The notes beneath the pieces were generated by a model that saw nothing but the letters and a program-made list of their open reading frames with translations, ran no database searches and had not been told where the DNA came from. A stretch of DNA of 64,000 nucleotides from Actinomycetes bacterium. Lineage in GTDB: Bacteria; Actinomycetota; Actinomycetes; Actinomycetales; Dermatophilaceae. Positions 1 to 64,000 of the stretch are shown here, in pieces; within the stretch, counting starts at the first letter, position 1; every line of letters begins with the position of its first letter. A program made the position numbers and the translations under genes. The stretch is taken from NCBI GenBank assembly GCA_029552065.1, contig JAKPEG010000087.1, forward strand, positions 1 to 64,000, in the 5' to 3' direction.

Positions 1-639
1 CAGCCCCGACTCCTGGATGAGGTCGCCGAGCAACAGGGTCGTCAGCGGCGTGCGCGGCGACGGCAGCAGCACAACGGTGCACCCCGCGGCCAGCGCCGCA
101 CCGAACTTGAAGATCGCCAGGTTGAGCGGGTAGTTGTAGCCGGTGATCGCCGCGACGACTCCGACCGGCTCGTAGACCACGTCGCTCATCGTGGGCACCG
201 GCTTGTCGTAGCTCCCGAGGTGCACGGTCCGGTCGGTTGCCGCGGCGTCGGCGGCCCAGCGCAGGTGCTCCTGGACCGCCATCTTCACCTGCAGGTATTC
301 GGCGAGGCTCACCGGCGTGCCGACCTCGTTGACGATCGAGGGCAGCAGCCGGTCGGCGGCGGCCTCCAGCACGTCGGCGAAGCGGTGGATGTGCCGGGCC
401 CGCTCCTGGCCCGACAGCGCCGCCCAACCCGGGAAAGCCTCGCGGGCGGCCTCGACGGCCGCGTCGACCTGCCCCGCAGAGGCGCCGGTCACCGTCGCGA
501 TGACCGCCTCGGTGGCGGGGTTGAGCACGTCCCACACCTCGCCATCACCGTCGACCATCCGGCCGCCGATGAGCATGGTGCGGGTGTCGGGGACCCACTC
601 GCGCACGGAGGCGGGGAAGGGTTCGGCCTGGGTGGTCAT
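1..639 (-). CDS. Aldehyde dehydrogenase family protein (partial, C-terminus outside window)
   Basis: NAD(P)-dependent oxidation of an aldehyde to an acid. The 213 visible codons give the N-terminal cofactor-binding half: TRTMLIGGRMVDG near residue 20, then PVGVVAAITGYNYPL near 160, which keeps the conserved Asn of the usual PWNFP loop. The Lys of the usual V-x-L-K-P-S motif is replaced (VVLLPSPRTP near 190), so cofactor preference may differ. The ATG overlaps the stop of the upstream acyl-CoA ligase as ATGA, so the genes are probably translationally coupled. It is the last visible gene of a six-gene leftward operon. The catalytic Cys lies outside the window and cannot be checked. Confidence 0.9.
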   Translation of the reverse strand, partial: MTTQAEPFPASVREWVPDTRTMLIGGRMVDGDGEVWDVLNPATEAVIATVTGASAGQVDAAVEAAREAFPGWAALSGQERARHIHRFADVLEAAADRLLPSIVNEVGTPVSLAEYLQVKMAVQEHLRWAADAAATDRTVHLGSYDKPVPTMSDVVYEPVGVVAAITGYNYPLNLAIFKFGAALAAGCTVVLLPSPRTPLTTLLLGDLIQESGL

Positions 640-2330
640 CGCTGCTCCTCGGGGCTGGGTTCGGGGGCGCCCACCAGGGCACCCCGCTCACGGTCATAGG
701 TGCCAGCCGGTATGCCGTCCTCCCGGAGGACGGCCTTGCGCACCTTCTCGGACGGGGTCTTGGGCAGGGCCTCGACCACGCGCAGATAGCGCGGGATCGC
801 GAAGGCGGGGATCCGGCCGACACACCAGTCGAGGATCCCGGCCGGATCGACAGTGCCGCCTGGCCCGGCCTCACCGGAGACGATGACGGCGGCGAGCACC
901 TCGTCCTCGCCGGCCTCGACGTCGGCCGGCACGCCGACGACCGCACACTCGAGGACGTCGGGGTGGCCGAGCACGGCCTGCTCGACCTCGTAGGAACTGA
1001 TGTTCTCGCCGCGTCGGCGCAGCGCGTCCTTGTAGCGGTCGACGAAGTAGAACCAGCCGTCGGCGTCCTTGCGCAGCGCATCGCCGGTGTGGAACCACAG
1101 GTTGCGCCAGGCCTGCACGGTCTGCTCGGGCATGCCGTAGTAGCCGAGGCTGCAGGTCCACGGCGCCACCGGCCGGACGACGAGCTCGCCGACCTCCCCG
1201 AGGGGGACCTCGCGGTCGGTCTCCGGATCGACCAACCGGATGTCGAACCAGTCCGCCGCCTGCAGGCCGGCCGCGCCGGGCGGCCGCGGCTCGCCGTAGG
1301 GGGTGATGATGGGCGCCGAAGTCTCGGTGAGCCCGAAGGCGTCGACGAAGGCCTCGATGCCATACCGGGCCTTGAACTCCTCGACGATCGACGAAGCGGT
1401 CGGGGCGGCATACACGCAGCGCAGGCGGTTGTCGAGGTCGTCGGGGCGCGGCGGTTGCTTCCAGGCGAAGTCCATCATCACGCCGACGAAGTTGGTCACG
1501 GTGACGCCGGAGTCGCGCACGTGGTCGATCCAGCGGCTCGCGCTGAACTTCGACCGGATCACCGCGCGTCCGCCGGCGAGCAAGGCCGGGTATGCCGCCA
1601 TGAACTGGGCGTTGCCGTGGAAGAGCGGGGTGGTGGTGAGGTAGACGTCCGCGCTGGTCAGCCGGGTGAAGCAGACGACCTCTTGGGCGAAGAAGTAGAG
1701 CTGCGAACAGGGCATCGCCACGCCCTTGCTCGGCCCGGTGGTGCCGGAGGTGAAGAAGATCGCGCCGAGGTCGCGTGGGGACGGTGGAGTGAGCTGACGC
1801 GGGGCGCTTGCTTGCAGGTCGTCCCACGGGTCGGCCTGCCAACCATGTGCCCGCAACAGCGCGATGGCCTCCGCAGCCGAGCCGGTGTCGATGACCCAGA
1901 GGTGCTCGATGCAGCGGATCTGCTCGGCGATGGCGGCCAGGCGTTGGGCGTGCACGTCGTCGACGACCGCGAACCGAGGCGTGGTGAGGGTGACCTGGTG
2001 GCGCAGGAACTCGCCCTCATAGTTGGTGTTGACCGGCACCTCCACCAGCCCGGCCACCGCGGTGGCCCACCAGGTCCGCACGAAGCGCGAGGAGTTGGCC
2101 GCCATCACCATGACGCGGTCGCCGAAGACCGCGCCCGCGTCGAGCAGCCCGCCGGCGACGCGTTCGGCGCTGGCCAGCCCCTCGGCATAGGTGAGGGTGA
2201 AGTCCTCCTCGGGGCACTCGAGGGCGAGCGCGTCGGGACGGATGGCGGCATGGTGACGCAGCACCTGGTCGAGGGTCCAGGTCTGCGGGTCCGGGAAGGT
2301 CGGCACGAGCTCGCGGTAGGTCCGCATCAC
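636..2330 (-). CDS. AMP-forming acyl-CoA synthetase (ANL superfamily)
   Basis: Activates a carboxylic acid with ATP and CoA. Motifs in order: FFTSGTTGPSKGV near residue 190 (phosphate-binding loop), DAFGLTET near 315, WFHTGDALRKDADGWFYFVD near 415, the hinge DRYKDALRRRGENIS, and the catalytic-lysine segment LPKTPSEKVRKAV near 535. The length of 564 aa is normal. It resembles carnitine/crotonobetaine-CoA ligase and FadD-type enzymes, but the substrate cannot be read from sequence. The start is GTG overlapping the upstream stop (GTGA), with ATG one codon later as an alternative. It lies between a luciferase-like monooxygenase and an aldehyde dehydrogenase, which suggests it activates the acid made by this operon. 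Confidence 0.93.
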   Translation of the reverse strand: MMRTYRELVPTFPDPQTWTLDQVLRHHAAIRPDALALECPEEDFTLTYAEGLASAERVAGGLLDAGAVFGDRVMVMAANSSRFVRTWWATAVAGLVEVPVNTNYEGEFLRHQVTLTTPRFAVVDDVHAQRLAAIAEQIRCIEHLWVIDTGSAAEAIALLRAHGWQADPWDDLQASAPRQLTPPSPRDLGAIFFTSGTTGPSKGVAMPCSQLYFFAQEVVCFTRLTSADVYLTTTPLFHGNAQFMAAYPALLAGGRAVIRSKFSASRWIDHVRDSGVTVTNFVGVMMDFAWKQPPRPDDLDNRLRCVYAAPTASSIVEEFKARYGIEAFVDAFGLTETSAPIITPYGEPRPPGAAGLQAADWFDIRLVDPETDREVPLGEVGELVVRPVAPWTCSLGYYGMPEQTVQAWRNLWFHTGDALRKDADGWFYFVDRYKDALRRRGENISSYEVEQAVLGHPDVLECAVVGVPADVEAGEDEVLAAVIVSGEAGPGGTVDPAGILDWCVGRIPAFAIPRYLRVVEALPKTPSEKVRKAVLREDGIPAGTYDRERGALVGAPEPSPEEQR

Positions 2331-3382
2331 GGGGCGCTCCCCGCCGCGAGCAGCGCCTCGTCGATGTCGGTGCGCGGGGTGATCGCGGTGATCGCGGGCA
2401 CGACCTCACGGCCGAGCCGGTCAAGGGCGGCAACCGCCTCGTCGCTGCTCATCGACGGCCAGGTGGGTCGCAGCAGGATCGGGTCGACGGGCAATCGGGT
2501 GACCAGGTCGGTGAGCTGGGCGATCACCTGCGCATCGGTACCGACCACCGCGTGCCCCGAGACCGCCTGGGCGAACTCGGTGGCCAACTGCTCGGCGTTC
2601 ATCACGTCCAGGCCCTTGTTGGCATAGGTGAGATACCGTCCTTGGGCGACCCGGGCATACTCGACCATCGCCTCCTGGGCGGTGTCGGCGACCTGCACGT
2701 TGCGGCGCAGTGGCTGCGGGCCAAACGCCTTGCCGCGCTGCGCGAACATGTCCCGGACGATCGCGTAGCGGCGGGCCACCTCGGGCACCGGCGTCTCCGG
2801 CGGGCAGGCGTAGGCATCGCCGTACCGCCCGGCCCGGCGCACCCCGGCCTCGGCGTGCGCGCCGATCCAGATGGGCGGATAGGGCTGCTGGACCGGCTGG
2901 ATGTGCGGGTGCACGTCGTGCAGCTGCCAGAACCGGCCCTCGTGGTTCACCGTCTCCTGGGTCCACAGCTTCGTCATCAGTTGGAGCGATTCGTCGAAGC
3001 GCGCGCCGCGCTCCTTGTAGGGCACGTCGAGGTAGTCGAACTCCTCCGGCCGGTAGCCGCCGCCGGCACCGAAGACCAGCCGCCCCTCGGTGACGATGTC
3101 GAGGGTGGCGATCTCCTCGGCCAGCATCACCGGGTGGTAGAGGGGAGCGATGATGATCTGCGGGACGAGTCGCACGTGTGGGTCGACCTCGGCGGCCAGC
3201 CGCGCGAACAGCGGCACGGGTTGCAGCCAGCGCAGCTCGCCGTAGAGGAAGTGCTGGCCGATCGCGAGGTATGTGAACCCGTTGCGCTGGGCGGCCTCGA
3301 CGTAGCGCAGCAGGTCGCTGAAGTGCTGCTGCGGCGAGGTCGTGCGCGGGATGTCGCTGATGAGCAAACCGACGTTCACCAT
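2327..3382 (-). CDS. LLM-class (luciferase-like) flavin-dependent monooxygenase
   Basis: TIM-barrel flavin-dependent oxidoreductase of the bacterial luciferase family, 351 aa. Family segments include VNVGLLISDIPRTTSP at the start, LVFGAGGGYRPEEFDYL near residue 105, and PPIWIGAHAEAGVRRAGRYGD near 175. Relatives use FMNH2 or F420H2; some, such as the diketocamphane monooxygenases, do Baeyer-Villiger chemistry on cyclic ketones. Next to an SDR that could make a ketone, such a ring-expanding step is plausible but inferred. The start ATG is 16 bp after the SDR stop, with a GAGG-type ribosome site. Its stop overlaps the ligase start. Confidence 0.9.
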   Translation of the reverse strand: MVNVGLLISDIPRTTSPQQHFSDLLRYVEAAQRNGFTYLAIGQHFLYGELRWLQPVPLFARLAAEVDPHVRLVPQIIIAPLYHPVMLAEEIATLDIVTEGRLVFGAGGGYRPEEFDYLDVPYKERGARFDESLQLMTKLWTQETVNHEGRFWQLHDVHPHIQPVQQPYPPIWIGAHAEAGVRRAGRYGDAYACPPETPVPEVARRYAIVRDMFAQRGKAFGPQPLRRNVQVADTAQEAMVEYARVAQGRYLTYANKGLDVMNAEQLATEFAQAVSGHAVVGTDAQVIAQLTDLVTRLPVDPILLRPTWPSMSSDEAVAALDRLGREVVPAITAITPRTDIDEALLAAGSAP

Positions 3383-3398
3383 GGTCGTTGCCTACCTC

Positions 3399-4166
3399 TC
3401 ACTCGAAGCGTGCCGGCAGACCGGCGGTCGACCAACCGCCGTCGACGTGCAACACCTGACCGTTGACATAGCTCGCCCGGTCGGAGGCGAGGTAGGCGAC
3501 AGCGTCGGCGATCTCCTCGGGCCGCCCGAGCCGGCCCATCGGGATGCGCGAGGTGTAGCGGCCCTCGTCCACCCGGCCGGTCGCCACCATCGCCCGCAAC
3601 ATGTCCGTGTCGATGGAGCCGGGCGCGACCGCGTTGACCCGGATGCCTCGCGATCCGAACTCGGTTGCCAGGGCGATCACCAGGCCGTTGACCCCCGCCT
3701 TGCTGGCCCCGTATGCCGCGCGCTCGGCGAAGCCGAGGGCCGAGACGATCGAAGAGAGCATGACGATCGAGCCGCCCGGCCCGAGCAGCGGCGCCGCGTG
3801 TTTGGCGGCGAGGAAGGCGGCCTTGAGGTTGACATCGAGCACCGTGTCCCACCGCTGCGCGGCGTAGTCGGGCGTCGCACCGGGGTCGGAGATCCCGGCG
3901 TTGACGACCACGCAGCGCAACCCGCCGCCGATCGCCGCGCCGGTCGCGCAGGCCCGGGCGAGCAGTTCCTCGTTGACGACGTCGCCGACGATGGCGGTGT
4001 GCGGCGCGCCGAGGGCGTCGAAGACCGACCGCAGACCTGGCTCTGCGAGGTCGACCCCGACCACGGCATAGCCCTCGGCTGCGAAGGTGCGCGCGATGAC
4101 CGCGCCCATTCCGCGGGCGGCACCGGTGACGACGACACCGCAGGCCCGGCTCGGCTCGGCGCTCAC
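3399..4166 (-). CDS. Short-chain dehydrogenase/reductase
   Basis: Classical SDR of 255 aa that interconverts an alcohol and a ketone with NAD(P). It has the Rossmann motif TGAARGMG near residue 15, the NAG motif (VVNAGISDPG near 88), the catalytic Tyr-Lys motif in AAYGASKAGV near 150, and a PGSIDTDM segment near 182. The GTG start overlaps the stop of the NTF2-like gene. Its probable role is to oxidise a hydroxylated intermediate before the luciferase-like enzyme downstream. Substrate unknown. Confidence 0.93.
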   Translation of the reverse strand: MSAEPSRACGVVVTGAARGMGAVIARTFAAEGYAVVGVDLAEPGLRSVFDALGAPHTAIVGDVVNEELLARACATGAAIGGGLRCVVVNAGISDPGATPDYAAQRWDTVLDVNLKAAFLAAKHAAPLLGPGGSIVMLSSIVSALGFAERAAYGASKAGVNGLVIALATEFGSRGIRVNAVAPGSIDTDMLRAMVATGRVDEGRYTSRIPMGRLGRPEEIADAVAYLASDRASYVNGQVLHVDGGWSTAGLPARFE

Positions 4167-4630
4167 CGGTCGCCGCCATCCTGGGCGGCCCCGACGTTCG
4201 TGTATGCCGTCTCGGCGGCCGGCAGGTAGAGCACCCGATCAACGCGAATCACCTTGTGCGCCAACAGTAAGGTCCCATCCTGGTCGACGTGCACGTCGTC
4301 GTAGCGGCCGGCGATGATGCGGGTCCGCTCAGTCTCGAACATGGTGGCCTCGAAATAGGCGTGGGTCTGGATCTTGTCCGAGGGTCCGCGGTGGGCGACG
4401 ACATTGGAGATGACGTGGGTGGAGCGGGGGATCGCCTCGGCGGCGAAGGCACGATAGACCTCGAGGAAGGCCTCGACTCCCGTCCGGGTGCCGTCGGCGC
4501 GGGTCATCCGCACGTCTGGGGTGACCAGGGCCCGCAGCGCGTCGAGGTCGTGCTCGTCGACGGCCCAGGCGTAGCGGTGATAGAGCAACGTGCAACGCGC
4601 GGTGAGCAGGGCACGGTCGGCGTCGCTCAT
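4163..4630 (-). CDS. NTF2-like (SnoaL-type) protein
   Basis: Small alpha+beta cone-fold protein, 155 aa, with the family pattern RCTLLYHRYAWAVDEHDLDALRALV followed by a beta-rich half. Such proteins act as isomerases, dehydratases or small-substrate hydrolases, or bind ligands without catalysis. I chose the ATG at 4630 because GAGAGGA lies 5 bp before it. A GTG at 4654 would add eight residues and overlap the PPOX stop as GTGA, as at other junctions of this operon, so that start is equally possible. It is one of three NTF2-like genes in the island. Confidence 0.8.
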   Translation of the reverse strand: MSDADRALLTARCTLLYHRYAWAVDEHDLDALRALVTPDVRMTRADGTRTGVEAFLEVYRAFAAEAIPRSTHVISNVVAHRGPSDKIQTHAYFEATMFETERTRIIAGRYDDVHVDQDGTLLLAHKVIRVDRVLYLPAAETAYTNVGAAQDGGDR

Positions 4631-4650
4631 GGAAGTCCTCTCGGGTGTGC

Positions 4651-5184
4651 TCACGGGGTCGACTCCGGGGTGGGCTGTGCACCCGCCGGCCCTGGCGGCG
4701 TCCGGCCGCCGCCGGGGATCTTGCGCGAGTCGTGGCTCACCGCGACAGCGACCGGCCGCGCCTGGAAGACCACCCGATTGGGGCTGTCGAGCAGCTTGCG
4801 CCACGGCCCGGTGTCCTCGGGCTGGAGTCGTTTGGTGAACTCGCCGAGGAACCAGTCCAGCGTGGTCCGGTCGCGGTGCACCGTCACGACGCACTTGTAT
4901 GCCGCCATCCGTCGCCCCGGCAGGCCGGTGCCCGCGTTGCTCACCACGATCGTCGCGCGCGGGTCGCGCTCGATCCCGCGGGTTTGGCTGCGCCCCTCGA
5001 CGGCCGTGAGCCAGAAGACGCCATCGACGTGGATGAAGGTCATCACCACGCCGCTGGGCCAGCCCGCGTCACTGGAGAAGACGAAGGTGCACTCGGTCTG
5101 TGCGGTGAGCAACTCGGTGCGCTCGGCACGCTGCAGCCCGAGGCCCTGCAAGGCCTCCAGATCGTCGATCCCGACCCGGCCCAT
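4651..5184 (-). CDS. PPOX-type flavin-binding protein (pyridoxamine 5'-phosphate oxidase fold)
   Basis: Split-barrel FMN/F420-binding family. Visible signature: LTAQTECTFVFSSDAGWPSGVVM, then a short strand containing FWLTAVEGRSQTRGIERDP, then ATIVVSNAGT. This is the usual arrangement of the first three barrel strands and the R-x-x-x-I-x-R-D-P turn. The start at 5184 (177 aa) is chosen over an upstream ATG at 5247 because AAGGGAG lies at the right distance. It is the first gene of the leftward operon and could supply reduced flavin or reduce an enone. Substrate unknown. Confidence 0.82.
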   Translation of the reverse strand: MGRVGIDDLEALQGLGLQRAERTELLTAQTECTFVFSSDAGWPSGVVMTFIHVDGVFWLTAVEGRSQTRGIERDPRATIVVSNAGTGLPGRRMAAYKCVVTVHRDRTTLDWFLGEFTKRLQPEDTGPWRKLLDSPNRVVFQARPVAVAVSHDSRKIPGGGRTPPGPAGAQPTPESTP

Positions 5185-5276
5185 GGCTGTTCTCCCTTCA
5201 CGCACGGCGACCTTTTGATGGTATTCATATGCAGGATTTAAGGTCAAGCACTCTGCCGAGATCGTCTCGCCCTGTG

Positions 5277-5293
5277 TATGCTAACCATGATCA
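5277..5293 (+). promoter_or_regulatory. Candidate shared operator/promoter element (TAACCATGATCA, copy 1)
   Basis: In the divergent region between the PPOX operon and the thiolase operon, TAACCATGATCA (5282-5293) matches two other promoter regions of the island (14171-14182 and 19825-19836). TATGCT just before it could serve as a -10 box for the thiolase. A diverged version (GTATTCATATGCA) lies at about 5221-5233 nearer the PPOX gene. No regulator has been assigned. Confidence 0.45.
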
Positions 5294-5314
5294 GAGATTG
5301 AGATGGGAGGAAAG

Positions 5315-6496
5315 GTGACCACAGCCGTCGTTGTCGAGGCGATCCGCACCCCGATGGGCAAGGGCAAGGTCGGCGGGGCGCTCAGCGGGCTGCACCCGGT
5401 GGATCTGCTCGCCCAGACCCTGTCGGCCCTGATCGAGCGCTCCGGTATCGATCCGGGCAGCGTCGACGACGTCATCATCGGCTGCGTCGGCCAGAACCTC
5501 GAGCAGTCGGCCACGCCCGGACGGCAGGCCTGGCTGTCCGCCGGCTTCCCGGTCCACGTGCCCTCGGTCACCATCGAACGCAAGTGCGGCTCGGGTCAAC
5601 AGGCCGTCGAGTTCGCCGCCGCCGGCATCGCCGCGGGCCTCTACGACATCGTCGTCGCCGGGGGAGTGGAGTCGATGAGCCGGGTGCCGATCTTGTCGGC
5701 CCGAATGGGTGCCGACCCCCATGGGCCAGGGGTCCGGGGACGGTTCCCGGACCTGGTGCCGCAAGGCGTGTCCGCCGAGTTGGTCGCGCACCGCTGGGGG
5801 CTGTCCCGCGAGGTCCTCGACGAGTATGCCGCCCGCTCCCACCACCGTGCGGCCGGCACCGCTTCGTCGGGCGGCTTCGCCGACGAGATCGTCCCCGTGA
5901 CCCCTGCGGAGGGCGACCCGGTGACCGCCGACGAGTCGATCCGGCCGGGCACCACCGTCGAGCGGCTGGCCGGTCTTGACCCGGCCTTCGGCACCGACGA
6001 GATGCGGGCCCGCTTTCCCGAGCTGACCTGGTCGGTCACGGCCGGCAACTCCTCGCAGATCACCGACGGCGCGAGCGCGCTGCTGCTGATGAGCCGGGAG
6101 CGTGCCGAGGCGCTGGGGCTGCGGCCGCGAGCGCGCATCCACGCCTCGGCCGTCGTCGGCGACGATCCGCAGTTGATGCTCACCGGCCCGATCGCGGCGA
6201 CCACCAAGGTGTTGGCTCGGGCCGGGATGACGCTGGCCGACCTCGATGTCGTCGAGGTGAACGAGGCGTTCGCGTGCGTGCCGCTGGCCTGGCAGGCCGA
6301 GCACCCGTTCGACTCGGAGCGGCTCAATCCGCGCGGTGGGGCGATCGCCCTGGGACACCCCCTCGGCGCCTCGGGGGCCCGGATCATGACGACCATGCTT
6401 CACCACCTCGAGCAGACCGGCGGCCGCTTCGGCCTGCAGACGATCTGCGAGGCCGGTGGGATGGCCAATGCGACGATCCTCGAGCGCCTCGACTGA
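5315..6496 (+). CDS. Thiolase (acetyl-CoA acyltransferase)
   Basis: Cleaves a 3-ketoacyl-CoA with CoA, or runs in reverse. It has the nucleophilic Cys in ERKCGSGQQA near residue 90, NEAFA near 318, the active-site His in IALGHPLGASGARI near 348, and a C-terminal catalytic Cys in TICEAGGMANATI. The length of 393 aa is standard. The GTG at 5315 is preferred over an ATG at 5303 because GGGAGG sits 5 bp upstream. It begins a rightward operon with an SDR and an enoyl-CoA hydratase, a compact beta-oxidation set. Confidence 0.95.
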   Translation: MTTAVVVEAIRTPMGKGKVGGALSGLHPVDLLAQTLSALIERSGIDPGSVDDVIIGCVGQNLEQSATPGRQAWLSAGFPVHVPSVTIERKCGSGQQAVEFAAAGIAAGLYDIVVAGGVESMSRVPILSARMGADPHGPGVRGRFPDLVPQGVSAELVAHRWGLSREVLDEYAARSHHRAAGTASSGGFADEIVPVTPAEGDPVTADESIRPGTTVERLAGLDPAFGTDEMRARFPELTWSVTAGNSSQITDGASALLLMSRERAEALGLRPRARIHASAVVGDDPQLMLTGPIAATTKVLARAGMTLADLDVVEVNEAFACVPLAWQAEHPFDSERLNPRGGAIALGHPLGASGARIMTTMLHHLEQTGGRFGLQTICEAGGMANATILERLD

Positions 6497-6577
6497 GCAA
6501 CCACGACCACCTCCGACTCAGCCCGCGATCACGTCGCCCCACACCCCCGACCCACCCCGTCCGACAAGGAGCCAGGC

Positions 6578-7342
6578 ATGCAACTGCACGACACCTCGGC
6601 CGTCGTCACCGGCGGCGCCTCCGGCCTCGGCTTGGCCGCGGTCCGAGCCCTGCTCGACCGTGGCGTCCGGGTGACCATCCTCGACCTGCCCACCTCCGCG
6701 GGGGCCGAGGTGGCCGCCTCACTCGGCCCGGACGCGAGCTTCGTCGCCGGTGACGTGCGCGACGACGAGGCTGCCGCGCAGGCATGTGCGGCAGCCGACG
6801 AGCAGGCCCCGCTGCGCACCCTTGTGCACTGCGCGGGCCGCGGGGGCACTGTCCGCTTGGTGGGTCGGGACGGCACTCCGGGTGACTACGACCTCTACCG
6901 GGAGATCGTCTCGGTCAATCTCTTCGGCACCTTCAACCTGCTGCGCCACGCGGCCGCCCGCATGGCGGCCCACGAGCCGGTCGACGGCGAACGAGGGGTG
7001 TGCGTGCTGACCGCGTCGGTCGCGGCATACGAGGGTCAGATCGGACAGATCCCCTATGCCTCGGCCAAGGCCGGAGTGGTCGGCATGACGCTCGTCGCCG
7101 CCCGCGATCTTGCGCAGCGCCAGATCCGGGTCTGCAGCATCGCCCCCGGCGTGTTCGACACCCCGATCCTCGGCCGCTTCTCCCACGAGATCAAGGAGGG
7201 CCTGGCCGCTCAGGTGCCCCATCCGGCCCGGCTCGGCCGGCCCGAGGAGTTCGCCCTCACCGCCATGCACATCGTCGACAACCCGATGCTGAACGGGGAG
7301 ACGATCCGGCTGGACGGAGCCATCCGGATGGCACCCCGCTGA
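6578..7342 (+). CDS. SDR, type II 3-hydroxyacyl-CoA dehydrogenase-like
   Basis: NAD-dependent dehydrogenase of 254 aa. Motifs: TGGASGLGLAAVRALLDRG near residue 12 (cofactor site, with the Asp of ILDLP implying NAD), ASVAAYEGQIGQIPYASAKAG near 148 with the catalytic Tyr and Lys, and SIAPGVFDTPIL. This is the pattern of human HSD17B10-type 3-hydroxyacyl-CoA dehydrogenases and of BadH-like enzymes for cyclic hydroxyacyl-CoAs. Between a thiolase and an enoyl-CoA hydratase, it most likely does the 3-hydroxyacyl-CoA oxidation step. Confidence 0.9.
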   Translation: MQLHDTSAVVTGGASGLGLAAVRALLDRGVRVTILDLPTSAGAEVAASLGPDASFVAGDVRDDEAAAQACAAADEQAPLRTLVHCAGRGGTVRLVGRDGTPGDYDLYREIVSVNLFGTFNLLRHAAARMAAHEPVDGERGVCVLTASVAAYEGQIGQIPYASAKAGVVGMTLVAARDLAQRQIRVCSIAPGVFDTPILGRFSHEIKEGLAAQVPHPARLGRPEEFALTAMHIVDNPMLNGETIRLDGAIRMAPR

Positions 7343-7393
7343 CCCGAGCCAGGTGCCTTCGCACCGAGCGACACCCGACCGCGAGGACACACC

Positions 7394-8158
7394 ATGAACA
7401 CTCCCGTGCACACCGAGGCCCGCGACGGCGTGTTGATCGTGACGATCAACCGGCCCGAGGCACGCAATGCGATCAACACGGCCACCGCCGAGGCGATCGG
7501 GGCTGCGATGGACCGTCTCGACGCCGACCCCACCCTCGTCTGTGGGGTGGTCACCGGGGCGGGTGGGACGTTCTGTGCCGGAATGGATCTCGCGGCCTTC
7601 CTCGCCGGGGAGCGTCCCTCGATCCCGGTACGCGGCTTCGCCGGCATCGTCGAGCAACCGTCCGCCAAGCCGCTGGTGGCCGCCGTCGAGGGGGCGGCAG
7701 TAGCCGGTGGCTTCGAGATCGCCCTAGCCTGCGACCTCGTCGTGGCGACCGAGCGGACGCGCTTCGGGTTGCCCGAGGTGTCCCGGGGGCTGGTGGCGGC
7801 CGGTGGTGGGCTGCTGCGGCTGGCCGAGCGGATCCCCATGGCGTTGGCGATGGAGTGGGCCCTCACCGGTGCCCTCGTGCCCGCTCAGCGGGCCTACGAG
7901 GTCGGGCTGGTCAACCGGATCACCACCGTGGGTGGGGCGCTCGACGCCGCACTCGAACTGGCCGGCGCGATCGCCGCGAACGGCCCGCTGGCGGTGCGGG
8001 CCAGCAAGCGGATCCTGGGGGAGTGCGGCGGCTGGCCTGCGCCGGCGCGTTTCGACCTGATGCGCGAGATCAGCCTGCCGGTGCGTGGATCGGCCGACGC
8101 GCGCGAGGGTGCCCTCGCGTTCACCGAGAAACGCCCACCCGTCTGGCGCGGTGAATGA
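7394..8158 (+). CDS. Enoyl-CoA hydratase/isomerase (crotonase family)
   Basis: Crotonase-fold protein of 254 aa. Oxyanion-hole segments are present: GAGGTFCAGMDLAAF near residue 55 and EGAAVAGGFEIALACDL near 103. A Glu-containing loop, LPEVSRGLVAAGGGL, follows near 130, as in hydratases. It completes the thiolase-SDR-hydratase set and probably hydrates an enoyl-CoA. Its C-terminus is AREGALAFTEKRPPVWRGE, the usual crotonase ending. Confidence 0.92.
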   Translation: MNTPVHTEARDGVLIVTINRPEARNAINTATAEAIGAAMDRLDADPTLVCGVVTGAGGTFCAGMDLAAFLAGERPSIPVRGFAGIVEQPSAKPLVAAVEGAAVAGGFEIALACDLVVATERTRFGLPEVSRGLVAAGGGLLRLAERIPMALAMEWALTGALVPAQRAYEVGLVNRITTVGGALDAALELAGAIAANGPLAVRASKRILGECGGWPAPARFDLMREISLPVRGSADAREGALAFTEKRPPVWRGE

Positions 8159-8288
8159 CCCCCGTGTCGCCCCATATGCCGTGTGCAGCCGCTTCACCGG
8201 TCGGCTGCGGATGCGTCGCACCTGCGCCGCGGCTACCCTGCGTCTGGCGCAAGGGAGCGCTACCCCTCCGTGGACGCGGGTCTCACAC

Positions 8289-8306
8289 TGCTAATCTTTA
8301 ACAGCA
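8289..8306. promoter_or_regulatory. Possible GntR-type operator upstream of the FadR-like gene
   Basis: TGCT at 8289-8292 and AGCA at 8303-8306 frame an A+T-rich centre in an otherwise G+C-rich leader, 28 bp before the regulator start. The spacing is typical of GntR half-sites, but symmetry beyond the 4-bp arms is weak. Confidence 0.3.
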
Positions 8307-8333
8307 TTTCTCCCTCGGCGAGAGAACGATTTC

Positions 8334-9080
8334 ATGGAGCCCATGTCGACCCGTCCGCCCAAAGCGGCGATGATCGTTGCCCAGCGGATCGTCCGCGACA
8401 GCCTGCGCGAGGGCCTCAAGCCAGGTGACCTCATGGCTCCCGAGCGGACCATGCTCGAGAAATACCAAACCGGTCGCGGGACGTTGCGCGAGGCATTGCG
8501 GCTGCTGGAGTTCCAGGGTGTCATCGCCCTCAAGCCCGGCCCGCGCGGTGGCCCGGTGCTGCGCAACCCCGACCCGTCCCACCTCGCTTCGACGGTCGTG
8601 CTGCTCATGCAGATCAACGCCGCGCCCTTCCGGACCATCGTCGAGGTACGTGGCGCGCTCGAGCCGATGATCAGCTCGTTGGCCGCTGAGCGGATGGACG
8701 CCGACGATCTCGCTGCCTTGCAGGGGACGATCGACCAGATGCGCGCCGACCTCGGCGATCAGCACTCCTTCCTCGAGGCCAACAAGCGGTTCCACGACGT
8801 CATCGCATGGTCCTCGGGCAACGTGCTGTTCGGCTACATCGTCGACTCGCTACTGGGCATCATGGACGGCGCGGTCATGGGCATCCACTACCCGCCGCAC
8901 CGCCGGCAGGCGATCCTCGTCGCCCACGAGGAGATCTACGCCGCACTCGCCGCCCGGGATCCCGCCCTTTCCCAGGCGCGGATGCAGGAGCACATCGATG
9001 CCTATACCCGCTACGCGGAACGCAAGTACCGCGAGCTATTGGACGAGACGATCCCCTGGGACCAGCGCTACGTCGGTTGA
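8334..9080 (+). CDS. GntR-family transcriptional regulator, FadR subfamily
   Basis: DNA-binding regulator of 248 aa. The N-terminal winged helix (residues 10-75) contains MAPERTMLEKYQTGRGTLREA, the GntR recognition helix region, and GVIALKPGPRGGPVL, the wing. The C-terminal FCD domain has the metal-site pattern R..., F-L-E-A-N-K-R-F-H and later H residues. FCD regulators sense carboxylic acids or acyl-CoAs. It lies at the end of the beta-oxidation operon and faces the ABC importer operon, so it is a good candidate regulator of the island. ATG at 8343 is an alternative start. Confidence 0.9.
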   Translation: MEPMSTRPPKAAMIVAQRIVRDSLREGLKPGDLMAPERTMLEKYQTGRGTLREALRLLEFQGVIALKPGPRGGPVLRNPDPSHLASTVVLLMQINAAPFRTIVEVRGALEPMISSLAAERMDADDLAALQGTIDQMRADLGDQHSFLEANKRFHDVIAWSSGNVLFGYIVDSLLGIMDGAVMGIHYPPHRRQAILVAHEEIYAALAARDPALSQARMQEHIDAYTRYAERKYRELLDETIPWDQRYVG

Positions 9081-9131
9081 GCGTCGGCGCACCGGCTGCC
9101 GCGGCCGAGTTCACTCACGCGCCGAGTTCAC

Positions 9132-9851
9132 TCAACTGTCGGCCAGAGCCGCTTCGCCGAGGAAGGCGCGCAGCACCGACGCGTGCGAGCGGGCGGTATC
9201 GGCAGCCCCACTGAAGACGACCTCTCCGCGCGCGACGGCCACGACGTGGTCGGCGACCTCAAGCCCGGCCTCTGCATTCTGCTCGACCATGAGGATGCCG
9301 ATCCCCGAGTCGGCCATCGCCCGGACGTTGGCGAGGATGGTGTCGACCACCGTGGGCGCCAAACCCATCGACGGCTCGTCGAGCAGCATCACCCGGGGTT
9401 GGCCCATCAGGGCGCGTCCGAAGGCGAGCATCTGCTGTTCACCGCCGGACAGCAGCCCGGCGGCACCATTGCTGCGGTCGGCGAGGATGGGGAACATCGT
9501 GAGCACTTGCTCGAGCGTGGCCGCCATGTCGGCACGGCTGGCCGTGTACGCGCCCATGCGAAGGTTCTCCATGACGGTCAGCGGTGCAAACACCCGTCGC
9601 CCCTCGGGCACCAGGCTCACCCCGGAGCGGACCATGACGTGGGCCGGCCGCCCGGTGACGTCCTTGCCGTCGAGCATGACCTGGCCGCTGGTCGGTTGGT
9701 GCACGCCGGCCACCGAGCGCAAGGTCGTCGACTTCCCGGCCCCGTTGGCGCCCAGCACCAGGGTGACTTTGCCGGGCTGCACCTGCAGGCTGATCCCACG
9801 GACTGCCTCGATCTTGCCGTAGCCGGCGTGGAGCTCACGGACCTCAAGCAT
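9132..9851 (-). CDS. livF: Branched-chain-type ABC transporter ATP-binding protein (LivF-like)
   Basis: One of two ATPases of a HAAT-type importer, 239 aa. It has Walker A GANGAGKSTTLR near residue 35, the signature LLSGGEQQMLAFGRALM near 135, Walker B VMLLDEPSMGL near 155 and the H-loop replaced by EQNAEAGL near 190. It is the last gene of the five-gene leftward transport operon and its start overlaps livG. The importer type handles amino acids, but homologues near catabolic genes also carry aromatic or alicyclic acids. Confidence 0.93.
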   Translation of the reverse strand: MLEVRELHAGYGKIEAVRGISLQVQPGKVTLVLGANGAGKSTTLRSVAGVHQPTSGQVMLDGKDVTGRPAHVMVRSGVSLVPEGRRVFAPLTVMENLRMGAYTASRADMAATLEQVLTMFPILADRSNGAAGLLSGGEQQMLAFGRALMGQPRVMLLDEPSMGLAPTVVDTILANVRAMADSGIGILMVEQNAEAGLEVADHVVAVARGEVVFSGAADTARSHASVLRAFLGEAALADS

Positions 9852-10653
9852 GCTTGAACCTCTTTCCGAGGTAGGCCTGCTGGACCTGGGGGTCGCGCAC
9901 GACGTCGGTCGGGCGCCCCTCGGCGATGAGCCGGCCCATGTTCATGGCGAAGACGTAGTCGCAGGTGTCGACCATCATCTGCACGTCGTGTTCGACGAGC
10001 AGCATGGTCAGGCCCTCGTTGCGCAGGTCCTTGAGCAGGGTGGAGATCTCGCCGCGCTCGCGCTGGTTCATCCCGGCCACCGGCTCGTCCAGCAAGAGCA
10101 GTCGAGGGTCCAGGGCGAGCGCCCGGGCAATTTCGACCCGGCGCTGGGTGCCGTAGGACATCTCCGCAGGGCGCCAGTCGTCGAAGCCGCCCAGATTGGT
10201 CCGCTCGATCGCCGAGTCGACCGCCGCCGAGCCCGCGGTACCGAGGTTGCGCGTCCACCAGCCCAGAGTCCCCGTGGCCTTCGAGGCGTCGGCGCCGAGT
10301 TGGATGTTCTCCCGCACCGACAGGTCTGGCAGCAGACGCACCGTCTGGAACGTCCGGGCGATCCGCCGGGCCGCGATCTGCGAGGCCGGCACCTCCTGGA
10401 AGGGCTCGCCGTCGAAGAGGATCTCGCCCCGGGTGAGCGGGGTGAGCCGGGTCAGCGCGCCGAGAAGGGTGCTCTTGCCGGAGCCGTTGGGCCCGATGAT
10501 GCCGTAGATGCGCCCCTCGTCCATGCTGAGCGACACCCCGTCGACGGCCTTGACCCCCCCGAAGTGGACCGCCACGTCCACGGTCTGCAGGACCGGGGTG
10601 TTGGTGCGCCGGTCGCCGGCAGCCGGACTCGTGGTGGGCTCGGTCGTGCTCAT
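9844..10653 (-). CDS. livG: Branched-chain-type ABC transporter ATP-binding protein (LivG-like)
   Basis: Second ATPase of the importer, 269 aa. Walker A GPNGSGKSTLL near residue 55, signature MSYGTQRRVEIARAL near 160, Walker B LLLLDEPVAGM near 178, and the LivG-type C-terminal extension ending in VQQAYLGKRF. The start overlaps livM by 4 bp and its stop overlaps livF by 8 bp. The first 25 residues are an uncommon Thr/Pro-rich lead (TTEPTTSPAAGDRRTN), so a later start is possible. Confidence 0.93.
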   Translation of the reverse strand: MSTTEPTTSPAAGDRRTNTPVLQTVDVAVHFGGVKAVDGVSLSMDEGRIYGIIGPNGSGKSTLLGALTRLTPLTRGEILFDGEPFQEVPASQIAARRIARTFQTVRLLPDLSVRENIQLGADASKATGTLGWWTRNLGTAGSAAVDSAIERTNLGGFDDWRPAEMSYGTQRRVEIARALALDPRLLLLDEPVAGMNQRERGEISTLLKDLRNEGLTMLLVEHDVQMMVDTCDYVFAMNMGRLIAEGRPTDVVRDPQVQQAYLGKRFKHA

Positions 10654-11591
10654 CGCAGCCTCCCGGCGTCCTTGGCGGTGAGGTCGTCCAGAGCCACCGC
10701 CGACGCTTCGGTTGGCTCGGTGGTCGGTTGTTCCGGGGCGGTCCGCTGTGCGCGGCGACGTCGGTATGCCGCGCTGGTCACCAGCCCGTAGAGCCCGCCG
10801 GGGACGAAGATCGCGGCACCGGCGACGATGAGCCCGTAGACGACGTGTTGCAGTGAGCCGAGCCCGGCGAGGGCGGGCGGCAGCCAGGTGAAGATGACTG
10901 CCCCCAACAGAGCGCCCTTCCAGGACCGGGCCCCGCCGACGATGATCATCGTCAACGCCAGCACGATGAGGCCGAATCCGATGTCGCTGGGCGAGATGGT
11001 GCTGCGGACCAGCGACTGCAAGGCTCCGGCGACCCCGCCGAGCAGCCCGCTGAGGGTGAATACCGCGAGGCGGTAGCGGCGCACGTCGATGCCGACCGAC
11101 TGGGCGAGCTCCGGGTCGTCGCGGACCGCGTCGATGCGGCGCCCGACCCGGCCACGTTCGGTGAGTGCCACACCCACCACACCGAGTACGGCGAATGCGA
11201 CGAGGTGGACGATCGAGATGTCACTGAGCACGCCGAACAGGCCGGTGACCCCACCGGTAAGTTCCCCGCCGTTGGTGACGATGACCGACACGATGAGGTC
11301 GAAGGACACCGTCGACATCGCGAGGTAGAGCCCGGTGAGGCGGGCAACGATCAGCCCGAGCAGCAGCGAGATGACCATCGCGACCAGGCCACCGACGATG
11401 ACCGCGAGCCCGGCGGGCATCCCGGTCTTGAGCACGGTGATCGCGGCGACATAGGCCCCGATGCCATAGGAGCCGGCCCCGGCGAACGAGAAGACGCCGG
11501 CCCGCATCGGGACCTGCACGCTGAGCGCCAGCAGGATCCCGATGAAGGTGGACTGGATCAGGACAAGGTTGGCGGTGTAGAAGTCGCTCAC
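10650..11591 (-). CDS. livM: Branched-chain-type ABC transporter permease (LivM-like)
   Basis: Integral membrane permease, 313 aa, with about eight to nine hydrophobic segments beginning at NLVLIQSTFIGILLALSVQV. The family loop VRDDPELAQSVGIDVRRYRL (the ATPase-contacting EAA-like loop) lies near residue 165. The GTG at 11591 overlaps the livH stop (GTGA). The cytoplasmic C-terminus is long and charged (about 40 residues). It forms the channel with LivH. Confidence 0.92.
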   Translation of the reverse strand: MSDFYTANLVLIQSTFIGILLALSVQVPMRAGVFSFAGAGSYGIGAYVAAITVLKTGMPAGLAVIVGGLVAMVISLLLGLIVARLTGLYLAMSTVSFDLIVSVIVTNGGELTGGVTGLFGVLSDISIVHLVAFAVLGVVGVALTERGRVGRRIDAVRDDPELAQSVGIDVRRYRLAVFTLSGLLGGVAGALQSLVRSTISPSDIGFGLIVLALTMIIVGGARSWKGALLGAVIFTWLPPALAGLGSLQHVVYGLIVAGAAIFVPGGLYGLVTSAAYRRRRAQRTAPEQPTTEPTEASAVALDDLTAKDAGRLR

Positions 11592-12478
11592 GTCCGGCGC
11601 ACCTCCTTGCGCCCGAACAGACCCGCCGGCCGTATCAGCAGGACGAGGAAGATGAGTCCGAAGGCCACCGCGTCGACCCAGAGCCCACTGGTCCGGGTGA
11701 GGACGAGGGTCTCGGTGACGGCGAGCAAGAGGGCCCCGATGACGACGCCCCCAGTCGAGCCGACACCGCCGAGGATGATGCACGCGAAGGCCTTGATGAG
11801 CAGCGTGTCGCCGCTCTCCGGGGCGATTGCGCCGAGGGTGTAGGTGAACAGGCAGCCGGCCAGTCCGGCAAGCCCGCCGGAGACGGCCATCACGCCGAGG
11901 GCGAGACGGCGTCGGTCGACCCCCATGATCGAGGCGACCTCACTGTCGACGCCGATGGCGCGCAGCGCCAGGCCGTGTCGTGAGCGGCGCAGCCACCAGG
12001 CGGTCCCGGCCGCGAGTGCGGCGGCGAAGGCGATGGTGATGAGTAGGACGTTGGTGCCCCGCAGACCGGCGAACTCCCACGTGGTGGTCTGGAAGGTCGA
12101 GGCGCTGAACCCGAACGGGTTGCTCTTGGTGTGGTCTTGGGCCACGGCCAGCGGGATGATCGCCACCCCCATGCCACCAATGAGGATCTGCATCTCGGCC
12201 GTGCGGCGGTCCCGGGCGCGTTTGATGATCTGCTCGAAGGCGAGCACCTGGATGAGGAAGGACAGCACGGCCCCGACGGCAACGCAGATGAGCAGCACCG
12301 GCAGGAAGCCCAGGGGCGAGTGTTCGAGCGCGACCGAGGCGCTGAACGCCGCGAACATGAAGATCGAGCCGTGCGAGAAGTTGAGGATGTCGATGGTGCC
12401 CCAGGTGAGGCTCATCCCCAACGCGAAGAGCAGATAGATCGAGGCGAGCCCCACAGCTCCGAGGAGGTCTTGCAGCAC
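11588..12478 (-). CDS. livH: Branched-chain-type ABC transporter permease (LivH-like)
   Basis: Integral membrane permease, 296 aa, starting with LGAVGLASIYLLFALGMSLTWGTIDILNFSHG, the classic LivH N-terminus. The loop ALRAIGVDSEVASIMGVD near residue 185 is the cytoplasmic coupling region. The start is GTG with GGAAGG close upstream. A 104-bp gap with a perfect 14-bp hairpin separates it from the binding-protein gene. Confidence 0.92.
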   Translation of the reverse strand: MLQDLLGAVGLASIYLLFALGMSLTWGTIDILNFSHGSIFMFAAFSASVALEHSPLGFLPVLLICVAVGAVLSFLIQVLAFEQIIKRARDRRTAEMQILIGGMGVAIIPLAVAQDHTKSNPFGFSASTFQTTTWEFAGLRGTNVLLITIAFAAALAAGTAWWLRRSRHGLALRAIGVDSEVASIMGVDRRRLALGVMAVSGGLAGLAGCLFTYTLGAIAPESGDTLLIKAFACIILGGVGSTGGVVIGALLLAVTETLVLTRTSGLWVDAVAFGLIFLVLLIRPAGLFGRKEVRRT

Positions 12479-12530
12479 CGTCCGTCCTTCCGTTCGTCGG
12501 TATGCCGCCGGCCCGATATGCGCCGAAGGC

Positions 12531-12574
12531 GGTCGGCCGCGGGGTGAGGTGGTGTGCCCGCCCCGCGGCCGACC
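12531..12574. terminator. Strong intercistronic hairpin between binding protein and livH
   Basis: GGTCGGCCGCGGGG (12531-12544) pairs perfectly with CCCCGCGGCCGACC (12561-12574) around a 16-base loop. No U-run follows, so it is more likely a partial terminator or 3'-end stabiliser than a classical intrinsic terminator. Located just after the binding-protein stop, it could let that gene be expressed more than the permeases. Confidence 0.6.
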
Positions 12575-12582
12575 GGTCGGGC

Positions 12583-13773
12583 TCAGCTGCCGGAGCCCTC
12601 GTAGAGCAGCACCTCGTTGGTGCCGTCGTAGCGGATCATCACGCCGGGCACGACGATCTCGCGGTCTTTCCAGGTGAGGCCGGTGCCCAGCGCCCCGTCG
12701 AAGCTCTGCCCGGAGACCGTGCCCATCGCGGTCTTGATCGCGGCCCGGTCGGCGTTGCCTGCGGCCTTGATCGACTTGGCGAGGAACCAGGCGGCGTCAT
12801 AGGCCTCGGCCGCGTAGTTGAGCGGGTTCTCGCCGGGGTTACTCGCCTGGTAGAGGGTGACGAACTTCTGCGAGGACGGCGCCTTCTGTTGGTAATTGAA
12901 GTCGGTTGGCCAGACCATGCCGGCACCGTCGGCACCGGCCGGCTTGAGGTTGCCGGCGCTGGCCCCGCTGTTGCCGAGCACGTCCCCGGTGTAGCCGGCT
13001 TGGCGCAGTTGCTTCATCGCCGTGGGGTTCGCCGGGCCCACCAGCAGGATCGCCACGGCGTCGGGCTTGCTGGCGAGCACCTGGGAGATCGGCGCGGTGA
13101 AGTCCTGGGTGGTGCCCTGGGTGGCCACGGTCGTGGTGACCGTCATCCCGAGTTCCTGGGCGATGGCCGGCAGGGCCTTGGTGCCGATGTCGACGAGGGT
13201 CGGAGCCGCGGCGGTGTGGATGATGCCGATCGACTTCCAGCCCTTGTCCTTGATGAACTTCTTGACGTTGCCGTAGTAGTTGCGCATCAGCGGGGTGGCC
13301 CGGTACGTGGCGTCGCCGACGATGACGCCGTCGCTGCCGGCCTGGGTGTAGATCGTCGGCACCCCGGCCTGCTGGACGAGCGGCGACATGGCGACCGCCT
13401 CCTGGCTGGACACCGACCCGAAGATCGCGCTGATCGACTTGTCGGCGATCGCCGTGGAGGCGGCCGAGGCGGCCGTCTTGATGTCGCCCTTGGTGTCGAC
13501 CTTGGACAGCGTGAGCGTCGTGCCGCCGAGGAACTTCGTGTCGTTGATCTCCTTGATCGCCAACTCGTAGCCCTTGTTCGCCGCCAGCCCGGCGAAGGCA
13601 GCCGGCCCCGTCTGCGGGTTGATCGACACGACGTTGACCGTGGCCGGCATACCGCCGGCGGTGCTGCTCGCGCCCCCGCTAGAACTCGAACAGCCCGCCG
13701 CTAGCCCGAGTGCCACTGCGGCGGTCAACGCGACGGCACTGCGCCGTCCCAGACGTACTGCCGTCAGGTCCAT
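12583..13773 (-). CDS. ABC transporter substrate-binding lipoprotein, branched-chain amino acid type
   Basis: Periplasmic-type binding protein (Peripla_BP_6), 396 aa. The start at 13773 has AAGGAGG directly upstream. The signal is RRSAVALTAAVALGLAAGC, with lipobox LAAGC placing the lipid-anchored Cys near residue 28, then a Ser/Gly-rich linker. The mature part begins VNVVSINPQTGPAAF and contains the ligand loop IFGSVSSQEAVAMSPLVQQAG. It is the first gene of the transport operon and sets substrate specificity. The P450 and CoA genes nearby suggest an organic acid, not leucine. Confidence 0.93.
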   Translation of the reverse strand: MDLTAVRLGRRSAVALTAAVALGLAAGCSSSSGGASSTAGGMPATVNVVSINPQTGPAAFAGLAANKGYELAIKEINDTKFLGGTTLTLSKVDTKGDIKTAASAASTAIADKSISAIFGSVSSQEAVAMSPLVQQAGVPTIYTQAGSDGVIVGDATYRATPLMRNYYGNVKKFIKDKGWKSIGIIHTAAAPTLVDIGTKALPAIAQELGMTVTTTVATQGTTQDFTAPISQVLASKPDAVAILLVGPANPTAMKQLRQAGYTGDVLGNSGASAGNLKPAGADGAGMVWPTDFNYQQKAPSSQKFVTLYQASNPGENPLNYAAEAYDAAWFLAKSIKAAGNADRAAIKTAMGTVSGQSFDGALGTGLTWKDREIVVPGVMIRYDGTNEVLLYEGSGS

Positions 13774-13797
13774 CTCGTCCTCCTTGAGGGTATTCAT

Positions 13798-13819
13798 GCA
13801 CATGATTCGCATGATGTGC
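13798..13819. promoter_or_regulatory. 22-bp palindrome upstream of the transport operon
   Basis: The 22-mer from 13798 has perfect 6-bp outer arms (GCACAT and ATGTGC) and 9 of 11 symmetric positions overall. It sits 25 bp before the binding-protein start, in the place expected for an operator. The nearby FadR-like or winged-helix regulators are possible binders. Confidence 0.5.
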
Positions 13820-13915
13820 CGACTCTACGGGTGGGGGAGTGGTCTGTAAAGCGCCGGACGCCAAGTTCGTGCTGATCGGTATGCCGTGGCCGACCCGCCC
13901 CGCCCCTGCGAGTCG

Positions 13916-14110
13916 TCAGTCCGCGATCTCGATGGCCAACTCGGGGCAACTGTCGGCGGCCAGCCGGACCGCGTCCTGCTCGGCCTCGGGGACCTCGGAG
14001 TCCTTGACGTAGGCGTGTCCGTCCTCCTCGCGCGGGAAGAACCACGTCGGGGCGCTGAGCCGGCACAGCCCGTGACCCTGGCAGCGCTCTTCGTTGACCC
14101 GGACCTGCAT
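13916..14110 (-). CDS. [3Fe-4S]-type ferredoxin
   Basis: Small electron carrier of 64 aa. Cysteines are arranged as C-Q-G-H-G-L-C near residue 10 and DSCPE near 56. The missing second Cys of the 4Fe motif (His/Gly instead) is the usual mark of P450-serving [3Fe-4S] ferredoxins. The start at 14110 has GGGAGG upstream. It is divergent from the P450 gene and reads toward the transporter, so its promoter is shared with the P450. It presumably passes electrons from the reductase at 15552-16811 to the P450. Confidence 0.92.
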   Translation of the reverse strand: MQVRVNEERCQGHGLCRLSAPTWFFPREEDGHAYVKDSEVPEAEQDAVRLAADSCPELAIEIAD

Positions 14111-14167
14111 GGTGGCCTCCCTTAGATCGGTGGTGCGTGAGCGAGGGGTTTGACAATCCAGAATTAG

Positions 14168-14182
14168 TATAACCATAATCAC
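14168..14182 (+). promoter_or_regulatory. Candidate shared operator/promoter element (TAACCATAATCA, copy 2)
   Basis: GTATAACCATAATCA lies in the 124-bp divergent region between the ferredoxin and P450 genes. TTGACA at 14150-14155 and CATAAT at 14175-14180 (19-bp spacing) could form the P450 promoter, with the shared motif overlapping its -10 region. Confidence 0.5.
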
Positions 14183-14234
14183 TGATAGAAGCCACCGCCG
14201 TGCGCCGCCGCGGCTGACGCGAGAGGGAACCACC

Positions 14235-15497
14235 GTGACTGACACGAGCCAGCCCACCGCAGCCGGACGCTGCCCGGTCGTCCACTTCGACCACAACTCC
14301 GAGGCGCACTCCGCAGACCCGGCCGGCTCGTACAAGCGGCTGCGCGAGGAGCACCCGGTGGCCTGGTCCGAGTCCCACGGGGGTTACTGGGTGCTCTCGG
14401 GCTACCAGTCGGTCTTCGAGGCGGCCCGCGATGACGCCACCTTCTCCTCCGAGCGCAACACGCACGGCGGCGAAGGGCTGTCGGTGGTCATCCCGAAGAC
14501 ACCGATGCACTTCCACATCCCCATCGAGATCGACCCGCCCGAGTTCCGCAAGTGGCGCAAGCTGGTCAACCCGATCACCGCACCGGCCGCCGTCGAGCGG
14601 ATGGAGACGATGGTCGTCAAGTACGTCACCTGGTTCATCGACGAGATCATCGAGCAGGGCCAGTGCGACATGGCCGAGGTGATCGGCGTCCCCTCGGTCG
14701 TCACCGTCGACTGGATCGGCCTGGACCCCAAGGACTGGAAGCGCTACGCCTTCGCCCACCGGGCGGCGCTCGCCGAGATCCCCGGCACGGACAACTGGCA
14801 GCGGGCCATCGAGGTCGAGTTCCCCTACATCAACGCCCGCACCTGGGAGGCCATCGCCGACCGCCGGGCCAACCCGACCGACGACATCATCAGCTACTTC
14901 GTCCAGCAGGAGATCGACGGCCGGCCGCTCACCGACGACGAGGTCTTCTCCATCGTCGACCTGCTGCTGGCCGGCGGGGTGGCGACCACCGCCTCGCTCG
15001 TCTCCAACACCGTGGTCTGGCTCTACCAGAACCAGGACGTGCGCCAACGGCTCATCGACGACCCCAGCCTCATCGACAAGGCGATCGAGGAGTTCCTGCG
15101 CTACTTCTCCCCCACCCAGGCGCTGGCCCGGACGGTCACCGGCGACACCGAGTTCCTCGGCTGCCCGATGAAGGAGGGCGACCGGGTGCTGCTGTCCTGG
15201 GCCTCGGCCAACCGCGACTCGGCACAGTTCGAGCGCCCGGACGAGGTGGACATCACCCGCTGGCCCAACCGGCATACCGCGTTCGGCATCGGCGTGCACC
15301 GCTGCGCCGGCTCCAACCTCGGCCGATTCATGGCCAAGGAGCTGCTCACCCAGATCCTCACCCGGATGCCGGACTACGTCATCGACCTCGAGGCCCTCGA
15401 GGCCTACCCGCACCAGGGCACCAACACCGGGTGGCAGCGCATTCCGGCGACCTACACGCCCGGTCCGCGCCGGCTCACCGAGCCGGTCGAGCTCTGA
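14235..15497 (+). CDS. Cytochrome P450
   Basis: Heme monooxygenase of 420 aa, soluble bacterial type. The heme loop FGIGVHRCAGSNLGR has the ligand Cys near residue 356. The ExxR motif is in EEFLRYF near 285. The I-helix reads LLLAGGVATTASL near 246-252. The usual acidic residue before the conserved Thr ([AG]-G-x-[DE]-T) is Ala here, which is unusual for proton delivery. The GTG start is preceded by GAGAGGGA. Its partners are the ferredoxin (divergent) and the reductase 54 bp downstream. It probably hydroxylates the imported compound. CYP family not assigned. Confidence 0.95.
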   Translation: MTDTSQPTAAGRCPVVHFDHNSEAHSADPAGSYKRLREEHPVAWSESHGGYWVLSGYQSVFEAARDDATFSSERNTHGGEGLSVVIPKTPMHFHIPIEIDPPEFRKWRKLVNPITAPAAVERMETMVVKYVTWFIDEIIEQGQCDMAEVIGVPSVVTVDWIGLDPKDWKRYAFAHRAALAEIPGTDNWQRAIEVEFPYINARTWEAIADRRANPTDDIISYFVQQEIDGRPLTDDEVFSIVDLLLAGGVATTASLVSNTVVWLYQNQDVRQRLIDDPSLIDKAIEEFLRYFSPTQALARTVTGDTEFLGCPMKEGDRVLLSWASANRDSAQFERPDEVDITRWPNRHTAFGIGVHRCAGSNLGRFMAKELLTQILTRMPDYVIDLEALEAYPHQGTNTGWQRIPATYTPGPRRLTEPVEL

Positions 15498-15551
15498 GCG
15501 GTATGCCGCCGAGGCAGCACGGGGTCCGCACCGTCCCGAGAGCCGCACGCC

Positions 15552-16811
15552 ATGGCGGCTGAGCCGGGCCAGCCCGGTGCGGCCGGCGAGGGGATCCTCG
15601 TCGTCGGTGCCGGGCTGGCCGGGCTGCGCACCGCCGAAGCGCTGCGCAGCAATGGCTATTCGGGCCCCCTCGAGATCGTCGGCGCCGAGCCACACCTGCC
15701 CTACAACCGTCCGCCGCTGTCCAAGCAGGCGCTGGCTACCGGACCGAGCCTGGACACCCTGGTCTACCCGCGCCGGCCAACCGTCGCCGACGTCACCTGG
15801 ACGTTGGGCCGGGCCGCACTGGCCGCCGACCTCGACCGGCGCACCGTCACCCTCGACGACGGCACGAGCCGTGCCTTCACCGGGCTGGTCATCGCCACCG
15901 GAGTCCGGTCCCGGCGGCTCGGCCTGGGCCGCGATGGCGCCGAGCCGATGCTGCTGCGCACCCTCGACGACGCGATTGAGTTGCGTGCCGAGCTCGGCCC
16001 GGGTGTGCGGCTCGTCATCGTCGGGGCCGGCTTCATCGGCTGCGAGGTCGCCGCGACCGCTGCCGGGCTCGGCGCCGAGGTGCTCGTCGTCGACCCGCTG
16101 CCGGCACCACTGGCCGGCGTGCTCGGGCGACGGCTCGGCGACGCGGTCCGAGCCCGGCTCGAAGCGCTCGGGGTGTACGTCCGCACCGACACCGCGGTCC
16201 GCGCCGTCACTGTCGGCACCGACCTCGCCGAGCCGGCCCGCTATGCCGTGCACCTGGCGCCCGCCGACGGGTCGGCAGCCGAGCCCGACCCGGTGCCGGC
16301 CGATGTCGTCCTCGAAGCCGTCGGGTCGGTCCCCAACGTCGACTGGCTCGCCGGCACCGGCCTCGAGCTGAGTGCCGGGGTGCGGTGCGATGAGGCACAC
16401 CGGGTGCTTCGCGACGGCATACCGCTGCCGTATGCCGTCGCCGTCGGCGACGTCGCCCGGCTGCCGCACCCGCTGCTCGGCGAGCTGCGGATCGAACACT
16501 GGACCTGGCCCGGCGACACCGCCGCGCGCTCGGCCCGGAGTCTGCTGGCCGGGCTCGGGCGGGGCGAGCCGCCGCAAGACCCGCTCACCGCCCTCCCGAG
16601 CTTCTGGAGCGACCTGCCCGGCGGCCGCATCCAGTCCTTCGGGTTGCCCCAGCGCGGACACGCCGACGTCCGGCTGCTCGAGGGCGACTGGGACGGCGAG
16701 TGCGCCGTCGGCTACCACGTCGACGGGCGGCTGGTCGGGGTCGCCCTGATCGGTCTTGCCCGGCGAATGATGCACTACCGCGAAGCGCTGCTGCACGACC
16801 TCACGGTCTGA
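15552..16811 (+). CDS. FAD-dependent ferredoxin reductase
   Basis: NAD(P)H:ferredoxin reductase of the putidaredoxin-reductase type, 419 aa. The FAD site is GILVVGAGLAGLRTAEALR near residue 14, followed by PYNRPPLSKQAL. The NAD(P) site is RLVIVGAGFIGCEVAATAAG near 157. The FAD-binding DVARLP lies near 300 and a C-terminal reductase domain follows. The Ala in the second GxGxxG-x5-G/A motif does not decide NADH or NADPH. It completes a three-component P450 system with the two genes before it. Confidence 0.93.
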   Translation: MAAEPGQPGAAGEGILVVGAGLAGLRTAEALRSNGYSGPLEIVGAEPHLPYNRPPLSKQALATGPSLDTLVYPRRPTVADVTWTLGRAALAADLDRRTVTLDDGTSRAFTGLVIATGVRSRRLGLGRDGAEPMLLRTLDDAIELRAELGPGVRLVIVGAGFIGCEVAATAAGLGAEVLVVDPLPAPLAGVLGRRLGDAVRARLEALGVYVRTDTAVRAVTVGTDLAEPARYAVHLAPADGSAAEPDPVPADVVLEAVGSVPNVDWLAGTGLELSAGVRCDEAHRVLRDGIPLPYAVAVGDVARLPHPLLGELRIEHWTWPGDTAARSARSLLAGLGRGEPPQDPLTALPSFWSDLPGGRIQSFGLPQRGHADVRLLEGDWDGECAVGYHVDGRLVGVALIGLARRMMHYREALLHDLTV

Positions 16812-16812
16812 C

Positions 16813-18066
16813 ATGCGCCGCGGGCAGACCTGGACGGTCGTCGGCCTGGTCGCCCTCGTCGGCCTCAATCTGCGGGCCACCCTCGGCTCATTGCCGCCAC
16901 TGCTGCCAGACATCGCCGCTGACCTGCAGCTGCCCTCCAGCGCGCTGGGGATGCTCTCCTCGCTGTGCATCCTCGGCATGGGTCTTGCCGCGCCTTTCGG
17001 TCAGGCCTTGGCTGACCGGCTCGGCGCGGAGCGGGCGCTGGTGTGGCTGCTGGTCGCGCTCGGAGCGAGCGAGCTGGTCCGCTTTACCGCGTTCAGCCCG
17101 CTCGTGCTCTATGCCTCGGTCGCGGTTGCGGGGGCGACGATGGGTGCCGCCTCGACGCTCATGCCGGGCTTCATCGGCCACCACGCGTCGGCGGTGCGCG
17201 GCTTCGTCACTGGGGTCTACTCCACCGGGCTGGCGCTGGGGGTGGCGTTGGCGGCGGCGATCGCGGTGCCGCTGTCGCTCGCCTGGGGTTGGCGGGCATC
17301 GCTCGCCTCCGTTGGGGTGCTGGCCCTGCTCACGGCGTTGGTGGTGCGACTAGCTGCGCCGGGCGAGGACCGGCCCCCGACGCGGGTGCGCGGGAGGACG
17401 AAGGGGCCCGGGCTGCCCTGGCGCGACCCGACCGCGCGGCTGCTCACCGCCCTCAACATCGTCGTCATGGTCACCGGCTTCACGGGCTTGGCCTGGATCG
17501 CGCCCTACTACCGTGACCTGGGGCGAGCGCCGACCGAGGCCGCAGCGATGACCGTGGTCTTCCAGGTCGTGCAGTTGGTCGGGATGCTCGGCTTCCCGGC
17601 GATCACCGACGCGACGCGTGACCGGCGCCCGCTGGTGGCCCTCACCCTGCTCTGCTCGCTGGCCGGGTCGTCCTTGTTGGTGCTCGCTCCGGGCTCCTTC
17701 GGGCTCGCGGCGGTGTTGCTCTTCGGGCTAGGCGCGGGAGGGCTGTCGACGTTGTTGCTGGTGCTGTCGGTCGACGTGTCGGCGAACCGGGCGGCCGCGG
17801 CTCGGCTCAACGGGCTGACGCTGTTCGTCGGCTTCACGGTCGGGGCGCTGGGGCCGTTCCTTATGGGCGTGGTGCGCGACCTCACCGGCAGCCTGGCCGG
17901 CGGCTACCTCTGCTCGGCCGGGCTGCTGTTGCTCGGCCTGGGGTTGGTGCCGTTCCTGCACCCGGGACGGCGGGTCCTCGAGCGGGTGCCGGCCATCCGG
18001 CATACCGGAGGGGTTGGTGACGCGATGAGCGACCCGGTGCGCGACCCGGGCGGAGACCCGCGCTGA
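16813..18066 (+). CDS. MFS transporter, CynX/NimT-like
   Basis: Twelve-helix major facilitator of 417 aa, starting GLVALVGLNLRATLGSLPPLLPDI, the hallmark of the CynX/NimT group (small anion or drug carriers). The gene starts one base after the reductase stop, so it is co-transcribed with the P450 system. It may move the substrate or an intermediate. Direction and substrate cannot be told. Confidence 0.9.
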   Translation: MRRGQTWTVVGLVALVGLNLRATLGSLPPLLPDIAADLQLPSSALGMLSSLCILGMGLAAPFGQALADRLGAERALVWLLVALGASELVRFTAFSPLVLYASVAVAGATMGAASTLMPGFIGHHASAVRGFVTGVYSTGLALGVALAAAIAVPLSLAWGWRASLASVGVLALLTALVVRLAAPGEDRPPTRVRGRTKGPGLPWRDPTARLLTALNIVVMVTGFTGLAWIAPYYRDLGRAPTEAAAMTVVFQVVQLVGMLGFPAITDATRDRRPLVALTLLCSLAGSSLLVLAPGSFGLAAVLLFGLGAGGLSTLLLVLSVDVSANRAAAARLNGLTLFVGFTVGALGPFLMGVVRDLTGSLAGGYLCSAGLLLLGLGLVPFLHPGRRVLERVPAIRHTGGVGDAMSDPVRDPGGDPR

Positions 18067-18163
18067 GCGGCCCGGTGCGCGACCCTCCGACCGGCGTCGA
18101 GGAAGACCTGCCCGCCTGCACCATGCGTGGCGTCGGACCGCGACCGACTGAGCGGGCCGAGCG

Positions 18164-18823
18164 TCAGGACTGCCGGCCGCGGCCGATGCCCAGGGTCGCG
18201 AGCAGGTCCTCGTGCAACTGCATCCAGACCACGTGACAAGAGTCGATGCCGACGCCATCGACCCAGCGGCCCGCACCACGGACCGCTCGGTCCAGGGCAG
18301 AGCCAAAACGAACGGCGTAGCCGTCGAACCGCGGGAGCACGAGCGTCAGCTCCGCCTGCAGGCGGGTCAGCTGTCGTCCTACCAGCCCCAGCTCCTCCAG
18401 GACACGGTCGTCCCAACGGTGGTCGCTGTGGTCGTTGGCCGTCAACGGTTCACCGGGTATTGGTCGCAGCTGCCACCGGGTGACGGCCTCCTGCAGCCGC
18501 GCATTCACCGGCCGGAACGCTTCGTGCACCCCGGCCACCGCGACGCGCTTGGCGTCGTCCAGCTCCAGGGCCAGTCGCCGCTCGCCCTCGACCCGGCCGC
18601 ACTCGGTCAGCGACCACCCGCTGGAGCCGCCGAACTCGGAGCGGGTGACCCGTCCGGTGGCCTCTAGGTCGAGCAGGCGCTCGGTGGTATCAGCGATGTC
18701 CAGCCCGAACCGGCGGGCGACGAGGCGGGTGTCGGCGTAACCGAGCAGTCGCACCGCGTGCAGGGTGAGGGTGTCCGGATCGGACTCAACGCCAGCCACG
18801 GTGACATCTTGTCGGATGTTCAC
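18164..18823 (-). CDS. Winged-helix transcriptional regulator-like protein
   Basis: Protein of 219 aa. Residues 15-80 look like a winged helix: LTLHAVRLLGYADTRLVARRFGLDIADTTERLLDLEATGRVTRSE (helix-turn-helix then wing), followed by GGSSGWSLTECGRVEGERRL, as in MarR-like readers. The C-terminal half (residues 90-215) is helical and has no motif I recognise. An imperfect inverted repeat (GTCGGATG...CGTTCGAC, about 18812-18831) overlaps its GTG start and could be autoregulatory. It is convergent with the MFS gene. It could regulate the P450 region. Confidence 0.7.
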   Translation of the reverse strand: MNIRQDVTVAGVESDPDTLTLHAVRLLGYADTRLVARRFGLDIADTTERLLDLEATGRVTRSEFGGSSGWSLTECGRVEGERRLALELDDAKRVAVAGVHEAFRPVNARLQEAVTRWQLRPIPGEPLTANDHSDHRWDDRVLEELGLVGRQLTRLQAELTLVLPRFDGYAVRFGSALDRAVRGAGRWVDGVGIDSCHVVWMQLHEDLLATLGIGRGRQS

Positions 18824-18886
18824 GTTCGACCAGACACATCTGGCCGACTCGCGAACAACTGGCTCACCCGAGCGGCTCGACCGACG

Positions 18887-19456
18887 TCAGTCGTAGTAGG
18901 CCGACAGCCAGGCGTTGCCGGTCGGGCTGTAGAGCACCTCGGGCCAGTCGCTCGGCCGCGGATCGCCATACACGAGAACGCTGTTGCGGTCGCCGAGCAC
19001 GGTCGGCAGCGCGGCGAGCGGCGCGTAGTACATATAGGACATCAGCCGCTCGGCGAACCGCCAGCGCCCGTCGACCCGCCGGTAGACGTCCTTGTAGCGC
19101 AGCGCCACCTGCATGGCGACCCCGTTCCGGTCGACCTCGGCGTGGCTGAACAGCAGCCCGATCGCCCGATCTGGATCGGTGTCGTCGAAGCGGATCACGT
19201 GCCCGTGGCTGAAGTGGTTGGTCGGCCCGAGCGCCGCGAACCGCCCGAGATAGGTCGTGACGATCTGCTCGATCCCGTCGGCCGCGAAGACTCCATCTTG
19301 GCTTCGCAGGACCGCGTCGTCGCAGAAGATCCGCCGGATGCCCTTCTCGTCGCGCTCGTCCATGATCACGCCGTAGATCACGCCGAGCTCGGCGATGGCG
19401 GCGCGGTCCTCCAGCCGGCGCAGGCGGCTGGAGAGGTCGGTGCTGGGGTCGGTCAT
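18887..19456 (-). CDS. SnoaL-like (NTF2-fold) protein
   Basis: NTF2-like protein of 189 aa. It has the family start LSSRLRRLEDRAAIAELGVIYGVIMDERDEKGI and FCDDAVLRS, with the beta-rich half ending RVDGRWRFAERLMSYMYY. Members of this SnoaL_4-like group occur in steroid, terpenoid and aromatic catabolic clusters as isomerases or dehydratases. The start has AAGGAG upstream. It is followed downstream on other strands by island genes, and preceded by a 103-aa unknown protein. Confidence 0.85.
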   Translation of the reverse strand: MTDPSTDLSSRLRRLEDRAAIAELGVIYGVIMDERDEKGIRRIFCDDAVLRSQDGVFAADGIEQIVTTYLGRFAALGPTNHFSHGHVIRFDDTDPDRAIGLLFSHAEVDRNGVAMQVALRYKDVYRRVDGRWRFAERLMSYMYYAPLAALPTVLGDRNSVLVYGDPRPSDWPEVLYSPTGNAWLSAYYD

Positions 19457-19472
19457 GTGTCGCTCCTTCGGG

Positions 19473-19784
19473 TCAGCGTGCGAGGTATGCCCTGAGGCCC
19501 GTCGGCAGACCGAGCACGAGGGTGTGCCCCTCATGACTCAGCCGCAGCCCGCGGTCGTCCCAGCTCACCAACCAGTGGTGCAGCTCGACTCCCGCGGTGA
19601 CGGTGTCGAGTAGACCGGAGCGGCGTTCGGCGGGGGTCTCGGCGTTGGTGTTGGCATGCACCGTGACCCGAATGGCCAGGTCCTCGGGGGTCAGGCTCCC
19701 GAGTTCGGTGAGACGTGCGTCGAGGTCGAGCGCCACGGGGGCGAGCAGCAGGTCGGCACGATCATGGGGGCGACGGGTGGGCAT
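19473..19784 (-). CDS. Conserved hypothetical protein, 103 aa
   Basis: Not recognised. The predicted protein has RADLLLAPVALDLDARLTELGSLTPEDLA followed by RVTVHANTNAETPAERRSGLLDTV and a C-terminal beta segment with LSHEGHTLVLGLP. Start and frame are supported by GAGGAG 8 bp upstream and by strong third-position G+C. It precedes the NTF2-like gene on the same strand by 16 bp, and its promoter region carries the shared TAACCATGATCA element, so it belongs to the island. Confidence 0.65.
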   Translation of the reverse strand: MPTRRPHDRADLLLAPVALDLDARLTELGSLTPEDLAIRVTVHANTNAETPAERRSGLLDTVTAGVELHHWLVSWDDRGLRLSHEGHTLVLGLPTGLRAYLAR

Positions 19785-19821
19785 CGGTGGACTCCTCGTC
19801 GACAAGGGTGGACGAGATCTA

Positions 19822-19836
19822 GTATAACCATGATCA
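19822..19836 (-). promoter_or_regulatory. Candidate shared operator/promoter element (TAACCATGATCA, copy 3)
   Basis: GTATAACCATGATCA (read on the plus strand) lies 38 bp before the start of the 103-aa gene, between it and the rightward secreted NTF2 protein. On the minus strand TATACT within the element could be a -10 box. The 15-mer differs from copy 2 at a single base. Confidence 0.5.
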
Positions 19837-19935
19837 CCTATTTGGGAATGCTGTGGCGGCATCGTGAGGTGTGAGCGGCATACCCGATCCGTCGAGTCCG
19901 TCGGCGCGCGCCGACGGCGCAACAGGAGGTAGCTG

Positions 19936-20454
19936 ATGCAACGTAGGACCTTGCTCGCCGCGGCTCCGGCCACCCTGGTGTTCGGTGGGCTCGCCGCGGC
20001 TCCGGCGCAGGCTGCTGGCAGGGGCGTCGAAGGCGGTGGCATAGGTGCCGACGGCCAGGACATCCTCAACGCCCTGGCGCGCTGGTCGCTCGGTTACGAC
20101 ACCCGCGACGTCCCGCTGATGCGGGCGGCCTTCACCGATGACGCGTCGTTCACCTTCCATCTGCCCAACGGAGGCCCGACCCTGCAATTCGATGGGACTG
20201 CGGCGGTGATGAAGCTCTTCACCGACTCGCTCGCCGCCCAGCACGACGTGCGTCGGCACGTCACCACCAATGCGCTGGTCGAACGGGTCGACCGGGGCAG
20301 GGCCACAGTCACCAGCTATCTCACCCTGATCATCATCGACGCCGGCGCGTTGCGGGTGCAGGCGACCGGGATCTACCGCGACCGGGTGGTCCGTGGCGGC
20401 GACGGGGTCTGGCGGATCGAGCACCGGGACCTCACCCTCGACATTCCGTCCTGA
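19936..20454 (+). CDS. Secreted NTF2-like (SnoaL-type) protein
   Basis: 172 aa. Residues 1-28 form a signal peptide with twin Arg (MQRRTLLAAAPATLVFGGLA) and a likely cleavage after AQA. The mature part is an NTF2 fold: DILNALARWSLGYDTRDVPLMRAAFTDDASFTF, then beta strands ending in WRIEHRDLTLDIPS. An exported member of this family is less common, so it may act on or bind the substrate outside the cell. AGGAGG lies just before the start. Confidence 0.82.
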   Translation: MQRRTLLAAAPATLVFGGLAAAPAQAAGRGVEGGGIGADGQDILNALARWSLGYDTRDVPLMRAAFTDDASFTFHLPNGGPTLQFDGTAAVMKLFTDSLAAQHDVRRHVTTNALVERVDRGRATVTSYLTLIIIDAGALRVQATGIYRDRVVRGGDGVWRIEHRDLTLDIPS

Positions 20455-20485
20455 GCCTCCCGCACGATCTCCGGGGGGCCCGCGC

Positions 20486-20640
20486 TCACACCAGCGGGTC
20501 CTCCGGAAAGATCCGCGGCAACCCCGAAGTGGCACCGGTGAAGGCCGGGGCGCGTTTGTCGAGGAAGGCCGCCACGCCTTCCTTGCCGTCGCCGATCGAG
20601 GTGTAGAACATGCCGAAGGAATCGGTGGGGTGAGCCGGCA
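20486..20640 (-). pseudogene. C-terminal remnant of an enoyl-CoA hydratase
   Basis: About 50 codons on the minus strand encode DSFGMFYTSIGDGKEGVAAF and then LDKRAPAFTG...DPLV before a stop. This is the typical C-terminal end of a crotonase (compare GATAFLDKRKPQFR at the end of the gene at 22481). No N-terminal crotonase domain precedes it. Instead the sequence runs straight into the divergent amidohydrolase start, so the gene has lost its first 200 or so codons. Confidence 0.7.
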
Positions 20641-20644
20641 GGGG

Positions 20645-21601
20645 ATGCGCCGCTCCGGCAGACGTCGGACCGCGCGGAAGGAGCCGCATCCGTTTTCTCG
20701 CCTCGACGCGCACGTGCACCTCTGGGAGCTGGCGCGTCGCGGGCAACCGTGGATCGACCCGGCCGGTATGCCGGAGCTGGCCCGTGACTTCGGATTGGTC
20801 GACCTGCGCGCCGCCCTTGCCAGCGCGGATGTCGACGCGGCTCTGCTCGTCCAGGTGCTCAACGACCCCGCCGAGACCGACGACTATCTGTGGTTGGCCC
20901 GCGACCCCGCACTGCTGGGCGTGGTCGGCTGGGTGGACCTGATCGCCGATTCGGTCGAGGCGGATCTCATTGCACTGCAATCTCATCCATCCGGCTCGCG
21001 GCTCGTCGGGATCCGCCATCAGGCGCTCGCCGAATCCGATCCGGCCGGGTGGCTCTGCGCGGCCGGAGATCGCGCGGGCTTCCGGGCGCTCGCGCGGTCC
21101 GGGCTGGCCTTCGACCTCATGCTGCGCCCCGAACACCTGGCGACGGCCCGGCAGGTCGCGGCCCGGCACGACGGTGTGCAGTTCGTTCTCGACCACGCCG
21201 GGAAGGCACCGGTCGCGGCGGGCTGGGGCTCGCCGGTCGCCCGTGACTGGGCCCGCGCGGTGTCCCGGCTGGCGGAGTTGCCGCACGTCGTGGCCAAGCT
21301 GTCCGGCCTCACGACGATGGCCGACCCGACTGGCTGGACGGTCGCGGACCTGGCCCCCGTAGTCGAGCACCTGCTCGCCGCCTTCGGGCCCGAACGGCTG
21401 CTCTACGGCTCGGACTGGCCGGTGAGCCTGCGCGCCGGGACTTACCGGCGCACCGTCGGTGCCGTGGGGGAACTGCTCGCCGGGCTCTCGCCCAGCGAAC
21501 AGGCGGCGGTGCTCGGCGGCACCGCCCGACGCGTCTATCGGCTCGACGAACCGACGGCGCCGAAGAGGTATGCCGCTCGGCCGGCAACGCCGAGCCGGTA
21601 G
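20645..21601 (+). CDS. Amidohydrolase (COG3618, lactonase/decarboxylase-like)
   Basis: Metal-dependent TIM-barrel hydrolase, 318 aa. The metal motif is LDAHVHLWEL near residue 20, with FVLDHAGKAP near 183 and LLYGSDWPVSL near 254, the usual His and Asp ligands. Relatives hydrolyse sugar or dicarboxylate lactones. The first 15 residues, before the conserved LDAHVH, are basic and poorly conserved, and the start is uncertain. The 3' end overlaps the convergent SMP-30 gene by 67 bp. The breakpoint with the crotonase remnant lies directly upstream, so its 5' end may have been reshaped. Confidence 0.85.
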   Translation: MRRSGRRRTARKEPHPFSRLDAHVHLWELARRGQPWIDPAGMPELARDFGLVDLRAALASADVDAALLVQVLNDPAETDDYLWLARDPALLGVVGWVDLIADSVEADLIALQSHPSGSRLVGIRHQALAESDPAGWLCAAGDRAGFRALARSGLAFDLMLRPEHLATARQVAARHDGVQFVLDHAGKAPVAAGWGSPVARDWARAVSRLAELPHVVAKLSGLTTMADPTGWTVADLAPVVEHLLAAFGPERLLYGSDWPVSLRAGTYRRTVGAVGELLAGLSPSEQAAVLGGTARRVYRLDEPTAPKRYAARPATPSR

Positions 21602-22422
21602 CCCAGCACGCTGCCGGCCAGCGGCTCGAGGTTGCGGTCGGCCGGGTCGGGCAGGTGGCAGCGCGAGGTGGTCACGTAGAGGACGCCGAGGTCGACGCCG
21701 CCGAAGGCGACCGACGTCGGGAAGCTGACCGGCACCTGCAGGACATAGTCCAGCCGGCGGTCCGCGGCATACCGATGGATCCGGCCACCGCCCCAGATCG
21801 CGACCCACACGCCGTCCGCTGCGTCAACGGCCAGCCCGTCGGGCCGCCCGGGGCCCTCGAAGGTCGCGAAGGTCAGAGGGCATCCGAGGCGCGCCCCGGC
21901 GAGATCGAGCACGGGATAGGCGTCGATCCGCGAACGGCCGGTGTCGGTGACCAGCATGGTTGCACCGGCGTCGAGCCAGCCCAGCCCGTTGACGGCCACG
22001 AGCCCGTCGAGTGCGCGGACCTGGGAGCCGTCGGGGGCGATCCGAGTGAGCGTGGCGTCGGCCCGGCCGAGCGTCGAGTAGCTACCGACCCACAGGCCCC
22101 CGAACGCATCGCATACCCCGTCGTTGAGCCGAGTGCCGTCATCGGCCCCGGCGACCGTCGTCAGCGGGCGCAGCCGTTCGCCGTCGTCGCGGCATACGGT
22201 GTCGACCTGGGTGACGACCCGGGCGCCGTCGGCCGCGGGCAGGGCTAGGCTCACCTCGCGGGGCAGAGTGCGAGTGGTGACCTCAGCCGGCCCGCCGGCC
22301 CAGCTGTGGACGCGCCGCCTGCGGATGTCCACCCAGCTCAGCGAGTGGGTCGCCGGGTCCCACGCGGGGCCCTCGCCGAGGGCGTCGTCGCCAGGCCCGG
22401 CCACCTCGTCAGGCTCGCGCAT
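21535..22422 (-). CDS. SMP-30/gluconolactonase family protein
   Basis: Six-bladed beta-propeller lactonase, 295 aa. Family motifs: ALGEGPAWDPATHSLSWVDI near residue 15 (metal Glu), DGTRLNDGVCDAFGGLWVGS near 95 (Asn and Asp ligands), and VNGLGWLDAGATMLVTDTG near 143. Such enzymes open 5- and 6-membered lactones. Paired with an amidohydrolase-type lactonase and a luciferase-like monooxygenase in the same island, a lactone intermediate is likely (inference). Divergent from the BadI-like gene. Confidence 0.92.
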   Translation of the reverse strand: MREPDEVAGPGDDALGEGPAWDPATHSLSWVDIRRRRVHSWAGGPAEVTTRTLPREVSLALPAADGARVVTQVDTVCRDDGERLRPLTTVAGADDGTRLNDGVCDAFGGLWVGSYSTLGRADATLTRIAPDGSQVRALDGLVAVNGLGWLDAGATMLVTDTGRSRIDAYPVLDLAGARLGCPLTFATFEGPGRPDGLAVDAADGVWVAIWGGGRIHRYAADRRLDYVLQVPVSFPTSVAFGGVDLGVLYVTTSRCHLPDPADRNLEPLAGSVLGYRLGVAGRAAYLFGAVGSSSR

Positions 22423-22464
22423 TCGCCTTCCACCCTCCCTGCGACCTTGACCAATTGCTGCATA

Positions 22465-22480
22465 TCATTATGATTCTTAT
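22465..22480 (+). promoter_or_regulatory. Leaderless-type promoter (-10 TATGAT)
   Basis: TATGAT at 22470-22475 is followed by five bases and then the ATG of the hydrolase gene, with no Shine-Dalgarno sequence. This spacing fits transcription starting at the A of ATG, common in actinomycetes. The reverse complement of 22465-22476 matches the shared TAACCATRATCA element at 9 of 12 positions. Confidence 0.45.
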
Positions 22481-23278
22481 ATGAGCGATGGCGGAAGGGT
22501 GCACGTGCACGATCGCGGCTCAAGCCGTTGGATCGTTCTGGACAACCCGACGGCGCGCAACGCCTATGACCAGGACATGGCGCTCGCCGTCGCGGAGGCA
22601 CTCGACCGCTGTGCGGAGGTGCGCTCGGTCGTCATCACCGGCGCGTCCGGGGCGTTCTGCGCAGGCGGGATGCTGTCGGGGCTGAGCACCCCGACCGCAG
22701 CCGGGATGCGCGAGCTCTATCGGGCCTCGCTGCGCCTCTTCGACGCGATCCGCAATTGCCCACGGCCGGTGATCGCCGCCGTCAACGGGGCGGCCGCGGG
22801 GGGCGGCAACGAGCTCGTCGTCGCCTGCGACCTCGCGGTGGCGGCGCGCAGCGCGACCTTCGGGCAGACCGGCCCACGGGTCGGCTCGGCTCCGGTGACC
22901 GGCGCGACCAACGTGCTCGCGGTGCAGATCGGGGAGAAGCGCGCCAAGGAGATGGCCATGCTGTGCCGGCGCTACTCCGCCGATCAGGCTCTGGCGCTCG
23001 GGCTGGTCAACGAGGTCGTCGACGACGCCGATCTCGAGGCCGCCGTCGAGCGCCGGTGCACCGAGATCGAACAGCTCTCGCCGCGCTACCTCGAGATCAC
23101 CAAAGCGAGCTCCAACATCTGGTGGAACAGCGCCCGCGACAACTTCCTCCAGGGCCTCGGGATGCTCGTGCAGGCCATCGGCAGTCCCGACATGGTGGAG
23201 GGTGCGACCGCTTTCCTCGACAAGCGCAAGCCGCAATTTCGGCTCGACCCGGGCGAGTCGCCCACTCCCCGTTCCTGA
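22481..23278 (+). CDS. BadI/MenB-like crotonase (ring-opening beta-ketoacyl-CoA hydrolase candidate)
   Basis: Crotonase of 265 aa. Oxyanion-hole parts: GASGAFCAGGMLSGL near 52 and NGAAAGGGNELVVACDL near 105. FGQTGPRVGSAPVTGATN near 127, and the stretch from LCRRYSADQALALGLVNEVV to FLDKRKPQFR, resemble MenB and above all BadI, the Rhodopseudomonas 2-ketocyclohexanecarboxyl-CoA hydrolase. That enzyme cleaves an alicyclic ring after beta-oxidation of a cyclohexane carboxylate. Here Ala-Pro replaces the usual FD/VD after VGS. The C-terminal RLDPGESPTPRS is extra. A role in ring opening is inferred. Confidence 0.85.
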   Translation: MSDGGRVHVHDRGSSRWIVLDNPTARNAYDQDMALAVAEALDRCAEVRSVVITGASGAFCAGGMLSGLSTPTAAGMRELYRASLRLFDAIRNCPRPVIAAVNGAAAGGGNELVVACDLAVAARSATFGQTGPRVGSAPVTGATNVLAVQIGEKRAKEMAMLCRRYSADQALALGLVNEVVDDADLEAAVERRCTEIEQLSPRYLEITKASSNIWWNSARDNFLQGLGMLVQAIGSPDMVEGATAFLDKRKPQFRLDPGESPTPRS

Positions 23279-23328
23279 CCAGACCGCACGACATCGCGAC
23301 CTGACTGCCCACCTCACTGGAGCGCACC

Positions 23329-24495
23329 GTGGACTTCCGACCAGTTCCTTTGCACGAGGACATCCGCAAGGCCGTCCGCGAGATGATGGAGCCCTTCGAC
23401 GACCAGTACTGGATGGAACACGACCGCGACCACGCCTTTCCCTGGGAGTTCTACCACGCGGTCGCACAGGCGGGCTGGCTCGGCATCACCATCCCGGAGG
23501 AATACGGCGGTGGCGGGCTCGGGGTCACCGAGGCGGCCATCGTCGAGCAGGAGATCGCATCGACCGGCGGCGGGATGGGCGCGTGCAGCGCCGTGCATAT
23601 CGGCATCTTCGGGTTTGACCCGATCATCCGGCACGGCTCGGAGGACCTCAAGCGTCGCTTCCTGCCGCGTGTGCCGACAGGCGACCTGCACATCTCGTTC
23701 GCGGTCACCGAGCCGGACGCCGGCACCGACACGACCGGCATCACGACCTTCGCCCGCAAGGTCGAGGGTGGCTATCGGATCAACGGCAAGAAGGTGTGGA
23801 TCACCAAGGCCCAGCAAGCCGAGCGGATGTTGCTGCTGGCCCGCACGACCAAGCGTGAGGATGCCGTCAAGCGCACCGACGGGATGACCCTCTTCTTCGC
23901 CGAGATGAACCCCGACCACGTGCAGATCCGCGAGATCCCCAAGCTCGGGCGAAACTCTGTCAACACCAACGAAGTCTTCATCGACGACCTCTTCGTCGCC
24001 GACCAGGACGTTGTCGGCGAGGTGGGTAAGGGCTTCCGGGCGATCCTCGCCGGCCTCAACGCCGAGCGGATCATCTCGGCCAACGCCTCGATCGGCATCG
24101 GGCGCGCATCGGTGCGGCGAGCCGCGGCATACGCCAAGGAGCGGATCGTCTTCGGGCGCCCGATAGGTCAGAACCAGGCCATGGCACACCCCATCGCCGA
24201 GGCGATGATGCGTCTCGACGCCGCGGAGGTCATGCTGCAAAAGGCCGCCTGGCTGCTCGACAACGGGCTTGACTGCGGAGCCGAGGCCAACATGGGCAAG
24301 TACCTGGCCGCCGACGCCGCCTTCTTCGCCGCCGACCGGGCCATCCAGACCCACGGGGGGTTCGGCTACGGCAAGGAGTTCCATGTCGAGCGCTACTTCC
24401 GCGAGGCCCGGTTGCAACGGATCGCCCCGATCAGCCAGGAGATGGTGCTCAACTACCTGTCCGAGCACGTCCTGCACCTGCCGCGCAGCTACTGA
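23329..24495 (+). CDS. Acyl-CoA dehydrogenase
   Basis: FAD enzyme that introduces the alpha-beta double bond, 388 aa. Signatures: ISFAVTEPDAGTDTTGI near residue 122, KVWITKAQQAERMLLLART near 155, and THGGFGYGKEFHVERYFREARL near 340, with Glu in the position of the catalytic base of many family members. The GTG start is 50 bp after the BadI-like stop. It begins a run with a CitE-like lyase and a MaoC hydratase, an arrangement like the mycobacterial FadE19-CitE-MaoC genes of leucine/itaconate breakdown. Confidence 0.93.
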   Translation: MDFRPVPLHEDIRKAVREMMEPFDDQYWMEHDRDHAFPWEFYHAVAQAGWLGITIPEEYGGGGLGVTEAAIVEQEIASTGGGMGACSAVHIGIFGFDPIIRHGSEDLKRRFLPRVPTGDLHISFAVTEPDAGTDTTGITTFARKVEGGYRINGKKVWITKAQQAERMLLLARTTKREDAVKRTDGMTLFFAEMNPDHVQIREIPKLGRNSVNTNEVFIDDLFVADQDVVGEVGKGFRAILAGLNAERIISANASIGIGRASVRRAAAYAKERIVFGRPIGQNQAMAHPIAEAMMRLDAAEVMLQKAAWLLDNGLDCGAEANMGKYLAADAAFFAADRAIQTHGGFGYGKEFHVERYFREARLQRIAPISQEMVLNYLSEHVLHLPRSY

Positions 24496-24509
24496 CCCGG
24501 AGTCGCCCC

Positions 24510-25409
24510 GTGAAGCCCTATCGCACCGTCCTGTTCGTCCCGGCCCACAAGACCTCGTGGTTCGCTCCGGCGGCCGAGTCCGGCGCCGACGCGGTGTGCT
24601 TCGACCTGGAGGATTCGGTCCCCGAGCCGCTCAAGGCCGCGGCGCGCGAGCAGGTGGCGGCGGCTGTCGCGGCATACTCCGTCTCGCACCCGGCCATGGG
24701 GTTGTTCGTGCGACCCAATTCCCTGGGCACCCGGCTCACCGGTCTCGACCTCGAGGCGGCGGTGGTGCCCGGGCTCACCGGGGTCTTCGCGCCCAAGGTC
24801 GACGGGCCGCTCGACGTCGTGCGCTACGACGCGCTGCTCGACCACTTCGAGGCACGTGCGGGGGTGAGCGGGCTGGAGTACATCATCCCGGTCGAGACGA
24901 TCCACGGGATCCAGAACTGTGAGCAGATCGCCGCGGCCTCGCCGCGGGTGGGGGCGATGATCGGGCCGACCGCCGAACACGCCGACATCGCCAAGGCCGT
25001 CGGCTACGAGTGGACCCCCGAGGGCATGGAGTCGTTGGTCCACCGGACCAAGATCCTGCTCGCGACCCGGGCCGTCGACCGGCACCCGCTGACCGCACTA
25101 TGGGAGCGGATCCACGACCTCGACGGACTACGCGCGTTTTCCATTCGCAGTCGGAAGATGGGCTTCCGCGGCCAGATCGTCCTGCACCCCTCGCACGTGC
25201 CTGTCGTCAATGGTGTCTACACCCCAGACGCCGAGCAGATCGACTTCTACCGCGGGTTGCTGGCGACCTACCAGCAGGCCGAGGCCCGCGGGGACGGCGC
25301 CGTGATGTATGGCCAGATCCACGTCGACAAGGCGCACGCGGACAAGGCCGTCGAGTGGTTGGCCCGGGTCGGTGCGCTCGCCGCCCTGCACGGAGGCATA
25401 CCGGGCTGA
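24510..25409 (+). CDS. CoA ester lyase (HpcH/HpaI/CitE family)
   Basis: Class II aldolase-type TIM barrel, 299 aa, that splits 3-hydroxyacyl-CoAs such as citramalyl-, malyl- or methylmalyl-CoA. Motifs: RTVLFVPAHKTSWFAPAAES at the start, VCFDLEDSVPEPLKAAAR near 32, FVRPNSLGTRL near 67, and PVETIHGIQNC near 131 (Mg2+ Glu). GPTAEHADIAKAVG near 152 stands in the place of the usual G-x-E-D-L metal-Asp loop and is atypical, so the exact ligand should be modelled. HPSHVPVVN near 228 is conserved. It probably acts after the MaoC hydratase on a branched dicarboxylyl-CoA. Confidence 0.88.
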   Translation: MKPYRTVLFVPAHKTSWFAPAAESGADAVCFDLEDSVPEPLKAAAREQVAAAVAAYSVSHPAMGLFVRPNSLGTRLTGLDLEAAVVPGLTGVFAPKVDGPLDVVRYDALLDHFEARAGVSGLEYIIPVETIHGIQNCEQIAAASPRVGAMIGPTAEHADIAKAVGYEWTPEGMESLVHRTKILLATRAVDRHPLTALWERIHDLDGLRAFSIRSRKMGFRGQIVLHPSHVPVVNGVYTPDAEQIDFYRGLLATYQQAEARGDGAVMYGQIHVDKAHADKAVEWLARVGALAALHGGIPG

Positions 25410-25491
25410 GCCCAGGCGCACGGTGACCGGCGGACCCCACGGCATACCGAGAACGCACGAGACCTGACCCCACCCACTGTCGAGGAGCATC

Positions 25492-25947
25492 ATGGCCGGG
25501 CTGTATTTCGAGGACTTCGTCGTCGGCACCGAATACCGACACGAATGGTCGCGCACGGTCACCGAGACCGACACGATCCTCTACTGCGGGCTCACGATGA
25601 ACCCGGCGCCGATCCACCTCGACGAGCACTACATGAAGACGACGATCCACGGACAGCGGCTCGTCCCAAGCCTTTACACGGCTGCCCTCGTCGGCGGGAT
25701 GATCGTCAACGACCTCACTCTCGGTACCACGCTGGGCAACCTCGGCTACACGAAGTTCGACTTCCCCAAGCCGGTCTTCCACGGCGACACGATCCGTGCG
25801 GAGTCGACGATCATGGACAAGCGCGAGTCCAAGAGCCGCACCGACTCGGGCATCGTCTTCTTCGAGCATCGCGGTGTCAACCAGCGTGGCGAGGTCGTCC
25901 ATATCGCGCACCGAGCCGGACTCATGCTCAAGCGCCCGACCGCCTGA
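25492..25947 (+). CDS. MaoC-type hydratase (single hotdog)
   Basis: Enoyl-CoA hydratase of the hotdog fold, 151 aa. The hydratase-2 motif is present as LTMNPAPIHLDEHYMKTT near residue 36-53 (Asn-Pro...His), and RLVPSLYTAALVGGMIV follows. With the CitE-like lyase it resembles mesaconyl- or itaconyl-CoA hydratase pairs, where hydration gives the lyase substrate. AGGAG lies 7 bp before the ATG. Confidence 0.9.
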   Translation: MAGLYFEDFVVGTEYRHEWSRTVTETDTILYCGLTMNPAPIHLDEHYMKTTIHGQRLVPSLYTAALVGGMIVNDLTLGTTLGNLGYTKFDFPKPVFHGDTIRAESTIMDKRESKSRTDSGIVFFEHRGVNQRGEVVHIAHRAGLMLKRPTA

Positions 25948-25964
25948 GCGGGCTGGCCAGCGGC

Positions 25965-26030
25965 TCACCGACGGCGGGTGAGCCGCACGATCGGGATGAG
26001 TCGGTCGGTGACCTCCTGGTATGCCGCGAC
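25965..26030 (-). pseudogene. C-terminal fragment of a Ddn-type nitroreductase
   Basis: About 22 codons encode AAYQEVTDRLIPIVRLTRRR before a stop. The intact gene at 28466-28918 ends AAYQEGTDRLIPVVRLTCRG, and the DNA is correspondingly similar between about 25978 and 26030. The similarity stops 15 bp before the multicopper oxidase stop codon. It is a leftover of a duplicate gene next to the oxidase. Confidence 0.7.
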
Positions 26031-26044
26031 GGGGCGCGCAGGTG

Positions 26045-28204
26045 TCAGTGGGAGTGGCCGCCCATGAACGCAGCGGTCTCCGCGGGCACGACGACGAAGG
26101 GGCGCATCATGTCCATGTCCTCGTGTTCGAGGATGTGGCAGTGGTACATGTAGCGCCCGTTGTGCTGGGAGAAGTTGCCGAGGATGGTCACCATCTCGGC
26201 CGAGAGCACCCCGTCGTCGGCGTCGCGATCGCCCGGGTTGACCCTGATGGTGTCCTTCCACCCGGTCTCGTTGTCGTCGAGCACGCCCGGCGTCGTGGAG
26301 ACGAAGTCGAACTCGTGCGAGCCCTTGGCGATGGCCACGGGCGGGCTCGCCGACGCTCCGGCGGTCTGCAGGTACTCCCGGTCGACCGCCTGGAACTGGG
26401 TGAGGTGGACGTGGAAGGGGTGCGTGTCAGGGCTGAGGTTGATCACCTTCCACAGCTGCCACGTGCCCCGCACGATCTCCAGCATCGTCGTGTCGGTGTA
26501 GCGCCGCCCGACCGTGACATAAGGCTCGGGCCGGCCGGGAAGCGTGAGGCGGATGCCGACCGGCACGGTGCCGAGGGTGCCGTCAAGCAGCACTCCCTCG
26601 GCCATGAGATCGTGGAGATTGGCGCCGGCCCGGTCGGCCACCGACTGAGGCTGCAGCTCGTGGAGGAAGAGCATCGCCATGCTCGTCGGCAAACCGTCAC
26701 CGTCGAGCACCGGCTGGCCGCTCGCGTCGCGGATGAGTTCCTCCTCCTCGCGCAACGCGATGACCACATGGCCGTGGTCGTGGGGCATGTCCGCGTGGTC
26801 GGTCGGCAGTCGACGGTACGCCGGGTCGAGGGCGATCGCGCGAATCGGCTTCCCGTGCAGTCCGGTTGACCCTGGAGCTCCGGTCACGTCGAAACGCATG
26901 ACCTGGGGGATCGGTCGGAAGCCATCGGGGTCCGGGGTCCAAATGTCGTTCGGTGCCCCGAGCGGCGATCCACCCCACGGCGCCGGCGCGCTGTTGTAGA
27001 CGACGACATGCCGTATGCCGGCCTGCGCCACCAACTCGACGTCGAGTAGCAGGTCGGCGCGCTCGCCCGGCGCGAGCACGAGCCCCTCGGCCGGGAGGTC
27101 GACGGCGGCACCGAGCAGGCCGCCGTCGGTGCCGATCTGGACCACCGACCCGACGGGAAGGTCGGTCCGAGTGGCCTCGTCCGCGCAGGTGAGCCCCATG
27201 AAGTGGAGCCGGTAGGTGCGGGCGTTGGAGCCGTTGACCACGCGCAGCCGGTGGACTGCACGACGAACTGTCACCCTTGGCCAGGCCAGGCCGTTGACGA
27301 GGTTGACCGGGGCGAAGCACTCGCGCACGCCGACCTGGACCTTGTGCAACAGTCGCCCGTCCAGCGCCCCCGACGCACTGCCGTCGATGGTGTCCAAGCC
27401 GCGGTCCATCAGCACCAGGGGGATCTCCCGGTCGGAGTTGGTCGGCAGCCCCAGCTGGCGCTCGATGGGGTCGCGGACCAGGAAGAGGCCGGCGAGACCG
27501 GCATACACGTTGAAGCGGGTGACGGACATGCCGTGGTCGTGATACCAGAAGGTGGGCGCTGCGCCTCCGCGGTAGGTCGTCACCGTGCCATCCCCAGCAC
27601 TGAGCGGCCACGTCTCGCGCGGGAACTCGTACTCGACCTCGTAGTCTTCCCCGGCGTCGACGACGTTTTCGGCCAGGCCGTCGGCATTGGGCCCGGTCGG
27701 CGCACCGTGCAGGTGCACGACCGTGTGGGCGTGCAGCGCGGCGACGTGTGCCGCCTCGGCCTGGTCGGTGGCGTCAAGGGACGTCCCCTCCGTCCCGGCG
27801 GTGTTCATCGAACCGCCCGCGGCCTCGTCGACGACGACGTGCCGGTAGGGCATCATCCCCTCGATCTCGTTGCGGTGCGTCACCTCGACGCGCACGCCCG
27901 AGTCGACGACGAGGACCGGACCGGGCACCAGCCCCTCGTAGGACCACATCGGTGTGGGGGGCAATTGGGGGTGGATGGAGGCGCTGGCCGCGCGCTGGGT
28001 GAGGACGACGTCCTGGTGGCACCCGCACGAGTCGCCGCCGGGCTCGTCGTGGTGGGGGTGTCCGTTGGGCCTGGCATGTCGGTTGGGTCGGTTGTGGTCA
28101 CAGCTGCCCACGCCGAGGACGCGACGAGGTGGCCGAGGCATGATCCCGGACCGGTCGAAGAGGGTTGCGGGATCGAAGAGCTCGTCTGCGGTGATGGGGT
28201 TCAT
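26045..28204 (-). CDS. Multicopper oxidase (CotA/bilirubin-oxidase-like)
   Basis: Three-cupredoxin laccase-type oxidase, 719 aa, that couples one-electron oxidation of phenols, bilins or metals to O2 reduction. Copper motifs: HLHGAP near 162, WYHDHGMS near 220, HPFHVHLTQF near 593 and MYHCHILEHEDMDMM near 685 (type 1 Cys and axial Met). No clear signal peptide. The N-terminal 80 residues instead hold a His/Cys-rich run (DHNRPNRHARPNGHPHHDE, then CGCHQ) that could bind copper. The ATG at 28204 is preferred (AAGGAGCG upstream). The gene is flanked by two copies of a nitroreductase 3' end, so it probably arrived or moved by recombination. Confidence 0.92.
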   Translation of the reverse strand: MNPITADELFDPATLFDRSGIMPRPPRRVLGVGSCDHNRPNRHARPNGHPHHDEPGGDSCGCHQDVVLTQRAASASIHPQLPPTPMWSYEGLVPGPVLVVDSGVRVEVTHRNEIEGMMPYRHVVVDEAAGGSMNTAGTEGTSLDATDQAEAAHVAALHAHTVVHLHGAPTGPNADGLAENVVDAGEDYEVEYEFPRETWPLSAGDGTVTTYRGGAAPTFWYHDHGMSVTRFNVYAGLAGLFLVRDPIERQLGLPTNSDREIPLVLMDRGLDTIDGSASGALDGRLLHKVQVGVRECFAPVNLVNGLAWPRVTVRRAVHRLRVVNGSNARTYRLHFMGLTCADEATRTDLPVGSVVQIGTDGGLLGAAVDLPAEGLVLAPGERADLLLDVELVAQAGIRHVVVYNSAPAPWGGSPLGAPNDIWTPDPDGFRPIPQVMRFDVTGAPGSTGLHGKPIRAIALDPAYRRLPTDHADMPHDHGHVVIALREEEELIRDASGQPVLDGDGLPTSMAMLFLHELQPQSVADRAGANLHDLMAEGVLLDGTLGTVPVGIRLTLPGRPEPYVTVGRRYTDTTMLEIVRGTWQLWKVINLSPDTHPFHVHLTQFQAVDREYLQTAGASASPPVAIAKGSHEFDFVSTTPGVLDDNETGWKDTIRVNPGDRDADDGVLSAEMVTILGNFSQHNGRYMYHCHILEHEDMDMMRPFVVVPAETAAFMGGHSH

Positions 28205-28285
28205 GGCACGCTCCTTCCACGCTGGTGTCGTCTGGATGAGCGGCGAGGCGGCTGACCAGATACGTGCAGGCCGGGGTCTGCGGGG

Positions 28286-28335
28286 CACATCGTGTGCCCC
28301 CAACGCCCTTCACGGGCGCTGCACGTACACGATCA
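28286..28335. repeat. Intergenic palindrome family 1, copy A
   Basis: ATCGTGTG... and ...TACACGATCAC form outer arms, with AACGCCC and GGGCGCT as inner arms. It is very like copies B (29691-29737) and C (40463-40509). It lies between the multicopper oxidase and the nitroreductase gene, in the 261-bp gap. Confidence 0.75.
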
Positions 28336-28465
28336 CGGGTTGGCGCCGTCGGCCGGCGCGTTGGCATGACGTGCTCGGGCGACATCGGCGTGAAAGGCCC
28401 AGGGCCGGGCCCTGCGGGCGCCTCCTGACCGATTCGGCAGGCCACCGGCGTGTGGGCGGCGACGG

Positions 28466-28918
28466 TCAGCCGCGGCAGGTCAGGCGCACGACCGGGATGA
28501 GCCGGTCGGTGCCCTCCTGGTATGCCGCGAAGCTCGCCTCCTCGGCAACGATCCGCTGCCAGGCCGTGTCGCGGTCGGCGCCGGCCAGAGTGGCAGCGGT
28601 GACCGGAAACGTTTGTCCGCCAACCGCAAACCTCACCTGGTCGGGGTGGGCGGCGAGATTGTGCAGCCACGCCGGATTGCGGGCCGCGCCGGCCAACGAG
28701 GCGACGACCAGCCACCGGTCGGGTCCGTCGGCGAAGACGCGCAACGGCACGGTGCGCTCGACCCCGGACTTGGCGCCGATCGTCGTGAGCTGGCCCAGTG
28801 GCGCGCGCTGGATCCGCTTGATCGTCTCGAAGACCTTGAGCCCGAGCCACTTGAGCGGCTTGGGCAGGTCGGGGACGTTGGCGCCGCGGCTGCCACGGCG
28901 CGGGATCTCGATGCTCAT
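28466..28918 (-). CDS. Deazaflavin (F420)-dependent nitroreductase family protein
   Basis: Ddn-type split-barrel protein, 150 aa: LGQLTTIGAKSGVERTVPLRVFADGPDRWLVVASLAGAARNPAWLHNL is spread over residues 42-90, where the G-x-x-S/T-G-x-x-R and N-P-x-W motifs mark the family. Members reduce nitro groups, quinones or enones with F420H2. Stand-alone gene with a duplicated 3' end near 25965. A second family member lies at 43847. Confidence 0.88.
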   Translation of the reverse strand: MSIEIPRRGSRGANVPDLPKPLKWLGLKVFETIKRIQRAPLGQLTTIGAKSGVERTVPLRVFADGPDRWLVVASLAGAARNPAWLHNLAAHPDQVRFAVGGQTFPVTAATLAGADRDTAWQRIVAEEASFAAYQEGTDRLIPVVRLTCRG

Positions 28919-29021
28919 CCGCAGACCCTGACATCGGAACCGGGCTGCCCGCAAACGTCGTCCGATGCCGCCTCATCGATCGCACCGATGTCCCCGCCCG
29001 GCAGATCGTGCGGGTCGCGGT

Positions 29022-29655
29022 TCAGCCGGAGCCGGTGAGCCGAGCGGCCAGAGTCGCCCACCCAGGGCCGCCGAGCTCGCCGAGGGTGTCACGGCCAAGG
29101 GTCGCCATCAGCAGTGCCTCGGCGGGGCCGGTCACCGCTGGTCGGGATCCCCAGTGGGCGTCGAGGTCAGTGGGGACCAGGCGGAGCCCCTTTCATCAGC
29201 CTGCGCCCCGGCAGCACCAACGCCCACAGGGCGAACGGGAAGACCACCCGCAGGCCGTCGGCGGGGAGCTCGCGTGGGCGCCCGAGCGCCCTGCGGATGT
29301 CCTGTTGGTGGACCAAGCCTTCGGTGAGCCCGAGGCGCCCGCCGAAGGCCGTCGAAAGGCCGCGCGGCCCGGGGTGGCGAGGATAGCGCTCGAGAACCTG
29401 CTCGCGGGAGAGCCCGCGGTCGGCGTGGACGCCGATGTCGTTGGCCCGATCGAGGCCCAGCGGGGCCTGGCCGAACCGTCGCACGAATCCGCCCCAGCCG
29501 AGCTCGTCGTAGGCGATCGCGTGTGCCGCCACGTCGTGGACCGACCAGCCGGGCAGGGCGGTCGGCGCGGCCCACTCCTCGGGGGTCAGCTCCGCCAGCA
29601 GCCGCACGAGGTCGGCCCGGTCCGCCCGCACGAGGCCGTGCACGTTGATCCGCAC
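29022..29655 (-). pseudogene. Mycothiol-dependent maleylpyruvate isomerase/TIGR03083-like protein, frameshifted
   Basis: The first frame (start 29655) encodes LTPEEWAAPTALPGWSVHDVAAHAIAYDE and GRLGLTEGLVHQQDIRRALG, typical of the four-helix MDMPI/DinB-like domain, and stops at 29167. The expected C-terminus continues in the next frame (LRLVPTDLDAHWGSRPAVTG, then PAEALLMATLGR) to a stop at 29022. The two frames join at AAAGGGGCTCC, where one extra G in the run at 29187-29190 explains the shift. It is either a recent pseudogene or an indel in the sequence. Confidence 0.8.
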
Positions 29656-29690
29656 CCGCCCACTATGTCAACCTCCGCCGACAGCCACTT

Positions 29691-29737
29691 GATCGTGTGC
29701 ACACAACGCCCTCCGAGGGCGCTGCAGGCACACGATC
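29691..29737. repeat. Intergenic palindrome family 1, copy B
   Basis: Perfect 10-bp outer arms GATCGTGTGC (29691-29700) and GCACACGATC (29728-29737), with an inner stem CGCCCT-CCG-AGGGCG (29707-29721). It lies in the divergent region between the isomerase-like gene and the TfoX-like gene. Confidence 0.85.
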
Positions 29738-29899
29738 ACCGTTGGCGCAGTCGGGCGGCGCTGTGGCATCCCCCGATGTCAGGGGATCGGCCTAGCGTTC
29801 CGTTCGTGGCGAGCTCACGGCAGCTGCCGGCGGTCCAGGCATACGTCCCCGAGCTGGGTGGCGGCGCGCACGCGGCATACGACACGGAGGGGAGTGACG

Positions 29900-30241
29900 A
29901 TGGCGCTCGAGGACGCCACGCGCGCGGCGGCCGACGACTTGGTCGAGGCGCTGCGGCCGCTCGACGCCACGGCCAAGGCGATGTTCGGCGGCTACTGCTA
30001 CTACCTCGGCGGCAAGGTCGTCGGCCTGGTCTGCGATGGTCGGGTCTTCGTCAAGCGCTCCCGACGAGACGACCTGCTGAGCGGCTGGGCGCAGCTGGCG
30101 CCCGCCTACCCGGGCGCGAAGAACTCGTGGCGGCTGCCGACCGGCGCGCTTGTCGAGACACCGGAGAGGGTGCGCGAGGTCATCGAGCAGGTCGCCGCAG
30201 TGCTTCCGGCCCGCACGCCCCGACGCCGCGCGTCGCGCTGA
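29900..30241 (+). CDS. TfoX N-terminal-domain-like protein
   Basis: 113 aa with the TfoX_N signature: ATAKAMFGGYCYYLGGKVVGLVCDGRVFVK, then PGAKNSWRLP. The domain is found in competence regulators of gamma-proteobacteria, but stand-alone copies in actinomycetes have no known function. GGAGGGGAG precedes the ATG. The basic tail ARTPRRRASR could touch nucleic acid. Confidence 0.85.
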   Translation: MALEDATRAAADDLVEALRPLDATAKAMFGGYCYYLGGKVVGLVCDGRVFVKRSRRDDLLSGWAQLAPAYPGAKNSWRLPTGALVETPERVREVIEQVAAVLPARTPRRRASR

Positions 30242-30270
30242 CGCGAAACGAGGACGAAGGAGCCGAAGGC

Positions 30271-31059
30271 TCAGGCGCCTGAGGCGCGCAGTCCTGCGGC
30301 GGCGCGCTCGAACCAGTCGCGGTCGCCGATCCGACGGCCGACCTCGCCGGCCGCCCCGCACACCGCCGCGATCGCCGCCGATCGTTGCTGCTCGGGCAGG
30401 TCGGCGGCAGGGACGACGATCCCGATCGCATAGACCCGCCCGTCGTCCGGGTCGACCACGGCAGCGGTCACCCCGACGGTGTCGGCGACGACTTCACCCA
30501 CCGAGTGGGCGCACCCCTCACGGCGCACCGCCTGCAGCTGGCGGCGCAGGTCGTCGAAGGTCCGCGGCGCTCCACCGAAGCCGCCGGGCAGGTCGCGGCC
30601 GAACATCGCGAGGACCCGGTCGTCGGAGAGCCGGGCCAGCAGTGCGCGACCCATCGACGCGGCATACGCGGGCGCACGGGTGCCCGGTGGGGTGTAGACC
30701 TGCAGGGCGCCGTGCCCGGCCCGCATCTGCGTGACGAGCGACTCGGTCCCGTCGAGCACCCCCACATAGCCGGTGTAGCCCGTCTGCTCGACCAGGCGCG
30801 TGAGCGCCTCGGCGAGCAGGCCGCTCGTGTCGTTGACCCCACGAAAGGCGTATGCCGCCTGGACGACCAGCGGCCCCGGCCGGTAGGCGAGGGTGATCGG
30901 GTCGCGGTCGAGGAAGCCGGCCTCGGCCATGAGGGCCAAGGTGCGCGAAGTCGAGCTCTTGGGGGTGCCCAGATCGGCGGCCACCTCGGTGAGGGTGAGC
31001 GGCCGTTGACGACGTGCGAGCAGCTGCAACACGTCTCGTGCGTTTGCCAGGGTGCTCAT
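30271..31059 (-). CDS. IclR-family transcriptional regulator (regulator of the OPT operon)
   Basis: 262 aa. The N-terminal winged helix is LANARDVLQLLARRQRPLTLTEVAADLGTPKSSTSRTLALMAEAGFLDR (residues 4-55). The C-terminal effector domain has YVGVLDGTESLVTQMRAG near 95 and YAASMGRALLARLSDD near 135. It is divergent from the OPT transporter gene with a 231-bp regulator-rich gap, so it probably controls that operon in response to a small metabolite. Confidence 0.93.
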   Translation of the reverse strand: MSTLANARDVLQLLARRQRPLTLTEVAADLGTPKSSTSRTLALMAEAGFLDRDPITLAYRPGPLVVQAAYAFRGVNDTSGLLAEALTRLVEQTGYTGYVGVLDGTESLVTQMRAGHGALQVYTPPGTRAPAYAASMGRALLARLSDDRVLAMFGRDLPGGFGGAPRTFDDLRRQLQAVRREGCAHSVGEVVADTVGVTAAVVDPDDGRVYAIGIVVPAADLPEQQRSAAIAAVCGAAGEVGRRIGDRDWFERAAAGLRASGA

Positions 31060-31144
31060 CTGCCTCGTCCCCCTCAGGTGCGCCTGCGCCTCGGGCCGCT
31101 GCTGGCGCCGGTGGTGGCGATGGTGGCGGTGCGTGCAGCGGGCC

Positions 31145-31196
31145 TTGACATTGTCTCGAACACCCGCCACTATTCCAGATAGCTGAACATGGTTCA
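31145..31196 (+). promoter_or_regulatory. Promoter and candidate IclR operator for the OPT operon
   Basis: TTGACA at 31145-31150 with CACTAT 17 bp later could be the promoter. TGAAC-ATG-GTTCA at 31184-31196 is a 5-bp-arm inverted repeat just downstream, inside a larger symmetric A+T-rich block with TATTC (31171) and GAATA (31198). The site lies between the divergent IclR and OPT genes. Confidence 0.5.
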
Positions 31197-31290
31197 AGAA
31201 TATAGAACCATCGGGATAGGGCCACCACGACTGGCAGCGCCGCCCGCACCACCCCCGCTCACGTCACACCTGGATCTGGAGGGACCGAAC

Positions 31291-32943
31291 ATGGCAGACA
31301 CCGCAGCCAAACCGCAGCCGACGGGCGTCGGGCTGAGCCACCCCCGGGCACTTGCGCCCGGCAACCTCGTCCTCACCGTCATTCTCAGCGTCTTCGGCGC
31401 CCTCGTGGGCATCCAGATCCTTGCCACCCTCGGCATCACCCCGAGCACCTCGCTCATCGGCGCTCTCGTCGCGATGTCGCTCGGGCGGATCCCGCTCGCG
31501 ATCTTCCGCGGCTTCCGCAACGTCCACTCGCAGAACCTCGCCCAGACGAGCATCAGCTCGGCCACCTTCGGCGCCGCCAACGCGCTCTTCCTGCCCATCG
31601 GCATACCGTTCCTCTTCGGCCAACCGAGCATGATCGTCCCGATGCTCTGCGGCGTGGCCGTCGCCATGCTCTTCGACGCCTGGCTGCTCTACCGGATGTT
31701 CGACACGCCGGCCTTCCCGGCCCGTCGCCCGTGGCCCCTGGGCATCGCCGCCGCCGAGGCGATCAAGGCCGGTGACACCGGCGGACGCGGCGCCAAGATC
31801 CTGGGCGGCGGCCTGCTCGTCGGGATCGCGGGTGCGATCTTCAGCCTCCCGATGTCGGCCTTCGGGGTCGCCCTCATCGGCGGCCTCGCCGCGATGATCG
31901 CCTTCGCCATCGGCCTGCTCACCCGCGGCTACTCCCAGTCGCTCCTGGGGATGGACCTGTATGCGATGTACATGCCCCACGGCATCATGATCGGTGCCGG
32001 CATCGTCGCGTTGATCCAGGTGGTCGGGGCCGTGCGGTCGGCTTCCAAGGAGGCCGCCAAGGCCGATGCGAGTGCCAAGGCGATTGCGGCCCAAGGCATT
32101 TCGACGACTGCGGACGCGACCCCGGTGGCTTCGGCGAAGCTGGGCACCTCGCTGGGCATCGGCGGGATCGGCTACCTCGTCATCGCGATCGCCCTCGCCC
32201 TCACCACCGGTATCGTCACCCAGATGAGCATGGGCATGCTCATCGCCTTCGTCGTCTATGCGACCCTCGCCGCCTTCGCGCACGAGCTCATCGTCGGCAT
32301 CGCCGCCATGCACTCCGGGTGGTTCCCGGCCTTCGCGGTCGCCCTCATCACCCTGCTCGTCGGCATCCTCATCGGCTTCCCGCCGGTCGCGCTCGTCGTG
32401 CTCGCCGGCTTCACCGCCGCCACCGGGCCGGCGTTCGCGGACATGGGGTATGACCTCAAGGCCGGCTGGATGCTCCGTGACGAGGGCCGCGACCGGCGCT
32501 TCGAACTGGCCGGCCGTCGCCAGCAGCTCATCGCCGCGATGATCGGCTTCGTCGTCGCCATCGTCGTCGTTGCAGTCACCTACCGGTCCTTCTTCGACCA
32601 GGGCCTCGTCGCGCCGATCAACAAGGCCTACGTCGCCGCCATCAAGGCGGGTGTCTCCGCCGACACCGCGAAGGCGCTGCTGCTCTGGGCGATCCCCGGG
32701 GCGATCCTCCAGTTCGTCGGCGGCCCGCGTCGCCAGCTCGGTGTCATGTTCGCCACCGGAATGCTCATCCTCAACCCGGCAGCTGGCTGGCTCGTCGCGG
32801 CCGGCATCGCCCTGCGGGTGTTCGTCACTCGTAAGTGGGGCGCCTCGACCAAGGAGCCGATGGAGGTCTTCGCTGGCGGCGTCATCGCGGGCGATGCTCT
32901 CTACTCCTTCTTCAACGGAGCCTTCAAGTCAGCGAAACGCTGA
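31291..32943 (+). CDS. OPT-family (oligopeptide/YSL-type) transporter
   Basis: Polytopic membrane protein of 550 aa with some 12-14 hydrophobic segments. Start NLVLTVILSVFGALVGIQILATLGIT; internal LAQTSISSATFGAANALFLP near 90; ends ITVLIL-like segments and GGVIAGDALYSFFNGAFKSAKR, the OPT-type C-terminus. OPT proteins import small peptides or metal chelates by proton symport. Next to two peptidases and DUF917, peptide or modified-dipeptide uptake is the best guess. GGAGGGA precedes the ATG. Confidence 0.82.
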   Translation: MADTAAKPQPTGVGLSHPRALAPGNLVLTVILSVFGALVGIQILATLGITPSTSLIGALVAMSLGRIPLAIFRGFRNVHSQNLAQTSISSATFGAANALFLPIGIPFLFGQPSMIVPMLCGVAVAMLFDAWLLYRMFDTPAFPARRPWPLGIAAAEAIKAGDTGGRGAKILGGGLLVGIAGAIFSLPMSAFGVALIGGLAAMIAFAIGLLTRGYSQSLLGMDLYAMYMPHGIMIGAGIVALIQVVGAVRSASKEAAKADASAKAIAAQGISTTADATPVASAKLGTSLGIGGIGYLVIAIALALTTGIVTQMSMGMLIAFVVYATLAAFAHELIVGIAAMHSGWFPAFAVALITLLVGILIGFPPVALVVLAGFTAATGPAFADMGYDLKAGWMLRDEGRDRRFELAGRRQQLIAAMIGFVVAIVVVAVTYRSFFDQGLVAPINKAYVAAIKAGVSADTAKALLLWAIPGAILQFVGGPRRQLGVMFATGMLILNPAAGWLVAAGIALRVFVTRKWGASTKEPMEVFAGGVIAGDALYSFFNGAFKSAKR

Positions 32944-33007
32944 CCACGGCATACCTCGCGACACCTGACACCACACCCGACCGAACCTGAGAAGACGAGG
33001 AAACCCC

Positions 33008-34078
33008 ATGAAGCGCATTCTCACCGACGACGACGTCCTGCCCATGGTCATGGGCGGTGCCATCCTGGGCGGCGGAGGCGGCGGGCTCACCGAGCCGGGC
33101 CTGCGGATCGCCCGACTGGCCGTGCAGGTGGGCCAGCCGCAGCTGTGGTCGGCCGACGAGTTCGACGACGACGACCTCGCGACGACCGTCGCGCTCATCG
33201 GCGCCCCGGCTGCCCCCCGGCCGCACATGACCCCGGCTCAGCTGCTGCGGGCGCTCGAGTTGCTGCGAGGCGAGCTTGGAGGCCGCCCGCTCGTCGCCAT
33301 CCACCCCAACGAGAACGGCTCGGAGACCTCGGTCAACGGCTGGTTCCAGTCGGCGATGACCGGTCTGCCGATCCTCGACTTCGCGTGCAACGGCCGAGCC
33401 CACCCGAGCAGCGTCATGGGTGCGATGGGGCTGCACCTGGACCCTGACTACGTCTCGATCCAGGCCTATGCCGGCGGCGACCGCGAGCACTACACCGAGG
33501 GCGTCACCCGTGGCTTCCTCAGCGGCACCTCCGGGATCGTGCGACGGGCGTCGGTCGAGGCCGGCGGGATGCTCGCCTGTGCGCGCAACCCCACCACCGT
33601 CGGCTACGCGACAGCCAACGGCGCGCCCGGTGCACTGAGCGCCGCGCTCGAGCTGGGGCACCGGTTCATCCGCGACGGATTGGCCGGAGCGATCGACCAC
33701 CTCGGTGCCGACGTCATCGCCGAGGGCGAGGTCGTGGACTACACGTGTGTCCAGGAGGACGGCGTCGACGTCGGGCGCCTCACCCTCGCCGGGGTCAAGC
33801 CGGCGACCCTGCACTTCGTCAACGAGTACATGGTCGCCGAGCACGAGGGCGAGCGCCTGGGCACCTTCCCCGAGCTCATCGCCACCTTCACCGACGACGG
33901 CCAGCCGATCCCGTCCGCACACGTGCGGGTCGGGCAGAAGCTCACCGTCATCCTCGCCCACCGCGACCACCTGCGGCTGGCCGGGACGATGTGGATGCCC
34001 GAGCTCTACGCCCCGCTCGAAGCCGCGATCGGGATCCGCTTCGCCCCCGAGCCTGTCGACGCGGTCGACCGTGGCTGA
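33008..34078 (+). CDS. DUF917 family protein (hydantoinase-like accessory/S-methyl-thiohydantoin desulfurase fold)
   Basis: 356 aa, with the DUF917 start DDVLPMVMGGAILGGGGGG and the segment SGIVRRASVEAGGMLACARNP. DUF917 proteins occur beside hydantoinase genes and OPT transporters. Some are annotated as S-methyl thiohydantoin desulfurase-domain proteins, but chemistry is unproved for most. It lies 64 bp after the transporter and overlaps the M20 peptidase start by 8 bp, so the three form one operon. Confidence 0.85.
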   Translation: MKRILTDDDVLPMVMGGAILGGGGGGLTEPGLRIARLAVQVGQPQLWSADEFDDDDLATTVALIGAPAAPRPHMTPAQLLRALELLRGELGGRPLVAIHPNENGSETSVNGWFQSAMTGLPILDFACNGRAHPSSVMGAMGLHLDPDYVSIQAYAGGDREHYTEGVTRGFLSGTSGIVRRASVEAGGMLACARNPTTVGYATANGAPGALSAALELGHRFIRDGLAGAIDHLGADVIAEGEVVDYTCVQEDGVDVGRLTLAGVKPATLHFVNEYMVAEHEGERLGTFPELIATFTDDGQPIPSAHVRVGQKLTVILAHRDHLRLAGTMWMPELYAPLEAAIGIRFAPEPVDAVDRG

Positions 34079-35555
34079 GCCGAGCCTCGGCGCCGGCTCG
34101 CACCCCCAGGGTGCGGGCCGGCGCCCGCCGTTGGACCCGCAGCGGGTCCGTGAGGTATGCCGTCGCGCCTGGTTCGACGGCGCCCTGCCGGCGCTCGAGG
34201 ACTACATCCGGGTGCGTGCGCTGTCACCGGCCTATGACCCGGACTGGGAGACCCGCGGGCTGCTGCACGCCGTGCTCGGCGACGCCGCGGCATACCTCGA
34301 CGGCCTCGCGATCCCGGGGCTCACCCACGAGATCCTCACCGAACCGGGCCGTACCCCGTTGCTCTACGTCGACGTCCCGGGCCGGGGTGCCGCCGCCGAC
34401 GAGACCGTCCTGTTCTACGGGCACCTCGACAAGCAACCGGAGTTCACGGGATGGAACGAGGGGACCGGCCCGTGGACTCCGGTTTTCGACGGCACGCGCC
34501 TGTTCGGTCGCGGCGGTGCCGACGACGGGTATGCCGTCTATGCCACCGGCATCGCGCTCGCGGCGGTGGCCGACCAGGGCGCCGACGCGCCGCGCTGCGT
34601 CGGGATCTTCGAGACCGGCGAGGAGTCGGGCAGCCAGGACCTGCCCTTCTGGGTCGAGCGACTCGCACCGCGGATCGGCCGCGTCGGCCTCGTGCTGTGC
34701 CTGGACTCGGGCGCCGGTGACTACGAACGGTTCTGGGTCATCTCCTCACTGCGCGGGCACTGCGGTGGCGTGCTCGACGTGCGGGTGCTCGACGAAGGCG
34801 CCCACTCCGGCGACGCCGGCGGCGTCGTGCCGAGCAGCTTCCGCATCGTCCGCGAATTGCTCGAGCGGGTCGAGGACGGCCGCGACGGTCGGTTGCGGCT
34901 CGACGCCCTTCACACGACCGTGCCCGCGGAGCGGCTCGACCAAGCGGCCGCGACCGCGGCGATCCTCGGCGACACCGTCTTCAAGCGCTTCCGCTGGGCC
35001 GAGCGCGACGGCAGCTCCACGCAGCCGGCGACGACCGACCCGGCCGACGCGCTGCTGGCCCGCGCCTGGCGGCCGAGCCTGGAGGTGACGGCCGCGGACG
35101 GCATACCGTCGCTGGCGGCAGGTGGAAACACGTTGCGGCCGCACACGGCGGTGAAGCTGTCGGTGCGGTTGCCCCCGACCGTCGACAGCCGCGCGGCACT
35201 CGCGGCGCTGCGCGACACGCTCACCGCCGACCCGCCGTATGCCGCGCAGGTGACCTTCACGCCCGACCCGGTGCTCGTCGACGGGTGGAACCTCGCCCCG
35301 CTTCCCGAGCGGCTCGTCACGCTGCTCGAGCAGGCCGGCCGCGCCTGTTTCGACGGGCGTGACCCGGCCTTCCTCGGTCAGGGCGGCACGATCCCGCTCA
35401 TGGCGCTGCTCACCCGATCGTTCCCCGGCGCCGCGCTGCTCGCCTGCGGGGTGCAGGGACCGGGCACCAACGCGCACGGCCCCAACGAGTCGCTGCACGT
35501 GCCCTACGCCGTCGCGCTCACCGCTACGCTCGCGCTCGTCGTCGGCGGGTGGTGA
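34071..35555 (+). CDS. M20-family metallopeptidase
   Basis: Zinc-dependent exopeptidase/dipeptidase type, 494 aa. Metal motifs: VLFYGHLDKQPEF near 107 (His and catalytic Asp), LFGRGGADDGYAVYA near 143 (bridging Asp), and IFETGEESGSQDL near 182 (catalytic Glu-Glu). The lid domain (about 225-350) and a late His in PGTNAHGPNE near 465 are present. It likely cleaves the peptides imported by the OPT protein. GTG start overlaps the DUF917 end. Confidence 0.92.
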   Translation: MAEPSLGAGSHPQGAGRRPPLDPQRVREVCRRAWFDGALPALEDYIRVRALSPAYDPDWETRGLLHAVLGDAAAYLDGLAIPGLTHEILTEPGRTPLLYVDVPGRGAAADETVLFYGHLDKQPEFTGWNEGTGPWTPVFDGTRLFGRGGADDGYAVYATGIALAAVADQGADAPRCVGIFETGEESGSQDLPFWVERLAPRIGRVGLVLCLDSGAGDYERFWVISSLRGHCGGVLDVRVLDEGAHSGDAGGVVPSSFRIVRELLERVEDGRDGRLRLDALHTTVPAERLDQAAATAAILGDTVFKRFRWAERDGSSTQPATTDPADALLARAWRPSLEVTAADGIPSLAAGGNTLRPHTAVKLSVRLPPTVDSRAALAALRDTLTADPPYAAQVTFTPDPVLVDGWNLAPLPERLVTLLEQAGRACFDGRDPAFLGQGGTIPLMALLTRSFPGAALLACGVQGPGTNAHGPNESLHVPYAVALTATLALVVGGW

Positions 35556-35573
35556 GCCGGTCCCCGCGAGAGG

Positions 35574-36305
35574 TCAGGCGCTCGCGCCGGTGAGCGCCGC
35601 GATGGCCAGCGCCCGGGCCGGGTATGCCGCCAATCCGGTTGCGTCAGTAGCCGCCTGGGCGTGCGCCCGGGTGTAGCCCATGCAGTCGAGGAAGAGCACC
35701 TGGGCTCCCTCGGCGGCGAGTCCGGCGGCAGCATCGCCGACCGCTGTGCGTGACGAGGCCGAATAGGGGTCGGCGTCGGCGACGAGCACTGGCCGGCCCA
35801 GCCGGGTCGCCCAGCGGCCGGCGATGTCGGCCTGCTGGGCGGGCAGCGGGCAGATCACCCCGAGCGGTCGATCGTCGGCAATGCCGGCCATGCTCGCGTG
35901 CGCGAGCTCCTCGGCGTGCGCGACGGGCAGCGGTGCCGGGCCGTGGTCGAGGTGACCGGTACACAGCACGAGCACCTGGGTGCAGCCGTCCTGGGCGCAG
36001 GCACGCAGCGCGTCGTCGAGCAACGGGCCGATGCGCTCCAGGGCGATGGTGACCGAGCTGCCGTCGCGCAGCCGGGAGATGAGGGTGCCTTCATGGGGCC
36101 GGGGTCGGATCGCCTGCAGCGCGCCGTCGTCGAGGGCGTCGAGCGCCCCGTGTTCGACCCAGTCGACGCCGGCGAGCAGGTCGGCGACATCCGCGGTGAG
36201 GTCGGTGCGCGGGACCTGGCCGATCGTCACCAGACCCAGCCGCACCCGAGACCTCGCGGGCTCGGGCACCTCGGGCGCGGCATACCTGCGCGGTTGGCCC
36301 GTCAC
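35574..36305 (-). CDS. aroM: AroM family protein
   Basis: 243 aa. Family start LGLVTIGQVPRTDLTADVADLL near residue 22 and LVLCTGHL near 112. The fold resembles Asp/Glu racemases (CPLPAQQADIAGRW; FLDCMGYT with a Cys near 210), so an amino-acid racemase-like activity is possible. AroM has no proven function despite its name from the E. coli aroL region. Its GTG overlaps the DUF1177 stop, and it is convergent with the M20 gene. Confidence 0.9.
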   Translation of the reverse strand: MTGQPRRYAAPEVPEPARSRVRLGLVTIGQVPRTDLTADVADLLAGVDWVEHGALDALDDGALQAIRPRPHEGTLISRLRDGSSVTIALERIGPLLDDALRACAQDGCTQVLVLCTGHLDHGPAPLPVAHAEELAHASMAGIADDRPLGVICPLPAQQADIAGRWATRLGRPVLVADADPYSASSRTAVGDAAAGLAAEGAQVLFLDCMGYTRAHAQAATDATGLAAYPARALAIAALTGASA

Positions 36306-37243
36306 AGCGTTGTGCCGGGGGACTGCAGGTGGCGCATCGAGCCGTAGAGCCGCTCGAGCAGGGCCGCTTCGTGGGCGTCGAAGAAGGAGGCTCGGCCAGC
36401 CCCGAAGTCCTTGGCGACCTCGACGGCGAACCGTGCGGCCAGCGCGATGTCGACCTCGTGTGAGGCGCCGGTCGCACAGCCCGCGACAGCGGTGATCGTC
36501 GTGAGGGCGACCCCGACGACGGGGGCCTGCGCCGCGACCGCCGGCTGCAGGATCGAGTTGAGGTGGTCGACCCCGTTGCCATAGGGCGTGATGTCCTGGG
36601 TCGTCACCGGGAAGACGTGGGCCGGCTCGCCGGTGACCCGCTCGAGGACGTCGACGAGCGCGGGGGCGACCTTGAGGACGTAGCCCTGACGGACGGTCGG
36701 CGAGATGGCGATGCCCCGGTGGTTGATGATCCGGTTGCCCTTGGTGGTGTCGATGGACAGGATCGCATCCATCTCCGGGTGCACCTCGTGCACGTTCATC
36801 GCGTCGAGGGAGACCGGGGAGTCCATGAACGGCACCGGCTGGTGCGGCCGGGTCGGTGCGTCCGGGCAGACGTGGGTGGCGACGAGGACGTCGCCGGGGA
36901 GCACGTCGCCGCGCCGGTGCATCTCGAGCAGCTTGGCGGCCGTGGCCAGGGCCGCAGTCGCCCCGTCGCCGTCGGAGACGTAGCCGATCATCTCGGGGCG
37001 CGCCCCGAGCCCGCCGAGCCGTCCGATGACCCCGAGCGTCGGTGCCTGGCCGCCGGCCGTGCGGCCATGCGAGCCGGGGATGTGCACCCGGACGAAATCG
37101 GTGCTGCCGCGCTCACCGGAGATCGTCTCCACCTCGACGGTGGCTCCGGGGCCGGCGAGCGCGCGCAGCTGCTCGGCGACCAACTTGCCCGAGGCGTCCG
37201 GGCGGTCGACGAGGTCGAGGATCGTCATCACCTGGCGAAGCAC
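36302..37243 (-). CDS. DUF1177 family protein
   Basis: 313 aa. With the GTG at 37243 (GGAGG 8 bp upstream) the protein begins LRQVMTILDLVDRPDASGK, as is usual for the family. It contains TLGVIGRLGGLGARPEMIGYVSDGDGA, HVCPDAPTRPHQPVPFMDSP, and NRIINHRGIAISPTVRQGY. The layout (metal-like DGD, HxCPDAP) suggests a metal-dependent hydrolase related to co-catalytic peptidases, but function is unknown. It pairs with AroM in one operon. Confidence 0.85.
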   Translation of the reverse strand: MLRQVMTILDLVDRPDASGKLVAEQLRALAGPGATVEVETISGERGSTDFVRVHIPGSHGRTAGGQAPTLGVIGRLGGLGARPEMIGYVSDGDGATAALATAAKLLEMHRRGDVLPGDVLVATHVCPDAPTRPHQPVPFMDSPVSLDAMNVHEVHPEMDAILSIDTTKGNRIINHRGIAISPTVRQGYVLKVAPALVDVLERVTGEPAHVFPVTTQDITPYGNGVDHLNSILQPAVAAQAPVVGVALTTITAVAGCATGASHEVDIALAARFAVEVAKDFGAGRASFFDAHEAALLERLYGSMRHLQSPGTTL

Positions 37244-37313
37244 GGGAGCCACCTCCGGGTCTGTTCTCTGCAGGGCGAGTCCACTGTCGGACCGCCCGGC
37301 AAGGCAGGCAATG

Positions 37314-37334
37314 ATTTCCCATTTACCGGGAAAT
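37314..37334. promoter_or_regulatory. Palindrome in the DUF1177/IclR divergent promoter
   Basis: ATTTCCC (37314-37320) and GGGAAAT (37328-37334) are perfect 7-bp arms around a 7-bp spacer. It lies centrally in the 130-bp divergent gap, the expected place for the operator of the IclR-family gene at 37374. Confidence 0.55.
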
Positions 37335-37373
37335 TGCGGCGCTCGTTGGTTCGTGCTCAATAGGCTTTCCGGC

Positions 37374-38162
37374 ATGGGCGACCCGACACTTCTCACGGTC
37401 GACCGAGCCCTGCAGGTGCTGCTGTTGTTCAGCGAGAGCCACCCGCAGTGGGGTGTCGTCGAGCTTTCCAAGGCCCTCGGCACGACCACGTCGAGTGCGC
37501 ACCGGCTGCTCGACTCGTTGGCCGCACGCGGCTTCCTGCGCTCGGACCCGAACACCCGCAAGTACCTCCTCGGGCCCGCTCTCTGGCAGCTCACGCGGCT
37601 GTGGGAGCGCACCGGCGCCCTCGGTGCCTTGGCGAGCCAGGTGCTGCGGCCGCTCGCGACCCGGACCGGGCGGACTGCCGTGCTCGCGATCCCCGACGGC
37701 GCGCACGTGCGCTGTGTCGCGGCCGTGCAGGGAGAGGTGCCGCTGCGCACGCAACCCCTCGTCGGCGACCTGTTCCCCGCTCACGCCGGCGCGATCTCGC
37801 GCGGCTACTTCGCATTCCTGCCGGCGCAGGAGCGGCGGCAACTGCTCTCCGGTCGAGTCCTGGGCCGCTACACCCGGCTCACTCGCAGCGACGAGCGAGC
37901 CCTGGAGGCGCTGCTTGCCGAGACACTGGAGAGTGGTTTCGCGATCTCCGCGGGTGAATACGACCCGGAGACGCGGGCCGTCGCGGTCCCGGTGTTCCTG
38001 CACGGCCGGGTGGTCGGCTCCCTCGGCCTCGTCGAGAGCACCGCTCAGGCGCCGGTCGAGCTGGCCGCGCTCGTGCCGGATCTCGAGAAGGCCGCCGGGG
38101 AGCTCACCGCCCTCATCGACCACACGGTGGCGCGCCACCGCCCACGCCGGAAAGGCGCCTGA
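37374..38162 (+). CDS. IclR-family transcriptional regulator (second)
   Basis: 262 aa. Winged helix LLTVDRALQVLLLFSESHPQWGVVELSKALGTTTSSAHRLLDSLAARGFL (residues 6-55), then an effector domain with CVAAVQGEVPLRTQPLVGDLFPAHAGA near 108-135. Divergent from the DUF1177-AroM operon and overlapping pepE by one base, it probably controls both. This locus thus has two IclR regulators, one at each end. Confidence 0.93.
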   Translation: MGDPTLLTVDRALQVLLLFSESHPQWGVVELSKALGTTTSSAHRLLDSLAARGFLRSDPNTRKYLLGPALWQLTRLWERTGALGALASQVLRPLATRTGRTAVLAIPDGAHVRCVAAVQGEVPLRTQPLVGDLFPAHAGAISRGYFAFLPAQERRQLLSGRVLGRYTRLTRSDERALEALLAETLESGFAISAGEYDPETRAVAVPVFLHGRVVGSLGLVESTAQAPVELAALVPDLEKAAGELTALIDHTVARHRPRRKGA

Positions 38163-38887
38163 TGCCGCTGCTGCTGCTGTCCAATTCGACCGCCCCCGGG
38201 CGCAGCTACCTCGAGCACGCGAGGGAGGCCATCGCCGCCCTGCTCGGCGACCGTCGACGGGTCACCTTCGTCCCCTATGCCCTCGCCGACCACGACGGGT
38301 ATGCCGCCCAGGTCGCCACCGCGCTCGCGCCGCTCGGCGTCGAAGTCGAGTCAGTTCACGCCGGTGACCCAGGGGCGCGGATCGCAGCGGCCGAGGCGAT
38401 CTTCGTCGGTGGGGGGAACACCTTCCGTCTGGTCGCCCGGCTGCACGAACTCGACCTCGTCGAGCCGATCCGCGCCGCAGTCGGCGCCGGGGTGCCCTAC
38501 CTCGGCTCGAGTGCCGGCACCAATGTCGCCGCGCCGACCCTGCGGACGACCAACGACATGCCGATCGTCCAGCCGCGCTCGTTCCAGACCCTCGGACTCG
38601 TGCCCTTCCAGATCAACCCGCACTACCTCGACCCCGACCCGACCTCCACCCACCAGGGCGAGACCCGGCAGGAGCGGCTCGTCCAGTTCCTGGAGGAGAA
38701 CGACGTTCCCGTGCTCGGCATGCGCGAGGGCACCTGGCTCACCGTCGACGGGTCGCGCTGCCGGCTCGGCGGACTCGCCGCCGGAGCTCGACTCTTCCGG
38801 CGGGGTATGCCGCCCACCGAGATCCAGGCCCCCGCAGACCTCGACGAACTGCTCTGCCTCCCCGCCGTTTTCGACCGCCCACTCTGA
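38162..38887 (+). CDS. pepE: Peptidase E (alpha-aspartyl dipeptidase, S51)
   Basis: Serine dipeptidase for N-terminal Asp-X peptides, 241 aa. The nucleophile elbow GSSAGTN lies near residue 118, VGGGNTFRLVARL near 80, and QINPHYLDP near 155 holds the catalytic His. The ATG overlaps the IclR stop (TGATG), so expression is coupled. It fits a peptide-using locus and suggests that Asp-containing dipeptides are among the substrates. Confidence 0.93.
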   Translation: MPLLLLSNSTAPGRSYLEHAREAIAALLGDRRRVTFVPYALADHDGYAAQVATALAPLGVEVESVHAGDPGARIAAAEAIFVGGGNTFRLVARLHELDLVEPIRAAVGAGVPYLGSSAGTNVAAPTLRTTNDMPIVQPRSFQTLGLVPFQINPHYLDPDPTSTHQGETRQERLVQFLEENDVPVLGMREGTWLTVDGSRCRLGGLAAGARLFRRGMPPTEIQAPADLDELLCLPAVFDRPL

Positions 38888-38888
38888 G

Positions 38889-39032
38889 GTGGGCGTGGGG
38901 GTCGCGCCGTTCCCGCCGCCACGACCTTGCACCGTCTGCGGACGGTTGTGGCCCGACCGGCGGCAAACCGCGAGACTGTGTCGCGGCCGCGCCGCACGAC
39001 ACAGAGGACGACATGAGCCTCCCCACGCCTGA
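38889..39032 (+). CDS. Possible small zinc-ribbon-like protein (47 aa)
   Basis: A GTG-initiated frame encodes CTVCGRLWPDRRQTARLCRG with three Cys, like the zinc-knuckle of small actinobacterial CxxC proteins. It begins 2 bp after pepE and overlaps the phosphatase start by 20 bp. The fourth ligand would have to be a His near the end (ARHRGRH). No good ribosome site is visible and the region also carries a hairpin, so it may be a remnant. Confidence 0.25.
   Translation: MGVGVAPFPPPRPCTVCGRLWPDRRQTARLCRGRAARHRGRHEPPHA
38931..38946. other. Hairpin after pepE (ACCGTC-TGCG-GACGGT)
   Basis: Perfect 6-bp arms with a 4-base loop, between pepE and the phosphatase gene. It lacks a T-run, so a terminator is possible but weak. 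Confidence 0.35.
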
Positions 39033-39828
39033 GAGCCGCCGGATCGACATCCCCACGGCATATAACCTGCGCGGGCTCGGTGGGCTGCCGGTGCGCGACG
39101 GCGTCTTCCGGGCCGGCCAGGTCTTCCGCTCCGCGCAGCTGTCCGACCTGTCCGACGGCGACCTGCCCGGATTCGAGGCGCTGGACATCGCGACCGTCTA
39201 CGACCTGCGGACCGCCGGCGAGCGAAGCACCCAACCCGACCGGCTCCCCGGCGGCATGAGGGTGGTCGTCCTCGACGTCCTCGCCGACGCGCTCTCCTCC
39301 GCCGCGGCCAACAGCTCACTCACCTCGCTCATCGCCGATCCCGCCCAGGCCCAGGACCTGCTGGGCGGGGGTCGGGCGAAGGAGCTGATGATCCAGTCCT
39401 ATCGCGACATCGTGAACCTACCCTCGGCCCTGCGCTCTTACCGCGCCTACTTTCTCGACCTGGCCGATCCTCAACGGACGGGCGCCGCGCTCTTCCACTG
39501 CACGACCGGCAAGGACCGCACCGGGTGGGCCGCCGCGAGCACGTTGACCTTCGCGGGCGCCGATCGGGACACGATCTACGCCGACTACCTCGAGACCAAC
39601 ACCGACCTGCTGCCGATGACCCAGCCGATGGTCGACGCGGCCGCGGCGCAGGGCATCGACCCGGACCTGCTCTGGCCGGTGCTCGGGGTCGACCGGGACT
39701 ACCTCGACACCGCCTTCGCCGAGGTGGAGCGCGCCTTCGGCTCCTTCGACGGCTACCTCCGGCAGGGCCTCGGCCTCACCGACGACGTCCTCGCCGCGCT
39801 CACGGCCCGCCTGGTCACCACCGGCTGA
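39013..39828 (+). CDS. Tyrosine/serine protein phosphatase (Y_phosphatase3 family)
   Basis: 271 aa. The P-loop HCTTGKDRTG near residue 161 contains the catalytic Cys, and RSAQLSDLSDGD near 38 plus VYDLRTAGERSTQPD near 60 are the family lead motifs. Related to Mycobacterium PtpB-like dual-specificity enzymes that may also act on phosphoinositides. Stand-alone gene. The start has GAGGACG upstream. Confidence 0.92.
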   Translation: MSLPTPESRRIDIPTAYNLRGLGGLPVRDGVFRAGQVFRSAQLSDLSDGDLPGFEALDIATVYDLRTAGERSTQPDRLPGGMRVVVLDVLADALSSAAANSSLTSLIADPAQAQDLLGGGRAKELMIQSYRDIVNLPSALRSYRAYFLDLADPQRTGAALFHCTTGKDRTGWAAASTLTFAGADRDTIYADYLETNTDLLPMTQPMVDAAAAQGIDPDLLWPVLGVDRDYLDTAFAEVERAFGSFDGYLRQGLGLTDDVLAALTARLVTTG

Positions 39829-39849
39829 GCCGCGCTCGATTCGGTATGC

Positions 39850-39909
39850 CGCCGCAGTCACCTGCAGGAGGCGTTCGACCGACTTCGCGAGCTGCTCGAC
39901 GAAGAGTGA
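39850..39909 (+). pseudogene. Possible fragment of a winged-helix regulator C-terminus
   Basis: A short frame ending HLQEAFDRLRELLDEE before a stop looks like the C-terminal dimerisation helix of an ArsR/MarR-like regulator. No upstream helix-turn-helix is present. The remainder of the 266-bp gap (to 40094) shows nothing I recognise. Confidence 0.2.
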
Positions 39910-40094
39910 CCCGCGGGCGACGCGACGCGAGGAAGCGTTGCCCCCCGACTATCTGACCAAGGCCGGGTGCCCCCAGTTCGCGGTGCGCGTCCAGCGGCAT
40001 CAACTGGCGATCGGCGGCCTTCCCCCGGTGAGCGGATGTCGGCCGGGCGCGACGGTCTTGGCGGCGGCATACGGTCGGCGTAGGGTCGTCGCGC

Positions 40095-40439
40095 ATGAGC
40101 CGGATCTTCGCCTCGCCCGTCGCGTCGGTCTACCCCCTCTATGTCGCCAAGGCCGAACGCAAGGGCCGCACCGAGGCCGAGGTGCGTGAGGTGATCGAGT
40201 GGCTCACCGGGTTCGACGGCCCCACGCTCGATCGGCACCTGGCCGAGCAGACCAGCTTCGAGGACTTCTTCGCCGCGGCCGAGCTCAACCCGGCAGCCAG
40301 CCTTATCACCGGCAGCGTGTGCGGGGTCAAGGTGCAGGAGGTTGCCGATCCGCTCATGCGGCGCATCCGCTACCTCGACAAGCTCGTCGACGAGCTCGCC
40401 CAGGGCCGCCCGCTCGCCAAGGTGCTCCGCGCGAGTTGA
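40095..40439 (+). CDS. DUF2200 family protein
   Basis: 114 aa with the family start IFASPVASVYPLYVAKAERKGRT and EVIEWLTGFDG near 35, NPAASLITGSVCGVKVQEV near 66. Function unknown. Stand-alone gene between a phosphatase and a VOC protein. Intergenic palindrome copy C begins 23 bp after its stop. Confidence 0.88.
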   Translation: MSRIFASPVASVYPLYVAKAERKGRTEAEVREVIEWLTGFDGPTLDRHLAEQTSFEDFFAAAELNPAASLITGSVCGVKVQEVADPLMRRIRYLDKLVDELAQGRPLAKVLRAS

Positions 40440-40462
40440 GGGGTCGAGGGCGCCGCGCCCAT

Positions 40463-40509
40463 GATCGTGTGCAGCCATGGCCCGTGGAGGGCGTTGGGGA
40501 CACACGATC
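40463..40509. repeat. Intergenic palindrome family 1, copy C (inverted)
   Basis: GATCGTGTG (40463-40471) and CACACGATC (40501-40509) are perfect 9-bp arms. Its inner sequence, read in reverse complement, matches copies A and B (CCCAACGCCCT...GGGC), so this copy lies in the opposite orientation. It follows the DUF2200 stop. Confidence 0.85.
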
Positions 40510-40587
40510 CCGAGCGAGCGCGCCCTTCACGGCATACCGGCCGGGGTTTAGGGTGACCTCACCCAAGACGCAGGAGAGGCGACCACC

Positions 40588-41013
40588 ATGGCCCAGCAGC
40601 TCAACCCCTACATCACCTTCGACGGCACCTGCTCGGAGGCGATGGACTTCTACGCGGCAGCCCTGGGCGGCACCGTGCAGAAGATGTCCTTCCGCGACAC
40701 CGGCTACGACGTCGACGGGATCATGCACGCCAACCTCGAGACGCCGACCGGCTTCCACATCTTCGCGAGCGACACCGCGCCGGGCATGGGCATGAACTTC
40801 ACCCCTGGCAACAACCTGCAGATCAGCCTCTCCGGCGACGACGCCGAAGCGCTGCGCGGCTACTGGGCCGCGCTCGGCGAGGGCGGACAGGTGATGATGC
40901 CGCTCGAGCGGCAGATGTGGGGCGACGACTACGGGATGCTCGTCGACAAGTTCGGCATCCTCTGGCACGTGAACATCGCCGGCAACGCAGGTGCCGCCGC
41001 GACCGACGCCTGA
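40588..41013 (+). CDS. VOC-family protein (PhnB/glyoxalase-like)
   Basis: 141 aa; PhnB-type pattern LNPYITFDGTCSEAMDFYAAALGG at the start and MWGDDYGMLVDKFGILWHVN at the end. Metal-binding residues are incomplete by eye, so catalysis is uncertain. AGGAGAGG lies before the ATG. Stand-alone. Confidence 0.9.
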   Translation: MAQQLNPYITFDGTCSEAMDFYAAALGGTVQKMSFRDTGYDVDGIMHANLETPTGFHIFASDTAPGMGMNFTPGNNLQISLSGDDAEALRGYWAALGEGGQVMMPLERQMWGDDYGMLVDKFGILWHVNIAGNAGAAATDA

Positions 41014-41081
41014 GCAAGGCGACCGCACAGCCACGCCAACACCCGCGAGGTATGCCGCGTGGCGTGCGCCATCATGGGCCG

Positions 41082-42473
41082 ATGGACATCGACGACGAGC
41101 GCCCCGAGCTGAAGGCCGCGGAGCAGGCGGCCCGACGGTGGCTCGCCGGCCGGACCACCAGGGACATCCCGGCCACCGCCACGTGGACCGAGGTGCTGCG
41201 GGCCGTGGGCGGGCCCTTCCCCGCCACCGGCCGACCGCCCGTCGAGGTCGTCGAGCGGCTGGTCGCGGCCGTGGAGCCCGGTCTCATGGCCATCGACTCG
41301 CCGCGCTTCTACGGCTGGGTAATGGGTGGCGCTCTGCCGGCGGCGCTGGCCAGCGACTGGCTCGTGTCGGCCTGGGACCAGAACGCAGGGATGCGGGACG
41401 CCACGCCGGGCGTCGTGGCCGTCGAGGACGCCGCCGCCCGATGGATCCTCGAAGCGCTCGGCCTGCCCGCCGGTGCCGGGGTCGGCTTCGTCACCGGTGC
41501 CACGATGGCCAATGCCACCTGTCTGGCTTCGGCCCGCGATGCCGTGCTCGCTGCGGTGGGCTGGGACCAGGCATCGCAGGGGATGGCCGGCGCGCCCCGC
41601 GTGCGGGTGCTCGTCGGGGCGGAACGGCACGGCTCGATCGACCTGGTCATGCGCTACCTCGGACTCGGCGCGCCCGAGGCGGTGGCCGCGGACGAGCAGG
41701 GTCGGTTGATCCCCGCCGAGCTGATCCGGGCCCTTACCGCGGGCAGCGGGCCGACGATCATCTGCGCGCAGGCCGGCAATATCCACTCCGGTGCCTTCGA
41801 CCCCTTCGAGGAGATCGTCGCCATCGCCCACGCTCATCACGCGTGGGTCCACATCGACGGGGCCTTCGGCCTCTGGGCTGCGGCGACTCCGCGGCTCGCC
41901 CGGCTGACCGCGGGCCAGCCGGGCGCCGACTCCTGGACGACCGATGCCCACAAGACGCTCAACACCCCCTACGACTGCGGGATCGCGATCGTCCGTGACC
42001 CGGCGGCGTTGCGCCGGTCGTTCGGGCAGCACGCGGCTTACCTGCTGCACTCGGAGACCCCCGATCCGCACGAGACCGTCCCTGAGATGTCCCGCCGGGC
42101 GCGTGGGGTGCCGGTGTGGGCGGCGCTGGCCACCCTCGGCGCCCAGGGCCTGGCCGGCCTCGTCGACGGCCTCGCCGACGCGGCTGCCGGCCTCGCCGCG
42201 GGGCTGGGCGCGATCGAGGGCGTGGAGGTCCTCAACGAGGTCGTCTACACCCAGGTGACCATCGCCGTCGGCGACGACGCGACGACCGAGGTTGTGCTCG
42301 CGCGGCTGCTGGCCGAGGGGCTGATCCGGCCCAGCGCCAGCCAATGGCAGGGCCGTTCGGTCATCCGATTCTCGGTGAGCAATCACGCGACCGACGAGGC
42401 CGCCGTCGTCGCGACGGTGGCTGCGGTCGCCCGAGCGGTGGAGGCGGCTCAGCAGGAGCGGCCGCCCGCGTGA
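41082..42473 (+). CDS. PLP-dependent decarboxylase family protein (group II)
   Basis: 463 aa, resembling aromatic-L-amino-acid/glutamate decarboxylases and related aminotransferase-like proteins. The PLP Lys is in WTTDAHKTLNTPYDCG near residue 290. WVHIDGAFGLWAA near 257 holds the PLP-contacting Asp, with Gly where Ala is usual (HVDAAY). An N-terminal FYGWVMGGALPAALASDWL near 77 fits the family. Substrate unknown. A family-2 palindrome follows 18 bp after the stop and may end the transcript. Confidence 0.88.
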   Translation: MDIDDERPELKAAEQAARRWLAGRTTRDIPATATWTEVLRAVGGPFPATGRPPVEVVERLVAAVEPGLMAIDSPRFYGWVMGGALPAALASDWLVSAWDQNAGMRDATPGVVAVEDAAARWILEALGLPAGAGVGFVTGATMANATCLASARDAVLAAVGWDQASQGMAGAPRVRVLVGAERHGSIDLVMRYLGLGAPEAVAADEQGRLIPAELIRALTAGSGPTIICAQAGNIHSGAFDPFEEIVAIAHAHHAWVHIDGAFGLWAAATPRLARLTAGQPGADSWTTDAHKTLNTPYDCGIAIVRDPAALRRSFGQHAAYLLHSETPDPHETVPEMSRRARGVPVWAALATLGAQGLAGLVDGLADAAAGLAAGLGAIEGVEVLNEVVYTQVTIAVGDDATTEVVLARLLAEGLIRPSASQWQGRSVIRFSVSNHATDEAAVVATVAAVARAVEAAQQERPPA

Positions 42474-42490
42474 CGATCCACCTCGGCGGC

Positions 42491-42530
42491 GCTATGCAGA
42501 AGGTGCGCGAGAACGCACGTCTGGCATAGC
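42491..42530. repeat. Intergenic palindrome family 2, copy A
   Basis: GCTATGC (42491-42497) pairs with GCATAGC (42524-42530), and GTGCG with CGCAC inside. It matches copy B (53729-53768) over about 40 bp. It lies just 3' of the decarboxylase stop, so it may also act as a terminator or mRNA end. Confidence 0.75.
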
Positions 42531-42657
42531 GCCGACACCGGGGAGGTCCCGCGCGAGGATCCGGTATGCCGCGCTGGGCTCGGCGACCTCGCTCATCCCC
42601 TCACCTAGAGCCCATAGCGGACGATGCGCGTCCTCTTCCGGGACTAGCCTCACGCGT

Positions 42658-43638
42658 ATGCCGCACCGCCCCGACAGCGAGCTCAGCGCGGTCGCCCGCT
42701 CGTTGCGCGCCCTCGAGGTCCTCCAGAACCGCCCGGGGACGACGGCAGCCGAGCTGGGCGAGCGCCTCGGGGTGAGCGACCGGGCGGCCCGCCGGCACGT
42801 GGCGCTGCTGCGCGAGGCCGGCGTAGCGGTGGAGTCGACCCGTGGGCCGCACGGTGGCTACCGCCTCGGGCGGGGAACCCGGCTGCCCCCGGTGAGCTTC
42901 ACCCAGGACGAGGCGGTGGGCCTCGTCATGGCCGTCCTCTCCGGCCAGCCGGAGGCGGTGACCGAGGCGGAGGACGTCGTCGGCGGGGCGCTCGCCAAGG
43001 TCCTGCGTGCCCTGCCCGAACCGGTCGCCCGCGCCGCCGGCACCCTCGCCGCCAACGTCGCCGCGACCCCCGACCGTCGGGCGACCGAGCGCCCTGCACC
43101 GGCCGTCCTCGGAGCGCTCGTCGCCGCCGCAGCCTCCAGCGAGCGGGTGGTCGTCGACTATCGCGGCGAGTCGTCGCGCGAGTGGACCGAGCGCGTGGAT
43201 CCGTGGGCGGTGGTCGTCCGGCACGGCCGCTGGTACCTGCTCTGCCACTCCCACCGGGCCGGTGCCGTGCGGACCTATCGGGTCGACCGCGTCCGCTCGG
43301 TCACCCCGACCGGGCAGCGATGTGCCCAGCCGACCGACCTCGACCCGGTCGCCGAGCTCGAGCGACACCTCGGCTCGGGCTGGCAGTTCGACACACGGGT
43401 CTCCTTCGACGCACCCCTCGAGCAGGTCGCGGAGTGGGTGCGCCCGACCATGGGGCGGCTCGAACCCCTCCCGGACGGGGGGTGCGTTCTCGTCGGGTCG
43501 ACCTCCAACCCACAGATGTATGCCGTGGAATGGCTCGCCCAGGTGCCGAGCGCCTTCCGGGTCGAGGGGGGTCCCGAGCTGCGCGCGGCGGCACGCAAGC
43601 TCGCCGAGCGGTTGACGGCGGCCGTGGCCGACGACTGA
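42658..43638 (+). CDS. WYL-domain transcriptional regulator (HTH_11 + WYL)
   Basis: 326 aa. The N-terminal helix-turn-helix is ALEVLQNRPGTTAAELGERLGVSDRAARRHVALLREAGVAVESTRG (residues 15-60), and the WYL domain contains ERVDPWAVVVRHGRWYLLCHSHR near 180-202. A C-terminal WCX extension follows. WYL proteins sense small ligands or nucleotides, some in DNA-damage and phage responses, but here no neighbour suggests a target. Confidence 0.92.
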   Translation: MPHRPDSELSAVARSLRALEVLQNRPGTTAAELGERLGVSDRAARRHVALLREAGVAVESTRGPHGGYRLGRGTRLPPVSFTQDEAVGLVMAVLSGQPEAVTEAEDVVGGALAKVLRALPEPVARAAGTLAANVAATPDRRATERPAPAVLGALVAAAASSERVVVDYRGESSREWTERVDPWAVVVRHGRWYLLCHSHRAGAVRTYRVDRVRSVTPTGQRCAQPTDLDPVAELERHLGSGWQFDTRVSFDAPLEQVAEWVRPTMGRLEPLPDGGCVLVGSTSNPQMYAVEWLAQVPSAFRVEGGPELRAAARKLAERLTAAVADD

Positions 43639-43846
43639 TCGCCAGACCTCCCTGCCGAGGACGTCGAGCTGCCCGACGAGGTGTTCGATCGCTCCGGCCG
43701 CGTTGCGGCGCTCGCTGGGCAGAGGCTGGGAGCAGTGTGACGGACGCCGCATCGGAGCACGGCGTAGCATCGGCGGAGCCGGTCACCTGCGTGAGGCGCG
43801 CCGGCTCGGATCGACATCACCGCGACGAGATGGAGGAGAGCCGCCG

Positions 43847-44278
43847 ATGAGCGACCCAGCGGGCTGGAACGCAGGGATCGTCGAGGAATTCCGCGCCCAC
43901 GAGGGCCATGTGGGGGGCCCGTTCGAGAACGTGCCGCTCGTCCTCGTCCACCACGTCGGGCGCCGCAGCGGCCGCGAATTCGTCTCTCCGGTGGCCTATC
44001 TCGCCGACGAGACCGATCCCGGCACCGTCTACATCTTCGCGAGCAAGGGCGGGGCGCCGACGAACCCCGACTGGTACCACAACCTCGTCGCAGCCGGCCA
44101 CGCGACGGTCGAGCGGGGCACGCAGAGCTATGCCGTGACCGTCACCGAGGTGACCGGGCCGGAGCGCGACGCGATCTATGCCCGACAGGTCGAACGGGTG
44201 CCGGGGTTCGGCGGCTATGCGGAACGCACCGCCGGCGTGCGCACGATCCCCGTGCTGCGCCTCACCCGCGCGGACTAG
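43847..44278 (+). CDS. Deazaflavin-dependent nitroreductase family protein
   Basis: Ddn-type protein, 143 aa, with VPLVLVHHVGRRSGREFVSPVAY and GAPTNPDWYHNLVAAGHATVE. The three-stretch pattern (G-R-x-S-G, N-P-x-W-Y-H-N) is that of F420-binding nitroreductases. GGAGAG precedes the ATG. It overlaps the convergent deaminase end by 17 bp. Confidence 0.9.
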   Translation: MSDPAGWNAGIVEEFRAHEGHVGGPFENVPLVLVHHVGRRSGREFVSPVAYLADETDPGTVYIFASKGGAPTNPDWYHNLVAAGHATVERGTQSYAVTVTEVTGPERDAIYARQVERVPGFGGYAERTAGVRTIPVLRLTRAD

Positions 44279-45257
44279 CTGCCTCCGCAAGTTCGGCCCG
44301 CAGCTGCGCCTTGCGCGCTTCGGGGGCGAACGAGGCCTCCACCGAGTTGGCGGCGAGGAGTCGCACCTGCCCGTCGGTGAGCCCGAGGGCCGCCCGGGAG
44401 CGTTCGAGGTTGTCACCGGCATAGCCGCCGAAGTAGGCGGGATCGTCGGAGTTCACCGTGACCCGCAACCCGGCGTCGAGCATCCGCCGCAACGGGTGGT
44501 CGGCGAGTGTGTCGACCACCCGCAGCCGGACGTTGGACACCGGGCAGACCGTGAGCGGGATCGCGTCGGCGACCAGCCGAGCGACGAGCGCAGCGTCCTC
44601 GAGGCAGCGGACCCCGTGGTCGATCCGCTCCACACCGAGCACGTCGAGGGCCTCCCAGATGTAGGCCGGTGGCCCCTCCTCCCCGGCATGGGCCACGCAG
44701 TGCAGCCCCGCCTCCCGGGCCGCCGCGAAGATCGGCGCGAACTGGCCCGGCGGGTGGCCGACCTCGGCGGAGTCCAGCCCGATCCCCAGGATCGGGATCC
44801 CGGTGGCGAGTGCCTCGTCGAGCATCCGGCGGCCCTCCTCGATCGGTCGGTCCCGCAGGACGCAGACAAGGATCCCGCTCGTGAGCCCGAGCTCGGCCTC
44901 GGCCCGTGCGAGGCCGTCGGCGACCCCACCGAGGACAACCGCGGCCGGTATGCCGCGCGCCGAGTGTGCCTGCGGGTCGACGAAGACCTCGGCATGGCGC
45001 ACGCCCTGGGAGGCGGCGGTCACGGCATACCGCCAGGTCATCTCGGCGAAGTCCGCGCGGGTGCGCAGGGTGGCCATGTTCTCGTAGTAGAGGTCGAGGA
45101 AGGACTGCAGGTCGGTGAACTCATAGCGTGCCCGCAGCGCGTCGATGTCCTTGTCCGGCAGGCGCAGTGCATTGCGTCCCGCGAACTCGACGATGGTCTC
45201 GGGTTCGAGGGTGCCTTCGATGTGCAGGTGGAGCTCGGCGAGCGGCACGGTGGTCAC
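44262..45257 (-). CDS. Adenine/adenosine deaminase
   Basis: Zinc amidohydrolase, 331 aa, that converts adenine or adenosine to hypoxanthine or inosine. Metal and catalytic motifs: ELHLHIEGTLEPE near residue 8, CVAHAGEEGPPAYIWEAL near 190, RIDHGVRC near 215, and VNSDDPAYFGGY near 270. The NSDDPAYFGGY form is more typical of the adenine-deaminase (ADE) group than of adenosine deaminases. It follows exonuclease III by 9 bp, so the two are co-transcribed. Confidence 0.9.
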   Translation of the reverse strand: MTTVPLAELHLHIEGTLEPETIVEFAGRNALRLPDKDIDALRARYEFTDLQSFLDLYYENMATLRTRADFAEMTWRYAVTAASQGVRHAEVFVDPQAHSARGIPAAVVLGGVADGLARAEAELGLTSGILVCVLRDRPIEEGRRMLDEALATGIPILGIGLDSAEVGHPPGQFAPIFAAAREAGLHCVAHAGEEGPPAYIWEALDVLGVERIDHGVRCLEDAALVARLVADAIPLTVCPVSNVRLRVVDTLADHPLRRMLDAGLRVTVNSDDPAYFGGYAGDNLERSRAALGLTDGQVRLLAANSVEASFAPEARKAQLRAELAEAASPRG

Positions 45258-45266
45258 TCTCGCACG

Positions 45267-46208
45267 CTAGCGGACGGCGTAATCCACGACGACGGGAGCG
45301 TGGTCGCTCATCCGATCCGCGCGGGTGGGTTCCCGATCGACCGTGGCGCGGACCGCGGTGCGTGCGAGCCCCGGGGTGGCCAGGTGGTAGCCGATCCGCC
45401 AGCCGGTGTCGTCCTCGAAGCAGGTGCCGAGCCATGACCACCACGAATAGGGGCCCTGCGCCTGGGGATTGAGCGACCGCACGACGTCGACCAGCCGACG
45501 GGGGCCGAGCAGACCGTCGATCCACTCGCGCTCCTCCGGCAGGAAACCCTCCGAACGCTGCCGTGCGCGCCAGCCGACGACGTCGAACGGGGTATGGGCG
45601 ACGTTGAGGTCGCCCAGGAGCAGGAAGTCCCGCCCGCGGGTCCGGGCGGCGCGTCGGGCGGCAGTGAGCTGGCGGCCGAAGCCACGGAGGAAGGCCATCT
45701 TGCGGGCATAGCGAGCGCCGCCGTCCGGCGGCTCCCGGGTGCTGCCGGGCCGCTGGAGGTGCGCGGGCAGGCCCCCCTTGGGCAGGTAGAGCGAGGCGAC
45801 CGTGACCGGAGCGTCGGCGAGGTCGACCTCGAGATAGCGTCCATGTGAGGCGAATTCGCGCAGTTCGCGGGCCAACGGCGGTCCGGCTGCCGGCGCTTGG
45901 GCGACGTGGTCGTGCGCAGCTGAGGGTGACCAGTCGGACGGCGGCAGGTCCCACACCTGGCTACCCCACGAGCGCACGGCCACGGGTGGCCGGCGGGTGA
46001 GGACGGCGACCCCGTTGCGTCCCGGCAGCGTGCCCGGGTCATAGGCGACGTGGTAGGCACCGAACACCCCCTCCGGCAGCGCGGCAACGGGCGCGCGCAC
46101 CTCCTGGAGCGCGACGACGTCGCACCCGCGGGCGGTCAGCCACGGCTCGAAACCCCGCCGCTGGGCGGCGCGAATCCCGTTGACGTTGAACGTTGCCACC
46201 CGCAGCAC
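45267..46208 (-). CDS. xthA: Exonuclease III (AP endonuclease family)
   Basis: 313 aa. ATFNVNGIRAAQRRGFEPW near residue 5, VALQEVRAPV near 33 (metal Glu), LLLGDLNVAHTPFDVVGW near 190 (Asp, Asn), GPYSWWSW near 265 and SDHAPVVVDY near 300 (catalytic His). The protein repairs abasic sites and 3' blocks. The GTG at 46208 (LRVATFN) is chosen. It lies between the UvrA-like gene and the deaminase on one strand. Confidence 0.93.
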   Translation of the reverse strand: MLRVATFNVNGIRAAQRRGFEPWLTARGCDVVALQEVRAPVAALPEGVFGAYHVAYDPGTLPGRNGVAVLTRRPPVAVRSWGSQVWDLPPSDWSPSAAHDHVAQAPAAGPPLARELREFASHGRYLEVDLADAPVTVASLYLPKGGLPAHLQRPGSTREPPDGGARYARKMAFLRGFGRQLTAARRAARTRGRDFLLLGDLNVAHTPFDVVGWRARQRSEGFLPEEREWIDGLLGPRRLVDVVRSLNPQAQGPYSWWSWLGTCFEDDTGWRIGYHLATPGLARTAVRATVDREPTRADRMSDHAPVVVDYAVR

Positions 46209-46230
46209 GCGAGCACTGTATGCCGTGTGG

Positions 46231-48597
46231 TCACCCGCCGACGTAGGCGGCCAGATGCCGTCCGGTGAGCGTGGACTGGGCCGCGACGAGGTCGGCCGGC
46301 GTGCCCTCGAAGACGACCCGGCCGCCGTCGTGCCCGGCCCCCGGCCCCAGGTCGATGATCCAGTCGGCATGCGCCATGACGGCCTGATGGTGCTCGATGA
46401 CGATCACCGACTTGCCCTGCTCGACGAGCCGGTCGAGCAGGGCGAGCAACTGTTCCACGTCGGCCAGGTGCAGCCCGGAGGTGGGCTCGTCGAGCACGTA
46501 GATGTCACCCTTCTCGCCGAGCTGGTTGGCGAGTTTGAGCCGCTGTCGCTCGCCGCCGGAAAGCGTCGTGAGCGGCTGCCCCAGCGTGAGATAGCCCAGC
46601 CCCACGTCGACCAGGCGGCGGAGTATGCCGTGCGCGGCCGGGGTCCGCGCCTCGCCGTCGGCGAAGAAGGCCTCGGCCTCGACCACCGGCATGGCGAGGA
46701 CCTCGCTGATGTCCTTGCCGCCCAGGTGGTAGTCGAGGACGGACGCCTGGAAGCGCTTGCCCTCGCACTCCTCGCAGATCGTCGTCACCGTGTCCATGAA
46801 GCCCAGCTCGGTGTAGATGACCCCGGCGCCGTTGCAAGTCGGGCAGGCACCCTCCGAATTCGCGCTGAAGAGAGCCGGTTTCACGCCGTTCGCCTTGGCG
46901 AAGGCCTTGCGGATCGGTTCGAGCACCCCTGTGTAGGTCGCCGGATTGCTCCGGCGCGAGCCCTTGATCGCACTCTGGTCGACAAGGACGACCCCCTCCT
47001 GGCCGGCCACCGAGCCAAGGACGAGCGAGCTCTTGCCCGAGCCTGCGACCCCGGTGAGCACCACGAGCACCCCGAGCGGGATGTCGACGTCGACCTCCTG
47101 GAGGTTGTGCGTCGAGGCACCGCGGACGGGGAGGTGACCGGACGGCATACGGACCGTGGGCTTGAGCCGCGCGCGGTCGTCCAGGTGGGCACCGGTGACG
47201 GTTCCGCTGGCCCGCAGCCCCGCGAGTGAGCCCTCGAAGACGATCGCGCCGCCCGCGGTGCCGGCGCCCGGGCCGAGGTCGACGACGTGGTCGGCGATCG
47301 CGATGACCTCGGGCTTGTGCTCGACGACGAGGACGGTGTTGCCCTTGTCGCGCAACCGCACGAGCAGCTCGTTCATCCGTTGGATGTCGTGCGGGTGCTG
47401 CCCGATCGTCGGCTCGTCGAAGACATAGGTGACGTCGGTGAGCGAGGAACCGAGGTGGCGGATCATCTTGGTGCGCTGGGACTCCCCGCCCGAGAGACTG
47501 CCTGAGGGCCGGTCGAGCGAGAGGTAGCCGAGGCCTATCTCGACGAACGAGTCGAGCAGGTGCTGGAGCCCGGCGAGGAGAGGGGCCACGGAGGGCTCGT
47601 CGAGCCCGCGCACCCACTCTGCGAGGTCGCTGATCTGCATCGCGCAGACATCGGCGATGCTCACCCCGCGGATTGTGGACGAGCGGGCCTCCGGCGTGAG
47701 CCGGGTGCCGACGCACTCGGGGCAGGTCTGGAAGGTGATCGCGCGTTCGACGAAGGCCCGGATGTGCGGCTGCATCGCCTCGACGTCCTTGGCGAGCATC
47801 GACTTCTGGATCTTGGGGATGAGGCCCTCGTAGGTGAGGTTGATGCTCTCGACCTTGATCTTCGTCGGCTCCTTGTAGAGCAGGTCGTGCAACTCTCGCT
47901 TCGTGTAGCGGGCTATCGGTTTGTCCGGGTCGAAGAAGCCGCTGCCGCGGTAGATCCGGCCGTACCACCCGTCCATCGAATAGCCCGGCACGAGCAGCGC
48001 TCCCTCGTTGAGCGACTTGCTCGCGTCATATAGGGCGGTGAGGTCGAAGTCGCTCACGCTGCCGCGGCCCTCGCACTGCGGGCACATCCCGCCGAGCTGG
48101 ACGAAGTTCGCCTTCTTGGCGATCGTCCGCGCCCCCCGCTCGACCGTGACGGCACCACTGGCCCGCACCGTGGGGACGTTGAAGGAGTAGGCGTTCGGCG
48201 AGCCGATGTGCGGCTGACCGAGCCGGCTGAACAACATCCTCAGCATCGCGTTGGCGTCGGTGACCGTGCCGACCGTCGAGCGCGGGTTGGCGCCCATCCG
48301 CTCCTGACCGACGATGATCGCCGTGGTGATCCCGTCGAGCAGGTCGACGTCGGGCCGGGCAAGGGTCGGCATGAAGGACTGGACGAAGCTGCTGTAGGTC
48401 TCGTTGATCATCCGCCGTGACTCCGCGGCGATCGTGCCGAAGACGAGCGAGCTCTTGCCCGAGCCGGAGACCCCGGTGAAGACGGTGAGTCGGCGCTTGG
48501 GCAGTTCGACGTTCACGTCCTTGAGGTTGTTCTCCCGCGCGCCGTGCACGCGGATGAGGTCGTGTCCGTCGGCGGGGTGCCGGTTCGTGCTCGTCAC
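46231..48597 (-). CDS. UvrA-like ABC protein (DrrC-type resistance/repair paralogue)
   Basis: 788 aa, shorter than the roughly 950 aa of UvrA. It has two ATPase modules: Walker [18 protein letters not shown] near 42 and [13 protein letters not shown] near 515, signatures SLSGGESQR near 375 and [16 protein letters not shown] near 690, and zinc-type CPQCEGRG near 172 and CEECEGKRF near 615. The large UvrB-binding insert of true UvrA appears reduced. Such stand-alone paralogues accompany DNA-targeting drug resistance. Its 3' neighbour is xthA, consistent with a repair role. Confidence 0.9.
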
Positions 48598-48637
48598 TGC
48601 CGTCCTCCTTCGGTCGCTGTGTCCCTATCCTGGCCCG

Positions 48638-49588
48638 GTGAACATCGTGCGATGGGCGATCGCGGGACCGGGTCGGATGGCCCAGGCATGGCTGGCCGAC
48701 TTCCCGCGGGTGACCAACGGCCGGGTGGTCGCCGTGGGTTCCCGCTCGACCGACCGCGCCGCCGCGTTCGCCGTTGCGCACGGCATACCTCGGGCGCACG
48801 GATCGTATGCCGCCCTCGTCGCCGACCCCGAGGTGGACGCGGTCTATGTCGCGACCCCGCATCCGCAGCACGTCGACGTGGCCCTGGCCGCCATCGCCGC
48901 AGGAAAGGCCGTGCTCGTCGAGAAGGCGTTCACGAGCAGCGTGAGCGACACCGAGCGGATCGTCGAAGCGGCCCGGGCAGCAGGTGTGTTCGCGATGGAG
49001 GCGATGTGGACCCGGTTCCTGCCGGGCGTCACCTGGATCCGCGAGTTGGTTGCCGAGGGCGCCATCGGGCAGGTGCGCGGCGTCCAGGGCGACCTCACGG
49101 CGTTCCGTGACTACGACCCGGCCGACCGGCTCTTCGACCCCGCGCTCGGCGGTGGCGCGGTGCTCGACCTCGGGGTCTACGTGATGTCCTTCGCCCACAT
49201 GTGGCTCGGCACGCCCGACGTCGTGCGCGCGGTCGGCGGTCGCTATCCGAGCGGCGTGGAGGGTGAATTCGCCGTGCTCTGGGGCTACCGCGATGGGCGG
49301 TCGGCCACGCTGTCCGGTGCGTTCACGGCATACGGCCCGGGACGGATGGCCATCCTGGGGACCAGGGGTTGGATCGACGTCCACCCGCGCTTCCACCGCG
49401 CGGCCGAGGTGACCCTCTGGCGGGCCAAGGTGCCCGAAACACGCAGGTTCGAGGCCGGCTACCACCTGGAGACGATCCACGTGGGGGAGTGCCTGGCTGC
49501 GGGCCTCACCGAGAGCCCGGTGATGCCGCTGGTCGACACGCTGGCCGTCCAGCGCCTCATGGCCCAAGCGCTCGACCAGATCGCCTAG
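48638..49588 (+). CDS. Gfo/Idh/MocA-family oxidoreductase
   Basis: NAD(P)-dependent dehydrogenase, 316 aa. Rossmann start [19 protein letters not shown], then [29 protein letters not shown] near 70-98 with the conserved E-K-P/A motif. It has a beta-sheet C-terminal domain with [11 protein letters not shown] near 170. Substrates are often sugars or diols. Divergent from the UvrA-like gene with 40 bp between starts. Confidence 0.92.
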
Positions 49589-49640
49589 TCAGATCGCGTC
49601 GGCGCCCGCCGACCGATCCCCCCGAGGGAAGGGCACGCGC

Positions 49641-49925
49641 ATGGCCGCCGTCGACGTCACCGACAACCACGAGGCATCCCGCTACGAGGCGCGACTGGAG
49701 GGGCAGCTCGCCGGCTTCGCCGAGTATGCCGTCGCGGGGCCGACGATGACCTTCCTCCACACGCAGGTGCTGCCCGACTTCGACGGCATGGGTGTGGGGA
49801 GTGCCCTCGTGCGGGGAGCCCTCGACGACGTCCGCGCGCGAGGCCGCGGCTCGGTGGTGCCCGTGTGTCCCTTTGTGCGGGGCTGGATCGACCGGCACCC
49901 CGACTACGCCGACCTCAAGGCCTGA
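49641..49925 (+). CDS. GNAT-like N-acetyltransferase (YjdJ/Acetyltransf_CG type)
   Basis: 94 aa; small GNAT-related fold with EGQLAGFAEYAVAGPTMTFLHTQVLPDFDGMGVGSALVRGALDD and CPFVRGWIDRHPDYADL. The latter (C-P-x-x-x-x-x-x-x-H-P-E/D-Y) defines the YjdJ group. Physiological substrate unknown. GAGGGAAGGG lies before the ATG. Confidence 0.9.
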   Translation: MAAVDVTDNHEASRYEARLEGQLAGFAEYAVAGPTMTFLHTQVLPDFDGMGVGSALVRGALDDVRARGRGSVVPVCPFVRGWIDRHPDYADLKA

Positions 49926-49950
49926 GCGCCCGACGGCGCTCAGCCCGTGA

Positions 49951-50796
49951 TCAGCCCTGCTGCGGGGACGGCTCGGGGGCCGGGACGGGCGTCTCGAGCA
50001 CGGCGAGGTCGCGCTCGGCGAACTGACGGTGCCACCACTCCTCGTTGAGGATCGTCTCGAGGCACCGCAGCACGGCATAGCTGCGCGGCTCCGGCCAACC
50101 GGGTGCCTCGACGGGGGTCGTCTGCGCGGCGAGCTCCTGGTCGGTGAGCCTGGCGAGATAGTCGCCCACCCGGTCCATCCGGTCTAGGCGCAAGGCGAGC
50201 GCCTCGTCGAGCGTGGGACGCGCCGCTCGATCGCGTGGCACTCCGGGGGTGTCGGGCATCTGGTCCCAGGGCAGACTCAACGGCTGCCACGGGGCGGGGT
50301 CGCCGAGAACGGCACGCAGCAGCCAGCATTCGGTGGCGAAGGCCAGGTGGCGCAGCGTCTCGATGAACGACCACTCCCCGTCGACCTGCACGTGCAAGAG
50401 CGCGGGGTCCAACGCTCGGGCCCGTGCGACGGTCTCCGCCCACAGCCGGGTGTTGACCTCCCACGCCTCCCGGAAACCGCCAGGATCCCGCGGGTGCAGG
50501 AGCGCCCGCTCGGGATGACGGCGGGTCAGCTCGGCTTCGACCAGCGGCATGACATCGACCCCGTTCACGACGAGCACCTCGATGTCGCCGGACACCTCCA
50601 GTCGCGAGGTGTAGATGCCGCGGAACGCGGCGCCACTGAGGTCGGCCTCGCGGACCCGCACGTCGCGCAAGTAGACCGTGTCGAAGTCTGCCCCCGAGAG
50701 GTCGACCTCTCGGAATCGAGATCCGGGCATCCGGCGCTGGACGAACTCGACGGGGGCGCCCGATTCGGGCGTGGCGGCGGCGTCGGACTGCGTCAT
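49951..50796 (-). CDS. Pentapeptide-repeat plus DinB-like domain protein
   Basis: 281 aa. Residues 22-65 contain pentapeptide-type repeats (FREVDLSGADFDTVYL, ADLSGAAFRGIY). The C-terminal 200 residues form a DinB/MDMPI-like four-helix bundle with VDGEWSFIETLRHLAFATECWL near 142 and LNEEWWHRQFAERDL near 250 (possible metal His). DinB-like proteins of actinomycetes are often thiol-dependent transferases. It is 42 bp downstream of the sucrase/ferredoxin-like gene on the same strand, so it might belong to the peptide operon. Confidence 0.88.
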   Translation of the reverse strand: MTQSDAAATPESGAPVEFVQRRMPGSRFREVDLSGADFDTVYLRDVRVREADLSGAAFRGIYTSRLEVSGDIEVLVVNGVDVMPLVEAELTRRHPERALLHPRDPGGFREAWEVNTRLWAETVARARALDPALLHVQVDGEWSFIETLRHLAFATECWLLRAVLGDPAPWQPLSLPWDQMPDTPGVPRDRAARPTLDEALALRLDRMDRVGDYLARLTDQELAAQTTPVEAPGWPEPRSYAVLRCLETILNEEWWHRQFAERDLAVLETPVPAPEPSPQQG

Positions 50797-50838
50797 GACC
50801 GCCAGGCTAGAGCGCGATGCGGACGCGGACCGTCCGCT

Positions 50839-51765
50839 TCACGAGGACGGTGTCGGACTCAGGCGGACGAGGTCCCAGGAGAGCGACGGCTGGGCGCGGT
50901 CGGCGTGACAGGTGAGGCGGACCGGCGCACTTCGCCGGGCACGGACGACGACTTCCCAACGACGGCTGGCGGCGGCGAAGGTGCTTGTCCACGTGTCCGA
51001 TTCGCGGCGACGCGTCCGCAGCTCGACGCCGTCGAGGCCGAGCAGCCCCAACTCCGTCCGCAGCGCGATCTCCGCGGCCTGGACCGGCATCGGCCAGAAC
51101 GCCCGGCCACGGAGGTGGTCGAGGTCGACCCGCCTGGCTCGGTGTGTCTCGGCCACGGAGACGACCGTCTCGGGATCCAGTCGTCCGTAACAGAGCCCGC
51201 CGTCGAGCACGAGCAGGTTCGCCGCGAACCGGTCGCCGCCGAGGTGCGAGGCCTGCCAGGTCGCCTCGGGCTCGACGGCGGCAAGGGCAGCCGCGACCGG
51301 TCGGCCGCGCTCCGCGCAGCAGACGTCGTGCCGGCCCTGCGTGCAGACGGCGAAGACCGGGCCCGGCTCGGGGTCGAGGCCGACCGATCGACCCGCCCGC
51401 AGCCCGAGGAGGTCGAGGTCGAGGACCGCCCGTGGATCACCGACGCTCGACGTCTCGACGAAGCCGTCCCGCGGATGGACGTATGCCGCGAAGACCCGCC
51501 GGTGGGTGGGCACGGCCGAGCCAGTCGCACGGGCGCGGAAGTGCCCCGGGTCCTGGCGGCGGATGAGCAACGGTCGCACCCGAGCCTCGGCGCACCGGCG
51601 CAGGATCTCGTGGCCGAGACCGTCCGGCAGCCGGGCGTCGCGGAGGGCCTTCACCCCCCACGGTCCGGCGTCCTCGAGCAGGAGGAATGCCTTCGCGGGC
51701 GAGGCGGTCCCGGCCAACGGATCCCCACGCTCCAGTGATCTCGCCGAACATCTCTCGGCGCTCAC
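50839..51765 (-). CDS. Sucrase/ferredoxin-like Fe-S protein
   Basis: 308 aa, thioredoxin-like [2Fe-2S] family (Suc_Fer-like). Cysteines: Cys6 (SAERCSA), Cys142 in VCTQGRHDVCC with Cys149-Cys150, and HLGGDRFAANLLVLDGG near 178, the family hallmark. The first part also has KAFLLLEDAGPWGVKAL. Members are thought to carry electrons. The GTG overlaps the stop of the JmjC-like hydroxylase (GTGA), so it probably serves that enzyme. Third gene of the peptide-hydroxylase operon. Confidence 0.88.
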   Translation of the reverse strand: MSAERCSARSLERGDPLAGTASPAKAFLLLEDAGPWGVKALRDARLPDGLGHEILRRCAEARVRPLLIRRQDPGHFRARATGSAVPTHRRVFAAYVHPRDGFVETSSVGDPRAVLDLDLLGLRAGRSVGLDPEPGPVFAVCTQGRHDVCCAERGRPVAAALAAVEPEATWQASHLGGDRFAANLLVLDGGLCYGRLDPETVVSVAETHRARRVDLDHLRGRAFWPMPVQAAEIALRTELGLLGLDGVELRTRRRESDTWTSTFAAASRRWEVVVRARRSAPVRLTCHADRAQPSLSWDLVRLSPTPSS

Positions 51766-52886
51766 GCGACGACCTGGAGGAGACCCTCACGGACGAGTCT
51801 GCGGCACAACACGAGTCGGCTCTGTGCGTCGAGCAGGTCGGCCAGGTCGCCGGGAGTGAGGCGGCTGGCGCGGCATACCTGCTCGAGCGCGGGACGCAGC
51901 CAGCCGGGCACGGTGAGAACGCGGTCCCCGAGCAGGAGGTCCAGTCGGTCGCCGGTGTCGCGCAGGACACACGGGTGCCCGGGCCGCCGCGCGAGGGGCG
52001 TCTCGTCGTCAAGGGTCGCGAGAGCCGCGCGGTCGAGCAGCCCACCGCCGAGTCGCGACGGTCGGGTGGCGAGAACCCGCCGGACCTCGGCCTCGACGGC
52101 GGCGGCCGGATCGATCGCGCGGACCCGCTCGGCGAGATCCGTGAGGGCGGCGGCGAGCATCGTCACGGTCCTGGCCGGGTCGTGGGTGAAGCCGGCCGGT
52201 AAGTGGGTGTCGGGGACGTCGGCGAGCACGCTGCGGACGGTCCGCTGGACGAGGCCCCGCACGGTGAGCTGGTTGAGGCCGATGGTCACGTGCAACGAGA
52301 GCTCGTCCTGGGTCCGGGCCGCGTGCCGTGTGCCGGTCGGCAGGTAGAGGCTGAGTCCTGGTTCGAGGACGAGCGACTCGACGCCGGCGGCCGTGTGCAG
52401 CTCCCACTGCTTGCGCCCATGGGTCTGCACGACGATGACGTGGTGAGTGTCGGCGTGGACGGCGAAGCCCTGCGCACCGGGCGGCGTGAGATAGGCGTTG
52501 GCCTGACACGGATGGCCCAGCTCGGCCTCGAGCTCGGCGACGAGGGCCGTGAGCGGCGGCCAATACCGTTGCAGTCCCTGGAAGACGACGGTCGCGCCCT
52601 CGTCGTGCAGGGCCAGGACCTTGCGCCCGTCGACGAGACCGGTCACCGCAGCGCCCGCGAGGGTCGCCCGAGCCGTGTATGCCGCCTCCGGCACGATCGC
52701 GCCGTCGCGGACCACCCGCACGGCAGGCGTGCGGATGGCGGAGGCGGTGAGCAGGTGGTCGGCGTCGGCGAGGGTCAACAGGGCCGAGAGGGCCTGCGCG
52801 TCGCCGCGGTGGAGGTGCACCGACGTCGCCCAGACCTCCCGGCGGAAGGCCTGGGCGTCGCCGGTGAGCAGGTCGAGGGCGCTCAG
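51762..52886 (-). CDS. JmjC/cupin_4-domain hydroxylase (RoxA/YcfD-like)
   Basis: Fe(II)/2-oxoglutarate oxygenase type, about 374 aa. The iron triad is visible as HADTHH near 143-145 (His-x-Asp) and the His of GTRHAAR near 187. The N-terminus LSALDLLTGDAQAFRREVWA and VHLHRGDAQALSALLTLADADHLLT matches the cupin_4 family. The first ATG/GTG (GTG 52820) would remove the conserved N-terminus. The only start keeping it is CTG at 52886, overlapping the peptide stop as CTGA like the operon's other NTGA junctions. Relatives hydroxylate residues in ribosomal proteins or peptides; the adjacent Asp-repeat peptide is a likely substrate. Confidence 0.85.
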   Translation of the reverse strand: MSALDLLTGDAQAFRREVWATSVHLHRGDAQALSALLTLADADHLLTASAIRTPAVRVVRDGAIVPEAAYTARATLAGAAVTGLVDGRKVLALHDEGATVVFQGLQRYWPPLTALVAELEAELGHPCQANAYLTPPGAQGFAVHADTHHVIVVQTHGRKQWELHTAAGVESLVLEPGLSLYLPTGTRHAARTQDELSLHVTIGLNQLTVRGLVQRTVRSVLADVPDTHLPAGFTHDPARTVTMLAAALTDLAERVRAIDPAAAVEAEVRRVLATRPSRLGGGLLDRAALATLDDETPLARRPGHPCVLRDTGDRLDLLLGDRVLTVPGWLRPALEQVCRASRLTPGDLADLLDAQSRLVLCRRLVREGLLQVVA

Positions 52887-53098
52887 GCGTCGGTCCCGTC
52901 TGCGTCGTGTCCGTCGGCGCCGTCTGCGTCTGCGCCGTCGGCGTCTGCGCTGTCGGTGCCGTCTGCGTCTGCGCTGTCGGTGCCGTCTGTGTCGTGTCCG
53001 TCGGTGCCGTCTGCGTCGGTGAGCGCTCCGACCGCCTCACCGAGGTCCGAAGTGCTCATCATGTCGTCGCTCAGCGGGCCATCCGGCGTGGTCGTCAT
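52883..53098 (-). CDS. Asp-repeat small peptide, candidate RiPP precursor (71 aa)
   Basis: The ATG at 53098 has AGGAGG 5 bp upstream. Residues 1-26 are a mixed leader (DDMMSTSDLGEAVGALTD). Residues 27-71 are built almost only of Asp, Gly, Ala, Thr, Ser and His: units such as DGTDSADA occur twice, then DGADADGADGHDADGTDA. Asp is nearly every second to third residue, and there is no Lys, Arg, Cys or aromatic residue in this part. Its stop overlaps the start region of a JmjC-type hydroxylase. The design (short leader plus repetitive core beside tailoring enzymes) fits a ribosomal peptide precursor; a Ca2+- or iron-binding peptide is an alternative. Confidence 0.75.
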   Translation of the reverse strand: MTTTPDGPLSDDMMSTSDLGEAVGALTDADGTDGHDTDGTDSADADGTDSADADGADADGADGHDADGTDA

Positions 53099-53215
53099 TG
53101 CTGCCTCCTGTGGTGGTCTCGCCGGCGGTCGATCCGACCGGCTCGGCCAGTCTGCCTCGCTCGCGGGCCCGCTCGGGGCTTTGTCCGCCGCGAACCATGT
53201 CCGAGGCGTCGCGGA

Positions 53216-53623
53216 TCAGCGATGGCGGATCCGGTGCGGGGTGTTGACCTTGTCCGGCGTGACGACGAGGATCACCCGACCCTGGGATCCCACCGGATTG
53301 CCGTAGTCGACACCGAGGTAGCGGCGTGACAGCTCGTCGATGTGCGTGCGGGCCCGCTCGCCGGTGATCGTTTCGGTGACCCGGCCGCGGACTTCGGCCC
53401 AGTCCCACGGGTCGTTCGCGCCGAGGATCAGCACGGTGATCCGAGGATCGCGGGCGACGTTGCGCGCTCTCTGCCGCTGCGGCTCCGTGTTGACGAGCAG
53501 GTGTTCGCCGTCCGAGTCGATCCAGGTCGGCAGTGCCTGCAGGCTGCCATCGGGCATGACGGTGACGACCGTCGCGAGGTTCGGTCCCGTGGCGAGACGA
53601 TGGGCGTCGGGGTCGAGAGCCAT
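53216..53623 (-). CDS. PPOX-class F420/flavin-dependent protein
   Basis: 135 aa, split-barrel: GPNLATVVTVMPDGSLQALPTWIDSDGEHLLVNT, then RARNVARDPRITVLILGANDPWDWAEVRG and YLGVDYG near 104. Such proteins reduce biliverdin, quinones or enones with F420H2 or FMN. It sits 117 bp upstream of the Asp-repeat peptide on the same strand and may be independent. Confidence 0.9.
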   Translation of the reverse strand: MALDPDAHRLATGPNLATVVTVMPDGSLQALPTWIDSDGEHLLVNTEPQRQRARNVARDPRITVLILGANDPWDWAEVRGRVTETITGERARTHIDELSRRYLGVDYGNPVGSQGRVILVVTPDKVNTPHRIRHR

Positions 53624-53728
53624 CGGAAACTCCTGGGGTGAGTGGAGCCTCCCACGCTAGCCGTTTGCGGGCTGGCTGCCGAGAGCTCCTCGGTCCGTTG
53701 GGACTACTTCGAGCGAACATTCGCCCCG

Positions 53729-53768
53729 GCTATGCCGAAGGTGCGTGAGGACGCACGTTCGGCATAGC
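53729..53768. repeat. Intergenic palindrome family 2, copy B
   Basis: Perfect 11-bp arms GCTATGCCGAA (53729-53739) and TTCGGCATAGC (53758-53768), with inner GTGCGT/ACGCAC. Located 22 bp 3' of the serine hydrolase stop (on that gene's strand), as copy A is 3' of the decarboxylase. Confidence 0.85.
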
Positions 53769-53789
53769 GGGACGGGGGCGCTCAGACGA

Positions 53790-55136
53790 TCAGGATCGAG
53801 CGGCGGCGTCGGCGACCAGCGAGAAGACCCGCAGAGCCTGGGGGGTCTTGATCGTCGGGCTGAAACCGAGCCGCACGACGACGAGCTTGGCCGACGGCAC
53901 GACGACCACACGCTGCCCGTCGTGACCGCTCGCCCAATAAGCGTCGGCGGGCAGGCTCGCGTCGACGAGCGTGCCGTCGGCCAGCCGGTTGGCCCACCAG
54001 CCGGCGGCATAGCCGGTCTCTTCGCCCTGGCCGGGCAGGACGGTGGTCGAGTGGGTCATCCAGTCCGCCGGCAGGAGTTGGCGACCGTCCCACTGCCCGC
54101 CCTGGAGAGCGAATTGGCCGATCGCCGCCCAATCCCGGGGGGTCGCCCAGAGATAGGAGCTGCAGACCGGCGTGCCCGAGGTGTCCGGCTCCCACACCGC
54201 CGACGAGAGACCGAGTGGGGCGAACAGCTCCCGACGCGGCAGATCGGCGCCGACTCCGGTCCGGGACCGGAGCACCGAGCAGAGGATGTTCGTCGAGCCG
54301 CTCGAATACTGTTGATAGGAGCCGGGATCGTGTGCGAGAGGCTGGCCCGCGGCATACCGTCCCATGTCCGGCTCGAGGTAGAGCATCTGGGTGATCGCCG
54401 TGCCGAGATCGTAGTCCTCGTTCCACGCGAGGCCGCTCGTCATCCGCATGAGGTCGTCGACGGTGATCTGCGCCCGGGCGTCGGTCCACTCGGGACGCAG
54501 GTGGTCGTCGGTGACCGCGACCTTGCCCTGCGCAACGAGCAACCCGACGAGGAGATTCGTCACGCTCTTGCCCATCGACCACCCCAATTGCGGTGTGGTC
54601 GTGGTGAATCCCGGTGCATAGCGCTCGGCGACGAGCTGTCCGTCGCGGACGACCACGATCGCCCTGGTGCCGAGGGTCGCGCGATCGGCTGGCGCGAGGT
54701 CGTCGCCGAAGGCGTGGGCGATCGCCCGGTCGAGGGCCGGGTCGGGGCCGGGAGCCTGCGCCGCCGAGAAGGGGTTCGCGGCCGCCCTCACCTGGGTGAG
54801 CGGCCCGTATGCCGTGAGCGGGCTCCCGAGCGTGCACCCGGCCTCGCTGTAGTAGGCGGTCTGACCGGCGAGCACCCCGAGGATCGTCGTCCTCGCCTCG
54901 CGGGTGTCCGAGGACCACGACGTGCGCAGATAGGGGACGAGCGGATTGGGCGGCAGGTCGGTGGCCACGTCGGAGCGATGGGCGATGCCCTCGAGGGCAC
55001 AGGCGCTGTGCGCGGCATACCCGGTGCCGGTGAGTAGCAACGGCTTGGCGTAGAGGTAGCCACCGACGAGTGCGACGAGCAGGAGGACGACGACCCCCGC
55101 CAACACCCGCAGGACGATCCGACGACGGGAGCGCAT
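53790..55136 (-). CDS. Membrane-anchored serine hydrolase (beta-lactamase/class C-like)
   Basis: 448 aa. Residues 8-28 form a membrane helix (VLRVLAGVVVLLLVALVGGY) with no obvious cleavage site. Penicillin-binding fold motifs: SMGKS near 188 (nucleophile Ser and Lys), YSSGSTN near 275 (Tyr-x-Asn type), HDGQ near 404. Related to EstB/6-aminohexanoate-dimer hydrolase-like proteins (COG1680). Substrate unknown. Confidence 0.9.
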   Translation of the reverse strand: MRSRRRIVLRVLAGVVVLLLVALVGGYLYAKPLLLTGTGYAAHSACALEGIAHRSDVATDLPPNPLVPYLRTSWSSDTREARTTILGVLAGQTAYYSEAGCTLGSPLTAYGPLTQVRAAANPFSAAQAPGPDPALDRAIAHAFGDDLAPADRATLGTRAIVVVRDGQLVAERYAPGFTTTTPQLGWSMGKSVTNLLVGLLVAQGKVAVTDDHLRPEWTDARAQITVDDLMRMTSGLAWNEDYDLGTAITQMLYLEPDMGRYAAGQPLAHDPGSYQQYSSGSTNILCSVLRSRTGVGADLPRRELFAPLGLSSAVWEPDTSGTPVCSSYLWATPRDWAAIGQFALQGGQWDGRQLLPADWMTHSTTVLPGQGEETGYAAGWWANRLADGTLVDASLPADAYWASGHDGQRVVVVPSAKLVVVRLGFSPTIKTPQALRVFSLVADAAARS

Positions 55137-55193
55137 GCGAGCAGGCTAGCCGTGACCAGCGCCTCGCCGGCCGATCCTCACCGCGGTCGACGG

Positions 55194-56213
55194 TCAGTCG
55201 AAGGCCGCGGAATAGGCGTTGAGTGCGAGTTGCCCACCGAGGTGGGCGAAGAGGACCGTCGAGTCGGCCGGGATGTCGCGGGCGGCGACGAGGTCGACCA
55301 GCCCGGCCATCGACTTGCCCTCGTAGACCGGGTCGAGGATGAGCGCGTCCATCCGCGCAGCCAGGCGGATCGCCGCGACCGTCGAGTCGACCGGGATCCC
55401 ATAGACGTCGCCGGCCCAGCCCTCGAGCAGGGTGACCTCGTCGTCGCGCAGCTCCCGCCCCAGCTCGATGAGGTCGGCGGTATGCCGCGCGATCCGCGTC
55501 ACCTGGTCGCGGGTCTGCTCGAGAGTGGCCGAGGCGTCGATGCCGATCACCCGGCGTTGCACCCCGGTGAGGTCTTCGAGGGCCGCGAAGCCGGCGATCA
55601 TGCCCGCGTGGGTCGAGCCGGTCACCGTGCAGACGACGATCGTGTCGAAGAGGACGCCGAGCGACTTCTCCTGCTCGGCCACCTCGAACGCCCAGTTGGC
55701 GAATCCCAGTCCACCGAGCGGGTGTTCGCTGGCCCCGGCGGGGATGGGATAGGGCGTGCCGCCGGCGGCCTCGACCTCGGCCAGCGCGTCCTTCCACGAG
55801 TCGCGGATGCCGATGTCGAAGCCGTGCGGGTCCAGTCGGCTGTCGGCGCCCATGAGCCGCGAGAGCAGGATGTTGCCGACCCGGTCGTTGCCCGGGTCCT
55901 CCCACGCGACCCACTTCTCCTGGACCAACCGGCATCCGAGCCCGAGCTTCGCGGCGACGGCGGCGACCTGACGGGTGTGGTTGGACTGGTAGCCGCCGAT
56001 CGACACGAGCGTGTCCGCCCCGCTCGCGAGGACGTCGGGCACGATGTATTCGAGCTTGCGGATCTTGTTGCCCCCGAAGGCCAGTGGCGAGGAGCAGTCC
56101 TCGCGCTTCGCCCAGATCTGCGCGCCACCCAGGTGGGCGCTGAGGCGCTCGAGCGGATGCACCGGGCTCGGTCCGAAGGTGAGCGGAAAGCGCGGGAACT
56201 CGGCCAACTTCAC
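55194..56213 (-). CDS. acdS: 1-aminocyclopropane-1-carboxylate deaminase
   Basis: PLP enzyme, 339 aa, that opens ACC, the ethylene precursor of plants, to ammonia and 2-oxobutyrate. PLP Lys near 50 in [26 protein letters not shown] near 76; [13 protein letters not shown] near 293; and [12 protein letters not shown] near 322. The Glu of YEGKS and the Leu of HLGG are the residues that separate true ACC deaminase from D-cysteine desulfhydrase. The GTG start has GAGGAG 6 bp upstream. The adjacent GntR gene supports the call. It suggests contact with plants or ACC-containing material. Confidence 0.9.
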
Positions 56214-56259
56214 GGGGATCTCCTCGGTCTCGATCGGTGGGGTATGCCGGGTGGCCGGC

Positions 56260-56925
56260 TCAGGGGTCGGGTAGGTCGAGGTCGATGAGCCGTCCCAGAC
56301 TCGCCCAGAGCTCGTTGGAGGTGTGCACCGCACCCTCGACGTCACCCTGTTCGCAGGCGTCGATGAGTCGCGCGTGGTCGGCGACCGAACGGCGACCGGA
56401 GAGCGAAGCGAAGTGCTGTCGCTCCGCCCGACGTAGGACCGGGGTGTACTGGTCGAGGATGGTGGCGAGGGCCTCGTTGCCCGCGACCTGGACGAGGACC
56501 GCATGAACCTCGTCGTCGGCCTGGAGTGCAGCGTCCTCGTCGCCGGCGGCCAGCGCATCGGAGAAGCGGCGGTTGGCCTCGCGCATCGCGGCGATGTCGT
56601 CGGCCCGCAACTGCGGCACGGCGATGCGAATCGCAAGCTCGTGCATGGCGGCGACCACTTCTTGTGCATCGTGCACTCGGCGCGGCTCGATCTCGGCGAC
56701 CACGGTGCGTCGCCCCGGGATGGCGATCACGAGCCCGATCTGGCCGAGCCTCAGCAGGGCCTCGCGGACCGGTGTCCGGCTCATCCCCAGCCGCGTGGCG
56801 AGCTCGCCGTCGTGGAGCTGCTCGCCGGGGCGCAGGCGTCCGTCGACGATCTCCAGACACAGCTGTGCGTAGACCGCGTCGCGCAGGAGGGCCCGGCTGA
56901 CCGTCGCGTCGGAGCTTCGAGGCAC
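56260..56925 (-). CDS. GntR-family regulator next to acdS
   Basis: 221 aa. Winged helix: [55 protein letters not shown] (residues 8-62), then an FCD domain with [18 protein letters not shown] near 88 and NRRFSDAL near 125. The GTG at 56925 is chosen because a promoter fits it. It lies 46 bp upstream of acdS on the same strand and probably regulates it; a GntR gene beside acdS has been noted in Actinobacteria (from memory). Confidence 0.88.
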
Positions 56926-56961
56926 GCGATATATTGCGCTGCCCACCGGGTGCCGTGTCAA
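56926..56961 (-). promoter_or_regulatory. Leaderless-type promoter and operator for the GntR-acdS operon
   Basis: On the minus strand TTGACA (56956-56961) and CAATAT (56931-56936) are 19 bp apart, and the GTG start follows five bases after the -10. The near-palindrome GCGATATATTGC (56926-56937, one mismatched pair) overlaps the -10 box and could be the autoregulatory operator. No Shine-Dalgarno sequence. Confidence 0.55.
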
Positions 56962-57037
56962 GGGGTCGACCGCTGCTCGGTCGCGAGCTCGCACTCAGCG
57001 GGAAGGCTCGGAAGGCTCTGACAGCCGGGCCGCGGGC

Positions 57038-57427
57038 TCAGAGCCCTCCCAACCCGAGCCCTCCCAGCCAGAGTCCGAGACCCGCGGCGAGCCACGCGGC
57101 GACCAGCCCAGTGAGCGCATAGCGGACGGCCGCACCGGCACCGTCCGCCGACCACAGCCGGATCGTCTCGACCGACGCCGTGCTGAAGGTCGTATAGCCC
57201 CCACAGAAGCCCGTGCCCACGACCGCTGCGACGTCGGGTGAGAGCGGCCCGGTGGGGCGGGCGGCCAGCCCCACGACCACGCCGAGCACGAAGGACCCCG
57301 TGACGTTGACGGCGAGCGTGCCGACCGGCATGGCCCGGCCTCGCCACCGACGGCTCACGGCGGAGTCGGCGACGAACCGGCATACGGCACCCAGACCGCC
57401 GGCGAGGGCGACCAGCAGGATTCTCAT
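57038..57427 (-). CDS. crcB: Fluoride exporter CrcB/Fluc, subunit 2
   Basis: 129 aa with four membrane helices. Family motifs: VALAGGLGAVCRFVAD at the start, GTLAVNVTGSFVLG near 37 and GFCGGYTTFSTASVET near 72 (the conserved GxxGGxTTFSTF stretch). Actinomycetes commonly carry two adjacent crcB genes whose products form the dual-topology channel. The ATG overlaps crcB1 by 4 bp. No fluoride riboswitch was seen upstream. Confidence 0.93.
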   Translation of the reverse strand: MRILLVALAGGLGAVCRFVADSAVSRRWRGRAMPVGTLAVNVTGSFVLGVVVGLAARPTGPLSPDVAAVVGTGFCGGYTTFSTASVETIRLWSADGAGAAVRYALTGLVAAWLAAGLGLWLGGLGLGGL

Positions 57428-57885
57428 CGGGCCGGACCCGGCACCGGGGCGGGTGGGTGGGGGGCGCATCGGCGCCCGAGCGCCGCCGCGGCCAGGCCGA
57501 AGGCCACCGTCCCCGCGGCATACCCCGCCGCGAGCAGGGGGCTCAGGTGCAGGGTCTCGACCGCGAGCGCGCTGTAGGTGGTGTAGCCGCCGAGGAAGCC
57601 GGTGCCGAGCGTGAGCCGTATGCCGCGCAGACGCCCCTCGTCGCGACCGCGGCCGGCGAGTGTCTCCAGCAGGAGACCGAGCAGGAAGGCGCCCGTGAGG
57701 TTGACGGCGAAGGTGGACCACGGCCACGAGCCCAGCGGCGCGCCGAGCGCCTGGGCCAATGCGGCGCGGGTGCCGGTGCCGAGGGCGCCGCCGAGGCCGA
57801 CGAGGGCGAGTAGGCGGGGTTGGTGGTGCGCCGGTCGCGTCGGGCGGAGCGGCCCCGAAGCTTGCGAGCCGGGGTTCAGTCCCAC
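57424..57885 (-). CDS. crcB: Fluoride exporter CrcB/Fluc, subunit 1
   Basis: 153 aa, four helices, with LVGLGGALGTGTRAALAQALG, STFAVNLTGAFLLGLLLE and GFLGGYTTYSALAVET. The middle Tyr replaces the usual Phe of TTFST. A ten-residue-plus N-terminal lead precedes the first helix. Its GTG start overlaps the 3' end of the universal-stress gene by 10 bp. Confidence 0.92.
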   Translation of the reverse strand: MGLNPGSQASGPLRPTRPAHHQPRLLALVGLGGALGTGTRAALAQALGAPLGSWPWSTFAVNLTGAFLLGLLLETLAGRGRDEGRLRGIRLTLGTGFLGGYTTYSALAVETLHLSPLLAAGYAAGTVAFGLAAAALGRRCAPHPPAPVPGPAR

Positions 57886-58418
57886 GGGGGGCGCCCCTGC
57901 CAGTCGACGACCTCGAGCGGCACGGTGAGCACGGGGCGGTGCTGCCGGTGGGCGAGCTGCACGCCGACGGCCTCGCGGAGGAAGTCGCCCACGTGCCGGT
58001 GCCGCCCGACGTGCGCGCCGACGACGAAAGCGGCCGCGTCGACGGCCCGGGCCAGGTGGGTGAGCGCGCGGTCGACCCGGCCGGCGAGGTAGCGGAAGTG
58101 CCAGGGAATCTGGGCGTCGCCGAGCGCGGCGCCGGCCTGGGCGACGAGCCGGTCGCGCAGCTCGAGCCAGCTGTCGTCGGCGAGGTCGGGGTCGATGGCC
58201 TGGTGGGTGACCGTCCCGTCGGGGTGTTCCTGCGTCGCATGGCGCGCCGTGTCGACATAGGCGAGATAGAGGGCGGGCGCACCGGTCGCGCGGGCGAGCG
58301 AGGCTGCCGTGAGGGCCACGAGCGGGGGTTGGTCGGGGACGACGCCCACGACAAGGGGATGACCGGCGAAATCGGTGAGCCGGCTGGGGTGCGGCTGCGG
58401 TGGCACGTGTCCGGGCAC
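57876..58418 (-). CDS. Universal-stress-protein-like protein
   Basis: 180 aa. Usp-type start HPLVVGVVPDQPPLVALTAASLARATGAPALYLAYVD near 20 and GRVDRALTHLARAVDAAAFVVGAHVG near 115, ending with RPVLTVPLEV. The ATP-binding GxxGxx(9)GS motif is reduced. GGGAGGTGA precedes the GTG at 58418. It is divergent from the NADH dehydrogenase and heads the operon with the crcB pair. Confidence 0.85.
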   Translation of the reverse strand: MPGHVPPQPHPSRLTDFAGHPLVVGVVPDQPPLVALTAASLARATGAPALYLAYVDTARHATQEHPDGTVTHQAIDPDLADDSWLELRDRLVAQAGAALGDAQIPWHFRYLAGRVDRALTHLARAVDAAAFVVGAHVGRHRHVGDFLREAVGVQLAHRQHRPVLTVPLEVVDWQGRPPWD

Positions 58419-58487
58419 AGTCACCTCCCGATCCGGGCCCGTCGCCAGGCTAGCCTTCTCGCGCGCGGGCGGCATACCGTCAGGGTG

Positions 58488-59975
58488 ATGCGTGTTGCCG
58501 ACAGTGTGACCGCCGAACTCGCCGCTCCCGCCCGCCCCCGCGTCGTCGTCATCGGATCTGGTTTCGGTGGTCTGTTCGCCGCCCGCGCCATGCGGCGTAT
58601 GCCGGTCGACGTCACCGTCCTGGCCAAGACGTCCCACCACCTCTTCCAGCCACTGCTCTACCAGGTGGCGACCGGGATTCTCTCGCCTGGCGAGATCGCG
58701 CCGACGACCCGCGAGGTACTTGCCCGGCAACGCAACGCGGAGGTCCTGCTCGGCGAGGTCGTCGACATCGACCTCGCCGCCCGCACCGTCACTGCGAGCA
58801 CCCGTGGGGAGGAACACGTCCACGGCTACGACCACCTCATCGTGGCCGCCGGTGCCGCCCAGTCGTGGTTCGGGCACGACGAATTCGCCGTCCACGCGCC
58901 CGGGATGAAGAGCATCGACGACGCCCTCGAGCTCCGCGGGCGGATCTACGGCGCCTTCGAGCTCGCCGAGCTCGCCGCGGTCGAGGGGCGGACCGACGAG
59001 GTGCCGGGGCTCATGACCTTCGTCGTCGTCGGGGCCGGACCGACCGGCGTGGAGATGGCCGGGCAGCTCGTCGAACTCTCCAAGCGCACCCTGGCCCGGG
59101 ATTTCCGGCACATCGACCCCACCGACGCCCGGGTCATCCTGCTCGACGCCTCGCCACACGTCCTCGGCGCCTTCGCCGAGGGGCTCCAGGAGCGCTCGCG
59201 CAGGGCTCTCCAGCGTCTCGGCATCGACGTCCGGCTCGACGCCAGGGTGATCGACGTCGACGCGACCGGCCTGGTCGTGCAGGAGACGGACGGACGGCAT
59301 ACCCGCATCGAGGCGGCGACCAAGGTGTGGGCCGCGGGAGTGCAGGCGAGCTCACTTGCCGCCGTGCTCGCGCGCCAGGTGGGAGTGGACGTCGACCGGT
59401 CGGGGCGGATCCCGGTCCAGCCCGACCTCACCCTGCCGGGACGTCCCGAGGTGCACGTCGTCGGCGACATGGCCTCCCTCGACCATCTGCCCGGCGTCGC
59501 CCAGGTCGCCATCCAGGGGGCGCGTCACTCGGTCGCGCAGATCCGACACTCGATGGCCGGCGAGGCCACGGGCGCGCCCTTCCACTACCACGACAAGGGC
59601 AGCATGGCGACGATCTCGCGCTTCTCCGCGATCGCCCAGATCGGCCCGTTGCGGCTCACCGGCTTCGTGGCCTGGGTGATGTGGCTGGCCGTCCACCTCT
59701 TCTACATCATCGGCTTCAAGTCGCGGGTGACGACGCTGCTCGACTGGGCGGTGGGCTTCATCGGCCGCGGACGGTCCGAGCGAACCGTCACCGAGCAACA
59801 GATCTTCGCCCGGCTCGCGCTCGAGCAGGCCGGTCCACACTTCGTCCGCGAGGTCTCCTCGGGTCAATGGGAGGGCCCCACGGAGTCGCCGGCGGCGCCC
59901 GAGCAGCCGGCCTCGGCCGCGCCTGAGCAGCCGGCGACGGCCGCTCCCGAGCCCCCGCGGGCCGCTCAGGCCTGA
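58488..59975 (+). CDS. ndh: Type II NADH dehydrogenase (NDH-2)
   Basis: Single-subunit NADH:quinone oxidoreductase, 495 aa. FAD site RVVVIGSGFGGLFAARAM near residue 20, LFQPLLYQVATGILSPGEIA near 58 (NDH-2 signature), NADH site TFVVVGAGPTGVEMAGQL near 180, VHVVGDMASL near 325, and an amphipathic C-terminal membrane segment (FVAWVMWLAVHLFYIIGF near 385). The last 30 residues are Ala/Pro-rich repeats (PEQPASAAPEQPATAAPEPP). The 3' end overlaps the thioredoxin gene by 10 bp, convergently. Confidence 0.94.
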   Translation: MRVADSVTAELAAPARPRVVVIGSGFGGLFAARAMRRMPVDVTVLAKTSHHLFQPLLYQVATGILSPGEIAPTTREVLARQRNAEVLLGEVVDIDLAARTVTASTRGEEHVHGYDHLIVAAGAAQSWFGHDEFAVHAPGMKSIDDALELRGRIYGAFELAELAAVEGRTDEVPGLMTFVVVGAGPTGVEMAGQLVELSKRTLARDFRHIDPTDARVILLDASPHVLGAFAEGLQERSRRALQRLGIDVRLDARVIDVDATGLVVQETDGRHTRIEAATKVWAAGVQASSLAAVLARQVGVDVDRSGRIPVQPDLTLPGRPEVHVVGDMASLDHLPGVAQVAIQGARHSVAQIRHSMAGEATGAPFHYHDKGSMATISRFSAIAQIGPLRLTGFVAWVMWLAVHLFYIIGFKSRVTTLLDWAVGFIGRGRSERTVTEQQIFARLALEQAGPHFVREVSSGQWEGPTESPAAPEQPASAAPEQPATAAPEPPRAAQA

Positions 59976-60667
59976 GCGGTCGCGAAGGGGCCCGCGACGA
60001 CCTCGTGACCGGCTGCCGACCAGGCGCTCGTGCCACCGGCGACCGAATAGGCCTCGATGCCCTGGCGGCGCAGGAAGTCGGTCGCCGAGAGGCTGCGGTT
60101 ACCGGTCGCGCAGATGACGTAGACCGGCCGTCCCGACGGCACGTCGGCGAGCTTCTCGGACAGGCGGCCCAGCGGCACGAGGACCGCGCCCGGGACGTGT
60201 CCGGCCCGATATTCCATCGGCTCCCGCACGTCGAGCACGGCAGCCGCACCGGTCGCCATGGCCTCGACGAAGTCGGCCGCGGTCACCTCGCGCGGCAGCT
60301 CGGCGAGCTCACGGTCGCGGGCGAGCTCGGCGTGGACCGCCGTCATGTCCAGCTCGCGCACCGCGGTAATGACCTGCTCGAGCGAGCTGGCCGGCAGGGC
60401 ACCCGGCTGGGCGAAGACGAGCACGCCCTCACGGAAGGCCATGAGCGTGGGGATCGAGGTGATGTTCGCGGCCCTGGCCAGCCCCTGTTCGGCCTCGGTG
60501 TCGACCTTGCCGAAGACCACGTCCGGGTGCGCCTCGGACGCCTTCTCGTAGACCGGCGCGAACTGCCGGCACGGCCCGCACCAGGCGGCCCAGAAGTCGA
60601 CGAGCACGATGTCGTGGCCGGAGACGGTCTGTTCGAAGTCGGCGTGGGTGAGGGTCGTCGTCGCCAC
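59966..60667 (-). CDS. Thioredoxin-rhodanese fusion protein
   Basis: 233 aa. Residues 1-110 are a thioredoxin with WCGPC near 30-34 and SIPTLMAF near 72. Residues 130-225 are a rhodanese domain with VICATGNRS near 180 whose Cys is the sulfane-sulfur acceptor, preceded by LDVREPMEYRAGH near 145. Such fusions move persulfide sulfur. A CsoR/CstR-like palindrome 75 bp upstream suggests regulation by a persulfide or copper sensor. Confidence 0.93.
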   Translation of the reverse strand: MATTTLTHADFEQTVSGHDIVLVDFWAAWCGPCRQFAPVYEKASEAHPDVVFGKVDTEAEQGLARAANITSIPTLMAFREGVLVFAQPGALPASSLEQVITAVRELDMTAVHAELARDRELAELPREVTAADFVEAMATGAAAVLDVREPMEYRAGHVPGAVLVPLGRLSEKLADVPSGRPVYVICATGNRSLSATDFLRRQGIEAYSVAGGTSAWSAAGHEVVAGPFATAQA

Positions 60668-60741
60668 CGTGGGTCTCCTCGGGTTCGGGCGCGGTGACCG
60701 GGCGGTATGCCGCCCGGCCAGGTTCGTCTACGACGAGCATA

Positions 60742-60757
60742 ATACCCCGGGGGGTAT
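60742..60757 (-). promoter_or_regulatory. CsoR/CstR-type operator (ATACCCC-GG-GGGGTAT)
   Basis: Perfect 7-bp arms around GG, matching the G-tract palindromes bound by the CsoR/RcnR/CstR family. It lies 75 bp before the thioredoxin-rhodanese gene and 117 bp before the FadH-like gene on the other strand. No csoR-family gene is in the window. Confidence 0.7.
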
Positions 60758-60873
60758 AGCCACGACGGCGGACAACCAGGACGCATCCGCCAAGTGACCG
60801 GCGAGTAACATCGGAGGTCGAGGGTGTGCCCGTGGCGCGCCCGCCCGGCCCGGTCCGACCGAGGGAGAGTCTC

Positions 60874-62889
60874 GTGACGGCATACCCGCATCTGCTCAGC
60901 CCGCTGGATCTCGGCCACGTCACGCTGCCCAACCGCACGCTCATGGGGTCGATGCATGTGGGCCTCGAGGAGGCTCCCGGCGGCTTCGAACGGATGGCGG
61001 CCTTCTATGCCGCGCGGGCTCGTGGGGGCGCCGGGCTCATCGTCACCGGCGGTTACGGCCCCAACGCAGCCGGGGGACTCGTCCCCCACGCCGCACTGCT
61101 CACGACTCCCGAGGAGGCCGAACGCCACTGGGTCGTCACCGAGGCCGTGCACGCCGCAGGCGGGCGCATCTGTCTGCAGATCCTGCACGCGGGTCGCTAT
61201 GCCGCCCACCCGGGTGTGGTCGGCCCGAGCCCGATCCAGGCCCCGATCTCCCCGCTCACCCCCCGCGAACTCACGACAGAACAGGTGTGGCAGACCGTCG
61301 AGGACTTCGCGCGCTGCGCCCAGCTGGCCCAGTCGGCGGGCTACGACGGGGTCGAGATCATGGGCTCCGAGGGCTACCTCGTCAACCAGTTCCTCGTCAC
61401 CCGCACGAACCAACGCACCGACGAGTGGGGCGGGGACTATGCCGCGCGGATGCGCTTCCCCGTGGAGATCGTCCGAGCCGTGCGCCAGCGGGTGGGCCCG
61501 GACTTCATCGTCGTCTACCGGCTGTCCATGCTCGACCTCGTCGAGGACGGCTCGACCCTCGAGGAGGTCGTCGAGCTCGCCCGAGCGGTCGAGGCGGCCG
61601 GCGCCACCCTCATCAACACCGGGATCGGCTGGCACGAGGCCCGCATCCCGACGATCGCCACCAGCGTCCCGCGGGCGGCCTTCACCTGGGTGAGCGGCCG
61701 GGTCCGGGCCGCGGTGGGGATCCCCGTCGTCACCACCAACCGGATCAACACACCGGAGGTCGCCGAGCGCGTGCTGGCCGACGGCCTCGCCGACATGGTC
61801 TCGATGGCCCGGCCCTTCCTCGCCGACCCCGACTTCGTGACGAAGGCCGCCACGGGTCGGCCCGACCGGATCAATACGTGCATCGGGTGCAACCAGGCCT
61901 GCCTCGACCACACCTTCGCCGGCCGGCTCACCTCGTGCCTGGTCAATCCCTACGCCTGTCACGAGACCGTCCTGGGTGCGCCCGCGACGAGCGAGCCACG
62001 GCGGGTGGCCGTCGTCGGTGCCGGCCCGGCCGGTCTCGCCTGCGCGACGGAGGCCGCCCGCAGAGGCCACGAGGTCACCCTCTTCGAGGCCGACTCCGAG
62101 GTCGGCGGCCAGTTCAACCTGGCCCGGCAGATCCCCGGCAAGGAGGAGTTCACCGAGACCCTGCGTTACTACCGCGTGCGCCTCGCCGAGGAGGGGGTCG
62201 ACGTGCGGCTCGGCGTTCGCGCGCAGATCGGTGACCTCACGGCATACGACGTGGTGGTCCTCGCCACGGGGGTGACCCCGCGTATCCCGGAGCTCCCGGG
62301 AGTCGACCACCCGTCCGTCGTGAGCTACCTCCAGGTGCTGCGTGATCGGGTGCCCGTCGGGGAGACCGTCGTGATCATGGGGGCCGGGGGCATCGGCTTC
62401 GACGTGGCCGAGTTCCTCACCGAGTCCGAGGAGGGGAGCTCGCTGGACCCGGCCCGGTTCAACGAGGAATGGGGCGTCGACAGGGCCTACACGCACCGGG
62501 GCGGCCTCATCCGTCCGGCCCCGGAGCCGCCCGAGCGCAAGGTCTTCCTCATCCAGCGCAAGGACTCCAAACTCGGGGCGGGCCTGGGGCTCACCACGGG
62601 CTGGATCCACCGCTCCACGCTCAAGAACCGGGGCGTCGTGTTCATCGCGGGCGTGCGCTACGACCACATCGACGACGCGGGCCTGCACGTGACCGTCGGT
62701 GAGCGCTCGACCGTGCTGCCCGCCGACACGATCGTCCTCGCGACGGGGCAGGAGCCCAACCGCGAGCTGTATGCCGCGCTGCAGGCCGCCGGGGTCGAGG
62801 TGCACCTCATCGGCGGGGCGGATGTCGCGGCCGAGCTCGACGCCAAGCGGGCGATCGCCCAGGGCACCGAGGTCGCGCTCGCCCTCTAA
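60874..62889 (+). CDS. NADH:flavin oxidoreductase (2,4-dienoyl-CoA reductase/FadH-like)
   Basis: Old-yellow-enzyme TIM barrel plus FAD/NAD(P) domains, 671 aa. Substrate barrel start SPLDLGHVTLPNRTLMGSMH, with GYLVNQFLVTRTNQRTDEWG near 173-195. 4Fe-4S Cys in CIGCNQACLDHTF and SCLVNPYAC near 335-360. FAD site VAVVGAGPAGLACATEA near 381 and NAD(P) site VIMGAGGIGFDVAEFL near 506. The GTG at 60874 has GAGGGAGA upstream. It reduces dienoyl-CoAs of unsaturated acids and could aid degradation of unsaturated or cyclic acids. Confidence 0.92.
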   Translation: MTAYPHLLSPLDLGHVTLPNRTLMGSMHVGLEEAPGGFERMAAFYAARARGGAGLIVTGGYGPNAAGGLVPHAALLTTPEEAERHWVVTEAVHAAGGRICLQILHAGRYAAHPGVVGPSPIQAPISPLTPRELTTEQVWQTVEDFARCAQLAQSAGYDGVEIMGSEGYLVNQFLVTRTNQRTDEWGGDYAARMRFPVEIVRAVRQRVGPDFIVVYRLSMLDLVEDGSTLEEVVELARAVEAAGATLINTGIGWHEARIPTIATSVPRAAFTWVSGRVRAAVGIPVVTTNRINTPEVAERVLADGLADMVSMARPFLADPDFVTKAATGRPDRINTCIGCNQACLDHTFAGRLTSCLVNPYACHETVLGAPATSEPRRVAVVGAGPAGLACATEAARRGHEVTLFEADSEVGGQFNLARQIPGKEEFTETLRYYRVRLAEEGVDVRLGVRAQIGDLTAYDVVVLATGVTPRIPELPGVDHPSVVSYLQVLRDRVPVGETVVIMGAGGIGFDVAEFLTESEEGSSLDPARFNEEWGVDRAYTHRGGLIRPAPEPPERKVFLIQRKDSKLGAGLGLTTGWIHRSTLKNRGVVFIAGVRYDHIDDAGLHVTVGERSTVLPADTIVLATGQEPNRELYAALQAAGVEVHLIGGADVAAELDAKRAIAQGTEVALAL

Positions 62890-64000
62890 CCCGGGCCGGC
62901 CGACGCAGGAGCGGCCGGGAGCCGCACCGAGGCGCGCAGGCCGGGCTCCGCGTCGGCGAGCCGGATCCGGCCGCCGTTGCGCCGCACCAGCTCGCGTGCG
63001 ATCGGCAGCCCGAGACCGCTGCCTCCGGCGTCCCGGTCCCGAGCCTCGTCGAGCCGGGCGAAGCGGTCGAAGACCCGCTCGCGATCCGTTGCCGCGATGC
63101 CGTTGCCGTCGTCGGTGACGGTGACCTCGACGCCGCCCGCGTCGCGGCGCACGTCGAGGGTCACCCGCGTCGCTGCGTGCCGGACCGCGTTGTCGACGAG
63201 ATTGGTCACCGCCCGCAGGAGGTCGTTGCGCGAGGCGTATGCCGTCGGCTCCTCTCCCGCCTGTCCCGTGGCCCCCGGCGCGGTCCGCGGCGCGAGGACG
63301 ACCGGGACCCGCGCCTCGGCATAGCGATCGGCTACCTCGCGCAGGAAGCCTACGACCGGGATCGACTCCGCTGCCGGATGCCGGTCGTCGCCCGCCCGGG
63401 CGAGGGTGAGGAGGTCCTCGACGAGTGCCGTGAGCCGGGCGAGCTCGGGGGCGAGCTCGGCCGGCAACTGGCCGCCGTCGCCCACCCGCTCGGCCACTTC
63501 GAGCTGCACCTGCATCGTTGCGAGCGGGCTGCGCAGCTCATGAGCGGCGTCGGCGACGAAGTCGCGCTGTCGGCGGTGCGCGTCGGCCTGCCGGTCGAGC
63601 ATGGAGTTGAGCGTCCTCGCGAGCGCGGCGATCTCGTCGTCGCTTGCCGGGACCGGGAGCCGTTCTGGTGCAACGGGGTCCGCGCCGATCCGCTCCGCCC
63701 CCGCCCGCAGGTCCTCGACCGGGCGCAGCGCCGCTCCGATGACGCGCCAGGCGACCAGCGACATGGCGAGCAGGACAATGGGCAGGGACACGAGCAGGAC
63801 GCGGCCGAGGGCGACCGCGGTCTGGTCGGACTCTCCCGTCGGGAGGGCGACGACGACGAGGAGGCTGTGACCGGTCCCGGCGGCAACCCCGGCCACCCGC
63901 AGATTGCCCGACTGTGCGGCACGTGAACCCGGCACGGTGATGACGCCCCCACCTCCAGCCAGGAGGGCCTGGTCCGACGCCGGCACGAGCGGGACCAGTC
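62886..64000 (-). CDS. Sensor histidine kinase (partial, N-terminus outside window)
   Basis: The visible 370 residues carry a membrane segment (VLLVSLPIVLLAMSLVAWRV), a HAMP domain, HisKA with FVADAAHELRSPLATMQ (phosphorylated His), and HATPase_c with the N-box NLVDNAVRHAA, G1 DDGNGIAA and G2 GGSGLGLPIA. It resembles actinomycete TcrY/PrrB-type kinases. The preceding extracytoplasmic sensor and the likely response regulator lie beyond 64000. It overlaps the FadH-like 3' end by 4 bp. Confidence 0.92.
   Translation of the reverse strand, partial: LVPLVPASDQALLAGGGGVITVPGSRAAQSGNLRVAGVAAGTGHSLLVVVALPTGESDQTAVALGRVLLVSLPIVLLAMSLVAWRVIGAALRPVEDLRAGAERIGADPVAPERLPVPASDDEIAALARTLNSMLDRQADAHRRQRDFVADAAHELRSPLATMQVQLEVAERVGDGGQLPAELAPELARLTALVEDLLTLARAGDDRHPAAESIPVVGFLREVADRYAEARVPVVLAPRTAPGATGQAGEEPTAYASRNDLLRAVTNLVDNAVRHAATRVTLDVRRDAGGVEVTVTDDGNGIAATDRERVFDRFARLDEARDRDAGGSGLGLPIARELVRRNGGRIRLADAEPGLRASVRLPAAPASAGPG

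Follow-up and report, generated by a model that had tools for sequence, protein, structure and literature searches.

Three overlapping genes lie on the minus strand of the window, the 64,000-nucleotide stretch of DNA that was analyzed; in order, they encode an Asp-repeat peptide, a JmjC_2 (PF08007) oxygenase and a Suc_Fer-like (PF06999) protein, and all their features described below are on this strand. The peptide gene (52883-53098) codes for 71 amino acids, MTTTPDGPLSDDMMSTSDLGEAVGALTDADGTDGHDTDGTDSADADGTDSADADGADADGADGHDADGTDA, and is identified as a precursor gene by its open reading frame, its ribosome-binding site and the existence of homologous peptides. It begins with ATG, five bases after a perfect Shine-Dalgarno sequence, AGGAGG (53104-53109), which bears out the strong ribosome site claimed in an earlier reading made from the DNA letters (the sequence-only reading). 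The oxygenase gene (51762-52886) would encode 374 amino acids. A standard ORF caller placed its start at GTG 52820, 22 codons late; homologues start with CTG, TTG, GTG or ATG (loci L003, L006, L005 and L008) at the position aligned with a CTG in the window, which suggests that the enzyme probably starts at this CTG, at 52886, overlapping the peptide stop. The Suc_Fer gene (50839-51765) starts with GTG and encodes 308 amino acids. The overlaps are of four bases each, CTGA between peptide and JmjC and GTGA between JmjC and Suc_Fer; both they and the positions of the three reading frames are as the sequence-only reading had placed them. Since the peptide gene overlaps the enzyme gene, their translation is probably coupled. 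The peptide gene is preceded, at a distance of 117 bases and on the same strand, by a gene (53216-53623) for an F420-dependent PPOX-class oxidoreductase (TIGR03618, 4.7e-29); this neighbor showed no conservation among the loci of relatives. Downstream of the three genes, at 49951-50796, there is a DinB_2 protein whose N-terminus carries a pentapeptide-repeat stretch.

The second protein matched the PF08007 model (E 5e-17, 62 bits against a cut-off of 22) and is a ribosomal-oxygenase-type Fe(II)/2-oxoglutarate enzyme. The HAD...H iron triad previously noticed in it is present: HAD (H144-D146; 52449-52457) provides the first two members of the facial triad that binds Fe(II), and H188 (52323-52325) is the distal ligand. 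The H-x-D...H triad and the 2-oxoglutarate Lys were invariant in the 43 sequences compared. The nearest solved proteins by sequence were NO66 and MINA53 (1e-23), and the enzyme model matched NO66, MINA53 and YcfD over its whole length (Foldseek E 1e-25; VIA Z 26, 368 residues, rmsd 5.9). The C-terminal part of NO66-type proteins is a winged helix. In the window enzyme, the C-terminal winged helix (approximately residues 296-374; 51765-52001) is predicted from a homologue model and a deletion to be a leader-binding domain resembling a RiPP recognition element (RRE).

The third protein, a thioredoxin-like ferredoxin, was confirmed as Suc_Fer-like by its match to PF06999 (E 2.5e-13, 51 bits against a cut-off of 34.9) and by its adjacency to the JmjC gene. 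Its motif CTQGRHDVCC (residues 141-150; 51316-51345), already singled out by the sequence-only reading, is conserved in nine homologues, with C, GRHD and CC invariant. The motif GGDRFA appears to have an Asp at a position where one might expect a His ligand. From its co-occurrence with the oxygenase, the protein may be a [2Fe-2S]-type redox partner; nothing found here supported the earlier proposal that it supplies the oxygenase with electrons.

To see how far this arrangement extends, 99 loci including the window were assembled by JmjC similarity alone: 17 came from a scan of named genomes, and 80 of the 86 enzyme-positive genomes were fetched with approximately 6 kb on each side. The enzyme was present in 86 of the 395 genomes searched from the class of the window (about one in five). 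An Asp/Gly-repeat peptide stood directly upstream of the JmjC gene in 87 of the 99 loci as counted by script, and in 90 when three recognized by eye are added (L057, L082 and L093). The identical criterion, an Asp-rich short ORF ending near the enzyme start, was satisfied elsewhere in those loci by 2 of 7662 ORFs; it was set after the family had been seen, and the gap is very wide. Suc_Fer followed directly downstream in 81 of the 99 loci and was missing in 17, and one further locus (L017) is cut by the contig end at the Suc_Fer position. Several of the 17 keep the peptide, so there is no strict need for Suc_Fer, which also turns up in genomes that do not carry the JmjC gene. The neighborhood search proposed with the sequence-only reading therefore found short Asp-rich peptides ahead of the JmjC genes as a rule, and neither of the outcomes named there as contrary, JmjC/Suc_Fer pairs consistently lacking a peptide or repeats not conserved in relatives, was encountered. 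The observation is real and extends well beyond the window. In other classes of Actinomycetota, genomes with Suc_Fer and the enzyme also carry such peptides (L130-L143). More distant relatives of the enzyme (L094, L127, L128 and L129), which serve as a natural control, are not accompanied by an Asp-repeat peptide. By eye, the JmjC relative in L128 lies downstream of a radical SAM/SPASM-like gene and that in L127 downstream of a YcaO-like gene. The order of the trio recurs on plasmid p057_I of Nostoc sp. C057 (L151:2536-5180), where a 46-amino-acid ORF is followed by a cupin and by a gene annotated as sucrase ferredoxin; the ORF ends in NWSGGEGDDNA, which is not an Asp repeat. In loci L025 and L032, a second copy of Suc_Fer precedes the cassette in the same orientation.

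No further conserved neighbor, whether transporter, protease, exporter or another family, was found among the loci, and a larger gene cluster with a transporter or protease was ruled out. A link to a defense system was rejected, as PADLOC gave no match. The assembly that contains the window is 88% complete and 6.3% contaminated, in 239 contigs. In the tree, the window enzyme clusters with enzymes from Nocardioidaceae, and the other main enzyme group is the one found in five genomes of the window's own family (L102, L106, L116, L122 and L124). This grouping could stem from horizontal transfer or from a misbinned contig; either origin leaves the finding unaffected. In two of these genomes (L102 and L106), the JmjC gene has no adjacent Suc_Fer and is directly preceded by another acidic peptide with the conserved end DDPEL.GADL.EDQ..G.GPT.EPGA.

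The peptides have the layout of RiPP-type precursors, a short gene with a conserved leader and a variable core, in the same 87 to 90 loci. None matched a Pfam or NCBIfam model. The leader motif common to them is [LVI]xDD[DE][IM]xT, which in the window is LSDDMMST (residues 9-16; 53051-53074), assigned from the motif count and from docking in the homologue L014. The pattern [LVI]x[DNE][DEAS]..[IML]x[TS] occurred in 66 of 98 precursors, where shuffled sequences would be expected to give 0.28, so the comparison of leaders for a recognition motif that had been suggested did yield one. The core of the window peptide (residues 28-71; 52886-53017) consists of Asp-rich DGTDSADA-type units encoded by an imperfect 24-bp tandem array that occurs at a single place in the genome. 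Repeat number differs between species, and two core types track two enzyme clades. Cores of the window group are of the DADGTDG type, with 390 of 397 Asp-Asp spacings equal to 2 or 3 residues; those of the second group are of the EGPADGGAxGxPGxHDGGADGGA type, with Asp mostly every 4 residues. Overall, the precursors are 30% Gly, 22% Asp and 15% Ala, Lys and Arg are rare, Cys does not occur, and Phe and Trp are essentially absent. In locus L118, an ORF upstream of the JmjC gene (-554 to -182) encodes a Cys-containing precursor-like peptide, MAETKTLKMDEIQVETAPAADPQFLICDPDPSDDCWIVCNPNYCY.

Imperfect tandem-repeat DNA in a GC-rich genome could in principle be read as a translated low-complexity stretch and not as a gene. 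This explanation is highly improbable, because position, leader, ribosome-binding site and purifying selection are conserved across the phylum, and a low-complexity artefact was ruled out on the grounds of conservation, position and selection. The codon differences between seven close peptide pairs amounted to 119 synonymous and 30 non-synonymous changes, which shows the repeat core to be under purifying selection. The pair L006/L007 (9 synonymous and 46 non-synonymous) was excluded from this count because the two peptides are unequal in length and out of register. Taken together, the conservation of the peptide, the repeats, the leader and Suc_Fer supports the earlier suggestion that the trio is one peptide-modification cassette.

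The way in which the leader might meet the enzyme is suggested by locus L014, where the peptide stop and the enzyme start share one reading frame; the TGA was read as Gly, which gives a natural peptide-enzyme fusion. In an AlphaFold2 model of this fusion, leader residues 11-20 had a pLDDT of 96, residues 18-20 formed a short strand, and the core was for the most part below 50. When the last 83 residues, that is, the winged helix, were removed, the pLDDT of residues 11-20 fell to 41 and the catalytic domain was unchanged. These values come from one homologue with a tethered peptide and with no contact list, and pLDDT is not a measure of binding. An RRE is a winged helix of three strands followed by three helices that binds the leader as an added strand. 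The corresponding region of the L014 model has strands at 398-402, 405-409 and 414-418, and helices at 419-430, around 436 (a short one) and at 444-456; the partner of the leader strand 18-20 is not visible in the model. The loss of confidence upon deletion suggests that the winged helix is probably the docking site of the leader, acting as a built-in RRE. The distribution of the two elements is compatible with such a role: leader motif and intact winged helix occurred together in 65 cases, both were missing in 18, the leader motif adjoined a degenerate winged helix in 5, and the reverse combination was found in none. The winged helix is thus degenerate in the enzymes beside all 18 precursors that lack the leader motif, and intact beside none of them. 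This correlation is suggestive only, because it reflects approximately three changes on the tree, and an independent-contrast test was dropped since the independent events were too few.

A leader predicted to bind the winged helix would also be expected of a peptide that is bound and never modified, an acidic partner or regulatory subunit that activates the enzyme or buffers metal and delivers Fe or Ca. The Asp-rich repeats could bind cations, the cassette has neither exporter nor protease, and repetitive acidic peptides could have a role outside RiPP biosynthesis. We nevertheless consider this unlikely, because a short leader and a variable-copy repeat core beside a catalytically intact oxygenase is the usual RiPP layout, and JmjC enzymes such as BipG and PbsQ do modify RiPP precursors.

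The reading that we prefer, to which we assign a probability of about 0.62, is that the three genes form a minimal RiPP-type cassette in which the leader docks on the winged helix, the JmjC enzyme hydroxylates the core repeatedly and Suc_Fer assists. The putative precursor, with its leader motif and multi-repeat Asp/Gly/Ala/Thr core, is encoded directly before the enzyme. Its leader would then dock on the winged helix at the C-terminus of the JmjC protein, acting as an RRE, as structure prediction supports. Judging from the enzyme family and the catalytic residues, the Fe(II)/2-oxoglutarate center would hydroxylate core residues one after another, with the beta-carbon of Asp as the most likely site and His as a less likely one. 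Suc_Fer, placed here by co-occurrence, may keep the oxygenase iron reduced or act on the hydroxylated peptide. The product would be a peptide with several hydroxylated residues. The cassette lacks genes for an exporter, a protease or immunity, so the peptide is just as likely to serve inside the cell, or in housekeeping, as to be secreted.

Asp hydroxylation is plausible because Asp is the sole reactive residue common to all cores. It is also found in the peptides of more distant JmjC enzymes, such as the one on a Streptomyces clavuligerus plasmid (...ADNDPSDPPIAIADPDPFDPVI) and that of L118 (...ICDPDPSDDCWIV). ROX enzymes are known to hydroxylate His and Arg, not Asp, and for this reason the residue is one that we infer. 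His, or some other residue, could be the target as in NO66 and MINA53, with Asp providing merely a flexible acidic context: the solved proteins nearest to the enzyme hydroxylate His, two His residues occur in the window core, and 39 of 57 second-group precursors have His in their last 40 residues, typically within GHDGGADG. However, His is absent from the last 40 residues in 24 of 30 window-group precursors and in the other 18 of the second group, although their enzymes are equally conserved, and several cores are wholly free of His. A His target is, on balance, improbable.

Asp hydroxylation would open a further possibility, since beta-hydroxy-Asp serves siderophores as a ligand for iron. The product could be a ribosomal metallophore, an iron-binding beta-hydroxy-Asp peptide with Suc_Fer as its ferric reductase. 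In four Micropruina loci (L008, L011, L012 and L015), genes for FTR1-like and/or FecCD-like permeases, recognized by eye, flank the cassette. Such a system would be expected to be iron-regulated and to travel with transport genes, but iron-transport neighbors were found nowhere outside Micropruina and no transporter is conserved. When the 350 bp upstream were searched with an IdeR-type 19-bp consensus, the best matches had 3 and 6 mismatches; the former, in L011, is the one weak case of an IdeR/DtxR box, and iron regulation was therefore rejected as a general feature. The metal-binding product imagined in the sequence-only reading finds no backing in these results, and a metallophore is a poorer candidate than either an unmodified partner or a His-hydroxylated peptide.

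The preferred reading can be extended, more tentatively and at somewhat less than even odds, to a phylum-wide RiPP class in which an RRE-bearing JmjC enzyme of the ribosomal-oxygenase type, served by its own Suc_Fer redox partner, processively turns a multi-repeat Asp/Gly core into a poly-(beta-hydroxyaspartyl) peptide. If this is true, ribosomal oxygenases are tied to the biosynthesis of peptide natural products. If the peptides are hydroxylated, they constitute a very common and so far unseen class of modified peptides, and ribosomal oxygenases would gain a natural substrate, a peptide whose leader is genetically linked. RREs and the winged helix of NO66/YcfD-type enzymes may also have more in common than a fold.

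Other JmjC genes were seen in similar company. A RiPP-like cassette on the Streptomyces clavuligerus plasmid NZ_CP065235.1 (L149:2772-4167) consists of a peptide, MDDKKTSLEPDEIEVIPPVSTPDFVIADNDPSDPPIAIADPDPFDPVI, and then a cupin, after which come an S9 peptidase on the opposite strand and an ABC transporter. On other Streptomyces plasmids (L154, L155 and also L150), a short ORF, a cupin, an aldo/keto reductase and a hypothetical protein keep a constant order, possibly as a further JmjC peptide cassette. A full-text literature search with the core motifs returned no relevant paper; overlap is possible with Xia et al. 2025 (J Am Chem Soc 147:26693), which reportedly concerns macrocyclization by alpha-ketoglutarate-dependent dioxygenases in RiPPs. 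The trio looks like an undescribed and widespread peptide-modification system of Actinomycetota; its architecture is established by the sequences, and its chemistry, electron transfer and final function are what we infer.

Several known systems share parts of it. The JmjC/cupin hydroxylases BipG, BpmG and PbsQ hydroxylate ornithine in biphenomycin RiPP precursors (PMC12707348, PMC12257519), a JmjC-type Fe/2OG modification of a precursor residue like the one proposed here; their target, however, is ornithine, they act after other enzymes and belong to a large cluster, and neither Asp repeats nor Suc_Fer are involved. Beta-hydroxy-Asp is formed in a RiPP precursor by the MNIO pair PesHI of the pes (nitrilobacillin) cluster (PMC13060819), the modification suggested here for the core, but these are multinuclear iron enzymes of a different family and act at a single site. 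Apd1 binds a [2Fe-2S] cluster in a thioredoxin-like ferredoxin domain and is of unknown function (PMC11126956); the window protein shares the PF06999 domain and conserved Cys/His with such proteins and differs in being tied to a JmjC enzyme and a peptide. The survey of Bregman et al. 2025 (PMC12710340) noted that some PF08007 proteins have a fused RRE-like fold and that bacterial homologues occur in RiPP-like contexts. That fold joined to PF08007 is what the window enzyme is predicted to have, although the survey devotes one sentence to the fusions and describes neither a precursor, a leader motif and a repeat core nor a partner of the Suc_Fer kind. The closest likeness in the enzyme itself is to NO66, MINA53 and YcfD, with which it shares the catalytic triad, the 2OG Lys, the dimerization region and the C-terminal winged helix. 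Whereas those PF08007 proteins act on His or Arg of ribosomal proteins, the window enzyme is encoded beside its own repeat peptide and a Suc_Fer gene, and the adjacent peptide argues that it may have a substrate other than a ribosomal protein.
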